Positions 1-39,896 of a stretch of DNA of 39,896 nucleotides are shown piece after piece (the first letter of the stretch is position 1; each line of letters starts with the position of its first letter). The notes below the pieces were generated by a model. It worked only from the letters and a program-made list of their open reading frames with translations, did not search any database and was not told the origin of the DNA. The position numbers were made by a program, and so were the translations under genes. The stretch covers positions 1 through 39,896 of IMG/VR virus record IMGVR_UViG_3300027749_000226, one strand, 5' to 3'. This DNA is from a virus.

Positions 1-75
1 TCAAACCCCCTATCCCACTTTTCCGCATAACTCATTGCCCGACCAACCACTTATCCATTTAACCCCTTCTTACCC

Positions 76-89
76 GCTACCATGGTAGC
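76..89. repeat. 14-bp perfect palindrome
   Basis: GCTACCATGGTAGC reads the same on both strands. It lies in the gene-free left edge, downstream of the minus-strand gene at 204-575. It could be a protein-binding site or chance; nothing else supports a function. Confidence 0.35.
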
Positions 90-203
90 CCTTTTTCTTC
101 CGAGGCCCGTAAAACCGATTGCAGGGCGTCTGGCGTCGATTTGCACATGATTTGCGTGACTTACACAAACGACCGGTTTGCAGGCACTTACAAAACCACC
201 ATT

Positions 204-575
204 TCAGATGACTGATGCACCCAATTTGCACTTCAGGTATGCAGCCCACATTTTGGGGAACGGCTGCATTCGCTTCCACATGTAGGTGGAGCAGCCCCAT
301 TTCTCGCGACACCTCTGCTCCGCGAGCGCACGGGAGCGTGCGTTCACCGCACGATGCATATCGAGGTGCGTGCGACACATCATGTGCCCCGGCTCGGGCG
401 GGCAGTTGCACGCTTTGCACTGCCTGCGGTCCGCCCGTCGCCGACGCATGCGCTGATTGCTCGTGAGGTCCGACCGGAGCGTGTGCTCGTCCCAGATCCG
501 AATCCCCAGCGTTCCCGGTTGCACCATGTGCCGCCATTTCACTAGGCCGTGGCCCTTGGGGAGTTTTTCGCGCAT
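204..575 (-). CDS. Small Cys/His-rich zinc-ribbon-like protein
   Basis: A 123-residue basic protein. Its centre holds a CxxC then CxxH arrangement (CKAC, then CRTH about 12 residues later) inside an Arg-rich stretch. This is the layout of small zinc-ribbon proteins common in phages, which often bind nucleic acid. The open frame continues upstream to an ATG at 617, but those extra 14 residues look unlike a protein, so the ATG at 575 is preferred. It is the only minus-strand gene on the left side and is divergent from the early operon at 1333, so 576-1332 would hold the signals for both. An overlapping longer frame (70-681) shows no motif. Function is unknown; that the gene is real is moderately likely. 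Confidence 0.5.
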   Translation of the reverse strand: MREKLPKGHGLVKWRHMVQPGTLGIRIWDEHTLRSDLTSNQRMRRRRADRRQCKACNCPPEPGHMMCRTHLDMHRAVNARSRALAEQRCREKWGCSTYMWKRMQPFPKMWAAYLKCKLGASVI

Positions 576-617
576 CAGTGACCATGTGTGGGGGTGGAGG
601 GGGCTGCAACAACGCAT

Positions 618-1144
618 CAGCTCCGTGAGGCATTCTTTCCATGAGGTGCGTCACCGAAAACCAGTTTTTCTCGTGATGCATGCTCTTGAAACCTCTTACT
701 GTGGGAATATTATTTTCTATGACCTACCTCATGGAATTATTATTTTCTCGCGCAGAGAGTTAAAACAATATGCCTCTCTCAAAAAGGTGGTAATTTGCGC
801 CCCAACCCCTCGACCCGCACTAGGCCCGCAACCCCGCCAAACGCACCACGAAACTGTAATTGCCCCCACCCCAACAACTTATGGGAAATCGTACACGAAA
901 TGTGTTTATTTGCTCGCAAGCCACCCCCAACACACTACAACTGGTGGTAGGTTAGGGTTCAGGGTAGAAGGACGAGGGTCACCGACCCAAAGTTCTCCCC
1001 GATTTCCCTCCCTAAAACAGGTTGCCGAAACCCGCCCCATGTGCGGATGGAGATGGTGCAACGCGGCATGGTCACCGAAACGACTCGAACCGGCGAACCG
1101 GATGAAATCGAAAGGCATCAAATACATCAGGCGGGGTTGAGGTA
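618..1144. other. Gene-free stretch with AT-rich patch
   Basis: Both strands carry open frames here, but their translations are low-quality and motif-free, so I call no gene. The part from about 690 to 790 is much richer in A and T than the flanks. It contains two imperfect copies of GGAATATTATTTTCT (704-718 and 733-748, the second with one extra T). The position between the divergent gene at 204-575 and the early operon would suit promoters, operators or an origin. No sigma-70 promoter is convincing. Confidence 0.5.
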
Positions 1145-1315
1145 GCGCACAAGCGCGATGACTCACCCGCTCGCAAGCGAAACTACCCGGTGAGAGCGCC
1201 CAGCAGCGCGATGACCCGGCCAGCCAGAGCATCAGCTCTGTTTAGGATTCAGCCCAGCAATGGGCTGTTCCTCTCAGCACCCGGCCACGGGTTTTGAGAG
1301 GAGCAATCACGCTCC
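1145..1315 (+). promoter_or_regulatory. Chain of hairpins upstream of the first early gene
   Basis: Successive inverted repeats fill this stretch. GCGC/GCGC at 1145-1156; CTCACC/GGTGAG at 1162-1194 enclosing CGCT/AGCG; GCGC/GCGC at 1196-1209; CAGAGC/GCTCTG at 1225-1240; AGCCCA/TGGGCT with a GCAA loop at 1251-1266; a 10-bp stem 1267-1276/1295-1304 (one G-T pair) enclosing CCCG/CGGG; and GGAGC/GCTCC at 1300-1315. The last stem uses the same GGAGC as the 10-bp stem, so the two exclude each other, as in attenuators. The element ends 17 nt before the ATG at 1333. It could be a 5' leader, a small RNA or a DNA replication signal. Confidence 0.5.
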
Positions 1316-1332
1316 GCCAAAAACACAAAAAC

Positions 1333-1551
1333 ATGTCCTCCATCATCACCCTCACCGACACCTTCAATGGCCGCACGATCAGCCGCCATCGCACCGTCCG
1401 CGCCGCCGTCGAGGCCCGTCGCCGCCACCTCAGAGCGGTTCGCCGCTCCAACGGGGCGAATAGCTACCTCACCTACTCCATCCGGGCGGTCGATGGGTCG
1501 GATATTTCCGACGAGGTTTGCGCGGAAACGTGCGACCTCGATTGCCGCTAA
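1333..1551 (+). CDS. Small basic early protein, unknown function
   Basis: 72 residues. The N-terminal half is Arg-rich (an RxxRRRHLRAVRR-type stretch) and the C-terminus carries three cysteines. I do not recognise a family. The start is set by the ATG in AAAAACATGTCCTCC, which recurs at the starts of the genes at 2064 and 3187. A start at 1294 in the same frame would lie inside the hairpin region and is less likely. It is the first gene of the plus-strand early cluster. The Arg-rich helix could bind nucleic acid, but that is inference. Confidence 0.6.
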   Translation: MSSIITLTDTFNGRTISRHRTVRAAVEARRRHLRAVRRSNGANSYLTYSIRAVDGSDISDEVCAETCDLDCR

Positions 1552-1557
1552 TTTTCC

Positions 1558-1585
1558 TCAGTCCAACCATAAAACACAGTCCACC
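1558..1585 (+). promoter_or_regulatory. A-rich non-SD leader with TCAGTCCAA motif
   Basis: The gap before the ATG at 1586 contains TCAGTCCAA (1558-1566) and a second CAGTCCA just before the start, but no purine-rich Shine-Dalgarno sequence. The same motif occurs before the genes at 2064 and 3187. Confidence 0.4.
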
Positions 1586-2041
1586 ATGAAAAACGACCCC
1601 GTCTCCCGCTCTCAACCATTCGACCCCGTCTACTTCCGGCTGTTCGCCCTTTACGAGGGCAACCCGGCAGAGGCACGCCGGGTAGCCCACGCCCTCGCTA
1701 ACCACGAGGCAATGCACGGCAAGGCCGATACGCAGGCGCGGATCGACCAGATCTACGCCACGCTGGCGGAGGTTGGGCGCAACGCCGCCTACGCAGCCGC
1801 CATCCGCGACGCCGTCGCCGCCGACGCCGCCGTCCGCGACGCCGCCTCCGTCCGCGATGTCGCCGCCGCCGCCGCTTACCACGCCGCCGCCTACGCCCGC
1901 CTCTACGAGCGGAAGCACGCCAACGCCGCCAACGCCCGCGCCAACGCCGCCTACGCCGTCGCCGCCTCCGTCCGCGACGCCGCATACGACGCAGCCGACG
2001 CCGCATACGACGCCGCCGTCACCATTCCTCCAGTCCAGTAA
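1586..2041 (+). CDS. Ala-rich helical repeat protein
   Basis: 151 residues. Residues 1-70 look like an ordinary small helical domain. From about residue 70 the chain is dominated by alanine with regularly spaced Tyr, Asp, Arg and Val (AAYA, RDAA, YDAADAAYDAA), which predicts a long amphipathic helix or coiled coil. The DNA here is made of GCC-rich near repeats. The longest frame starts at 1367, inside the preceding gene; the ATG at 1586 is preferred because it follows the recurring TCAGTCCAA leader. Function unknown. The repeats may vary in length between relatives. Confidence 0.7.
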   Translation: MKNDPVSRSQPFDPVYFRLFALYEGNPAEARRVAHALANHEAMHGKADTQARIDQIYATLAEVGRNAAYAAAIRDAVAADAAVRDAASVRDVAAAAAYHAAAYARLYERKHANAANARANAAYAVAASVRDAAYDAADAAYDAAVTIPPVQ

Positions 2042-2063
2042 CGTCAGTCCAAACACAAAAAAC
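2041..2063 (+). promoter_or_regulatory. A-rich non-SD leader with ACGTCAGTCC motif
   Basis: ACGTCAGTCCAAAC begins on the last base of the previous stop codon and runs into an A-rich tract ending in AAAAAAC before the ATG at 2064. Nearly the same leader precedes the gene at 3187. There is no Shine-Dalgarno sequence. Confidence 0.45.
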
Positions 2064-3104
2064 ATGTCCTCCCTGTCCCGCCTCACCCGCCTCCTCAATG
2101 CCCGCCAGCGCACGCTCCTCGTCGGTCCCCCCGGCTGCGGAAAGACCGCGCTGGTCCTCGCCGCTGCTACCGCCTGCGGCTACAAGGTCGTCCTCTTCCG
2201 CACCAGCCTTGCGGAACGCGTCGACCTCGCAGGCTGCTACGTCCCCGACCTCGCGTCGGGGATCACCCGCGCCCTGCCCCTCGCGCTCCTCGCGGAGCTG
2301 AGGAACACCAACGTGCCGACCATCCTTTTCCTCGACGACCTCGGCCAAGCGCCCACCGACGTCCAAGCCGCGTGCATGACCCTGTTCGACGACGGCAGCA
2401 TCTCGCCCGAGGTGCTCATCTGGGGCGCGACGAACCGACCGGGAGACAAAAGCGGTGTCACCGCGCTCTGCGAGCCGTTGCGCTCCCGGTTCCACGTTGC
2501 ATTTGCCATTGCAACGCCGACCACGGAGTCGACCCCGAGCGGGCCGACCTACCTCTCGACATGGGCGGCTGCGGTCGAGGGTTGGCTCGACTGGGCCAGC
2601 GGGGAGGACTTCGACTCTGCCATCATCGCTTGGCACCGCAGCACGAGCGGGCGGACCCTCTATGCGTGGAAGCCCGCTGCGGACCCGGCGGCGAGGTTCC
2701 CCGACTTCCGGTCTTGGGCCACGGTCGGGCGGCTCTTCGCCGCTGGCATCACGGACCTCGACACGGTGAGCGCCGCGATCGGGCGCGGCACCGCCGCAGA
2801 ATTCCTCGCGTTCGCCGCGCTGGCCGACCAGCTCCCCACGCCCCAGCAGGTGTGGATGGACCCCGACGGTGCGCCCCTCCCCACCGAGCCCGCAGCCCAA
2901 TACCTCATCGCCACCATGCTGGGGCGGGCGTGCGAGCCCAAGTTCGCGGGTGCCTTCATCCGGTACATCAGCCGCCTGCCCCGGGTGCAGGGTGCGTTCG
3001 CTGCCCGCGACGCCTTCCGCCGGGTCGGTGCCCGGTTGGCGGGAAATAAGGAGTGGCAGACTTGGTTTTTGGCGAACCAAGAGCTGTTCGCAGTCGCAGT
3101 CTGA
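2064..3104 (+). CDS. MoxR-type AAA+ ATPase
   Basis: 346 residues of the AAA_5/MoxR type. Walker A GPPGCGKT is at 21-28, Walker B ILFLDDL at 87-93, sensor-1 asparagine in GATNRP at 121-126, and the arginine finger in PLRSRF near 138-143. MoxR ATPases are chaperone-like remodellers that work with VWA-domain partners, and a VWA/metallopeptidase gene lies two genes downstream (4029). The frame opens earlier (1773), but the upstream part overlaps the Ala-rich gene out of frame. The ATG at 2064 is preferred because it follows the leader motif and gives the expected short lead to Walker A. The target of the complex in phage infection is unknown. A strong hairpin follows the stop. Confidence 0.9.
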   Translation: MSSLSRLTRLLNARQRTLLVGPPGCGKTALVLAAATACGYKVVLFRTSLAERVDLAGCYVPDLASGITRALPLALLAELRNTNVPTILFLDDLGQAPTDVQAACMTLFDDGSISPEVLIWGATNRPGDKSGVTALCEPLRSRFHVAFAIATPTTESTPSGPTYLSTWAAAVEGWLDWASGEDFDSAIIAWHRSTSGRTLYAWKPAADPAARFPDFRSWATVGRLFAAGITDLDTVSAAIGRGTAAEFLAFAALADQLPTPQQVWMDPDGAPLPTEPAAQYLIATMLGRACEPKFAGAFIRYISRLPRVQGAFAARDAFRRVGARLAGNKEWQTWFLANQELFAVAV

Positions 3105-3113
3105 GACCTCATC

Positions 3114-3143
3114 GAGCCCATCAGCGCACGCGCTGATGGGCTC
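3114..3143 (+). terminator. 13-bp hairpin after the MoxR gene
   Basis: GAGCCCATCAGCG pairs perfectly with CGCTGATGGGCTC around a 4-nt loop, 9 nt after the stop codon. It is followed by TCTCTTC, only a weak T tract. It could be a terminator, an attenuator tuning expression of the downstream genes, or an mRNA-stabilising stem. Confidence 0.55.
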
Positions 3144-3165
3144 TCTTCAGTTCTCACTCAGTCAA

Positions 3166-3186
3166 ACGTCAGTCCAATCCAAAAAC
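3166..3186 (+). promoter_or_regulatory. A-rich non-SD leader with ACGTCAGTCC motif
   Basis: ACGTCAGTCCAATCC followed by AAAAAC sits directly before the ATG at 3187, matching the leader of the gene at 2064. The first nine coding bases (ATGTCCTCC) are also shared with the genes at 1333 and 2064. Confidence 0.45.
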
Positions 3187-4005
3187 ATGTCCTCCATCAC
3201 CTCGTCAGTCCCCTCCCACGCCAAGCTCTCCAGCAAAGCCATCATCGCCACCCTGAACGTCGGAGCATGGCGCACGGTCAAGCGCCACGCGGGCGAAACC
3301 GCCGCAGAAAACGCTCGGCACGGTCTCCGTGATGAGGCCCGGGTCGACGTCAAGATTTGTGCCCACCCGGCGCTTGAAGAAATCGCCCGCCTCCACGCCG
3401 AGGCTCGGGCGGACCACTACAGGTTAAGCCTCCCGGCTGCGGACAAGGGTCTGCGCCTCCTGCCCGGTGCTCGTCAGTTGGAACACGCCAATCTCATGGG
3501 CACCTACGCCTCGCGGATCGAGGCGTTGGTGGTCCAGTTCCTCGCCGACTACGACGCCGTGCGGGCGAGCGCCCCGGCCCGCCTCAACGGCCTTTACATC
3601 GCGAGCCAATGGCCGTCGCACGAAATCGTGAAGAGCAAATTCGCTTTCACGACTAGATATTTGTCGGTGCCCGACGTCGGCCAGTGGGCCGAGTGGCTCG
3701 CCGAGGCAGCCGGTGCGGCTCACGAGGAGCTGACTGAGCGCCTGCGCGACGCGGTGACCAAGGTCGCCCTCAAGCTCGCCGACCCCAAGAGCATCTTCCG
3801 CGACTCGCTGGTGAGCAACCTCGCCGACCTTCTTGCGCTGGTCCCTGATTTGAACCTCCGCGACGACCCCGCGATCACGGCGCTCGCCGCGCAGGCTGGA
3901 GAGCTGATCGAGTTCGACGCGGAGACCCTGCGGACGGACCCCATCGCCCGGGCAAACGTGGCCGACCGAGCCCAGCAGCTCGTCGGCCTTTTCGGCAACC
4001 TATAA
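3187..4005 (+). CDS. DUF3150-like protein of the MoxR/VWA operon
   Basis: 272 residues, mostly helical, with no catalytic motif that I can see. In phages and plasmids a protein of this size between a MoxR ATPase and a VWA/metallopeptidase gene is usually DUF3150. The assignment rests on that context and on the overall charged, helical composition, not on a decisive motif. It probably acts with its two neighbours, perhaps as adaptor or substrate carrier. The start at 3187 follows the recurring leader. The in-frame ATG at 2869 lies inside the MoxR gene and is rejected. Confidence 0.65.
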   Translation: MSSITSSVPSHAKLSSKAIIATLNVGAWRTVKRHAGETAAENARHGLRDEARVDVKICAHPALEEIARLHAEARADHYRLSLPAADKGLRLLPGARQLEHANLMGTYASRIEALVVQFLADYDAVRASAPARLNGLYIASQWPSHEIVKSKFAFTTRYLSVPDVGQWAEWLAEAAGAAHEELTERLRDAVTKVALKLADPKSIFRDSLVSNLADLLALVPDLNLRDDPAITALAAQAGELIEFDAETLRTDPIARANVADRAQQLVGLFGNL

Positions 4006-4028
4006 CGCAACCTGAACCCTGTTTTACC

Positions 4029-5345
4029 ATGAATACCCAACTGAAAATCGACCGCGCCCGCTACTGGGCTCTCTCCCACCCGACTGCCGTTTTCTATGGG
4101 AGTCTCTCGCAGAATCTCGCCGACGTCATCGACGAAAAGACCCCGACGGCCTCGACCAACGGCAAAGTGATCCGCTGGAACCCGGCCAAGGTCGAGGCAT
4201 GGACGGACGAGGAAGTCCGGTTCGTCCTCCTCCACGAGACCCTCCACTGCGCTCACGGGCATTTTTGGCGGCTCCCGGTCAACGCGGACGGCAACCGCGC
4301 AGGTGACTACGCGATCAACGCTGTGCTCTCGACCATCCCCGGCACCAAGATGCCCGAGGGTGGTCTGCTCGACGAGCAGTTCGACTGCCTCGCGGAGGAG
4401 GAGATTCTGGCCCGCCTGCTCCGCACCAAGCAGCCGCCGCAACCCGGCAAGCCGGACGATGCCAAGCCCGAGGACGGCGCGGGCGGCGACCCCGGCGAGT
4501 GCGGTGGGTTCGAAGCTCCCGCTCCCGACGCTCCCGCTCCCGACGCTCCCGCTCCCGACGCTCCCGCTCCCGCCCCCGACGCTTCCGAGGCTCCCGCCCC
4601 CGGCGGCGAGGGCGAGGGCGAGGGCGACGACGGCAAGGGCGACGACGGCAAGGGCGACGACGCCCCCGGCAAGGGCGACGACGGCATCGCCCCGGCGGCG
4701 ACGCTCCGCGAGCAGTGGGAGCGCAACCTCGTGCAGGCCGACCAAGCCCGCCGTGCGGCTGGTTGTGGTGATCTGCCCGCCGACCTTCAGCGGCTGGTGG
4801 ATGCGGTCAAGGCCGAGACGGCCATCGACTGGCGGCAGGAGACCGCCGAGTTCCTGCGCTCCGCGATTGCGACGCGCAACGATTGGACCCGGTCGGCTCG
4901 CCGCCATGCGCTGGCTGCGACGATCATCCCGCGCCGCCGCGTCAATAACGTCGGCACGGTGGTCATCGTCCGCGACACGAGCGGGTCGATCGACGGTCGG
5001 ATTCTGAGCGAGTTCAACGCTCAGGTCGAGGCGTCGATCGCGGACCTCGGCTGCGAGGTGCTGCTGATCGATGCCGACTCCCGGGTGGCTGCGGAGTATC
5101 GCATCGGCCCGGGCGACGAGATCCCGGGCGAGGCGAAGGGCGGCGGCGGCACCGACTTTCGGCCCGTGTTTGCGCGGGTGCAGGAGTTGGCCGACGAGGG
5201 CGAGACGTTCGCCGGTCTGGTTTATCTCACGGACCTCGACGGCCCCGAGCCCACCATCGCCGAGGTCGGCGACCTGCCCGTGCTCTGGGTCTGTACGACG
5301 GAGTCGGTCGCCGACACGGGTCGGACAATCGCGATTGAGGTTTGA
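4029..5345 (+). CDS. Metallopeptidase-like / VWA protein (DUF2201 type)
   Basis: 438 residues in three parts. The N-terminal domain (about 1-130) carries HETLHCAHGH at 69-78, an HExxH zinc-peptidase motif, with a conserved AGDYAIN later. Residues 150-220 are a low-complexity linker of Pro-Ala-Asp repeats followed by Gly-Asp-Lys repeats. The C-terminal domain (from about 305) is VWA-like, with the metal-binding MIDAS motif DTSGS at 316-320 and GGTDF at 374-378. The architecture matches the DUF2201 family, the VWA partner of MoxR ATPases. With the genes at 2064 and 3187 it likely forms an ATP-driven remodelling or proteolytic machine. Whether the HExxH site is active cannot be told from sequence alone. 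Confidence 0.85.
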   Translation: MNTQLKIDRARYWALSHPTAVFYGSLSQNLADVIDEKTPTASTNGKVIRWNPAKVEAWTDEEVRFVLLHETLHCAHGHFWRLPVNADGNRAGDYAINAVLSTIPGTKMPEGGLLDEQFDCLAEEEILARLLRTKQPPQPGKPDDAKPEDGAGGDPGECGGFEAPAPDAPAPDAPAPDAPAPAPDASEAPAPGGEGEGEGDDGKGDDGKGDDAPGKGDDGIAPAATLREQWERNLVQADQARRAAGCGDLPADLQRLVDAVKAETAIDWRQETAEFLRSAIATRNDWTRSARRHALAATIIPRRRVNNVGTVVIVRDTSGSIDGRILSEFNAQVEASIADLGCEVLLIDADSRVAAEYRIGPGDEIPGEAKGGGGTDFRPVFARVQELADEGETFAGLVYLTDLDGPEPTIAEVGDLPVLWVCTTESVADTGRTIAIEV

Positions 5346-5349
5346 GCAA

Positions 5350-5375
5350 GAGCCCTCCTCCCCGGGGGAGGGCTC
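5350..5375 (+). terminator. GC-rich hairpin after the VWA gene
   Basis: GAGCCCTCC pairs with GGAGGGCTC around an 8-nt GC-rich loop, 5 nt after the stop codon. CTCTCAACTCTT follows. It resembles the hairpin at 3114 (both start GAGCCC and end GGGCTC), and the pair brackets the DUF3150 and VWA genes. Confidence 0.55.
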
Positions 5376-5387
5376 CTCTCAACTCTT

Positions 5388-5603
5388 ATGACTACCATAA
5401 TTTTTAATGGCCACGGCTACGGCTACGGCTACGGCTACGGCAACGGCTACAGCGGCGACGGCGGCGGCTACGGCAACGGCGACGGCTACAGCGGCAACGG
5501 CTACAGCGGCGACGGCGGCGACGGCGACGGCTCCGGCGTTTTCGCCCGACGCGCTGACGACCCACTCGTCGCGCTCACAGCTCTTGATTTTTCACGTCAG
5601 TAA
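5388..5603 (+). CDS. Gly/Tyr-rich low-complexity small protein
   Basis: 71 residues. Residues 8-52 are almost entirely Gly, Tyr, Asp, Asn and Ser in GY, GDGG and GYSG units, encoded by tandem GGCTAC/GGCGAC hexamers. The tail (about 53-71) is ordinary sequence. The start is the ATG 12 nt after the hairpin. The overlapping frame from 5407 encodes only Ala-Thr repeats and is taken as a shadow. The composition resembles disordered, phase-separating or adhesive peptides, but no function can be assigned. Expression is not certain. Confidence 0.45.
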   Translation: MTTIIFNGHGYGYGYGYGNGYSGDGGGYGNGDGYSGNGYSGDGGDGDGSGVFARRADDPLVALTALDFSRQ

Positions 5604-5624
5604 AAAACAAACAAAGTACGCACC
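5594..5624 (+). promoter_or_regulatory. A-rich non-SD leader with ACGTCAGT motif
   Basis: ACGTCAGT (5594-5601) overlaps the stop codon of the Gly/Tyr-rich gene and is followed by an A-rich tract before the ATG at 5625. It is the most distant copy of the early-gene leader motif. Confidence 0.35.
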
Positions 5625-5894
5625 ATGAATAACAACATCACCACAACCGGTTGGCACATTGTCGTCGTCGATAGCGGATTCGTCTTCTGCGGCGACTGCG
5701 TCAATGACGGCAGCACGCTCGTCCTCACCAACGTCAAACAGCTTCGCCAGTGGGGCACGAGCAAGGGGCTCGGCGAACTGGTGTCCGGCCCGACGAAGAA
5801 GACCATCATGGACCCGATCCCATCGGTGATCGTGCCGTTGGCCCGGGTAATTTTCACGATCCCCGTGAACTCCAACGTGTGGGGGAAAATTTGA
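5625..5894 (+). CDS. DUF6948-like small protein
   Basis: 89 residues, beta-rich. The middle carries RQWGTSKGLGEL, then a GPTKKTxxDPxPSVxVP segment. This resembles DUF6948-type phage proteins, which have a WGTxxGLGEL core and a conserved DP. The function of that family is not known. The ATG at 5625 follows the leader motif and leaves a 21-nt gap from the previous stop. The family name is given from memory of the motif and should be treated as likely, not certain. Confidence 0.7.
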   Translation: MNNNITTTGWHIVVVDSGFVFCGDCVNDGSTLVLTNVKQLRQWGTSKGLGELVSGPTKKTIMDPIPSVIVPLARVIFTIPVNSNVWGKI

Positions 5895-5919
5895 ACCCAG
5901 ACCTCGAACGTAACCACAT

Positions 5920-6504
5920 ATGAAATACAACCCAATCATCCCAACGTTCCTCGCCACGCTTGGGTGGGCTGAAGACGACCTGATCGGTGAATTCGGTCGC
6001 CGCAGCCTAGACGTGCCCAACAAGAACCAACCCCGACTCCGCGTCTCCCTCCCGAAAACACGTTTGGGGTGGGACGGTGACGGAGCCCGATTCGTGCTCT
6101 CGGCCCCTAACACGAAACTGCCGAGAACCACGATCGACACCAATCACCCGCTCTGGCAGAAGCACGCTTTCGTCTTCGTCACGAAGGCGACCTTCGCCTT
6201 GCAGGAATTGGCCGCGACCGAGGAAAAGGCCCGGGCTTGGTCGAAGGCGGAAGACCTTCGCCTCAAGCGCGAAAAGTCGGAAGCCCTCTCGCACCTCAAC
6301 CTCACCCCGCTACAGGTGAGCGACCTCGACCGGCTTGCAACCGTGTCGGTGGGCCATAGCGGGTCGGGGCAGGCTGGCACGCTGGTCTTGGCGCTCAAAT
6401 ATCGGCCCCCGCTCGAAGAGGGGGTCTTCCCCGTCGCCCTCCGCACGGCGAAGATTCTTGCGCTGACGGACTTTTTGCGGGCCGAGGGTTGGTTTTTGAG
6501 TTGA
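5920..6504 (+). CDS. Hypothetical protein, unrecognised
   Basis: 194 residues. The N-terminal half is mixed alpha/beta. Residues about 90-125 form a charged helix rich in Lys, Glu and Arg, possibly a short coiled coil, and the C-terminus is hydrophobic and ends in WFLS. I see no catalytic motif. It is the last gene before the primase operon and has a short leader without a Shine-Dalgarno sequence (CATATGAAA start). Its codon use and GC content match its neighbours, so the gene is probably real. Confidence 0.75.
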   Translation: MKYNPIIPTFLATLGWAEDDLIGEFGRRSLDVPNKNQPRLRVSLPKTRLGWDGDGARFVLSAPNTKLPRTTIDTNHPLWQKHAFVFVTKATFALQELAATEEKARAWSKAEDLRLKREKSEALSHLNLTPLQVSDLDRLATVSVGHSGSGQAGTLVLALKYRPPLEEGVFPVALRTAKILALTDFLRAEGWFLS

Positions 6505-6534
6505 CCGCAAGCGGAGCGGGGAGCAGGACACGGT

Positions 6535-6576
6535 GGGGCGCACGTTATGCATATCCGGTTATGCGTTATGCGCCCC
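6535..6576 (+). promoter_or_regulatory. Nested hairpin with GTTATGC repeats before the primase operon
   Basis: GGGGCGCA (6535-6542) pairs with TGCGCCCC (6569-6576), and inside it GCATA pairs with TATGC around TCCGGT. Three copies of GTTATGC lie at 6544-6550, 6558-6564 and 6565-6571, spaced by 14 and 7 bases. It is 16 nt before the next start codon. It may be an operator, a translational control stem or an origin iteron cluster. Confidence 0.45.
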
Positions 6577-6592
6577 GCCCCGTCTATCACCC

Positions 6593-6730
6593 ATGTCGCC
6601 CTCTGAACTCGCCTCACGCCTTGGCCGATTGGCCAAGGGCAAACCGAAACAATACAGCCGCGCCGAGATCAAGCGCCGCACCGAGCGCCTCGACGAGGCC
6701 CGCAAGCTCCGATGGAGGAAGAAAACATGA
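6593..6730 (+). CDS. Small basic protein upstream of primase
   Basis: 45 residues, strongly basic, mostly helix: SELASRLGRLAKGKP then a KRRTERLDEARKLRWRKK tail. It could bind nucleic acid. The ATG at 6593 is preferred over 6533 because the longer form would be encoded through the hairpin. Its stop overlaps the primase start as ATGA, so the two are translationally coupled. I do not recognise a family. Confidence 0.6.
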   Translation: MSPSELASRLGRLAKGKPKQYSRAEIKRRTERLDEARKLRWRKKT

Positions 6731-9183
6731 ACGGCCCATATTTCGGCGGCGACCCCAGCAACATGGGCCGCGTCAGCGTCCTCGGTTCAGAAACATTCGC
6801 CGAGCTGGTGGAGAACGTGATCCAGCATCCTGTTCAGCTCGCGATAACTCAGGCCGACCTTCTTGCGCTGCCAGAAAAGCAGCAGAACGAGGCCAAGAAG
6901 ACGTCCTACATCGTGCCCGCAATCTTCCGCGCACCGGTGAGCCCGCGAACCACCGGCAATGCGATTGGGGCCAACCTCGTGTGCATCGACATCGATGACT
7001 CAGCCGAGGCAACGCGTCTCCTGACAGTCGGTTTTGACAAGCTGCTCGACAAGCTCAACGCCATGGTCTGGCACACGGCCCGTTCGACGCCCGAGAAGCC
7101 CCGGCTGCGCGTCGTCGTGGACACGATGACCATCGCGGCCAGCTCTTACCCCAACGCCGTCAATGCAGTCGCGGCTTTGCTGGGCATGAACTCGGTCACG
7201 CATGAGTCCAAGGTCGTGGTGCAGCCGATGTATTTGCCGGTGCGATACCAAGGTGCGACGGAGTCCCCGATTGTCTACACCAAGACCGATGGTCAGAGGT
7301 TCGACGCCTCCGTCATCGAGGGTCTTGCCGCCCTCCCCAAGACCAACGCTGCGGACCCGGCGGAACCGGACATGGCGGACATCGACTATCTGCGGGCTCC
7401 GGTGGAGGAGATCACGCCAGAGGAAATGGCAGACGCCGTCTCCAAGATTCCCGCCGACTGCTCCATGCAGACATGGGTCGAGATCGGCATGGGTCTGAAG
7501 CACCAGTTTGGGGAAGCCGGTTTTACGATCTGGGACGAGTGGTCCGAGACCGCGCCGTCGAAGTACCCCGGTCTGAGCGAGACCCGGCATCGTTGGGAGT
7601 CTTTCTCGGCCAACCCCAAGGACCGTGTCCCGGTCACGATCCGCACGGTCGTCAAAGTAGCGACCGAGAACGGCTGGAACAATCGGCCCATGTCCAACCG
7701 GATGTTTGAGACGGCCCGGGAATGGATCAGGAACGCGGCCCGCACGAGCGAGGAGTTGCTCGACCAAGGGGCCAAGCGGATTGCGAAGCTCTCGACGGTC
7801 ATCGGCCCGATCGAGCAGAAGGTGCTGATCTCCGACCTCCACGGGGTCACGAAGTCGCGGGGATTGCGCGGCCCGACCACGGTGGACATCGCGAAGGAGG
7901 TCAAGCGGCTCGCTGCCGCCGCGACCCGTGCCGCCGCGACGCAGCCACCATGGGCCAGCAACATCGTCTTCCTGACGGCCCCCAACATGTTTTACCGCGC
8001 CATCGACAATCGGAAGATGCGGCGAGAGGTGATCGACCTCATCCACCGCTCGCCGAATCCCGAGATCAGCGCATCCGAATACCTGATGCACGATGTCGGC
8101 GTGCCTGCCGTCGAGAATCTCCGCTACGAGCCCTCGCAGAAGAAGCGCATAATCATGGTCGATGGCGTGCCGTTCGTGAACGTCTACCGGCCCCACTACG
8201 TCAAACCGGATTGCTACATGGCCGAGGAGGCTGGGGCGCTCTGGCAGGAGCACGCCATCAATTTGGTGGGCATCAAGTATTGGAAACTTCTCACGAGCTA
8301 CATCGCCTACATGGTGCAGTTCCCCGGGAAAAAGATCCGCTGGGCGATCTTCATCCAGTCGGGCGTGGGCGCAGGCAAGGGTCTCGTTGGGTTCGTCATT
8401 GAGACCGTCCTCGGGCGCGTGAACGTGCAGCGCCTCGCGGCGGAACACGTCTTGGAAGGCTCACACAACGGCTGGGCCTACGGTCACCAAGTGACCATCG
8501 TGGACGAGATCCACCTGATGGGAAACAACCGCTACAAGGCGATGGACAAGTTCAAGCCGCTCATCTCGGACGACATGATCTCCGTCCGCCAGATCTACGA
8601 GCCCGTGATGACGGTGCCGAATATCTGCAACTACTTATTTTTCTCCAACTACTTCGACGCACTGGCGGTGCATTCGGATGACCGACGTTACTTCGCCCTG
8701 AGTTCCGCGTTGCAGACCAAGCCCCACATTCAGGCTTTGGGCGGCGACGCCTACTTCGACCGGATGTACAAAGGTTGCCGTGACTTGGCTCCCGGGCTCC
8801 GCGCCTTTTTCGAGGCGTGGCCAATCTGTCCTGAGTTCAATCCCGAGGGGCGGGCTCCCGCCACCCCCTACCTGAACGAAATGGCCCGTCACACTGCCAG
8901 CTCGCTCAACCGCGCCATCTCCGACGCATTGGAGGATGAACCGCATCCCTTGGTGCGCCGCGATCTGGTTTCGCTGACCGCGTTGCGCGGAGTGCTGCCC
9001 GTGCATAACATGCCGCCATTCACGGACCAAGGTCTCGGTGCGATCCTCCGTGAGTTGGGCTACGTCAATATCGGTCGCCATCTGGTGGACGGTTGCCGCC
9101 ACCATCTCTGGACGATTGCGGACCGTGCCGGGACTGCGGACGCAGCGATTACGGCGGCGCAGGAGCGCATCGACACCCTTTAA
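6727..9183 (+). CDS. Primase-helicase (AEP-like primase, PriCT_2, SF3-like DUF5906 helicase)
   Basis: 818 residues; makes primers and unwinds DNA at the phage fork. The N-terminal primase part contains the acidic VCIDIDD motif near 85-91. Residues about 228-300 match the PriCT_2 linker domain (PEEMADAVSKIPAD, then WDEWS and a conserved RHRWESF). The C-terminal helicase has Walker A SGVGAGKG at 545-552, Walker B IVDEIH at 591-596 and a sensor asparagine in FFSNYFDAL near 641, as in the DUF5906/D5-like group. Its Walker A has Gly instead of Ser/Thr after the lysine, which I recall from that family. The start at 6727 uses the ATGA overlap; a start five codons earlier is possible. GGAGG lies about 8 nt upstream, one of few Shine-Dalgarno-like sequences here. 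Confidence 0.9.
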   Translation: MNGPYFGGDPSNMGRVSVLGSETFAELVENVIQHPVQLAITQADLLALPEKQQNEAKKTSYIVPAIFRAPVSPRTTGNAIGANLVCIDIDDSAEATRLLTVGFDKLLDKLNAMVWHTARSTPEKPRLRVVVDTMTIAASSYPNAVNAVAALLGMNSVTHESKVVVQPMYLPVRYQGATESPIVYTKTDGQRFDASVIEGLAALPKTNAADPAEPDMADIDYLRAPVEEITPEEMADAVSKIPADCSMQTWVEIGMGLKHQFGEAGFTIWDEWSETAPSKYPGLSETRHRWESFSANPKDRVPVTIRTVVKVATENGWNNRPMSNRMFETAREWIRNAARTSEELLDQGAKRIAKLSTVIGPIEQKVLISDLHGVTKSRGLRGPTTVDIAKEVKRLAAAATRAAATQPPWASNIVFLTAPNMFYRAIDNRKMRREVIDLIHRSPNPEISASEYLMHDVGVPAVENLRYEPSQKKRIIMVDGVPFVNVYRPHYVKPDCYMAEEAGALWQEHAINLVGIKYWKLLTSYIAYMVQFPGKKIRWAIFIQSGVGAGKGLVGFVIETVLGRVNVQRLAAEHVLEGSHNGWAYGHQVTIVDEIHLMGNNRYKAMDKFKPLISDDMISVRQIYEPVMTVPNICNYLFFSNYFDALAVHSDDRRYFALSSALQTKPHIQALGGDAYFDRMYKGCRDLAPGLRAFFEAWPICPEFNPEGRAPATPYLNEMARHTASSLNRAISDALEDEPHPLVRRDLVSLTALRGVLPVHNMPPFTDQGLGAILRELGYVNIGRHLVDGCRHHLWTIADRAGTADAAITAAQERIDTL

Positions 9184-9215
9184 GAGTCATAGTCGGGATT
9201 AGTGTTCGCCGCGTC

Positions 9216-9242
9216 TTGACAGAAAAACAAAAACAGTATTGG
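9216..9242 (+). promoter_or_regulatory. Possible promoter after the primase gene
   Basis: A perfect -35 hexamer TTGACA (9216-9221) is followed after 15 nt by TATTGG, a poor -10 at short spacing, within an A-rich leader like those of the early genes. It would drive the genes from 9254 onward. Weak evidence. Confidence 0.3.
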
Positions 9243-9253
9243 TCCTCCCACCC

Positions 9254-9337
9254 ATGAATAACGCCACTCGTGAGATTCTCGGCTCGGTCGTTTTTTTCGG
9301 CCTGCTCGGTGTCATGATTGTTCTCTCCCTTTGTTAG
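9254..9337 (+). CDS. 27-residue single-span membrane peptide
   Basis: The peptide has a short polar N-terminus (MNNATRE) followed by about 20 hydrophobic residues (ILGSVVFFGLLGVMIVLSLC), a clear transmembrane helix. It sits alone in the 182-nt gap between the primase-helicase and the gene at 9366, preceded by the A-rich leader and a TTGACA box. Small phage membrane peptides can be holin-like, inhibit host functions or anchor replication, but none of these can be assigned here. The hydrophobic run in a gap without another gene is the main support. Confidence 0.5.
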   Translation: MNNATREILGSVVFFGLLGVMIVLSLC

Positions 9338-9365
9338 TCACCATCAACCATCAGCCATCAAATAT

Positions 9366-9791
9366 ATGTTGGAACAGAAAGTAGAAGCATTGACTCAAGC
9401 CATCTTGGCTTTGACCGAAACCATCAAGCGCATCGACGGTCCCACCGTTGACGCCGCACCCAAGGCCAAGACCCCCAAGGTCAAGGAGACCCCCAAGGTC
9501 GAAGAGACCAAGGTCGAGGAGACCCCCAAGGTCGAAGAGACCAAGGTCGGGGAGACCCCGAGCGTCGAGGAGACCCCGAGCGTCGAGGAGACCCCCAAGG
9601 TCGAGACCACGAGCGGTAAATGCACTCTGCAATCGGTGCGGGACGTGGCTCAGAAGTGCCTCGACGCTGGCAAGCTCGCCGACGTCGTCGCGATCAACAA
9701 GGCTTTCGGGCTCAAGCGCATTGGGGAAGCGAACCCCGAGCAATGGCCCGAGATCGTCAAAAAGCTTCAAGCCGTGCTCGACAATGGGTAA
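9366..9791 (+). CDS. Small protein with VEETPK repeat linker
   Basis: 141 residues in three parts. Residues 1-25 are a likely coiled coil (KVEALTQAILALTETIKRI). Residues 36-82 are a disordered linker of (K/S)VEET(P) repeats. The C-terminal 55 residues form a compact helical domain containing DVAQKCLDAGKLADVV and AFGLKRIGEANPEQW. Similar layouts occur in phage replication accessory proteins, where the C-terminal domain may bind a partner, but I do not recognise the family. Its end overlaps the DUF2800 nuclease gene by 8 nt, which suggests coupled expression with the recombination/replication set. Confidence 0.7.
   Translation: MLEQKVEALTQAILALTETIKRIDGPTVDAAPKAKTPKVKETPKVEETKVEETPKVEETKVGETPSVEETPSVEETPKVETTSGKCTLQSVRDVAQKCLDAGKLADVVAINKAFGLKRIGEANPEQWPEIVKKLQAVLDNG
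9475..9612 (+). repeat. In-frame 15/18-bp tandem repeats
   Basis: Alternating 15- and 18-bp units coding for KVEET and KVEETP (or SVEETP) repeat about eight times within the gene at 9366. They are coding repeats, prone to slippage or recombination, not a CRISPR array. Confidence 0.7.
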
Positions 9792-10944
9792 TAGATCCAA
9801 AATCGATGTTGGGGCTTCGTCGGCCCACCGCTGGTCGCGATGCACTGCGTCCCCGCAGTTCATTGTGGACCACTCAAGCGAACTCCCAGACGACTCGTCC
9901 TTTTACGCCGACGAGGGCACTCAGGCCCACGAGGCGGCTGCGGCGATGTTGCGCGATCAGCCCGTGCCACAGACCGCTTCGCAGGACATGCTCGTCCATG
10001 TTCAGAAGTATGTTGACCACGTCCAATCGCATCAGGATGCCGTGGGTTGGCGCATTGAGGTCGAGAAGCGGGTTCCGCTTTTCTATCTCTCCAGCCGCAA
10101 CGGCATCGTGGACGCTGCAACCCGCACATCCTATGGTCTATTTATAGACGATCTGAAGTACGGGGTCGGAGTGTCCGTCGATGCAGTCAACAACGAGCAG
10201 TTGGCGATCTACGCAGAAAGCAAGATTCGGGAGTGGGAACAGATCATTGAGTTTGGCGACGAGTTCCCGGTTCACCTCTCAATTGTTCAGCCCCGCGACC
10301 GCAACAACCACGAAGCGGTTCGTACATGGTCGATGACACGCCGGGAGTTGGCGATGTTCACGACGGTGCTTGGCGCGAAGGCTCGTCAGGCATTGGGGGG
10401 AGCGGGGGTCTTTCAGCCCCACCCCAAGGCATGCCAGTTCTGTCCGGCCAAGGGCATCTGCTCCGCTTACGCGACGCAGGGGCTCGTGGCGCTGCCAGAG
10501 GAGGCTCGCATCATCACCTTGCCCGACCCGGGCGTCCTTACTCGCGCCCAGAGGGTGCAGGCGCTCAAGGCCAAGAAGGTGCTGCGCGACTGGCTCGAAG
10601 CGATCGAAGACCAAGAGGTCTCCGAGCTGATGGGGGGTGCCGAGCCCGCTGGCTTCAAGCTGGTGGAGGGCAAGGCGAACAGACAGTGGAGCGACATGGA
10701 GGCGGCGACCAAGCTGCTCTCCAACCATCTCACGATGGATCTTCTGAGGCCCAGAGCTGACCTCATTTCTCCCGCGCAAGCGGAAAAAGCTCTCAAGGGG
10801 ATGGAGTTGTCGAGCAGGTTTTCCAACAAGTTCGACAGCTTGATCACCAGACCGGAAGGCAAGCCCACGCTTGTCCCAGAGGACGATTCTCGTCCAGCAA
10901 TCCAAACCAAAATCGATAAACTCGAAAACTTAGACGTCATATGA
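9784..10944 (+). CDS. DUF2800 family PD-(D/E)XK nuclease
   Basis: 386 residues. It begins with ASSAHRWSRCTASP (C20), continues with EGTQAHE near 44-50 and a catalytic region with GIVDAA (D110) and DDLKYG (D122, D123, K125). A cysteine cluster CQFCPAKGIC follows at 217-226. With C20 these cysteines are the layout of a Cas4/AddB-like iron-sulfur nuclease, the DUF2800 family. Such genes sit next to DUF2815 and PolA in many phages and are thought to process DNA ends in replication or recombination. The ATG at 9784 overlaps the previous gene by 8 nt and fits the family N-terminus. The stop overlaps the next start as ATGA. Confidence 0.9.
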   Translation: MGNRSKIDVGASSAHRWSRCTASPQFIVDHSSELPDDSSFYADEGTQAHEAAAAMLRDQPVPQTASQDMLVHVQKYVDHVQSHQDAVGWRIEVEKRVPLFYLSSRNGIVDAATRTSYGLFIDDLKYGVGVSVDAVNNEQLAIYAESKIREWEQIIEFGDEFPVHLSIVQPRDRNNHEAVRTWSMTRRELAMFTTVLGAKARQALGGAGVFQPHPKACQFCPAKGICSAYATQGLVALPEEARIITLPDPGVLTRAQRVQALKAKKVLRDWLEAIEDQEVSELMGGAEPAGFKLVEGKANRQWSDMEAATKLLSNHLTMDLLRPRADLISPAQAEKALKGMELSSRFSNKFDSLITRPEGKPTLVPEDDSRPAIQTKIDKLENLDVI

Positions 10945-11495
10945 GCAATCAAGTCACCAAACACATCCTCACGCTTGAAAACGTGCGCCTGTCCTTCCCC
11001 GCGATCTTCCAACCCAAGAAGTTCGCGCCCACCGATACCAAGTCGTCGTACAACGCGACGTTCATCTTGGACAAGAAAGTCAACGCCAAGGCGATCGCCA
11101 CGGTCAAAGCCTCGATTGACTCCCTGATCAAGGAAGTCTTCAAGGGCAAGAACCCCGGTCAGCAGAAGCTTTGCCTGCGTGACGGGTCCGAGAAGTCCGA
11201 GACTGACGGCTACGGCGAAGGCGTTATGTTCATCAACGCCCGCTGCGAAAAGCGTCCGCTGGTCGTCAATCGCGACCTCACTCCTCTCACCGAGGATGAT
11301 GGTATAGTATATGCCGGTTGCTACGTCTACGCAAAGATTGAGGTCTGGGCGCAGGACAATCTGTATGGCAGGCGCATCAACGCGAAGCTTCGCTCCATCC
11401 AGTTTTACAAGGATGGTAAGAAGTTTGGCGAGGGTGCGATCGACCCGACCAAGGAGTTCCAAGTGATCAATGACGACGATGAATCCCCTGTCTAA
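10941..11495 (+). CDS. DUF2815 single-stranded DNA-binding protein
   Basis: 184 residues. The N-terminus TLENVRLSFPAIFQPKKF, then SYNATFILDK, a GYGEGVMFINARCEKRP segment and a YAGCYVYAKIEVWAQDN strand, are typical of DUF2815, an OB-fold-like protein taken as the phage single-stranded DNA-binding or annealing protein. The acidic C-terminus (NDDDESPV) fits SSB-type proteins that recruit partners with an acidic tail. It is coupled to the DUF2800 nuclease by an ATGA overlap and precedes the DNA polymerase, the usual order in this replication module. Confidence 0.92.
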   Translation: MSNQVTKHILTLENVRLSFPAIFQPKKFAPTDTKSSYNATFILDKKVNAKAIATVKASIDSLIKEVFKGKNPGQQKLCLRDGSEKSETDGYGEGVMFINARCEKRPLVVNRDLTPLTEDDGIVYAGCYVYAKIEVWAQDNLYGRRINAKLRSIQFYKDGKKFGEGAIDPTKEFQVINDDDESPV

Positions 11496-11661
11496 GTCGA
11501 CGTCTTGGGCGCACGAGTTGCGTGCAGACCCCATCGCGTCAGCGATGATTCGGGAGTCAATTCCTCCGCAGGAGTTGATCACCCTGCTCGGTATTAGCGA
11601 GACAGACATGTGCAAGGCTATGGGGATACCAGTTCCCGCTGATCCTTGCGATAGGCGGTGA
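11479..11661 (+). CDS. Small helical protein between SSB and polymerase
   Basis: 60 residues; overlaps the DUF2815 gene by 17 nt. Residues about 30-52 (IPPQELITLLGISETDMCKAMG) look like a small helix-turn-helix or helical bundle. A start three codons earlier (11470) is also possible. There is no recognised family. The tight packing suggests a real gene, but it could be a chance frame. Confidence 0.5.
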   Translation: MNPLSKSTSWAHELRADPIASAMIRESIPPQELITLLGISETDMCKAMGIPVPADPCDRR

Positions 11662-11700
11662 GGAAACGAGGGGCGCGGCTCGTCAACGCGCACAATTTTT

Positions 11701-13641
11701 GTGAACGTACATTTCGATATCGAGACCCGCAGCCGAGCCGACCTACCCAGTGTAGGTGCGGCTCGCTATGGTTGCGACTCGACCACGGAGATCTTCATGG
11801 GGGCGGTCTCTGGCGCGGACCACGACTCCCCAGTCTACTTGTGGGTCAACCCCAAGTTTGCCGATGCCGGGGTCGAGTCAGACCCAGAGGCGCTGGCGTT
11901 GTTGGCGTCGGCGCACGAGGTGCGATGCTTCAACGCGCCGTTTGAGCAGGCTGTCTGCCACGCAACGGGATTCGACCCCTACATCTCCATGGACAAGTGG
12001 CGTTGCACTCAGGCTATGGCCCGCATCGCCGGACTGCCCGAATCTTTGGATCGTTGCGGTGACGCCTTGGAGATTGACGCCCGCAAAGACAAGGAGGGCA
12101 AAGACCTGATTAAGTTTTTCTCCATGCCGCAGGAAGATGGGCGCTTCAACGAGCCCCGCGACCACCGGGAGAAGTGGGCGCAGTTCTGCGACTACTGCAA
12201 ACAGGATGTCAGAGCAGAGAAGGAGATCCACCGCATCCTGCGCGTCAAGTTCGACCTCAAGGGCGAGAACCTCGAAACCTTTTTGTTCACGCTCCGCATG
12301 AATGACATGGGCATTCCCGTGAATGTCCCGGCCCTTCAGAATGCAAAGAAGATCCTCGACGTAGTATGGGCCGAAGCCGGTGGCGAGTTTACCGAGCTTA
12401 CCGGGCTCAAGGTCACGCAGCGGGCCAAGGTGCTTGCTTGGTTGCAGGCGCACGGGTTGGCCATTGAGGACATGCAGGCGCAGACGCTGCAAGCGGTGGA
12501 CTTGACGGCCAAGACGCCCGAGTTGGTGCAAGCGGTCACGCTGTATTGCCAGTTGTCCTACGCCGCGACCAAGAAGCTTGAGACCATGCTCGACTGGGCC
12601 TGCCCCGATGGTCGGATGCGTGGGGTGCTGAAGTTCTACGGTGCAGGCACTGGGCGCTGGTCAGCGGGTGGTCCGCAGATTCAGAACGCGAAAAAGCCCA
12701 CGCCCGCGATGCGACCAATTACCAAGCAAGCCTACGACTACGTCTCGCGGGGCGGCACGGTTGAAGGACTTTCCGCCATCTACGGTGAACCGATTGAGGT
12801 GCTGGCTTCGTGCATTCGCCATTTCGTCCACGAGCCCGGTAGCGAGATGCTCGACGGCGACTACAACGCGATTGAGGCCCGCATTCTTTGCTGGAGCGCG
12901 AAGGAGCTGGGCATGCTGAAGGCATGGCGTGATGGCACGGACCTTTACAAGCGGATGGCGTCGGTAATTTTTAATGTTACCACAGGTCTAATCACGTCCG
13001 ACCAGAGGGATATGGGCAAGCGGACGATCCTAGGATGTGGATACAGCATGGGCGCGGAAAAGTTCCTGTCCACTTGCCAGCAGTATGGTGTTCCCTGTTC
13101 TGTGGCGCTGGCCGAGAAATGCGTTAATGCCTACCGGGCTCTTCATCCGGCGATCACGAAGTATTGGCGCGTCCTCGATTCAGATGCGAAACAGGCGACA
13201 AGCTATCGAGGCAATGTTTTCGGTGGTTTCGTGGTGGAGGCTGCGGCGAAACGTGAGTACTTATTTTTCACGCTCCCCTCGGGTCGTCGCTTGGCCTATC
13301 CCGACCCACAGTTGGAGGAAGACTCGCGCTTTGGGATGCAGCTTACTTATTGGGGCCAGATTCCCGGCAGCGTGAACTACGGGCGCATCAAGCTTTACGG
13401 CGGCAAGATCGCCGAGAACATCACTCAGGCGATTGCCGCAGACGTGATGTCCTACGGTGCCCGCCAGACGGAGCGGCAGTGGATGCTGCCCTTCGCCCTC
13501 ATCCACGACCAAGCACTTGCGGTTCGTTTGGGCAACCAGACTGCCGAGGATTTTGCGGCTTCGCTTGCTTCACTGCCCCCATGGGCAGAGGGGCTTCCGC
13601 TCAAGGTCGAGGCCAAGATCACTCCATACTATACCAAATGA
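11701..13641 (+). CDS. Family A DNA polymerase with 3'-5' exonuclease
   Basis: 646 residues; the replicative polymerase. The exonuclease begins at once with HFDIET (D6, E8) and its last motif is YCKQDVRAE (D169). Polymerase motif A is DGDYNAIEAR at 385-394 (catalytic D387). Motif B is RDMGKRTILGCGYSMG at 436-451. Motif C is IHDQ at 601-604, where most family A enzymes have HDE. The start is a GTG at 11701: the frame has a stop at 11659, and this is the only usual start codon before the exonuclease motif. The protein lacks a 5'-nuclease domain, as in phage enzymes of this group. The next gene begins inside its stop (ATGA). Confidence 0.95.
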   Translation: MNVHFDIETRSRADLPSVGAARYGCDSTTEIFMGAVSGADHDSPVYLWVNPKFADAGVESDPEALALLASAHEVRCFNAPFEQAVCHATGFDPYISMDKWRCTQAMARIAGLPESLDRCGDALEIDARKDKEGKDLIKFFSMPQEDGRFNEPRDHREKWAQFCDYCKQDVRAEKEIHRILRVKFDLKGENLETFLFTLRMNDMGIPVNVPALQNAKKILDVVWAEAGGEFTELTGLKVTQRAKVLAWLQAHGLAIEDMQAQTLQAVDLTAKTPELVQAVTLYCQLSYAATKKLETMLDWACPDGRMRGVLKFYGAGTGRWSAGGPQIQNAKKPTPAMRPITKQAYDYVSRGGTVEGLSAIYGEPIEVLASCIRHFVHEPGSEMLDGDYNAIEARILCWSAKELGMLKAWRDGTDLYKRMASVIFNVTTGLITSDQRDMGKRTILGCGYSMGAEKFLSTCQQYGVPCSVALAEKCVNAYRALHPAITKYWRVLDSDAKQATSYRGNVFGGFVVEAAAKREYLFFTLPSGRRLAYPDPQLEEDSRFGMQLTYWGQIPGSVNYGRIKLYGGKIAENITQAIAADVMSYGARQTERQWMLPFALIHDQALAVRLGNQTAEDFAASLASLPPWAEGLPLKVEAKITPYYTK

Positions 13642-13907
13642 AACACCTCCCTAATAAGTATCAGATTTTTGACAACCCTGTCGAGGTCTCCGAAAAGGAC
13701 ATTGCCCGCTTGAAATCGCATCTCGGGGGCTGGAACCAGCTCAACGAGCTTTTCCTGATCGGAATTGCCGAGATCGACCTGCGCCGTCTGATACTCTTGG
13801 AGGTCCACGGTGCCAGCCGTATGCCGATCATAAACCGGTTGCTGGGACGTCTCGCCAAGGTCGAGCGCCGCAAACTTTTATCCCGTATCCAAAAACTAGC
13901 TATATGA
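13638..13907 (+). CDS. Hypothetical helical protein
   Basis: 89 residues, all-helical by composition, with a basic C-terminus (INRLLGRLAKVERRKLLSRIQKL). No family recognised. ATGA overlaps at both ends place it tightly in the replication operon after the polymerase. The basic helix could contact DNA or a replication protein. Confidence 0.7.
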   Translation: MKHLPNKYQIFDNPVEVSEKDIARLKSHLGGWNQLNELFLIGIAEIDLRRLILLEVHGASRMPIINRLLGRLAKVERRKLLSRIQKLAI

Positions 13908-14092
13908 AAACCAAAAAGTATTACATCGCAGCCAACATCCTAGGTGCCGCCGAGGTCAAAGCCAACAGTCCCGAGGAGGCGCTTGCAAAAGCCGAAAAGT
14001 ATTTGTCCAAGCGTTTCGCGCTCCAGCCCAAGCCCACGGGTCTGATGCTGTTTGAACGCGCCGACCAGATCACGCCCGAGATCATAAAATGA
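13904..14092 (+). CDS. Small hypothetical protein
   Basis: 62 residues; beta strand, helix (SPEEALAKAEKYLSKRF), then beta. This is the pattern of small phage proteins with one amphipathic helix packed on a sheet. No function known. Both ends use ATGA overlaps. GC content from here to about 15.5 kb is somewhat lower than in the preceding genes. Confidence 0.7.
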   Translation: MKTKKYYIAANILGAAEVKANSPEEALAKAEKYLSKRFALQPKPTGLMLFERADQITPEIIK

Positions 14093-14496
14093 AAAACAAC
14101 ACGCCACGAACGCAGGACGCCATAAACAAGTTTGCGGACAATCCCTGCAACCTTCAGCCGTTTTTTGATTTTGCCAGAGTTCTCGAAAGGGAGCTGAACC
14201 AAAAGAGCGACCGGTTAGAGGCAGAAGTTGCGATACTTCGCGCCGCAATGGGGGAAATAATCGAGCTGGAATCCGATCTAAACATCCGTTCTTTCGGGCT
14301 CGGAGACATAGCCCGTAAGGCACTCGCATCTGAGCAGAGCGAAATCGTCTCACCTCCCGGTTTCCGATGGCTTCTCCCGACGGAGCTGCTTGTGAGTGGG
14401 GACTGGTGCCTGAACACCGACGGTGCTTTCCGTCCCATCATACGTCCAGACGGGGACGAAGTGAACGCTTCCTACCAATACATCCGCGCAAAATGA
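14089..14496 (+). CDS. Hypothetical protein with central coiled coil
   Basis: 135 residues. Residues 25-65 are a charged heptad-like helix (FARVLERELNQKSDRLEAEV onward), likely a coiled coil. The C-terminal part (from about 85) contains PPGFRWLLPTELLVSGDWCL and a final beta-rich segment ending YQYIRAK, similar to small phage proteins that describe a queried item by GDW. I know no function. Joined by ATGA overlaps to both neighbours. Confidence 0.7.
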   Translation: MKNNTPRTQDAINKFADNPCNLQPFFDFARVLERELNQKSDRLEAEVAILRAAMGEIIELESDLNIRSFGLGDIARKALASEQSEIVSPPGFRWLLPTELLVSGDWCLNTDGAFRPIIRPDGDEVNASYQYIRAK

Positions 14497-14738
14497 GCTA
14501 TAAACTACGACCGCAGCCAGAGGACACGCCCCGCGTAAATGCGAAGGAGTATGCATCTGACTCGGACTGCTACGGGCAAATTTGCGGGCTTATTGGCTCC
14601 AAACACGCTCGCGAAATTGAACGCGACTACAACAAGATGCGTGCCTTGGCGCAGCGCCTCTATCGCAACCTTTGCCAGTTTGATTGCGACGATGACAGGC
14701 AAGATTTGAAAAATGAAGCCGAACGCGAACTAACATGA
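14493..14738 (+). CDS. Small charged helical protein
   Basis: 81 residues, rich in Asp, Arg, Lys and Tyr, with a long helix (EIERDYNKMRALAQRLYRNL) followed by an acidic end (FDCDDDRQDLKNEAERELT). No family recognised. The ATG at 14493 lies in an ATGA overlap with the previous stop; the longer frame from 14367 is inside that gene and is rejected. Its stop overlaps the DUF5662 gene. Confidence 0.65.
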   Translation: MSYKLRPQPEDTPRVNAKEYASDSDCYGQICGLIGSKHAREIERDYNKMRALAQRLYRNLCQFDCDDDRQDLKNEAERELT

Positions 14739-15205
14739 ATACCGAAACTACTACTTACGACTCCCGCGCCGATACGTTGGCGCACATTCGCCGGGTCAAC
14801 GAACTGCTGCTTGACTGCTGCGGTGGGTTGCAACGCCGCGCCGCAATCCACGATACCAGCAAGCTGGCCGAACCCGAGAAGGCTACGTTCGACGTCTGCA
14901 CGCTTAAGTTGAAGGCGATCGCATACGGGTCGCCGGAATACAAGGCGGCACTTGCCGAACTAAAGCCTGCACTCGATCACCACTACGCGGCCAACTCGCA
15001 CCACCCAGAGCATTTCACAAACGGTGTCGATGGGATGAACCTGTTGGACGTAGTTGAGATGCTGATGGACTGGAAAGCCGCGACAGAGCGTATGGCTAAC
15101 GGCGGCGACATTCGCCGGTCCCTCGAAATCAACACCGAGCGATTCAATCTGTCTCCGCAAATGCGCTCCGTGCTCGCCAACACGATTGAGGCAATGGGCT
15201 GGTAA
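14735..15205 (+). CDS. DUF5662 family protein (HD-like metal site)
   Basis: 156 residues. It has HDTSKL at 39-44, then an acidic segment with YGSPEYKAALAELKPALDHHYAANSHHPEHF (H82, H83, H89, H90, H93) and NLLDVVEMLMDWKAA. This His/Asp pattern is the DUF5662 signature and suggests a metal-dependent HD-type hydrolase fold. DUF5662 is common in phages; its substrate is not known, and nucleotide metabolism is one guess. It closes the run of ATGA-coupled genes. Confidence 0.85.
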   Translation: MNTETTTYDSRADTLAHIRRVNELLLDCCGGLQRRAAIHDTSKLAEPEKATFDVCTLKLKAIAYGSPEYKAALAELKPALDHHYAANSHHPEHFTNGVDGMNLLDVVEMLMDWKAATERMANGGDIRRSLEINTERFNLSPQMRSVLANTIEAMGW

Positions 15206-15217
15206 ACGCGCAATAAA

Positions 15218-15517
15218 ATGAAAACTGGTTTCACAATGATTACAGCTACTCCAGAACTCTTACTAGAATTGCGAGAGGACTCTAAAGCCATGAAACTTGG
15301 GCGACTGGCTTGCCCACAATCGGAGCGGATGGCATTAGCTTTTTCCTTTGGCTGGCGATTTGGCGGCTATGCACCCGAAATGACTGCGTGGGAAAAGGAT
15401 AGTGCTGCCTTTGGTCGGGACTCAAAACGCCTGTCCCGTACTTTGCCGGGAAACGAACCGGGATTTGAAGCCCATGCTCGACGCTCTAAGCGTTCCCAAC
15501 CCAAGCCAACCCAGTGA
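15218..15517 (+). CDS. Hypothetical protein before VRR-NUC
   Basis: 99 residues. The N-terminal half is a plausible helical domain (ELLLELREDSKAMKLGRL, then ALAFSFGWRFGGYAPEM). The last 25 residues are basic and disordered (RRSKRSQPKPTQ). An alternative start at 15236 would remove six residues. Its stop overlaps the GTG start of the VRR-NUC gene as GTGA. No family recognised. Confidence 0.6.
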   Translation: MKTGFTMITATPELLLELREDSKAMKLGRLACPQSERMALAFSFGWRFGGYAPEMTAWEKDSAAFGRDSKRLSRTLPGNEPGFEAHARRSKRSQPKPTQ

Positions 15518-15813
15518 GAGAATCTGCACTGGAGAGAAAGGTCGTCAAATGGTGCTCCGAGCATGGGGTGCTGACGTACAAATTTGTGAGCCCCAACAAT
15601 CGTGGGGTGCCGGATAGGATCATCATCTGCGACGGCCACATCCTGTTCTTGGAGTTGAAACAACCCGGCAAAAAGCCCACCAAGCTTCAGCTTCGCGAGA
15701 TGCGGAGATTGCAAGAAGCCGGTTGTTGGGTCGATGCATCAGACAACTGGCAGCACTGCTGTGACGTGCTTCGAGAACTGCAAGAAATAGCCCACAATGG
15801 AACTACCGATTGA
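15514..15813 (+). CDS. VRR-NUC domain nuclease
   Basis: 99 residues, the usual size of a stand-alone phage VRR-NUC protein. It shows the PD-(D/E)XK-type core: an N-terminal helix with ESALERKVVKWC, then NNRGVPDRI (D34), ELKQPGKKPT (E47, K49) and Q60 in LQLREM. These nucleases cut branched DNA and may act as Holliday-junction resolvases. The start is GTG in a GTGA overlap with the previous stop. Its 3' end overlaps the helicase gene by 17 nt; VRR-NUC next to an SNF2 helicase is a common phage pair. Confidence 0.92.
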   Translation: MRESALERKVVKWCSEHGVLTYKFVSPNNRGVPDRIIICDGHILFLELKQPGKKPTKLQLREMRRLQEAGCWVDASDNWQHCCDVLRELQEIAHNGTTD

Positions 15814-17113
15814 ACCCTATCAGCGAGAGATGGCCGACTACCTTATCGACCATGACCGAGCCTACGCCAACGTGGGGCTGGGGCTGGGAAAAACCGCCTC
15901 AACCCTCACCGCCCTCAACAACCTGTTTCAGGAGGGTGCGATTCGTGCGGCCCTGATTGTTGGCCCCAAGCGGGTCGTGCGGATGACGTGGCCGAACGAA
16001 ATCGCGAAGTGGGACCAGTTTCGTTGGATGAAAATCGAACACGTCTTGGCGGGTAAGCCCTCGAAAAACGCCCAGATATACCTCATCAACTACGACCGAC
16101 TCTCGCAGTTGAAGGACTTGAAGTTCTGCGACGTAGTGGTTTTTGACGAGATCACCAAGGCGAAGAACCACGCCAGCAAGCGCATCAACGCCATCAGACC
16201 GCTGTTCAAGGAGCACCGACGCTGGGGGCTAACGGGGACACCAAGGCCCAACTCGCTTTTGGAACTCTTTGCCCAGATCCGGTTGCTGGATGACGGTCAG
16301 AGACTCGGGAAATCCTACACCGCATACCGCGACGCGCATTTTTATGCGACCGACTATATGCGGTATAATTGGGAGCCGAAGAAAAACTCCGAAAACAAGG
16401 TCTACGCTAAAATCTCCGACCTGACCCTGACGCTTCTAAGCTCCGACTATCTGAACGTGCCCGACGCGGTCCTTGAGGACGTCGAGGTCACGCTGCCACC
16501 ATTGGCGCAGGATGCCTACGACGAGCTGGAGGAGGAGTTCCTCATCGAGACCATGGATGGTGAGGTGATTGCCCGCAACGCTGCCACACTGGCAGGGAAA
16601 CTGCACCAGATTGCGGGCGGAGGAGTCTACAATGACGACAAGACTTTCTCGGCGCTCCACGACGAGAAACTGACCGCGCTGCAATCGCTGGCCCGAAAAA
16701 CTACCGAGCCCCTGTTGGTGGCGTGCAACTACATCCACGAGCGCGAGCGGATCTGCGCCAAGTTCAAAAACGCAGTGGACGCATCGAAGTTTAAAGGGGA
16801 CATCGAGACCGCATGGAACACCGGCAACATCCCGATGCTGGTGGCGGACCCACGTTCGCTTGGTCACGGACTCAACCTACAACAGGGTGGCAGAACTATT
16901 GTGTGGTTCAGCCCAACTTGGTCCCGCGAGCTTTACGACCAGTTCAATGCCCGCGTTGCCCGCAAGGGTCAGGCCCAGCAACCCTTGATTTATCGCATCC
17001 TAGCCAAAGGCACAATCGATGAGCCCATCGTTGAGACTCTGCGGGAGCGGGGCAACGCGCAACACGAGATGCTCCGGGTGATGGCCAATTACCGCAAGAT
17101 GGTGGCACCCTAA
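15797..17113 (+). CDS. SNF2-type DEAD/DEAH-box helicase
   Basis: 438 residues, a superfamily 2 helicase/translocase. Walker A GLGLGKT is at 27-33, motif II DEIT at 117-120 with the KAKN that follows in SNF2 proteins, motif III TGTP at 146-149, motif V-like GHGLNLQQG and motif VI QFNARVARKGQ in the C-terminal half. Stand-alone phage versions like this one, next to VRR-NUC and PolA, are thought to help replication or recombination by remodelling DNA. It is the last gene of the plus-strand module, and its stop codon overlaps the stop of the convergent minus-strand gene at 17110. Confidence 0.93.
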   Translation: MELPIEPYQREMADYLIDHDRAYANVGLGLGKTASTLTALNNLFQEGAIRAALIVGPKRVVRMTWPNEIAKWDQFRWMKIEHVLAGKPSKNAQIYLINYDRLSQLKDLKFCDVVVFDEITKAKNHASKRINAIRPLFKEHRRWGLTGTPRPNSLLELFAQIRLLDDGQRLGKSYTAYRDAHFYATDYMRYNWEPKKNSENKVYAKISDLTLTLLSSDYLNVPDAVLEDVEVTLPPLAQDAYDELEEEFLIETMDGEVIARNAATLAGKLHQIAGGGVYNDDKTFSALHDEKLTALQSLARKTTEPLLVACNYIHERERICAKFKNAVDASKFKGDIETAWNTGNIPMLVADPRSLGHGLNLQQGGRTIVWFSPTWSRELYDQFNARVARKGQAQQPLIYRILAKGTIDEPIVETLRERGNAQHEMLRVMANYRKMVAP

Positions 17114-17280
17114 ACGCGGGGACCGTTCTTGTAGTCGCGCCGCCATCTCCAAATCAGATACACTATGGTCAAGGCACCGGATACCACGCCCAATAAGCTG
17201 TTCAATTGGGCGATCGTGATGGTGGCGACGGCGGGCGCTATAGTCGTCAGAACGTCCTTGGGGGTAAGAGGAGTATGCAT
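17110..17280 (-). CDS. 56-residue holin-like membrane protein
   Basis: Residues 10-44 are nearly all apolar (VLTTIAPAVATITIAQLNS, then LLGVVSGALTIVYLIW), enough for one long or two short transmembrane helices, followed by a basic tail WRWRRDYKNGPRV. Size, hydrophobic core and charged C-terminus fit small phage holins, which form the membrane lesion for lysis. It begins 3 nt after the stop of the gene at 17284, so it is the last gene of that minus-strand cluster. Its stop overlaps the convergent helicase stop by 4 nt. No endolysin is recognisable next to it, so the lysis role is inference. Confidence 0.65.
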   Translation of the reverse strand: MHTPLTPKDVLTTIAPAVATITIAQLNSLLGVVSGALTIVYLIWRWRRDYKNGPRV

Positions 17281-17283
17281 TGG

Positions 17284-18258
17284 TTATGTGTTTATCCGAG
17301 CCAGATATGAGGCAAGACCGTCCTTCGAGACCAAAATACCGAGGACGCTGCTTTGAAAGACGGTGTCTGAGGTGGTAATTTTTACCGCCTGATCGGGGTA
17401 GCGAAGGGTCTGCCACATGGCTTCGCTGAAGGTGCCGTCGTTGTTGCGCCGGATGTGGGCAAACGCTGCCCCATCCGCATCCGTTTTGCTGGAGAAACCA
17501 GCGGCGATGTTGTAACCGCCCGGAGATTCAGTGATGCCCTCAAAGTGGGTCACTAGGCTGCTGCCTTTTTGGTTGTCGCCCTGATAAGTGCGAAAGTTGG
17601 TCATCCGCTTCGTGCGGTTATCCCAATCAGCGAGAAACGCCTGAGACGCACTGCCCAAGTCTTTCGAGGTGAAGCCGCCCGCGAGGGTGTAGCTCTCCTT
17701 ACCGTTGTGCCAGATGCCGTACAGCGTCGTGGTGAGCGCATTCGGGGCGACGATGTAATCGAACGCTTTGCTCGCGAGGTTGTAGATGAACGCGAAACCG
17801 TTCGTCAGCTTGGTGTCGTAGTTGCCGACCGCCAGCCCACCCATGACGCTGTGGACGTAGACGTTCTCGGTGTCGCCGTTATTGGGCGAGATGGTGGTCC
17901 AACTGCCGGAACCGTCGAGCGGGCCTTGGTAGAGGCAACCAAGCGCCGAAGAACCGGTGGAGGTCCGTTTATACGACCCAACCCACTCGATGCCCAAGGG
18001 GTGGTTATTCGGCCCGTAGCAGGAGGTGTTTACCACGTCGCTAAAGTCGGGGCTGGTGTAGGCAAATTGATACCACTGACCTAGGCTACCGTTGTGCGAG
18101 AGCGGCCCGCGATAGATCAGGCCGTATTGGAGCGACCCGGTATCAAGCGTCCCAGAGACGAAGACATCATGCGAACCGTTAACCCCGCGAATACCTTGGA
18201 TGCCCGTTTTTCCGGTGGTGGGGCAGTTAAAAGGCGAGTAGGTGACGGGTAGGTTCAT
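17284..18258 (-). CDS. Beta-rich repeat protein, possibly a propeller
   Basis: 324 residues with repeating strand patterns: VNGSHDVFVSGTLD, SVMGGLAVGNYDT, ESYTLAGGFTSK, GGYNIAAGFSSK, each followed by a Gly-Phe/Ala-rich strand (GFAFIYN, QAFLADW, AAFAHIR). Units of roughly 50-60 residues suggest a beta-propeller or similar fold. No signal peptide is clear. The ATG at 18258 is 4 nt after the stop of the Dps-like gene. The frame runs on upstream to 18492, but that part overlaps the Dps-like gene and is rejected. I cannot assign a function; cell-surface binding or a virion decoration protein would fit. Confidence 0.75.
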   Translation of the reverse strand: MNLPVTYSPFNCPTTGKTGIQGIRGVNGSHDVFVSGTLDTGSLQYGLIYRGPLSHNGSLGQWYQFAYTSPDFSDVVNTSCYGPNNHPLGIEWVGSYKRTSTGSSALGCLYQGPLDGSGSWTTISPNNGDTENVYVHSVMGGLAVGNYDTKLTNGFAFIYNLASKAFDYIVAPNALTTTLYGIWHNGKESYTLAGGFTSKDLGSASQAFLADWDNRTKRMTNFRTYQGDNQKGSSLVTHFEGITESPGGYNIAAGFSSKTDADGAAFAHIRRNNDGTFSEAMWQTLRYPDQAVKITTSDTVFQSSVLGILVSKDGLASYLARINT

Positions 18259-18262
18259 AGGA

Positions 18263-18667
18263 TCAGTTGTCTTTGAGACGCTGTTGAATCTGGTATTGGC
18301 GAATTTCGGAATCGTCAGCGATTCCCTGTAACAAATTCTGGGTGCCCAAGGTCGCTTTTGTATTCTCGGTGGCACAAACAGCGCAGATACTTTTTTCGGT
18401 CGCCAGCAACACCGAGTATGCGCTGCGGGCGTCCTTGAACGGTGTCTTTTCCACGATATCGCAAGCGCCCTTGGTGATTGCGGCGATGTCACAGCCGCCG
18501 GTGAGCCCGATCATCCGCTCCACAACAGAGTCGTAGCTGCCTTCGTAGGCTTCGTAAAACTTTCTAAATGCCTTGTGGTCCTGAAAGAAGTTGCAGCCCG
18601 TGGTCAGGTTGTGGGCTTGGTGAGCGTAGAGCTGCGAAGCGCGAAGGACTATGGCGAGGCTCTTCAT
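18263..18667 (-). CDS. Dps/ferritin-like protein
   Basis: 134 residues. The N-terminal helix pair has LYAHQAHNL, FFQDHKAFRKFYEAYEGSYDSVVERM. The spacing of His (H15, H18, H30) and the DxxxE of YDSVVER (D46, E50) fits a Dps/ferritin-type four-helix bundle with a possible iron-oxidising site. Dps proteins protect DNA from oxidative damage. A phage copy beside lysis-type genes could protect packaged or host DNA or serve another role. The C-terminal half contains an unusual CDIV, CAVC cysteine set. It is coupled to the upstream gene by an ATGA overlap. The fold call is from motif spacing only. Confidence 0.65.
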   Translation of the reverse strand: MKSLAIVLRASQLYAHQAHNLTTGCNFFQDHKAFRKFYEAYEGSYDSVVERMIGLTGGCDIAAITKGACDIVEKTPFKDARSAYSVLLATEKSICAVCATENTKATLGTQNLLQGIADDSEIRQYQIQQRLKDN

Positions 18668-19107
18668 TTGTCAGGTTGTTTGGAGTAGCGGGCACCGAAG
18701 AACCAGAAGACTGACGTCCAGACCCCCAGCGAAATTTCCGGCTGCATGGCGGTCTGTTGCGCGGGCGCGGCGGAAAAGTACATGCCCACGATGAACAACA
18801 CTCCGATCCAGCAAAGTCCCGACCGGGTCACGCGGTTAAGCGCCTCCACGGCAGTAAAAAGGTTTGAGGCCCATGATGCGGCGTTGGCTGGGACGGCAAA
18901 GACGGCGGCACCGGCCAGTTGCGAGGCTTGGAATGCCTGCCATGCGGCGCTCTTTTCTGCCGAAGCCGATTGGGCTTCCATCAACTTGATCTGGATGTCG
19001 GCTTCTTTCTGTTTTCGGTATGTGTCGAACCACGCCGATCCAAGATGCAACAAAGCACCAAAAACTCCCCCTCCCGCAGCATTGAAAAACAGGTCTACAA
19101 AGCTCAT
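18664..19107 (-). CDS. Membrane protein, holin-like
   Basis: 147 residues. A Gly-rich hydrophobic N-terminus (FFNAAGGGVFGALLHLG) is followed by a charged helix (YRKQKEADIQIKLMEAQ) and then two hydrophobic segments, the clearest at 97-113 (GLCWIGVLFIVGMYFSA), with another near 127-138. This layout recurs in phage membrane proteins annotated as holin or of unknown function. It is the first gene of the short minus-strand cluster 17110-19107, which also holds a smaller holin-like protein. One may be the holin and the other an antiholin or spanin-like partner, but the sequence does not decide this. Confidence 0.7.
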   Translation of the reverse strand: MSFVDLFFNAAGGGVFGALLHLGSAWFDTYRKQKEADIQIKLMEAQSASAEKSAAWQAFQASQLAGAAVFAVPANAASWASNLFTAVEALNRVTRSGLCWIGVLFIVGMYFSAAPAQQTAMQPEISLGVWTSVFWFFGARYSKQPDK

Positions 19108-19192
19108 GCGATCTCATGATTGGCTAGCCCGTAGCAATCGAGTTGGCAAGAAGAGACTTGACCGGATTTTCTTAACAAGTTAATCCCGAAAA
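19108..19192. promoter_or_regulatory. Divergent intergenic control region
   Basis: 85 nt between the minus-strand gene starting at 19107 and the plus-strand glycosyltransferase at 19193. It must carry the start signals for the plus-strand pair. A TTGACC box (19158-19163) with TAATCC 17 nt later is a weak plus-strand promoter candidate. Nothing clear is seen on the other strand. Confidence 0.35.
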
Positions 19193-20386
19193 ATGCCCGC
19201 TTTGCCCGCCATGCACATGGTAGCGTGTTTTCACACGATACTGACAGACGACTATTCTCACTGCGCTTTCAGCGGCAAATGCCGCCGGTGGGCCAAGATG
19301 ATGAAGCCCCTCGGATGGGACACCATCGTCTACACCAACGAGGGTTCGATCGTGCCCGACGCGACGGTGGTCAACCTTCTAAACGCCGAGGAGTTTGCAA
19401 GATTCTACCCCCGCAAGGACAAGACCGAGTTCCACGGCAACCATGCCGTGATCGGCGAGCGGGGATGGCCCACCTTTCAAAACCGTCTCATCGTGGAGCT
19501 GGCCAAGCGTGTCCAACCGGGGGACTTCATTCTCCACCCATTCGGTCGTGCCCATGAGCAACTCGTCGCCATCTTCCCCCAGTGCGTCCATGTGGAGTCT
19601 GGTATCGGTTACAGCGACAAGCCTTTCGGGGCTTGGCGAATCTTCGAGTCGCAGGCTTGGCGGCACTACCATTGGGGACATTGGGACCACGACGGATCGG
19701 TGGCTCGCGATGAGAAAGGGCAGAACCGGTTCTACTCTTGGGTGGTCCCGAACTATTTCGACCTCGACGACTGGTCCATCGGGGACGGGCGCGGCGACTA
19801 CATCGTCTACATGGGTCGCATCACCCCCGAAAAAGGCATGCCGACCATTGGGGCGATAATCCGCGAGTACGCGAAGCGGTGCAAGGCGACCCAAGAGTTG
19901 CCCCCTCGGTTCGTCTACGCCGGTCAGGGCAATTTTGAAAAGGAAGTCATGGAATACATCAAGAGCGACCCACGCCCTGATGACACCTGCCTTAACATTG
20001 AGTACGTCGGCCCGGTGCATGGCCGGAAGCGTTCCGACCTGATCGGCAACGCCCGCTGCATGCTGATGCCGTCCAACTTTATTGAGCCGTTCGCGGGCTC
20101 GGGCGTCGAGGCGATGATGTGCGGCACTCCGCTGGTGTCGGTCAACTACGGCGCATTTACCGAGACAGTAATCGAGGGCGTCTCCGGTTTTCGCTGCAAC
20201 ACGCTTGGCGATTGGTGCAACGCGATTGAGGCGACGAAAAAACTCGACCGTGCCAAGGTGGCATCGGTCACCCGCAAGCGTTATTCGTTGGAGGCTTGCG
20301 CCAAGCTCTACGATCAGGCGTTCCGCCAGTTGGACGACCTACGCCGCGAGGGCTGGTACTCGCCCGAGAGCCATCACGTCAATTGA
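19193..20386 (+). CDS. GT4-type glycosyltransferase (GT-B fold)
   Basis: 397 residues. The C-terminal half has the GT-B nucleotide-sugar site: YIVYMGRITPEKG near 203-215, FVYAGQG near 240-246 and the E-x7-E motif EPFAGSGVE at 298-306, followed by GTPLVSVNYGAFTE. The N-terminal half has an acceptor domain starting MVACFHTIL. A start at 19211 would also suit the fold. With the methyltransferase at 20383 it forms a two-gene plus-strand island within minus-strand late genes. It probably modifies a surface glycan, phage DNA or a virion protein; the acceptor cannot be told. There is no signal peptide, so it acts in the cytoplasm. Confidence 0.85.
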   Translation: MPALPAMHMVACFHTILTDDYSHCAFSGKCRRWAKMMKPLGWDTIVYTNEGSIVPDATVVNLLNAEEFARFYPRKDKTEFHGNHAVIGERGWPTFQNRLIVELAKRVQPGDFILHPFGRAHEQLVAIFPQCVHVESGIGYSDKPFGAWRIFESQAWRHYHWGHWDHDGSVARDEKGQNRFYSWVVPNYFDLDDWSIGDGRGDYIVYMGRITPEKGMPTIGAIIREYAKRCKATQELPPRFVYAGQGNFEKEVMEYIKSDPRPDDTCLNIEYVGPVHGRKRSDLIGNARCMLMPSNFIEPFAGSGVEAMMCGTPLVSVNYGAFTETVIEGVSGFRCNTLGDWCNAIEATKKLDRAKVASVTRKRYSLEACAKLYDQAFRQLDDLRREGWYSPESHHVN

Positions 20387-20928
20387 ACCACTATTTTTCC
20401 TCGGTCGAGGGATGGTTTGAGGACGGTCCCCTTTACCGCGAGGCCGTTATCCGATTCGACAATGCCCACTTCGTGGAGATCGGTTGCTGGAAGGGGCGGT
20501 CCACCTCGTTCATGGGGGTGGAGATCATCAACAGCGGGAAGAATATCGTCCTCGACGTTGTGGACACTTTCCAAGGCTCGTCCGAGCACGGTCTGGTTGA
20601 CACCAACTCGCTCAAGGCCGAGTTCCTTAGAAATACAGAGCCGGTTAGGCCGGTGATCGGTAACGTTCACGCGATGCGCTCAGTCGATGCGTCCCAGCTC
20701 TACGCGAACAACTCTCTCGACTTCGTGTTCATCGACGCGGCCCATGACTACGATAGCGTGGTCAGCGACATCATCTCGTGGTATCCCAAGGTTCGGAACG
20801 GCGGGGTCATCGGGGGCGATGATTTCGAGCCCGCATGGCCGGGAGTAGTGAAGGCCGTCGAGGAAATTTTCGGCCCTCACAAGGTAGCCGTCTACGGCAA
20901 GCGCCACTGGGGTATTACCAAGGGCTGA
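20383..20928 (+). CDS. Class I SAM-dependent methyltransferase
   Basis: 181 residues. Motif I is FVEIGCWKGRST at about 30-41, and SLDFVFIDAAHDYDSVVSDI at about 111-130 is the core of the Methyltransf_24 type, followed by VRNGGVIGGDDF. Such enzymes methylate small molecules or sugars and often sit with glycosyltransferases. The start is a TTG at 20383 that overlaps the glycosyltransferase stop as TTGA; the in-frame ATG at 20296 lies inside that gene. The 4-nt overlap supports coupled translation. No DNA-methylase motif (DPPY or PC) is seen, so a nucleic-acid substrate is unlikely. Confidence 0.82.
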   Translation: MNHYFSSVEGWFEDGPLYREAVIRFDNAHFVEIGCWKGRSTSFMGVEIINSGKNIVLDVVDTFQGSSEHGLVDTNSLKAEFLRNTEPVRPVIGNVHAMRSVDASQLYANNSLDFVFIDAAHDYDSVVSDIISWYPKVRNGGVIGGDDFEPAWPGVVKAVEEIFGPHKVAVYGKRHWGITKG

Positions 20929-20938
20929 CGAGGTCAGC
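20924..20938. terminator. Small hairpin spanning two convergent stops
   Basis: GCTGAC and GTCAGC flank a GAG loop. The stem contains the stop codon of the plus-strand methyltransferase and of the minus-strand HTH gene. It has only six pairs and no T tract, so a bidirectional terminator role is tentative. Confidence 0.3.
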
Positions 20939-21155
20939 AAAGCTCCTGATGTAGTTGGTGAAGTTTTCCAAACCGGACCCGGTTGCGGACTTTTCGTAGT
21001 GCGATCAGTTCTATCCTGCGAATTGCTTGGGCGTGGCAGTCACACCAGCTCGCGATATCTTGCAGGGTGAACATTCTCCCTTCTTTGGCGTGGCACTGAA
21101 GAATGGCTAGGCCCAGCTCTATCGCGTCCGTTTTATCCTGCCACTTGGTATTCAC
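20934..21155 (-). CDS. Sigma region 4-like helix-turn-helix protein
   Basis: 73 residues. LGLAILQCHA, then FTLQDIASWCDCHAQAIRRIELIALRKVRNRV, reads as a helix-turn-helix of the sigma-70 region 4 kind (the pattern EIAxxxxxSxxxIxxIExxALxKLR). A GTG at 21155 that overlaps the previous stop as GTGA is preferred; a longer ATG start at 21203 would overlap the previous gene by 52 nt. It is the last gene of the late minus-strand cluster. It may regulate transcription, for example redirecting host RNA polymerase, but it is too short to be a full sigma factor. Confidence 0.65.
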   Translation of the reverse strand: MNTKWQDKTDAIELGLAILQCHAKEGRMFTLQDIASWCDCHAQAIRRIELIALRKVRNRVRFGKLHQLHQELC

Positions 21156-21382
21156 TTCAGCCTCCAGACGGTGACGCGCATTCCTTTGCGCCGCTTTTTC
21201 CAAACCCGCTGGCCGTCATAGGCGTCGTTCAATCGGGTCACATGCGTCTGGCATTGGGAGTAGCGGGGGTCCAGCTCCTTGAAGACTTTCCGGCTCCCCA
21301 CCCGCAGGCTGTGAATGGCCCGTCGCAGGTTGTTCCACCGTTGGGGAACGAACCGGGCGACCATGAGATTTTTCTTACCCAT
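21152..21382 (-). CDS. Small basic protein
   Basis: 76 residues, strongly basic throughout, with clusters RWNNLRRAIHSLRVGSRK and VWKKRRKGMRV at the C-terminus. It could bind nucleic acid, but no family is recognised. It starts 27 nt after the preceding small gene and is joined to the HTH gene by a GTGA overlap. Confidence 0.65.
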   Translation of the reverse strand: MGKKNLMVARFVPQRWNNLRRAIHSLRVGSRKVFKELDPRYSQCQTHVTRLNDAYDGQRVWKKRRKGMRVTVWRLK

Positions 21383-21409
21383 TACCCTTGGTGGAACCCA
21401 TGGGATTTT

Positions 21410-21652
21410 TCACCCCCGAAAAATTTGTCGCCGAGTTACAACCGCATTGCTCTTGGGTTCCTCGTCGTTGTCTTGAATCGGCGACATGGGTTCGGCCCCT
21501 AAATTGGATTTTGCTGGCCCACCAGAGAACGCGAGGTCGAGGTCTTTGGCTTCTGCGGAAGAGACGGGCCGCTTGGTCAGTTTTCCCCACATACGCATTG
21601 CCCGACCGCTGTCGGACATACCAGACAAAGGGACAGTTACTTGTTTAGCCAT
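21410..21652 (-). CDS. Small hypothetical protein after the polyvalent gene
   Basis: 80 residues, polar, with a short helix (DSGRAMRMWGKLTKRP). No transmembrane segment or motif. Its ATG at 21652 lies inside the end of the 1552-residue gene, a 16-nt overlap, so it is likely translated by coupling. No family recognised. Confidence 0.6.
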   Translation of the reverse strand: MAKQVTVPLSGMSDSGRAMRMWGKLTKRPVSSAEAKDLDLAFSGGPAKSNLGAEPMSPIQDNDEEPKSNAVVTRRQIFRG

Positions 21653-24600
21653 TCGGGGGGACGGGCCTTGATTGCTTCTCGGCCACCAGACAATTTAATA
21701 ACCTCATCTCTGGCATCGTCAATACCCAACGACCCGTTGCGGACTTTATCATGGACCCCCTTTATCGAGGACAGGAACGCATCAGTTTTCATGTCGTCGG
21801 TGAACATGATACGGACCATCTCCCAAGTGATAGACTGCATTTGGCGCGGCAACAGGTCGCGCTGTTGGGCGGCACGGCGACCAGCTTCAAGATAGAGGGG
21901 ATAAGTGCCTTGCAAGCCGGTGACCGTGGTGCCGACAACCGGCAATCTCGGTGCCGCTGGGTCGTCGGCATTCCCGCCGAAATTGTGTTTCACCTCAAAG
22001 GCAGTGCCACCTAATGGGGTCAGAAGAGACGCCGCGACGTTGTGGGTGTCGGACGTGTAAAACAGCGGGCTCATCGGATCGATGACGTTACCATTAAAAT
22101 TTCGCACCTTGTGCCCGCCCCCGAGTGCCATCGTGAGATTGTTGACCGACCCATCCAAAAACGAACTCACCGCGTTGGAAGCAATCGAGATCCCCGCCCA
22201 CGAGACTGGGACCGACGACCCCGGGGTCAACTGACCTTCAGGAGTCACAAGGTACGCACTCTCGGGATGCAACGACTGGGAAAGGAACCGAGTGAAGACC
22301 GTTTTCTCTTCGAGACTATCGAGGTCGGAAAGCTTCTTGCCCGACAGATTTCGGATCAAATCGTACAAGACCCGCTTGGACGCTGTAGTGCCCGTGCTTA
22401 TCTTGATTGAAGCCCGGGCAGCTTTTTCCACTGCGGCGTCAAACACGGTGTCCTGATGGTTGCGTAGCACGTCCATCACGTTTTCGGCGAGACTGACGTT
22501 GGCGAACCAGTTCTTTTGCGGGGAGAGCGTGGCGATAATCGCTGCCGATTGCTCGACGGAGATGCCATATTGGTCGGCAAATTTCTTGGCTATGACGTTG
22601 GCACCGTCGTACCACTTCGACATACGCTTCACCACTTCAGGACCAAACGTGTCGAGCGCAAGATCGTGCAAGAACAACAGATTGTCCGACATGTCGTTCG
22701 CAACCATGTCGGCAGCGGCACGCACGTCTTTCGCTTGGTACGTTTCGGGGCTGAGACCGGGGTAGTACTTTTGAATTACGGGTACATGAGCCTCGGCAAG
22801 AGTGATATCTTTGCCCGCGAACTCGGACACGCCCTTGGCCTTAAAAACCTTGTCGGCATATTGACCGAAATCAATGACTGGAATTTCTACCGTCTTGTTC
22901 TTGCCCGTCACGACCGTCGGAAGAGCATTTTGCTTGGTAATGTAGATCGGAATGAACCCTTCAGAGTCGCCCCTGAGATTTTTGGGTAAATCGGCGACGT
23001 CGACGGGATCTTCGGTCACGCTCTCGCGGATCGGCTGCTTGGCTAGGAGGCTCGACCGCTCGGGCTCGGATTGCCCGAGTGCAGAGCGCCAGTCGGTAAG
23101 CTCTTCGGGCAACAACGCCATCTTCTGAGGGGCATATGGTCGGTCTTTGGCGGGGATGTTTTTGTTGACCCCATTTTCGTCGTAGTTTTGGTCTCCAAAA
23201 TTGACCCACGAGTTTTGACCTCTGGTTCCGACCGATAGGGCTCGTTGAGCTTCGGGGCTGAACATCTGACTGTGCTTGAGCCAAGCATTCTCTTCGCCAC
23301 GCGGGCCGAACTGATAGTCTTCGGCGGCGTGTCCGTACAGATCATGGATTGCACGAAGCTTGTCGATGGACGTAAGACCTGTTTCAGGGTCAACCTGACT
23401 CATAAACTCATGCTTACCTCCCCCTCGGAAAAAGTAGAGGTGGTTGTTGTTCCTCACGTCTTCCATCATCTCGCGAGAATTGGCGTAGGGCTGTCCATCT
23501 TCGGTCCACGGCTCAAAATTTATGCCGAGGTTCTCGACCGCAAAGTCCCACTGGTCGTTCACCTCTTTTGCAAGAGCCTCATACGCCTTTACGGTCTCAG
23601 GAGACCGATCAATTTCAGGCATCGCGTCGTAGGCTTTGGCAATCTTCCTAGCCGTAGCCTCGTCAAAGTTGACGTAGTGACCATGTTCAATCGGACCTAA
23701 TCCCATCTGAGCGTTGTAGTCGTCGGAAAGTTTCCGTACTGCTTCGTTGGGTGTGCGGACAGCCTTTTTTGAGCCCGCTTTTGGCTCGTCGGGTTCGACC
23801 GGATCATCGGTCGTGCTCTCGCGGATCGGCTGCTTGGCTAGGAGGCTCGACCGCTCGGGCTCGGACGGCTCATCCGGCTTTTCCGACGCGAGAACCCCAC
23901 CCTTGGGCTTCTCCGACGCGACTTTATCAACTGCTTCCTGCTGAATCCTCAAAGCCTCTTCGTACGAGACCAACGGAACGCTGTCACGAACTTCCGAATA
24001 CGCATCATACTTGGTCAACCCGAGTTTGTTTTCGGGATCTCGAACCATGAACACATTGTCGGGCCGACCGTTCTCTTCAAAGTTCCATTTAGGCGGGGCG
24101 AAATCGTCGTTGAACGTCACTCGCGCCACGGGTCTGAAACCAAATCGCGAGTAATAATTCGGCAAGAACTCGTCGATATCGAACCCATCAAGCTTGGTCG
24201 CTTCTTGCGATGCATCGATGAGAATGTCGCGCATTTTGGCGGTCGAGTCAGGGTGTTTGAACACCGACACCAGATCGCCATCGGGCTTTACCACTGCTCC
24301 AGCTAGGCCGTCTTCGGAAAAGTAGAGGTGGTTTTCGGGGTCTGAGTAGAACTCTGGCGACTTAACCTCAACTGCCGCGCCTTTTTTATGGAGTCGCGCT
24401 GCTTCGGCGATAGCTCTTGCAAAATCTCCTCCTCGCTCATCAGAAGAGACATAGAAGCGGCTTTTTGGTAGTGCTCGCGCTGGTCGGGAATCTTCTTGTT
24501 CGACGCTAGTGGATTCATTGGTATTCTTGTTAAGATTTTCCGATTCGATGTCAAGGGGTTGATCCGTCGTGCTCTGGCGCATTTCTCCACTTCCCTCGGC

Positions 24601-26295
24601 CACCGGAGCCCCACGATCGCGAAGCTCGCGCAACAGGGCTCGTGCCGCCTCCTCGTTGGTCATCTGAATACCGAGTTTACCATTCATCCACTCTCGGATC
24701 TTGGCGATGATACGGGCAAAGACTCCCGGCGATTTCTCCTGATTGCGAGCGATCCACTCCTCCACCAACATCAGGTTGTCGGCGTTGGGGTAGCGTTTGG
24801 CGATGGCGTCGAGTTCGCCTTGGGGGATATCGCGTGTCGCGAAATCAACTAAGGCCGACTGACCATCTTCCGACGACAGGAGGCTGTGAGCCAGTTCATG
24901 GTGGACTACCGACTCGACCTCAAAAGGCTTGGTGAATGCTGCATTGACGACTACTTCCTCCGTGTTCGGATCGAAATATCCGCGAATCCCATAGTTGCGG
25001 CTGTTCCGCATATTCGGGTCGTTGATGACGGTAATATTGGTCCCCACATCAGGGTTCTGACTTCTCCACTCGTCGAGAGCCTCTTGGACCGGAGCAACGA
25101 ACTCGTCCGTTGCTGCGACGGGGGGCTGACGCATTTTCTCAAGGGTCGAGACGTCTTCGGGACGTGGTTCAATGCCCTGCGAAGTTGCGGTCCGCGTATC
25201 GATAGCCGCAGCGAATTCCTCGGGGGACATCTTCTCAACCTCTTGAAGTGAGATTCTCGGGTGGTCGGTGGTGGATTCGAGAACGGTAAGGTCTTTGCTG
25301 GTCGCATCCGATGCCAGTGGCTCGCTAGACTTGCCCGCCGTAGTTTCACCCTCTGGCACCGGACGCGATATAGGTTCACGACGGGAAATTGGTTCTCTTT
25401 GGGCCAGATGCGCCCCCGCCCCAGCCAAGCCGCCGATGACGGCTCCCTCAACCGCAGATCCGCCTGTATCCGCAAAAGCCTCACGAGTGGGATCGACTGG
25501 TTTGGCGAGGACGTTTTCCGCCACTTTGGCCCCCACGTTCTGCACGGCATTCTGCGCGGCTTCGCCCGCCATGCCCGAAAGCACCGACCCAGCAGCTTTG
25601 GGAGCCCCCGCAAAAGCCCGCTCAAGGGTCTGAGCGCCCGGAATGAAAGGGGCGGCAGCTCCGATAGCTCCCGCAGCCATCCCGGTCTGTCGGGCGATCT
25701 GGAGCGCCAGAGCAGTTTTTGCCATTGAAAGGGGCTTACCTTCCCCGACCGCTTCAGCGATCTGGGGGATCTTCATCGCGTCTTCGTCCGGCATCTTGTC
25801 CAACGTCTGGACAAGGGTGTCGTATTGCGCCCCACCGCTTCCAGATCCCATCATGGCGGCGTTGGTCGCCATCGATGCGCCCACACCCACGTTAACAGCG
25901 GCGGGGGCCGACAGAACTCTTCCAGCAACGGCTTTGGCACCGGCACCGGCACCACCGCCAGCGACCAATGCCGGGGCGGTCTCGGCCAGCGTGTTTGCCG
26001 CCAGACTGGGAGTGGCGAAAGTATGCTCGACGTAAATCAGCGCCTGCTTGAAAGGGTTTTTCTCGGCGGATACTGCCGCATTGCGGGCTTGCTGGGCTAG
26101 TCGCAGGTCTTTGGACTTACCCTGTTCAAGGTAGTCAATATTTTCCTTCGCCTGCCTCGACACGGTGTTGTCCATCTTCCCCGTGATCAGACCATAGAGG
26201 TCGCCCGCCATCTTGAGGAGCCCGTTGGAGCCCACGGCAAACGAAGTGCCGAGGTCTTTTACGGAGGTGTCGAACTGGTCAAATACGTTGGGCAC
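21637..26295 (-). CDS. Polyvalent internal virion protein with metallopeptidase and DUF7178-like domains
   Basis: 1552 residues, the largest protein here. Residues 1-339 are Ala/Gly-rich with several hydrophobic stretches, as in ejection proteins that enter the host envelope. Residues 347-573 hold an HExxH motif (HHELAHSLL, H466-H470) with acidic follow-up at 511-513, a zinc peptidase-like module. Residues 600-790 hold an alpha/beta module with YYSRFGFRPVARV, reminiscent of a GNAT-like fold. Residues 860-1036 hold IHDLYGHA and TRGQNSWVNFG, found in phage polyvalent proteins. From about 1108 the chain resembles DUF7178 (ATLSPQKNWFANVSLAE, then HKVRNFNGN). A GTG start at 26295 follows the previous stop by 2 nt. 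By position it is the last ejection protein, as T7 gp16. Confidence 0.8.
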   Translation of the reverse strand: MPNVFDQFDTSVKDLGTSFAVGSNGLLKMAGDLYGLITGKMDNTVSRQAKENIDYLEQGKSKDLRLAQQARNAAVSAEKNPFKQALIYVEHTFATPSLAANTLAETAPALVAGGGAGAGAKAVAGRVLSAPAAVNVGVGASMATNAAMMGSGSGGAQYDTLVQTLDKMPDEDAMKIPQIAEAVGEGKPLSMAKTALALQIARQTGMAAGAIGAAAPFIPGAQTLERAFAGAPKAAGSVLSGMAGEAAQNAVQNVGAKVAENVLAKPVDPTREAFADTGGSAVEGAVIGGLAGAGAHLAQREPISRREPISRPVPEGETTAGKSSEPLASDATSKDLTVLESTTDHPRISLQEVEKMSPEEFAAAIDTRTATSQGIEPRPEDVSTLEKMRQPPVAATDEFVAPVQEALDEWRSQNPDVGTNITVINDPNMRNSRNYGIRGYFDPNTEEVVVNAAFTKPFEVESVVHHELAHSLLSSEDGQSALVDFATRDIPQGELDAIAKRYPNADNLMLVEEWIARNQEKSPGVFARIIAKIREWMNGKLGIQMTNEEAARALLRELRDRGAPVAEGSGEMRQSTTDQPLDIESENLNKNTNESTSVEQEDSRPARALPKSRFYVSSDERGGDFARAIAEAARLHKKGAAVEVKSPEFYSDPENHLYFSEDGLAGAVVKPDGDLVSVFKHPDSTAKMRDILIDASQEATKLDGFDIDEFLPNYYSRFGFRPVARVTFNDDFAPPKWNFEENGRPDNVFMVRDPENKLGLTKYDAYSEVRDSVPLVSYEEALRIQQEAVDKVASEKPKGGVLASEKPDEPSEPERSSLLAKQPIRESTTDDPVEPDEPKAGSKKAVRTPNEAVRKLSDDYNAQMGLGPIEHGHYVNFDEATARKIAKAYDAMPEIDRSPETVKAYEALAKEVNDQWDFAVENLGINFEPWTEDGQPYANSREMMEDVRNNNHLYFFRGGGKHEFMSQVDPETGLTSIDKLRAIHDLYGHAAEDYQFGPRGEENAWLKHSQMFSPEAQRALSVGTRGQNSWVNFGDQNYDENGVNKNIPAKDRPYAPQKMALLPEELTDWRSALGQSEPERSSLLAKQPIRESVTEDPVDVADLPKNLRGDSEGFIPIYITKQNALPTVVTGKNKTVEIPVIDFGQYADKVFKAKGVSEFAGKDITLAEAHVPVIQKYYPGLSPETYQAKDVRAAADMVANDMSDNLLFLHDLALDTFGPEVVKRMSKWYDGANVIAKKFADQYGISVEQSAAIIATLSPQKNWFANVSLAENVMDVLRNHQDTVFDAAVEKAARASIKISTGTTASKRVLYDLIRNLSGKKLSDLDSLEEKTVFTRFLSQSLHPESAYLVTPEGQLTPGSSVPVSWAGISIASNAVSSFLDGSVNNLTMALGGGHKVRNFNGNVIDPMSPLFYTSDTHNVAASLLTPLGGTAFEVKHNFGGNADDPAAPRLPVVGTTVTGLQGTYPLYLEAGRRAAQQRDLLPRQMQSITWEMVRIMFTDDMKTDAFLSSIKGVHDKVRNGSLGIDDARDEVIKLSGGREAIKARPPEWLNK
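23020..23070 (-). repeat. 51-bp direct repeat, copy 1, in the polyvalent gene
   Basis: Identical over 51 bp to 23815-23865. It encodes SEPERSSLLAKQPIRES (residues 1076-1092) in a linker between two modules. Confidence 0.9.
23815..23865 (-). repeat. 51-bp direct repeat, copy 2, in the polyvalent gene
   Basis: Identical over 51 bp to 23020-23070. It encodes residues 811-827 of the same protein. Identity at third codon positions points to recent duplication or gene conversion. Confidence 0.9.
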
Positions 26296-26297
26296 GT

Positions 26298-28121
26298 TTA
26301 GCGTTGTTTGAGGTATCGAGCTGCTGAACCCCGACCGTACTTGGCGTCAAATTGCGCGGACAACTTGGGATCTTGAATGAGCATCTTGACCGCGTTGGGA
26401 GGTGGATTGGATGGCCGCACCATCTGCTGTCCAACCTGTTGACCGGCGGTGCGGGTAGCGGCGCTTTGTAGTTCGGTAGCCAACGGAGCAATCGCAGTCG
26501 GGGCCATTGCAGCTATAGACCTCTGTTGAACACCCGGTGACAACAGGTATTCGCGTGCCGCTTTGCTTGCCACTGGTTTTGCAAAAGCTGCCGCCACCGT
26601 AAGCGGGAGATTCCCAGTTGTAAGGCCGACCGTTCCAGCCAGAAGACCCTGACCGGCCATGCCGAGGGCACTGACTTCTGGGGAAGTTACTTTGGCGGGG
26701 TCGCGCAGACTGTTCGGAAACGCGGCTTTGAACTCGGCCAATAATTTGAGTTCCGCTCCAAGGGGCACCCCGCGTTTACTCATCCGCAGCGCAACGTCCG
26801 GGTCAATGTGGTAGGTGCCCGGATTCATCATCTCGTCGATGTTGTATGTCCGGGCAATCCGAATACGGGCCTTGTCGAGGCTGTCGGCTAAAGTTGCGTT
26901 GCCAGTCCTGCGAAGCGTCGCATCGATACTCGCAGATAGTTGCTCGGCCTGCTGCTGGAGTTGGATGGCTTTCTGCTGGGCCTCGATGTTTCTGCCTGCC
27001 GAATTAAAATAGGCGTCCCACATCCCTTGGGTTTCGCCCCTAACTTTGCGAAGGTCTTCCACGCTGGCAGCAGCCTGTTCACCCAAATCAGCCATCTGTC
27101 TGCCAAACTTTGCGTCGAATGCCTCCAAATCAACCTCCGCTTGGTGCGCTGAAGAAGCGTTAGTCTCAATACTCGCCCTATCCTGTTTCAGCACGTCGAG
27201 CTTTTGTTGGGCCTTTTCAGCCAGCTCATCAATCTGTTTGTAGACGTTGGATTCCGTCGCCCGAATGCTCTTGGTGAGCATCGGGGTCAGCTCCACGTCC
27301 TTGGCCACTCCGATTGAGGCTTTGGCGAGGTCATCGACTGCGTCTGAATTGGCCAACTGGATGCGCTGATTGACAGCCGCTTTTCCGCCCAGACTCTCCA
27401 ACTGCGTGGTCACAAAACTCGGGTTGGCATCCGACGGGACGATCTTGAGTCCGCGAGCTGCCCCAGCTTCCAAAGTTCGGAGTTCTTGGGGCTTATTGGC
27501 CAATGCCGCAGCCACTGCCGATTTGCTGCCACTGGAGAGAAGTTTTTGAGCCGCACCACCCAGAACCGCAGCGGGCAGTCCCGCTGTAGCCATTTCCTCT
27601 CCGGTGAGAAGCTGGCCTTTGTTGAGCATCTTTTCCGTGCCCGCAGCCGCTACACCTGCCGCGCCCTGTTTTAAGGCTTCTTTGGCAATGGCCCCCGCGC
27701 CTGTTCCACCCGCTGATCCTCCGGGCACCCCACCGAGTCCGGTGTTGGCGACGAACCTCCCAAGGTCAAATTTCTTACTTGGGTCCGAATACATCGAAAC
27801 CGCTTGGTTGATGAGGTCTGCCGATCCTCCACCGATCGCACCCCCAGCCATGCGCCCCAAGGAACCAAAACGCGACCCGACCGCTTGCCCGATTGCAGTA
27901 CCGACAACCTGAGTACCGAGCTCACGAGCAGTGGTGCCCAAACCGGGACCAGATTCTGGTTCGGCTGGAGCGACAGGTTCAGGGGCAGATGGTTGCGGAG
28001 CAGCCGCTGGCTTTGGGGCTGGACCAAACAACGACTCCAAGTCTTCTGGAGTGGGCGAGTGGTCGCCCTCCAAAACAATCGTACGACCAGTGAGGTTGTC
28101 CTTGACCGTGTATTTAGCCAT
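26298..28121 (-). CDS. Internal virion / DNA ejection protein
   Basis: 607 residues. The N-terminus (YTVKDNLTGRTIVLEGDHSPTPEDLESLF) is a short segment common at the start of podovirus ejection proteins. It is followed by a Pro/Ala linker (33-60) and a Gly/Ala-rich hydrophobic region (60-200). Residues about 270-430 are Gln/Glu/Lys-rich helix, probably coiled coil (KAQQKLDVLKQDRA, then QKAIQLQQQAEQLS). A second hydrophobic Ala/Leu region (485-530) precedes a polar tail. This fits proteins stored in the capsid that leave with the genome to form a channel across the host envelope. The start is ATG; it lies 2 nt from the next gene. Confidence 0.8.
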   Translation of the reverse strand: MAKYTVKDNLTGRTIVLEGDHSPTPEDLESLFGPAPKPAAAPQPSAPEPVAPAEPESGPGLGTTARELGTQVVGTAIGQAVGSRFGSLGRMAGGAIGGGSADLINQAVSMYSDPSKKFDLGRFVANTGLGGVPGGSAGGTGAGAIAKEALKQGAAGVAAAGTEKMLNKGQLLTGEEMATAGLPAAVLGGAAQKLLSSGSKSAVAAALANKPQELRTLEAGAARGLKIVPSDANPSFVTTQLESLGGKAAVNQRIQLANSDAVDDLAKASIGVAKDVELTPMLTKSIRATESNVYKQIDELAEKAQQKLDVLKQDRASIETNASSAHQAEVDLEAFDAKFGRQMADLGEQAAASVEDLRKVRGETQGMWDAYFNSAGRNIEAQQKAIQLQQQAEQLSASIDATLRRTGNATLADSLDKARIRIARTYNIDEMMNPGTYHIDPDVALRMSKRGVPLGAELKLLAEFKAAFPNSLRDPAKVTSPEVSALGMAGQGLLAGTVGLTTGNLPLTVAAAFAKPVASKAAREYLLSPGVQQRSIAAMAPTAIAPLATELQSAATRTAGQQVGQQMVRPSNPPPNAVKMLIQDPKLSAQFDAKYGRGSAARYLKQR

Positions 28122-28126
28122 GACGG

Positions 28127-30577
28127 TTATCGCTGAGAAGCCTCGGACTGTTGACGGTCAAAATCATCCACCGGTGTGGTGAGCTTATAGCCTGCCGATG
28201 CCCAGCTCTTGCGGGTCTCCCTCAGATCCCCGAGGGCTTTGGCCCGCCTCTGGTCGTCAATCTTAGCTGCCCAAATTGCCCGGTAGGCATCCGCCCAACG
28301 GTCCCCCAAAGTCCTAGCGGGATCGGCCTTGGAGTTAATGTACCAGTCGGCCAGAAGATCCGACAGAAGAGGTTGTTTCTTACCGTACTCGCGCTTGATG
28401 TCGGTGTTGGTAAACCCGAGTGCGTCAGCGACAGCCGGACCGGCATTCTTGTTAATAGTTTCGCCAGCCAAATAGCCCGTACCAAAAGCGACAGCGCCGA
28501 GCCCGCCAACTCTAGCCACACTAGCGGGACCGGAAAGTCCCGGGAGACCTTTTCTCAACTGGGCAACCGTGCGTGCCATACTTTGGTTTTTAAGAGCCGC
28601 AACCGCCTGTGGCACATATTTAGCGAGCGGGGCTGCGGTAGCGGCTGCGCCACCGGCGGTTGCCAATACCTGCCCCGTACTCATACCCGTATCGGGAGCA
28701 GCAGCAGGAACGGCAGCGGGAGCTTCCTCGGGTTCGGGGGTAGCAGAATCCGATGAAACAGTAAGCCCTGAAGGAGTCCGAGGGGCCGTGGCGGCGGAAA
28801 CGGGAGCCGCGTTATCGGGCTCTCCAGTGGGATTCGACCCGTAGGGATTCGACCCATCGGGATTTGACCCATAGGGATTCGATCCATCGCTGACAGAGTC
28901 AGTGGGAGTCACCGGCTCGTCAGGCGTTGTGGAGAACCGGTTTTCCCGGGCGGTAGGTGAGCGGAAATTCATCCCACGCGGGGCCATGGAACTGGGCTGT
29001 TCGAAAGACAATTGTTCTGCCGAGGCTCGCGGAGCTGCCGAGGCGGGATCTGCGGGAGGAGTAAATCCCCGCTTTATGGCTATTTCGGGCTTACCATACG
29101 CAGCCACGACTGCTTGCCAACCGTTGGCGTTGTTCTGGAATATCTCAGAATCAATCGTTTGCTTCGCAGCGGCTGCTTGAGAAGCCATATCAACCTTCAG
29201 ACGGTCTAGAACCGCAATCATTTGCGATGGCGATAGCTTACCCCCGGTTATACTAGCTAGACTCTCTTTAAGTATCACGCCTTCCTCATTCGATAATTGC
29301 CCCATTCCAGTAGCCCCGGTAGCAGAAGCGGATTTGAGCTTTAGCATATTCCCAATGGTATTCCGGCTCTTTAGAACATTCGTAGCCTCTATGAAGTCGG
29401 CGTTCGTATTCAGCCAATCGCGAAATTTTTCTGGTACATAACCACCACCAGTATTTAAATAGCCAGAGTTTTCAACGCTCTTCCGTATACGATCAATCAC
29501 ATCGCCAGTTATAGCGTCTTCTTTTTGTAAAGCCACCCATTGATTTAGGTGGGTCTTTTGTATATTCAGGGCTTTTAGGGCATCATTCGCTACCCCCGAT
29601 AAATCGTTTAGGAGACGGGTTTTTCCCTCGTCACCTTGGACTTGATCAACTGCCGATCCAGAACTACCGTCCCCGTATTTCGCTCTGGATTTCGCTTCGG
29701 CCTGTGCGGCCTGTGCGTCCTGCTTACTCACACCAAACACGGAAGGCATGGTCGTTCCACCAGTCATTGGAGACGTTGCTACCATGCCAGCCAATGGTGC
29801 TCCAGCCGAACCCACCCCGCCGCCCACTTGTGCAGTCGGTGCCACCCCGCCGCCCACTTGTGCAGTCGGTGCCACCCCGCCGCCCACTTGTGCAGTCGGT
29901 GCCACCCCGCCGCTCATTGGCACTCCAGTTTGTGAAGATCCCGGCATCCAATCTTGGCCCGCTACGCGCATGGCACCAGAATTCGTAAACTGCACTGGAA
30001 CCCCGTCGTTAGTGTACATCATGTGTACCTTATTAAGGTCAGCATCTAACTTCGCTTTTTCCTCGAGTTTAAGTTCTTGGCCCATGGCCCGACGAACAGC
30101 CAAAGTCTGCTCCTCATTCAGCTTCCCGCTATCGAGCATGCCCTGCAATTGGGTGAGCTTTTTAACCGCTGGAGACATGTTCCTGCCTGCCAGCGTCTCC
30201 TTCACAAAAGCGGGGTCCGATAGCACCGCATTTTTGACGGCCTGCGCTTGGTATCCAGTGCGATTTGCTTGTTGGGCCAGTCCCACGTCCGGCATCGCGG
30301 CATTAGTCTGGGCGGCAAACAACTGAGACTTGGCCCTATCAGCCGCCAAGGTATCCGGCAAATTGGACAGGAGCCCCTGCGCTTGTGCGGTCTGATACGC
30401 CGTTGTGGCGTCGTTTAACCCTTGAACATGTTGGAGCGTGCGGAACGTCTCGTTCTGTTTTAACGCGCTGGTGACGCTGTCGTAGATGGCTTGCGTGTCC
30501 ACCTTGCCCACGTTCGTCGGGATCGACGGCGACTGTTGTAACTGCTGTAGCTGAAATCCTGATGTTTCAAGGGCCAT
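28127..30577 (-). CDS. Large internal virion protein with repeat linkers
   Basis: 816 residues. The N-terminal 220 residues are helical and Gln/Ala-rich (TAYQTAQAQGLL, then LNEEQTLAVRRAMGQEL). Three exact 10-residue repeats (GGVAPTAQVG) follow at about 223-252. A helical domain spans about 290-470. A Pro/Ser/Asn-rich disordered linker containing SNPYG/SNPDG repeats lies at about 535-635, then a hydrophobic Ala/Gly segment (TGQVLATAGGAAATAAPLAKYV) and a C-terminal helical part. The order between two other internal proteins suggests an ejection or core protein. The central DNA (about 29.15-29.65 kb) is visibly lower in GC than either end, a hint of mosaic origin. Confidence 0.75.
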   Translation of the reverse strand: MALETSGFQLQQLQQSPSIPTNVGKVDTQAIYDSVTSALKQNETFRTLQHVQGLNDATTAYQTAQAQGLLSNLPDTLAADRAKSQLFAAQTNAAMPDVGLAQQANRTGYQAQAVKNAVLSDPAFVKETLAGRNMSPAVKKLTQLQGMLDSGKLNEEQTLAVRRAMGQELKLEEKAKLDADLNKVHMMYTNDGVPVQFTNSGAMRVAGQDWMPGSSQTGVPMSGGVAPTAQVGGGVAPTAQVGGGVAPTAQVGGGVGSAGAPLAGMVATSPMTGGTTMPSVFGVSKQDAQAAQAEAKSRAKYGDGSSGSAVDQVQGDEGKTRLLNDLSGVANDALKALNIQKTHLNQWVALQKEDAITGDVIDRIRKSVENSGYLNTGGGYVPEKFRDWLNTNADFIEATNVLKSRNTIGNMLKLKSASATGATGMGQLSNEEGVILKESLASITGGKLSPSQMIAVLDRLKVDMASQAAAAKQTIDSEIFQNNANGWQAVVAAYGKPEIAIKRGFTPPADPASAAPRASAEQLSFEQPSSMAPRGMNFRSPTARENRFSTTPDEPVTPTDSVSDGSNPYGSNPDGSNPYGSNPTGEPDNAAPVSAATAPRTPSGLTVSSDSATPEPEEAPAAVPAAAPDTGMSTGQVLATAGGAAATAAPLAKYVPQAVAALKNQSMARTVAQLRKGLPGLSGPASVARVGGLGAVAFGTGYLAGETINKNAGPAVADALGFTNTDIKREYGKKQPLLSDLLADWYINSKADPARTLGDRWADAYRAIWAAKIDDQRRAKALGDLRETRKSWASAGYKLTTPVDDFDRQQSEASQR
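28838..28884 (-). repeat. 15-bp in-frame repeats coding SNPYG/SNPDG
   Basis: Three to four near-identical copies of a 15-bp unit, GGATTCGACCC(A/G)TAG-like, encode Gly-Ser-Asn-Pro-Tyr/Asp in a disordered linker of the 816-residue protein. Confidence 0.7.
29821..29910 (-). repeat. Three perfect 30-bp tandem repeats
   Basis: Identical 30-bp units at 29821, 29851 and 29881 encode GGVAPTAQVG three times. They are adjacent and in frame, so this is a coding minisatellite and not a CRISPR array. Confidence 0.9.
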
Positions 30578-30601
30578 GAGATTACGGGTTCAGTTCAGAG
30601 A

Positions 30602-31483
30602 TTATCCAAATGGCGTCGGCTGAACTGACGCGGGTATGGCAGGCATGGAAAAGTTGGAGAAGGCACTCGGGTTCGGGTTCGACAGGAGCGAGGGGGTGCC
30701 AAGTAGATTATAACCGCCCGTCGGCGTATTATAGCTGGTCGGCGATGGTGCGCCGCCCGTCGAGGGAAACAATCCCGCAACCTGACCCAAGAGCCCGCCG
30801 CTGTTGGCTTTTTGAGGACCAAAGATCGACGATATGAGAGCCGCGTTGGCTGCGCCCTGTTGCGCTGCGATACCCGCGTTGACCTGACCGGTGCTCTGGG
30901 CAAGGTTAGAATTTATGCCTGCTTTGGCAGCGTTGAAAGAGTTCTGAGCGTTATTCTGGGAGACCATGAGCGATGCCAGCGAACCGGGGTTGAGCCCTGC
31001 CACCGGCAGTTGGTTCTGATTCAGCAGATTGGTCCCCTCAGCCAACCTCGACTGACGAAGCTGCTCGGAGTTGATACCGATCTGGGCGGCGGTGATCGGG
31101 CCAGCGGGCGCACCACTCATCGCGCCTGCGGTGCGGGATGCGCGTGCGACCTGATTGGCGGTATCGGGCGAGAGTCTCCCACCCAGCGCAAGGTCTTGCC
31201 TTACCTGTTGAGCAACCATCTGTCGGCTCGCGGCCACATCGGGGCTAAGTTCGCGCTCCAGCGCCAGCGACTGTGTCGCGTTGCTGATAGCCTGCTGCGT
31301 CGCGGCCTGTTGGAGGCTGGCGATGTTGATCGGCTCATACTTCAGGTTGTTGGCGATATCCTGCTGGGACTTGAGCGCGTCCTGTTGGGCGTTGATGGAC
31401 TTGCGGGAAGCATCCGCCGAGCTTATCGCGCCGTAGGCACTGACGGCAGTAGCGATATAGGGTAATGCAGCAGCTATGGGCAT
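30602..31483 (-). CDS. Internal virion protein, T7 gp14-like
   Basis: 293 residues. It starts with a hydrophobic helix (MPIAAALPYIATAVSAYGAISS) followed by a Gln/Ala-rich helical region (SINAQQDALKSQQDIAN), a long Gln/Asn/Ala segment and a Gly/Pro/Ser-rich C-terminus. T7-like gp14 proteins have such a hydrophobic start and helical body and form the outer-membrane part of the ejection channel. The call rests on this pattern and on position directly before the larger internal proteins. It overlaps the previous gene by 10 nt. Confidence 0.72.
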   Translation of the reverse strand: MPIAAALPYIATAVSAYGAISSADASRKSINAQQDALKSQQDIANNLKYEPINIASLQQAATQQAISNATQSLALERELSPDVAASRQMVAQQVRQDLALGGRLSPDTANQVARASRTAGAMSGAPAGPITAAQIGINSEQLRQSRLAEGTNLLNQNQLPVAGLNPGSLASLMVSQNNAQNSFNAAKAGINSNLAQSTGQVNAGIAAQQGAANAALISSIFGPQKANSGGLLGQVAGLFPSTGGAPSPTSYNTPTGGYNLLGTPSLLSNPNPSAFSNFSMPAIPASVQPTPFG

Positions 31484-31959
31484 GGTAGTAAGGGACTGAA
31501 ATTGATGGCGAATATGACCCGTCGAACCTGTTTACCGTTGACCGTATTGGGCCAGTCCTCACGGCGTTCTTCTTGAAATCCGATTCGGCGAGTTACGAGC
31601 AGCACATGGCGGGCATGCTCCCATGCCCATGTCGTCAGCTTCTGGCATAGACCAAAGTTCTTGGCCCACGCAATCACTGCTCGACCAGCAGCAATGGCAC
31701 CGGAACCCCGAAACCCCGGCAACAAACCGGAATGAAGTTCATAGGTTTGGCACTCACCAACTTGTTTGAGCAGGATGGCAAAACCAGCTTCACACTCGTC
31801 CACGACAATCTTCAGAATAATGCTGTTGGAAGCGTCCAGCACAGAGCAGTCGATTTTTCCCGTCGTGCGGTCGTCACGAATAAACGGCGAGATATCCAGA
31901 TGGTTCACCATCCGGTTCAGGAACATAATATCGTGCGAAGGTTGGACGGAAACATTCAT
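31474..31959 (-). CDS. GNAT-like protein (DUF2824-type)
   Basis: 161 residues. The middle holds LLPGFRGSGAIAAGRAVIAWAKNFG, the Q/RxxGxA acetyl-CoA loop and following helix of the GNAT acetyltransferase fold, then TTWAWEHARHVLLVTRRIGFQEERRED, the second half of the fold. Proteins of this kind (DUF2824, including the P22 gp14 group) occur in podovirus head/tail gene clusters and may have a structural role or modify virion proteins. The ATG at 31959 overlaps the previous stop by one base. The open frame upstream to 32352 runs inside the preceding gene and is rejected. Confidence 0.75.
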   Translation of the reverse strand: MNVSVQPSHDIMFLNRMVNHLDISPFIRDDRTTGKIDCSVLDASNSIILKIVVDECEAGFAILLKQVGECQTYELHSGLLPGFRGSGAIAAGRAVIAWAKNFGLCQKLTTWAWEHARHVLLVTRRIGFQEERREDWPNTVNGKQVRRVIFAINFSPLLPCP

Positions 31960-32657
31960 CACGGATATCCGACAAAAATCTGGGCCACGAGCCCGGTGAC
32001 CGGTGCGGCGAACGCCTCCAAGAACTGCTCGGACACGGTCTGCATGGCGACGACCGCCGTCCGAAGCTCGTTCTGACTCCCGCGCAGGGTCTCCGTATTG
32101 CTCGCCAAATTCTGCGATTGGACTGGATTGTATTCCGACGAAAACGGGAGGTTCGCGATCTGGTTCTGCGGGGGCGTCGTACCGGCAACAATGACCGCCG
32201 AGTACGCTCCAGACGCCGGGAGGTTGCTGACGCCCTGAATCGGGGTCAGGGTCGGCAGTGTGCCGCCCGGGAACAATGAGTTCAGGACGCTCTGCTGGTT
32301 TGCGCTGATGCTGGGAATTGCGGTGATGGCCCGTCCGTCGCAATCGATCCACCCAGTCTGCGGACTGTCCCCACCCATAAACGTGTTTTTGATGTCACCC
32401 CATTGGAACTGGGTCACCGGCGTATAAGCCCCAGTCGAGGTGCTCCAGTATTTGAACACGTTTTGCGACGTGTTGAAAATAAGCACCGTCGTCTGTTGGG
32501 TTGGGTCCACGCTCACCAACTGAAAAAAAGATACGTCCTGATTGATCGACCCCGCAACGTACTGCGTGATGATGGTAAGCAGTTGGTTGATGTCTGCGGC
32601 TTGCACGCCGACAGGCACTGGAACCGGAGTCAGAGTGATTGGAATGGTCGCGCTCAT
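31959..32657 (-). CDS. Tail collar-like virion protein
   Basis: 232 residues. Residues about 95-125 have GWIDCDGRAITAIPSISANQQ followed by a LFPGGTLPTL stretch, similar to the phage tail-collar motif (WLxCDGRxxxxxxYxxL then a TFNLPDL-like segment). The C-terminal part (about 170-232) is helical. It begins right after the nozzle gene stop (no gap) and ends in a TGATG overlap. It may form an adaptor for fibres at the tail, but the collar match is partial. Confidence 0.65.
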   Translation of the reverse strand: MSATIPITLTPVPVPVGVQAADINQLLTIITQYVAGSINQDVSFFQLVSVDPTQQTTVLIFNTSQNVFKYWSTSTGAYTPVTQFQWGDIKNTFMGGDSPQTGWIDCDGRAITAIPSISANQQSVLNSLFPGGTLPTLTPIQGVSNLPASGAYSAVIVAGTTPPQNQIANLPFSSEYNPVQSQNLASNTETLRGSQNELRTAVVAMQTVSEQFLEAFAAPVTGLVAQIFVGYP

Positions 32658-34703
32658 TTAAACGGGGGGCGATTGGTAATTTGACGAATCGTCGTATACT
32701 GGTTGATAGGGGGACAAAGCAAGTTGAACAGGCTGGTCGTACAACGAATATTCAGTAAATCCCCCATCGATATGCTTCGGACATTCGGCGGCGCTTATGA
32801 TGTTGAAGCCCTGTTCATCGACGCCGGTATTGAGGACAGCCTGACCCTCGGTGTTGTCAGCCCGCGAGTCCACCGCAATCCGGTAAGCCACGATGGCCCC
32901 TCGACCGCTCAGTCGAAGCAGCAGGCTAAAGGCGTGGTCGGTGCCATCCTCATACTGCGACTCGACGCCCGCCGACGAACAGACGTCGTTCGTCCCGCGC
33001 AAGTCCTCCGAGATCACCGTGCGCGTCTGCAAGAGGAACGAATAGTGCTTGGTGCTGTTTACGACCGGGTTGAACCCCGGCACCGGCGAGAACACCGAGC
33101 CCGGGGTGGCGGTGATGTACCTGTCCAGCAATTCGTGATACGACCCGCGCATCCCGCGCCAGTAGCCCTTGATGAAAAAGTTGCCTATGACCTGATCGAC
33201 AAGCAGGCGGAAATGGCGGAAATTGGCGTACTCAAAAACGGAGTTCTGCACCCGGTCGAGGCGGGTCTCCACGAGCCAGTCGATCGGGTGGCTGTTATCA
33301 GCGCGGTTGGACTGGAAAGCCTCCCAGATGCGAACCACTCCATCCATGTCGAGCGAGAGTGCGTAGGTGTGCTGGGCAGAGACCTGCGCGTTGCTCCACT
33401 CGACCGGTCGCATTCCCGTCCAGACGCCCTGCCACCCGGTCGTCTCTTGATCGGTGGTCTGACGGTCGAGCACCTGAGTGTGGCGACAGTAGCAACGACC
33501 GTGCGTGACCGGACCGACCGGCACGCTCCACAGGACGTAGCTGCCGTGCTTGCCCGCGCAAGTCAGGTCGCCCGCCGGATTATTGGGGGGACACATCAGG
33601 CGCTTGGAGTACGCCATCTCGCGGTCGATGATCGGAAGGTTCTGCGTCGAGTTCACGGTGTTGACCGAGTCGAACATGACGACCCCATCGATCGAGCGCC
33701 AGTAGAGCAGCCCACGATGCACGATCATGCTCTTACCCGCCACGCACCCGACACCGCTGAAAATCTTGGTCATCCACCCCGGTGTATTGGCCCACCCGGC
33801 TCCGTAGGCCGACGGCAGTCGATTACGAACCCCGCTGAACAAGGTCCATGTCGTGGTGCGCGTGCATACGACCACCGCCGACTGATTGTTGCCGGAAGTG
33901 CCGCGATCGATGGCACCGGTGACGGCCTCGGGGAAGACCATCACCTGAAAGCTGCTGAAGTTAAGTTCCTCAGTAAAGTGCAGGGGGTCGCCCAAGTCCG
34001 AGGCGAAACCGAGTCTGCCATCGAACACGAAGAGCCGGTCACCGCTCCATGCCGACCAAAGCCCAATCCTCGTTTCGTTGTAACCGGTATCGTAGAGAGT
34101 GTTCCCGGTCGCGTCCTGCGTAATCTTCTTCTGCGGGTTCATGTGGACCCCCGATAGTCCATCCCACACCCCCGCCCGGTTCATGCCGTCCTGAATGACC
34201 AACAGGTTCCGGGGAACGATGTTATTCACATACGAACCGTTCACGATGGTGTTGGTCTGCGTGCAGAGCGTCCCAGTGAGCTGGTCAGCATTCTGGTTGA
34301 ACTGGAGACCAGTAATCTGTTGTGGCTCGGCGACTGAACCATTCGGATTTATGGTGCAGGACCAGACCGAGCCGCTCACGGCGAAAATTTTCTGAGGCGC
34401 ACCGTTCGATGGCACAAAATCAACCATCATCTGGGGGTGGATGATTGGTTGTCCCGCCGCGAGCCACCACAGATTGGCGACGCTGCCCACGACCGAGACG
34501 TCAAACACGAGCTGGGTCTTGTAACCGGGGCGGGTTTGAAGGAACGCGCCCTGCGTGACGCCGTTCTCCATCCACCGGATTTGGGTTTGAGGGACTGCCA
34601 GCGGGTGGACGTAGCTGTTCACCCCGGCGGGAAACCCGACAAAGCGTCCGCCGTCGAGTCCGCCCTCGATCATGATCCTGCCGGGTGTGACGGTTTCGGC
34701 CAT
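32658..34703 (-). CDS. Tail nozzle protein (tubular protein B-like)
   Basis: 681 residues, beta-rich. Near the N-terminus it has GGLDGGRFVGF, then IRWMENGVTQGAFLQTRPGYKTQL, the pattern of podovirus nozzle proteins (T7 gp12, P22 gp10 type), whose start lists strands followed by an RPGY. The rest shows repeated Trp-rich strands (WWLAAGQ, VWDGLSG, RIWEAFQS) as in a beta-propeller. With the gene at 34707 it would make the tail tube tip through which the genome passes. No catalytic motif. Start ATG, 3 nt after the upstream stop. Confidence 0.75.
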   Translation of the reverse strand: MAETVTPGRIMIEGGLDGGRFVGFPAGVNSYVHPLAVPQTQIRWMENGVTQGAFLQTRPGYKTQLVFDVSVVGSVANLWWLAAGQPIIHPQMMVDFVPSNGAPQKIFAVSGSVWSCTINPNGSVAEPQQITGLQFNQNADQLTGTLCTQTNTIVNGSYVNNIVPRNLLVIQDGMNRAGVWDGLSGVHMNPQKKITQDATGNTLYDTGYNETRIGLWSAWSGDRLFVFDGRLGFASDLGDPLHFTEELNFSSFQVMVFPEAVTGAIDRGTSGNNQSAVVVCTRTTTWTLFSGVRNRLPSAYGAGWANTPGWMTKIFSGVGCVAGKSMIVHRGLLYWRSIDGVVMFDSVNTVNSTQNLPIIDREMAYSKRLMCPPNNPAGDLTCAGKHGSYVLWSVPVGPVTHGRCYCRHTQVLDRQTTDQETTGWQGVWTGMRPVEWSNAQVSAQHTYALSLDMDGVVRIWEAFQSNRADNSHPIDWLVETRLDRVQNSVFEYANFRHFRLLVDQVIGNFFIKGYWRGMRGSYHELLDRYITATPGSVFSPVPGFNPVVNSTKHYSFLLQTRTVISEDLRGTNDVCSSAGVESQYEDGTDHAFSLLLRLSGRGAIVAYRIAVDSRADNTEGQAVLNTGVDEQGFNIISAAECPKHIDGGFTEYSLYDQPVQLALSPYQPVYDDSSNYQSPPV

Positions 34704-34706
34704 AAC

Positions 34707-35690
34707 TTAGCGGTAGTCGATGGTGCCGATGCCGAAGGACGGATCAACCTGCAAGGGCGACCATGTCGCGGCGTCCTTGATGGTTTGAATGTCGTTCAAG
34801 AGCTGAAGAGCCTTCATTTCGTACTTTTCCGCGACGTCGATATTGTTGGTCTCACGCAATCGGATAGCTTTGAGCAAATCCAACGTAGCCTGATACGAAT
34901 CCAGCGGTACAAGGTCGTAGTCATTGACGAGGTCGAGAGTTTTGCGGCGATACTTGATCCGAACCCATTCGCAGGAGCAGGAGACTTTCATCCGCTTGTA
35001 AATCGGATTAGTCTCGTGGGGTGCATAGTAGCCGAGCGTCACCGCTTGACTGAGCTGCTCGGGGCGAAAGCCGATCAGCTTGATGTACCCACGAGTCACG
35101 GGCTTGGTGACCTGAGTGATCTTCTTGAAAAAGGTGACCTTGGGGTCAGTCGAGGCGAACCCGGTCAGGATCGGAATGATCACCCCCGGTGACGATGGTC
35201 CGCTCACCGGAATGGTCAGGGCCATCTTCTGGTTGTAATTAGCATCCATCGTCTCGCCCTGCACGATCAGTTCCAGCGAGCCGTTGCCGTCGATCGGGTC
35301 TTCGCAGATGGCCGCAAGCAGGCTCCAATCCTTCAGGTCTTGGAAGGTCGGGCTCCACATCTTGTCGTCCCAGTAGACGCCGCAAGCACCGCCGCAACCG
35401 GAGTTGGAGCCAAGCCCGTTGATGTGGAATTCATACCAACTGGAACGACCCAACGACGGACGCCCACCGACATTGGCCGCAAGCACCGTCTCCACGAAAT
35501 CAGGCAGCGTGATGCATCCGCTGCTGTTGGAGCAGATATCGAGAGTGCCGACGTAAGGATCCCAGTTGGCCCGATAGGCCGCGATCTCAATCGCCCGCTG
35601 AAGGTAGTCGATAATCTTGGCGCGGTCAGAAATGCCCAAAATATCGTTGGACTTTGATGCGTTGATGACTCTGCCAAGTGTTACCTGCAT
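34707..35690 (-). CDS. Tail tube / head-tail connector protein
   Basis: 327 residues. The N-terminus (RAKIIDYLQRAIEIAAYRANWDPYVGTLDI) and C-terminus (LDSYQATLDLLKAIRLRETNNIDVAEKYEMKALQLLNDIQ) are helical and flank a beta-rich, Gly/Cys-containing middle. This is the layout of podovirus tail tubular A/gatekeeper proteins (T7 gp11-like), and the nozzle gene lies directly after it with a 3-nt gap. A basic segment (RIKYRRKTLDL) precedes the final helices. No enzyme motif. The call is based on position and helix-sheet-helix order. Confidence 0.7.
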   Translation of the reverse strand: MQVTLGRVINASKSNDILGISDRAKIIDYLQRAIEIAAYRANWDPYVGTLDICSNSSGCITLPDFVETVLAANVGGRPSLGRSSWYEFHINGLGSNSGCGGACGVYWDDKMWSPTFQDLKDWSLLAAICEDPIDGNGSLELIVQGETMDANYNQKMALTIPVSGPSSPGVIIPILTGFASTDPKVTFFKKITQVTKPVTRGYIKLIGFRPEQLSQAVTLGYYAPHETNPIYKRMKVSCSCEWVRIKYRRKTLDLVNDYDLVPLDSYQATLDLLKAIRLRETNNIDVAEKYEMKALQLLNDIQTIKDAATWSPLQVDPSFGIGTIDYR

Positions 35691-35693
35691 GGA

Positions 35694-36137
35694 TTATTTC
35701 TCCGTTTCGGCTTCGTCGTTTTCGTCGCCCTCATCCGCTTCCTCCGAGTCGGTCTCAGAGGCTTCTTCCTGATCCGAACCGCTGCCGGTGTCGATCCCCA
35801 TCCCCTTGGCCAAGGACTTCATGGCGTCGGCCATATCACCGCTGTCTTCCTGAGAGCTTTTGTCCGGCAAATTGATCTCGTGGATTTCGAGGTCCGCCGA
35901 GCAGTTGCTCTCGCCGTCTCGCTCGCCCATGGTGATGCTGCGACGTTTAAAATGGATGAGAGCGTAGCCCTCTCGGGGGAGACTCTCCAAGTTTTTCGCG
36001 CCTGAAATATAAAGGCTCGGGTAAACCGGTTTTACTTTGCCGGTGCGTTCGCGGACCTTCCCGAGGACAGCAGGAAAGTCGCTCTCGTCCATGGGGTGGA
36101 TTGCAAGGTCGATGGAGACAGGGAATTCGTCGTGCAT
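35694..36137 (-). CDS. Small virion-cluster protein with acidic tail
   Basis: 147 residues. Residues 1-95 are a compact domain (FPVSIDLAIHPMDESDFPAVL, then YALIHFKRRSITMGERDG). The last 35 residues are extremely acidic (Glu/Asp/Ser), a tail often seen in scaffolding or chaperone-like phage proteins. The ATG at 36137 follows the previous stop by 5 nt; the longer frame (from 36278) is inside the collagen-like gene. Its exact role is unknown. Confidence 0.7.
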   Translation of the reverse strand: MHDEFPVSIDLAIHPMDESDFPAVLGKVRERTGKVKPVYPSLYISGAKNLESLPREGYALIHFKRRSITMGERDGESNCSADLEIHEINLPDKSSQEDSGDMADAMKSLAKGMGIDTGSGSDQEEASETDSEEADEGDENDEAETEK

Positions 36138-36142
36138 GATGT

Positions 36143-36826
36143 TTAGGAGATAAATCCCGGCCCAGCGATGACGTTGGACGGGACGGGGAAGGCGGTGAGT
36201 TGGGCTCCGAGCAGGTAGAATTGATCGGAAGCGGCCAAACGGATGTTCTGCCCGTTCGTGACGGTGGTGACGAACCAAAAATCAAATCCTTCGGCAACGC
36301 CATACTGGTATCCTGATTCTCCAGTCTTGGTGCGACCCCACTTGAAGGTCTGTCGAACCGTGCTGCCGTCGTTGAGGGTGACCGAGCCGTCGAGTCCATT
36401 CGGACCGACCGCACCTGCATTCCACCCGATCTGCATCTTCAGGCTGAAAAGGTAATCGCCGCTGGTAAAATTGACGGTGCCAAAATCGAGCACTCGGCTA
36501 CCTTGCAACACTTGCAGGTCGTCGCTTGCTACGTCGGGGTTCCAGACTGCGCCGATGAAGAACGCCACGGGTGTGCCGTTCGATCCCGCCGCGCCGGTTA
36601 CGCCCTGACTGCCTTGCGACCCAATCGGTCCGGGGATGCCCTGCGAGCCGGTCGCGCCGGTAGGGCCGGTCACGCCAAAGCCCGCCGGACCTGAAGGGCC
36701 GGTCGCGCCAGTCGGACCCACAGGGCCAGCGACGATGGTGACGATCGGCACCGGGGGGGTGCAAAGGCTGGCGGATTGGTTGCATCCGCCGCCCTCACCG
36801 CAATTATTTCCGCATCCGCAGCTCAT
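36143..36826 (-). CDS. Collagen-like virion protein with Cys-rich N-terminus
   Basis: 227 residues. The N-terminus ([15 protein letters not shown]) has five cysteines in 15 residues. Residues about 35-85 are collagen-like Gly-X-Y triplets ([29 protein letters not shown]). The rest (90-227) is a beta-rich domain, which could be the trimeric tip domain. The architecture suits a fibre or spike: trimer stalk plus head. The cysteines could bind metal or cross-link. It lies just after the large spike in the same operon. A possible 15-residue ORF overlaps its start. Confidence 0.8.
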
Positions 36827-36870
36827 GGTAAGAAAGTGTTTAGGTTGAACCAGCGTTTAACAAAAGACAT
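36823..36870 (-). CDS. Possible 15-residue leader peptide
   Basis: ATG at 36870 opens a 15-residue frame ([15 protein letters not shown]) whose TGA overlaps the start of the collagen-like gene as ATGA. Too short to judge by composition. The overlap with the downstream start is the only support for translation and coupling. Confidence 0.3.
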
Positions 36871-36895
36871 GATTTCGCGTGTATTCAGAAGTTTG

Positions 36896-39004
36896 TTACC
36901 AGATGGTTGATATGATCGCGTTCGACGTGCCGCCATCCGTCACACTGGATGCCCCCGTGTTGTTGATTTGATTGTTATTCGCGCCGGAATCCAAAACAAT
37001 GCTCCCCCCACCGTAAAAACTGTCGCACACAATCGAGTTTATCACTCCGGTGAAGAAATGAAGAAAGCGCACGATTCCAAACGCGATGCAATTTGCGACG
37101 AGAATTCTCTCGCATGGCCCTTTCACCAAGAGGACAACGCAGTTGGCCGTAGTGAACTGTTGAAACTGACACCCCTTGATTATGACCTCGCCGCCGGTCG
37201 ATGGGGTGTTACCGGTGAAGTCCAAATATATTCCCACGTTAGTGTAAGAGTCGTTCGTGTCGTTCCCTTGGTCGATCTCAACGTCCGAGAAGTTCAAAAC
37301 CCCGGTGAACCCCCCCGGATAGAGATGGATACCCTCGCCAACGGCCACCAAATGAACGCCGTTGACCAAAATCCCTTGGGCGTCTGGTCCTTTAATCGAG
37401 ATTCCTCGTTGGAAAAAAGACGCATTGACGTTGGCTATGTTGACGTTGGTTCCCCCGTCCAGCGTTATGAAAGCTCCAGATCCCGCTCCGCTGATTGGGA
37501 CTTTACCGCTTGGAGCCGCGCCAAATCCTGAGACATCGTAAATGTGAGCCTTCCACGGGTTTTTATAGTAGATCCCATCCGTCCAACCTCCTCCACCGGT
37601 CCCCCCGAAAGCTTCCGTGTTGATCTCAACCCGCGTGACGATAGACCCGTTAACATCCTCGTTGCTCGCCGATCCGTCGTAGTTGATGTAAATGGCTTTT
37701 CCGGCTATGTTGGTTCCTGTCATCAACCCGAGATCGCAGATTTCAACTCGGCAGCGTGGCGAGCTACTGGTCGTCGTTAAATTGACCGTTATCCCGTTTT
37801 GTCCAGTTCCCGTTTGAAGGATCTGTGAGGAGAACCGCCCGTTGCCCTTGATTGTGCAAACAAAGTCCGCGTTGAGCGCCACGACGATGGCAGAGTCCAC
37901 CTTGTAAGTGCCATCGGGAAAGTAGAGCGTACCTCGGGTGTTGCCGGATGAGTACGCTTGTAACGCAGTGATGGCGGCGTTAATGGATGTGATATCGTTC
38001 GTCGTGCCGTTGCCGATAGCGCCGTAATCCTTGACGTTAAAAAGATCCCGATAAAACACATCCTCCGTCGTGGCTCCGGTGGTCCCGTCAGGATACCGAC
38101 GACGAGCCGGACCCAGCGTTGTTTTTGCCGTGAAGGTGGTGCCGGTCGCACCCGTGACGCCAGCGGGGCCAGTTGCACCCGTCGCGCCCTTGACGCCCGA
38201 GACGCCCGAGACGCCCGAGACGCCAGCGGGGCCGGTTGCACCCGTGACGCCCGTGACGCCAGTAACGCCCGTAGCGCCCGTCACTCCAGCCCCCGAGACT
38301 CCAGCGGGGCCGGTTGCACCCGTGACGCCAGCGGGGCCAGTTGCACCCGTCGCGCCCTTGACGCCCGAGACGCCCGAGACTCCAGCGGGGCCAGTCGCGC
38401 CCGTAACGCCCGTAACGCCCGTGACGCCTGCCCCCGTGACGCCAGCGGGGCCAGTCGCACCCGAGACACCTGTGACGCCCGTAACGCCGGTCACTCCAGC
38501 CCCCGTGACGCCAGCGGGGCCAGTCGCGCCTGAAACGCCCGTAGCGCCCGTCACTCCAGCCCCCGTGACACCTGCGGGGCCAGTCGCGCCCGAGACGCCC
38601 GTGACGCCCGTGACACCTGCCCCCGTGACGCCAGCGGGGCCAGTCGCGCCCGTTGCGCCCTTGACGCCCGTCGCGCCCGTGACGCCTGCCCCCGTAACGC
38701 CCGTAACGCCCGTGACACCCGTAACGCCTGTGACGCCCGTAACGCCCGTAACGCCCGCCCCAGTCGCGCCCGTCGCGCCCGTCGCGCCCTTGATGCCAGT
38801 GGGACCAGTCGCGCCGCCCGGAGTGCCTTGCGAGCCCGTGGCTCCCGTCACACCCGGAGCCCCGGGGTTGCCGTTGTTGCCGTTGCTGCCGGGAGCACCT
38901 TGAGGGCCGGTCGCGCCGGTGGCACCACCCCCCGTGGAGGAGCCTGTCGCACCGCTTACGGTTGCGATCGTGGGAATGGTAAATTGGGTCGGGGAGGAGG
39001 GCAA
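36896..39004 (-). CDS. Collagen-like tail spike with beta-helix domain
   Basis: 702 residues. Residues 18-289 are Gly-X-Y triplets, dominated by GVTG, GATG, GPAG and GVSG units, likely a trimeric stalk. From about 320 the chain turns into a right-handed beta-helix of the pectate-lyase-3 kind: [37 protein letters not shown] and repeated short strands to the end. Beta-helix spikes bind and often cut host surface polysaccharide. The start is a TTG at 39004: no ATG or GTG lies in frame between this and an upstream in-frame stop. It sits 30 nt after the sulfotransferase-like gene. Probable receptor-binding protein. Confidence 0.88.
38138..38953 (-). repeat. Collagen-like triplet repeat DNA
   Basis: About 815 bp of GC-rich 9-bp multiples coding Gly-X-Y triplets, with unit GTGACGCCC-like on the plus strand and many near-identical longer blocks. 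The opposite strand is also open for 277 codons because of the repeat composition. Confidence 0.85.
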
Positions 39005-39034
39005 GACTTGGTATCCTATTCGTTAATACTGTGA

Positions 39035-39574
39035 TTACGCTTTGTTGCGGTACAGCTCTGGCTTGATGACGGCACGCATCGCGGAAAGATTTGCTGGGTC
39101 CAACGAGAGGAAGTCTACGATGACAGGGAGCCACAGGTCGGGAGCTTGGACGATCTCCGAGTAAGGAATCTCCAGCACAGGAAACGCAGGGAACGCAGTG
39201 CGAATAGCTGCAAGTTTTTCTGCCATCCTAATCGTTTCGTTTTCCAAATCTTGATCGATTGGAAGACTCCGAAACAAATTGGACGACTTGGCGATTTCCA
39301 ATGGGTCGCGGACCATGATTACAACACGACAATCAAGGTCTGGTGAAAGCATCTGAGCACGACGTAAAAAGAATTTTACCGCTTTTCCTTCGACGATTTG
39401 GGGCCAATCGGGATGCGTGTTGTACTCGCGTCCCGCTGCCCACTCGAAGAACCCATCGGGGTTGTGATCGGAGGTCACGGTCGTGTCGTATAGGAGCGGG
39501 ATGCCCCCAGCTTGCAAAATCTGCATCATCATCGACGTGCCAGACCTTTTTACTCCTGATACGATGGTGATCAT
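39035..39574 (-). CDS. Sulfotransferase-like P-loop protein
   Basis: 179 residues. It begins with ITIVSGVKRSGTSMMMQIL, the P-loop of sulfotransferases (KxSGTS) that binds the phosphosulfate of PAPS. RVVIMVRDPLEIAKSS near 83-98 matches the second PAPS-binding site (R followed by S about 8 residues later). Family members with this short form are known in aquatic bacteria and phages. The gene starts within the stop of the Gly-rich virion gene (TAATG) and precedes the spike gene, so it may act on a surface glycan or virion component. The substrate is not visible from sequence, and the fold is shared with some other P-loop kinases. Confidence 0.75.
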   Translation of the reverse strand: MITIVSGVKRSGTSMMMQILQAGGIPLLYDTTVTSDHNPDGFFEWAAGREYNTHPDWPQIVEGKAVKFFLRRAQMLSPDLDCRVVIMVRDPLEIAKSSNLFRSLPIDQDLENETIRMAEKLAAIRTAFPAFPVLEIPYSEIVQAPDLWLPVIVDFLSLDPANLSAMRAVIKPELYRNKA

Positions 39575-39896
39575 TAGGCGTTTGGAGTAATTACGATGCA
39601 GCCCATGTATCCAATATATACACCGTTATAAGTAGACTGAGGTGTGTAAGGGTCAGGATAATTTGAAACATCTCCCGGTTGTCCTGCTTTGGTGTATCGT
39701 TGAGCATCCGACGAATTGCCGGGAGTTGCACCAGAGCCTGCGCTCGTGCTCCCAGATGTGACGTTGTACACTACGCCTGAGCCACCACCACCACCTTGCC
39801 GAATCGCAAGACCATAACCAGCACCACCACCACCATAAAAACCAGAACCACCGGCTCCGGCTCCTCCTCCAGCAGCACCTCCATTTGGAACGCCGA
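39574..39896 (-). CDS. Gly-rich virion protein, C-terminal part (cut by window edge)
   Basis: About 107 residues of the end of a protein that continues beyond the right edge. The first 45 visible residues are Gly/Ala-rich with occasional Tyr and Phe (GFYGGGGAGYGLA, IRQGGGGGSG), followed by a polar Ser/Thr/Asn segment ending in GYMGCIVITPNA. Gly-rich ends of this kind occur in tail fibre or tail-tip proteins. The visible GTG at 39771 is not the true start: the frame stays open to the edge. Confidence 0.65.
   Translation of the reverse strand, partial: GVPNGGAAGGGAGAGGSGFYGGGGAGYGLAIRQGGGGGSGVVYNVTSGSTSAGSGATPGNSSDAQRYTKAGQPGDVSNYPDPYTPQSTYNGVYIGYMGCIVITPNA

Follow-up and report, generated by a model that had tools for sequence, protein, structure and literature searches.

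A short peptide recurs in each of the four linkers between the five modules of a 1552-aa polyvalent protein encoded in the window, that is, the whole 39,896-nucleotide stretch of virus DNA analysed here (IMG/VR virus record IMGVR_UViG_3300027749_000226; Table 1), and comparison with relatives shows such joints to be points of module exchange. The joints are probably best read as peptides that are specifically recognised by a factor particular to the protein in question; that they are recognition and cleavage sites, cut by the peptidase resident in the same chain, has in our estimate about an even chance.

The window ORF combines N-terminal, peptidase, GNAT-like, HDLYGHA, and DUF7178 modules in a single chain of a virus record, the composition of a polyvalent protein. 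Residues 47-401 match the PHROG of the phage N4 virion RNA polymerase (vRNAP; phrog_2206, E=1.6e-15), a giant protein that is ejected, has flexible linkers, and contains an HExxH domain (PMC12633501). Unlike N4 vRNAP, for which no repeated joint peptide has been described, the window protein gave no polymerase-domain match in our searches. Judging by its vRNAP-like N-terminus, the protein is presumably a virion component that undergoes ejection. The second module has the features of a zincin-like MPTase, namely, HHELAH at residues 465-470 and a downstream acidic EEWIA segment that is invariant among relatives; its Foldseek hits include IrrE, ArdC, and jannalysin, which are of the zincin type, yet E>0.1 for all of them. 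The third module matches phage genes annotated as acetyltransferases. It is also matched by a 3125-aa ORF in the 39-kb genome of Limnohabitans phage DC33 (PQ492659), a record filed under Inoviridae in what looks like a misassignment. The HDLYGHA module has hundreds of relatives, and the fifth module is 83% identical in a closely related IMG/VR fragment (L001) and 61% identical in a more distant relative (L216).

Table 1 Features of the polyvalent protein gene and its surroundings in the window
Feature	Residues	Coordinates	Strand	Matches and counterparts
Polyvalent ejection-type protein, GTG start	1552 aa	21637..26295	(-)	PHROG 2206 (virion RNA polymerase), PHROG 3170, PHROG 2563, PHROG 3842, Pfam DUF7178
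Module 1, N-terminal, N4 virion-RNAP-like	1-339	25279..26295	(-)	phrog_2206; kept in L207, L208, and others
Joint 1, ESTTDHP	340-346	25258..25278	(-)	pLDDT<50 segment; counterpart in L207 is RTSTTDTP
Module 2, zincin-type peptidase, HHELAH with H466, E467, H470	349-563 (folded)	24607..25251	(-)	
Joint 2, QSTTDQP	574-580	24556..24576	(-)	FKYSLEDEP in L001, RQSTTEQP in L207
Module 3, GNAT-like	about 617-800	23896..24447	(-)	phrog_2563; 92% identical in L001
80-nt direct repeat, copy 1, linker SEPERSSLLAKQPIRESTTDDP		23786..23865	(-)	Matches L207 joint 3 at 92% (63 nt)
Joint 3, ESTTDDP	826-832	23800..23820	(-)	FKYSVEDEP instead in L001
Module 4, HDLYGHA domain	845-1075 (folded)	23071..23763	(-)	phrog_3170, AlphaFold2
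80-nt direct repeat, copy 2, linker SEPERSSLLAKQPIRESVTEDP		22991..23070	(-)	Matches L207 joint 3 at 96.9% (64 nt)
Joint 4, ESVTEDP	1091-1097	23005..23025	(-)	L216 has RFSLEKE ahead of its DUF7178 module; L215 has RFSLTES behind its HDLYGHA module
Module 5, DUF7178-like, C-terminal	about 1116-1552	21640..22950	(-)	Pfam PF23802, E=1.4e-18
Neighbour gene	607 aa	26298..28121	(-)	Adjoins the polyvalent gene in the clade; backbone marker

Several observations concern the HDLYGHA module in its own right. Its best six Foldseek hits (23071-23763) are all aromatic amino acid hydroxylases, with E values of 0.085-0.64 that are not significant, and the histidine spacing of HDLYGH is that of HELLGH, the iron-binding motif of these enzymes; a non-haem iron enzyme is a lead for this module. 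A search of its profile against PDB yielded spurious TPR hits only. Upstream of the start of the module, several relatives among L090-L169 carry the conserved peptide [LM]FN[DE]P (12 copies vs 0.2 expected by composition), which looks like a part of the module and not of the host protein.

The earlier note had placed ESTTDHP, QSTTDQP, ESTTDDP, and ESVTEDP at residues 340, 574, 826, and 1091, exactly at the module boundaries. The positions are exact, and the placement at boundaries holds in the sense that the peptides lie inside linkers, that is, in pLDDT<50 segments beside folded modules. In AlphaFold2 models built from relatives, joints 1 and 2 fall in such segments on either side of the folded peptidase, and joints 3 and 4 in pLDDT<50 tails on either side of the folded HDLYGHA domain; the window joints are predicted to lie in disordered linkers between folded modules. 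In the window, the pattern occurs only between modules, being absent before the first and after the last, and the six frames contain no further copy elsewhere.

When all 7-residue segments more than 150 residues apart were compared, no other 7-mer recurred four times as strongly anywhere in the protein as the joints, which have a BLOSUM62 score of 89 vs 64.6 +/- 3.4 (maximum 74) in 100 shuffles, an excess of about seven standard deviations. With copy 3 deleted, the other three are not significant in the unanchored search (51 vs 47.7 +/- 2.7), so that the significance of the recurrence rests on all four copies together with their placement. This dependence on the fourth copy, and the richness of the linkers in E, S, T, D, and P, would fit a chance or composition-driven resemblance between linkers. 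The shuffle tests, the confinement of identity to the motif, and the conservation of the joints beside different modules in the relative L207 all speak against such a resemblance, to which we give next to no credence and which the comparison with relatives refutes.

The same comparison reveals where modules change. The L001 fragment is 86% identical to the window protein over residues 571-1552, and the DNA homology between the two starts exactly at the proline codon that closes joint 2, with an unrelated module upstream in L001. The joints of L001 are FKYSLEDEP, FKYSVEDEP, and IRESVTDDP, and at joint 3 the whole linker has been exchanged between ASEKP and DEPKAG. Judging by this pair, the joints are where neighbouring modules change. 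An independent case is provided by L093 and L138, 81% identical proteins that differ by two module swaps delimited by ESRA, the joint peptide of this pair. Here, DNA homology sets in again with the first base of ESRA (residue 1994/2032), is lost just past ESRAVA (2283/2321), and returns eight residues ahead of the next ESRA (2518/2502). Three of the four breakpoints lie within 8 residues of an ESRA; such stretches cover 2.7% of the protein. The earlier suggestion of a joint that lets modules be shuffled is therefore borne out, both by the window and L001, between which similarity ends at the last residue of joint 2, and by the L093/L138 swaps at the joint peptide.

If swap breakpoints fall at joints, the joints might be merely recombination seams, that is, stretches of common linker DNA that allow in-frame homologous exchange, with the peptide itself lacking a function. 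In the lineage of the window, the DNA indeed fits this description. Joints 3 and 4 sit in an 80-nt direct repeat that flanks the HDLYGHA module (90% identity, 51 nt identical), with a spacing of 795 nt, or 265 codons, which keeps the frame. Furthermore, joint 4 of the window and joint 3 of L207, non-equivalent joints with different modules downstream, match at 96.9% over 64 nt, while the peptidase shared by the two proteins matches at the DNA level at only 80%. Joints 1 and 2 are not DNA copies of this repeat, with serine encoded by TCC vs AGC. On this evidence, the linker DNA itself has been copied too in the window lineage.

Codon usage in the joints argues against seams as the whole explanation. 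Between the copies within one protein, identity is 0.88 inside the motif (a value that comes partly from motif selection) and about 0.07 in the flanks, and identical residues share the codon at a frequency of 0.417 vs 0.374 expected from codon usage. The copies in the window protein, L003, L108, L114, and L207 share more codons than expected, so some joints have apparently spread as DNA. Conversely, in L093, L094, L096, L097, and L143, codon sharing is below expectation, with switches between AGY and TCN serine codons; by this codon evidence, the joints of these five proteins are kept as peptides. Likeness of the DNA beyond the need of the peptide is present between window joints 3 and 4 and between the window and L207 but absent in these five proteins. 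Moreover, DNA homology alone would not tie the flavour of the joints to the peptidase across modules, as described below. We consider it unlikely that the joints are seams only. A recurrent site at every module boundary, conserved as a peptide, is found here, as in a self-cleaving polyprotein.

Scans for the N-terminus and peptidase of the window protein identified a clade of relatives (L207-L216); no relatives were found in bacterial genome contigs, and neither module 1 nor module 2 had a match among phage GenBank records. An HExxH motif is present in the window protein and in the seven clade relatives that cover the peptidase region. Eight proteins (the window protein and L207, L208, L209, L210, L213, L215, and L216) were compared with respect to their joints, which come in two flavours: S[TV]T[DE]xP in the window protein and L207, and [KR][FYM]SL in the six others (RFSLS, RFSLT, KFSLS, KMSLQ, RYSLT, and similar). 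The broader pattern [KR][FYMEQT]S[LVT] has 36 copies in nine clade proteins vs 5.8 expected (maximum 13 in 500 shuffles). The earlier note had named a lack of such peptides at the boundaries of homologues as part of what would refute the idea; L207, in which the modules past the peptidase are entirely different from those of the window protein, carries five such joints (RTSTTDTP, RQSTTEQP, RESVTEEP, RESVTDEP, and RFSVTDKP).

S[TV]T[DE]xP fits all nine joints of the window protein and L207, and among the 22 joints of the [KR][FYM]SL kind in the six remaining proteins it fits none, although the Fisher value of 5e-8 for the association of flavour with peptidase is overstated given that joints within one protein are not independent. 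By its backbone, L207 is closest to L216: the two neighbouring upstream genes are 66 and 56% identical and the N-terminal module 73%, vs 36, 34, and 49%, respectively, in the comparison with the window. By its peptidase, L207 is closest to the window (69%), vs 46% to L216; the peptidases of L208-L216 are 40-47% identical to that of the window. All five joints of L207 are of the window type, the fifth (RFSVTDKP) being intermediate. Modules common to the two groups carry joints of different flavours: a C-terminal module that is 81% identical between L207 and L213 is joined by RFSVTDKP vs KYSLTNKP, the flavour differs at the MASPSITDI module common to L207 and L208, the DUF7178 module follows RESVTEDP in the window vs RFSLEKE in L216, and the HDLYGHA module is followed by RESVTEDP in the window vs RFSLTES in L215. 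The joint flavour thus appears to follow the peptidase, not the N-terminus or the neighbouring genes; a single evolutionary switch underlies this concordance. Linkage, as a partial alternative, probably accounts for some of it because joints 1 and 2 lie directly beside the peptidase. In L207, joints 3-5 are farther away, and at least two of them flank modules common to proteins with the other peptidase type.

The two neighbours of the polyvalent gene (26298-30577), of 607 and 816 aa, recur beside it in the clade and have no good match to a named family; they are likely to be further ejection or internal virion proteins. Elsewhere in the window, the product of 36896-39004 is probably a tail fibre or spike; it has collagen repeats (Pfam, 2e-28) as well as a pectate-lyase-like domain (5e-12). 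Three cyanophage records with different host names (OQ594354, OL906435, and PP438419) have the same 65,014 bp and the same match to the window protein and probably represent one genome deposited three times.

Peptide-level conservation and privacy would suit any specific recognition, including that by a non-proteolytic partner, such as a factor for capsid targeting or ejection, a chaperone, or an unfoldase on the portal side, for which the joint would be a docking motif needed once per module. Ejected phage proteins such as P1 DarB have short N-terminal capsid-targeting sequences (PMC9024508), and joint peptides also occur in proteins without HExxH (see below). However, the window motif is found between modules only, with none before the first or after the last, and the flavour appears to go with the peptidase, although the N-terminal module and the adjacent virion genes would be more likely to take part in packaging; docking of this kind is, in our judgement, improbable.

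Joints are found beyond this clade. In a survey of about 90 polyvalent ORFs, each 900 aa or longer and with an HDLYGHA or DUF7178 module, at least 12 unrelated proteins carry a private recurrent joint peptide of their own: ESAR (four copies, at residues 1094, 1298, 1515, and 1887 of a 2772-aa protein) in Planktothrix phage Pag-Yong1, ESRA (five) in L093, ATQFGA (four) in L094, [DS]FSFA (four) in L095, FSVPK (five) in L096, [FW]DESxHPR (four to five) in L097 and L098, TNLKP (four) in L102, [FY]SPSDE (three) in L108, ASFSPK (three) in L114, RAAEQ (four) in L084, LAASE (three) in L143, and DDTLDAR (four) in L156. A private joint is detectable in about 10-15% of the polyvalent proteins examined. 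Three candidates for a motif common to all joints, [FY]S[LIVFM], RES, and LFQ-type patterns, show no enrichment when the polyvalent proteins are taken together, so that joints are lineage-specific. The linkers WDESxHPRDxxGQF and KGGPGSGNFGHxGRPG, which flank the HDLYGHA module on both sides in L097, L098, and L100, look like recurrent joint peptides of other phages.

Since Pfam annotates few of these modules, minima of homology depth were used as the test of boundaries. Private joint sites fall at such minima (0.14 vs 0.54 +/- 0.066), and sites obtained without selection by eye show a depth of 0.355 vs 0.558 +/- 0.060; counting the alignments that span a site gave a weaker contrast (20 of 55 sites vs 30.6 expected, P=1e-3). 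In 14 proteins, the motif of the respective host protein stands 8-30 residues past the HDLYGHA module that they have in common, and the matrix of cross-occurrence is almost diagonal. A test in which the motif was not picked by eye gave a concordant result: for the 45 residues after HDLYGHA, the best match in the same protein exceeds the 98th percentile in 22% of 69 proteins vs 8% of random segments (Fisher P about 0.0025).

Private motifs of this kind also bring to mind a different phage protease, for example, a prohead protease that would cut the joints during head assembly. Phage-specific motifs are cut in P1 gp23 (between E120 and S121) and in P1 DarA (PMC9024508, PMC12810830), as well as in head proteins of SPN3US (PMC10052503). 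Like the substrates of these proteases (P1 gp23 and DarA, and the substrates of SPN3US gp245), the proteins discussed here are presumably head or ejected proteins, with short phage-specific motifs; unlike those motifs, which are common to several head proteins, the joints are found in one protein, between modules. Neither the window nor nine other contigs, of 32-119 kb and scanned whole save for 2.4 kb of one, have the joint peptide outside the polyvalent protein, bar one partial match in a 126-aa ORF of the scanned contigs. We rejected a prohead-protease site on these grounds and regard cleavage by another phage protease as very improbable.

As for the embedded peptidase, an HExxH motif is present in 9 of the 12 first-listed private-joint proteins and in 55 of the 90 proteins of the whole set, an association that is not significant, and the joint-bearing L095, L097, and L098 are without HExxH, so an embedded zincin cannot be the universal factor. 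Among the matches listed for the peptidases of proteins outside the clade, the only relatives are L138 (99% identical to L093 in this region) and distant relatives of L084 that lack the motif.

For the window clade, the concordance of the joint flavour with the peptidase makes the embedded zincin the likeliest recognising factor, and peptide-level conservation with near-saturated codons, together with this concordance, strengthens the case for cleavage. We take the joint to be a short linear motif in a disordered linker, under selection on the peptide and specific to the protein lineage; the zincin of module 2 would recognise and cut it, splitting the chain into modules before or after injection. 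Every module would then have to be flanked by a site that the resident peptidase accepts, and for this reason the joint would double as an exchange seam; an incoming module would either bring a matching joint or have its joint converted. A tentative extension of cleavage by the resident peptidase, to which we assign somewhat less than an even chance, is an interchangeable joint code, in which the peptidase of each lineage reads its own site, all modules carry that site, and incomers are re-fitted.

Several known systems bear on this proposal. Iyer et al. (2017; PMC5512222) described polyvalent proteins of phages and conjugative elements with a zincin-like MPTase, like which the window protein combines a zincin-type peptidase with a GNAT-like module and orphan domains, and proposed processing by the embedded MPTase; in the portion of that paper drawn on here, the sites are unnamed, no joint peptide is described, and the word 'linker' is absent. 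Relative to that account, joints that, by sequence comparison, appear private to each protein and linked to the peptidase type are new. The portion of the paper used here also includes the report that N4 vRNAP, the closest relative to have been studied, is packaged unprocessed, which counts against cleavage, and an analogy to the polyproteins of eukaryotic RNA viruses. Like the latter, the proteins described here have modules split by a recurrent site that is presumed to be read by the resident protease and is private to each lineage; they differ in that the domains are unrelated, the peptidase belongs to another class, cleavage is putative, and modules are exchanged between relatives at the sites. 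Exchange of fragments between phages is likewise known from the shuffling of phage protein domains (PMC10684548), and compared with what the part of that work considered here describes, the repeated peptide that marks the exchange points is the new element.

Private joints provide exact candidate cleavage sites in more than a dozen proteins for which processing by the MPTase had earlier been proposed without known sites, and the natural swap among L207, L216, and the window pairs the peptidase type with the site type. The joints also offer a simple way to locate module boundaries in proteins that are hardly annotated by Pfam, and suggest how highly mosaic proteins remain workable during module exchange. 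If the sites are cut, the embedded peptidases would form a family of diverse, site-specific proteases, and if the joint code is true, polyvalent proteins would be prokaryotic polyproteins with exchangeable, protease-matched cassettes.
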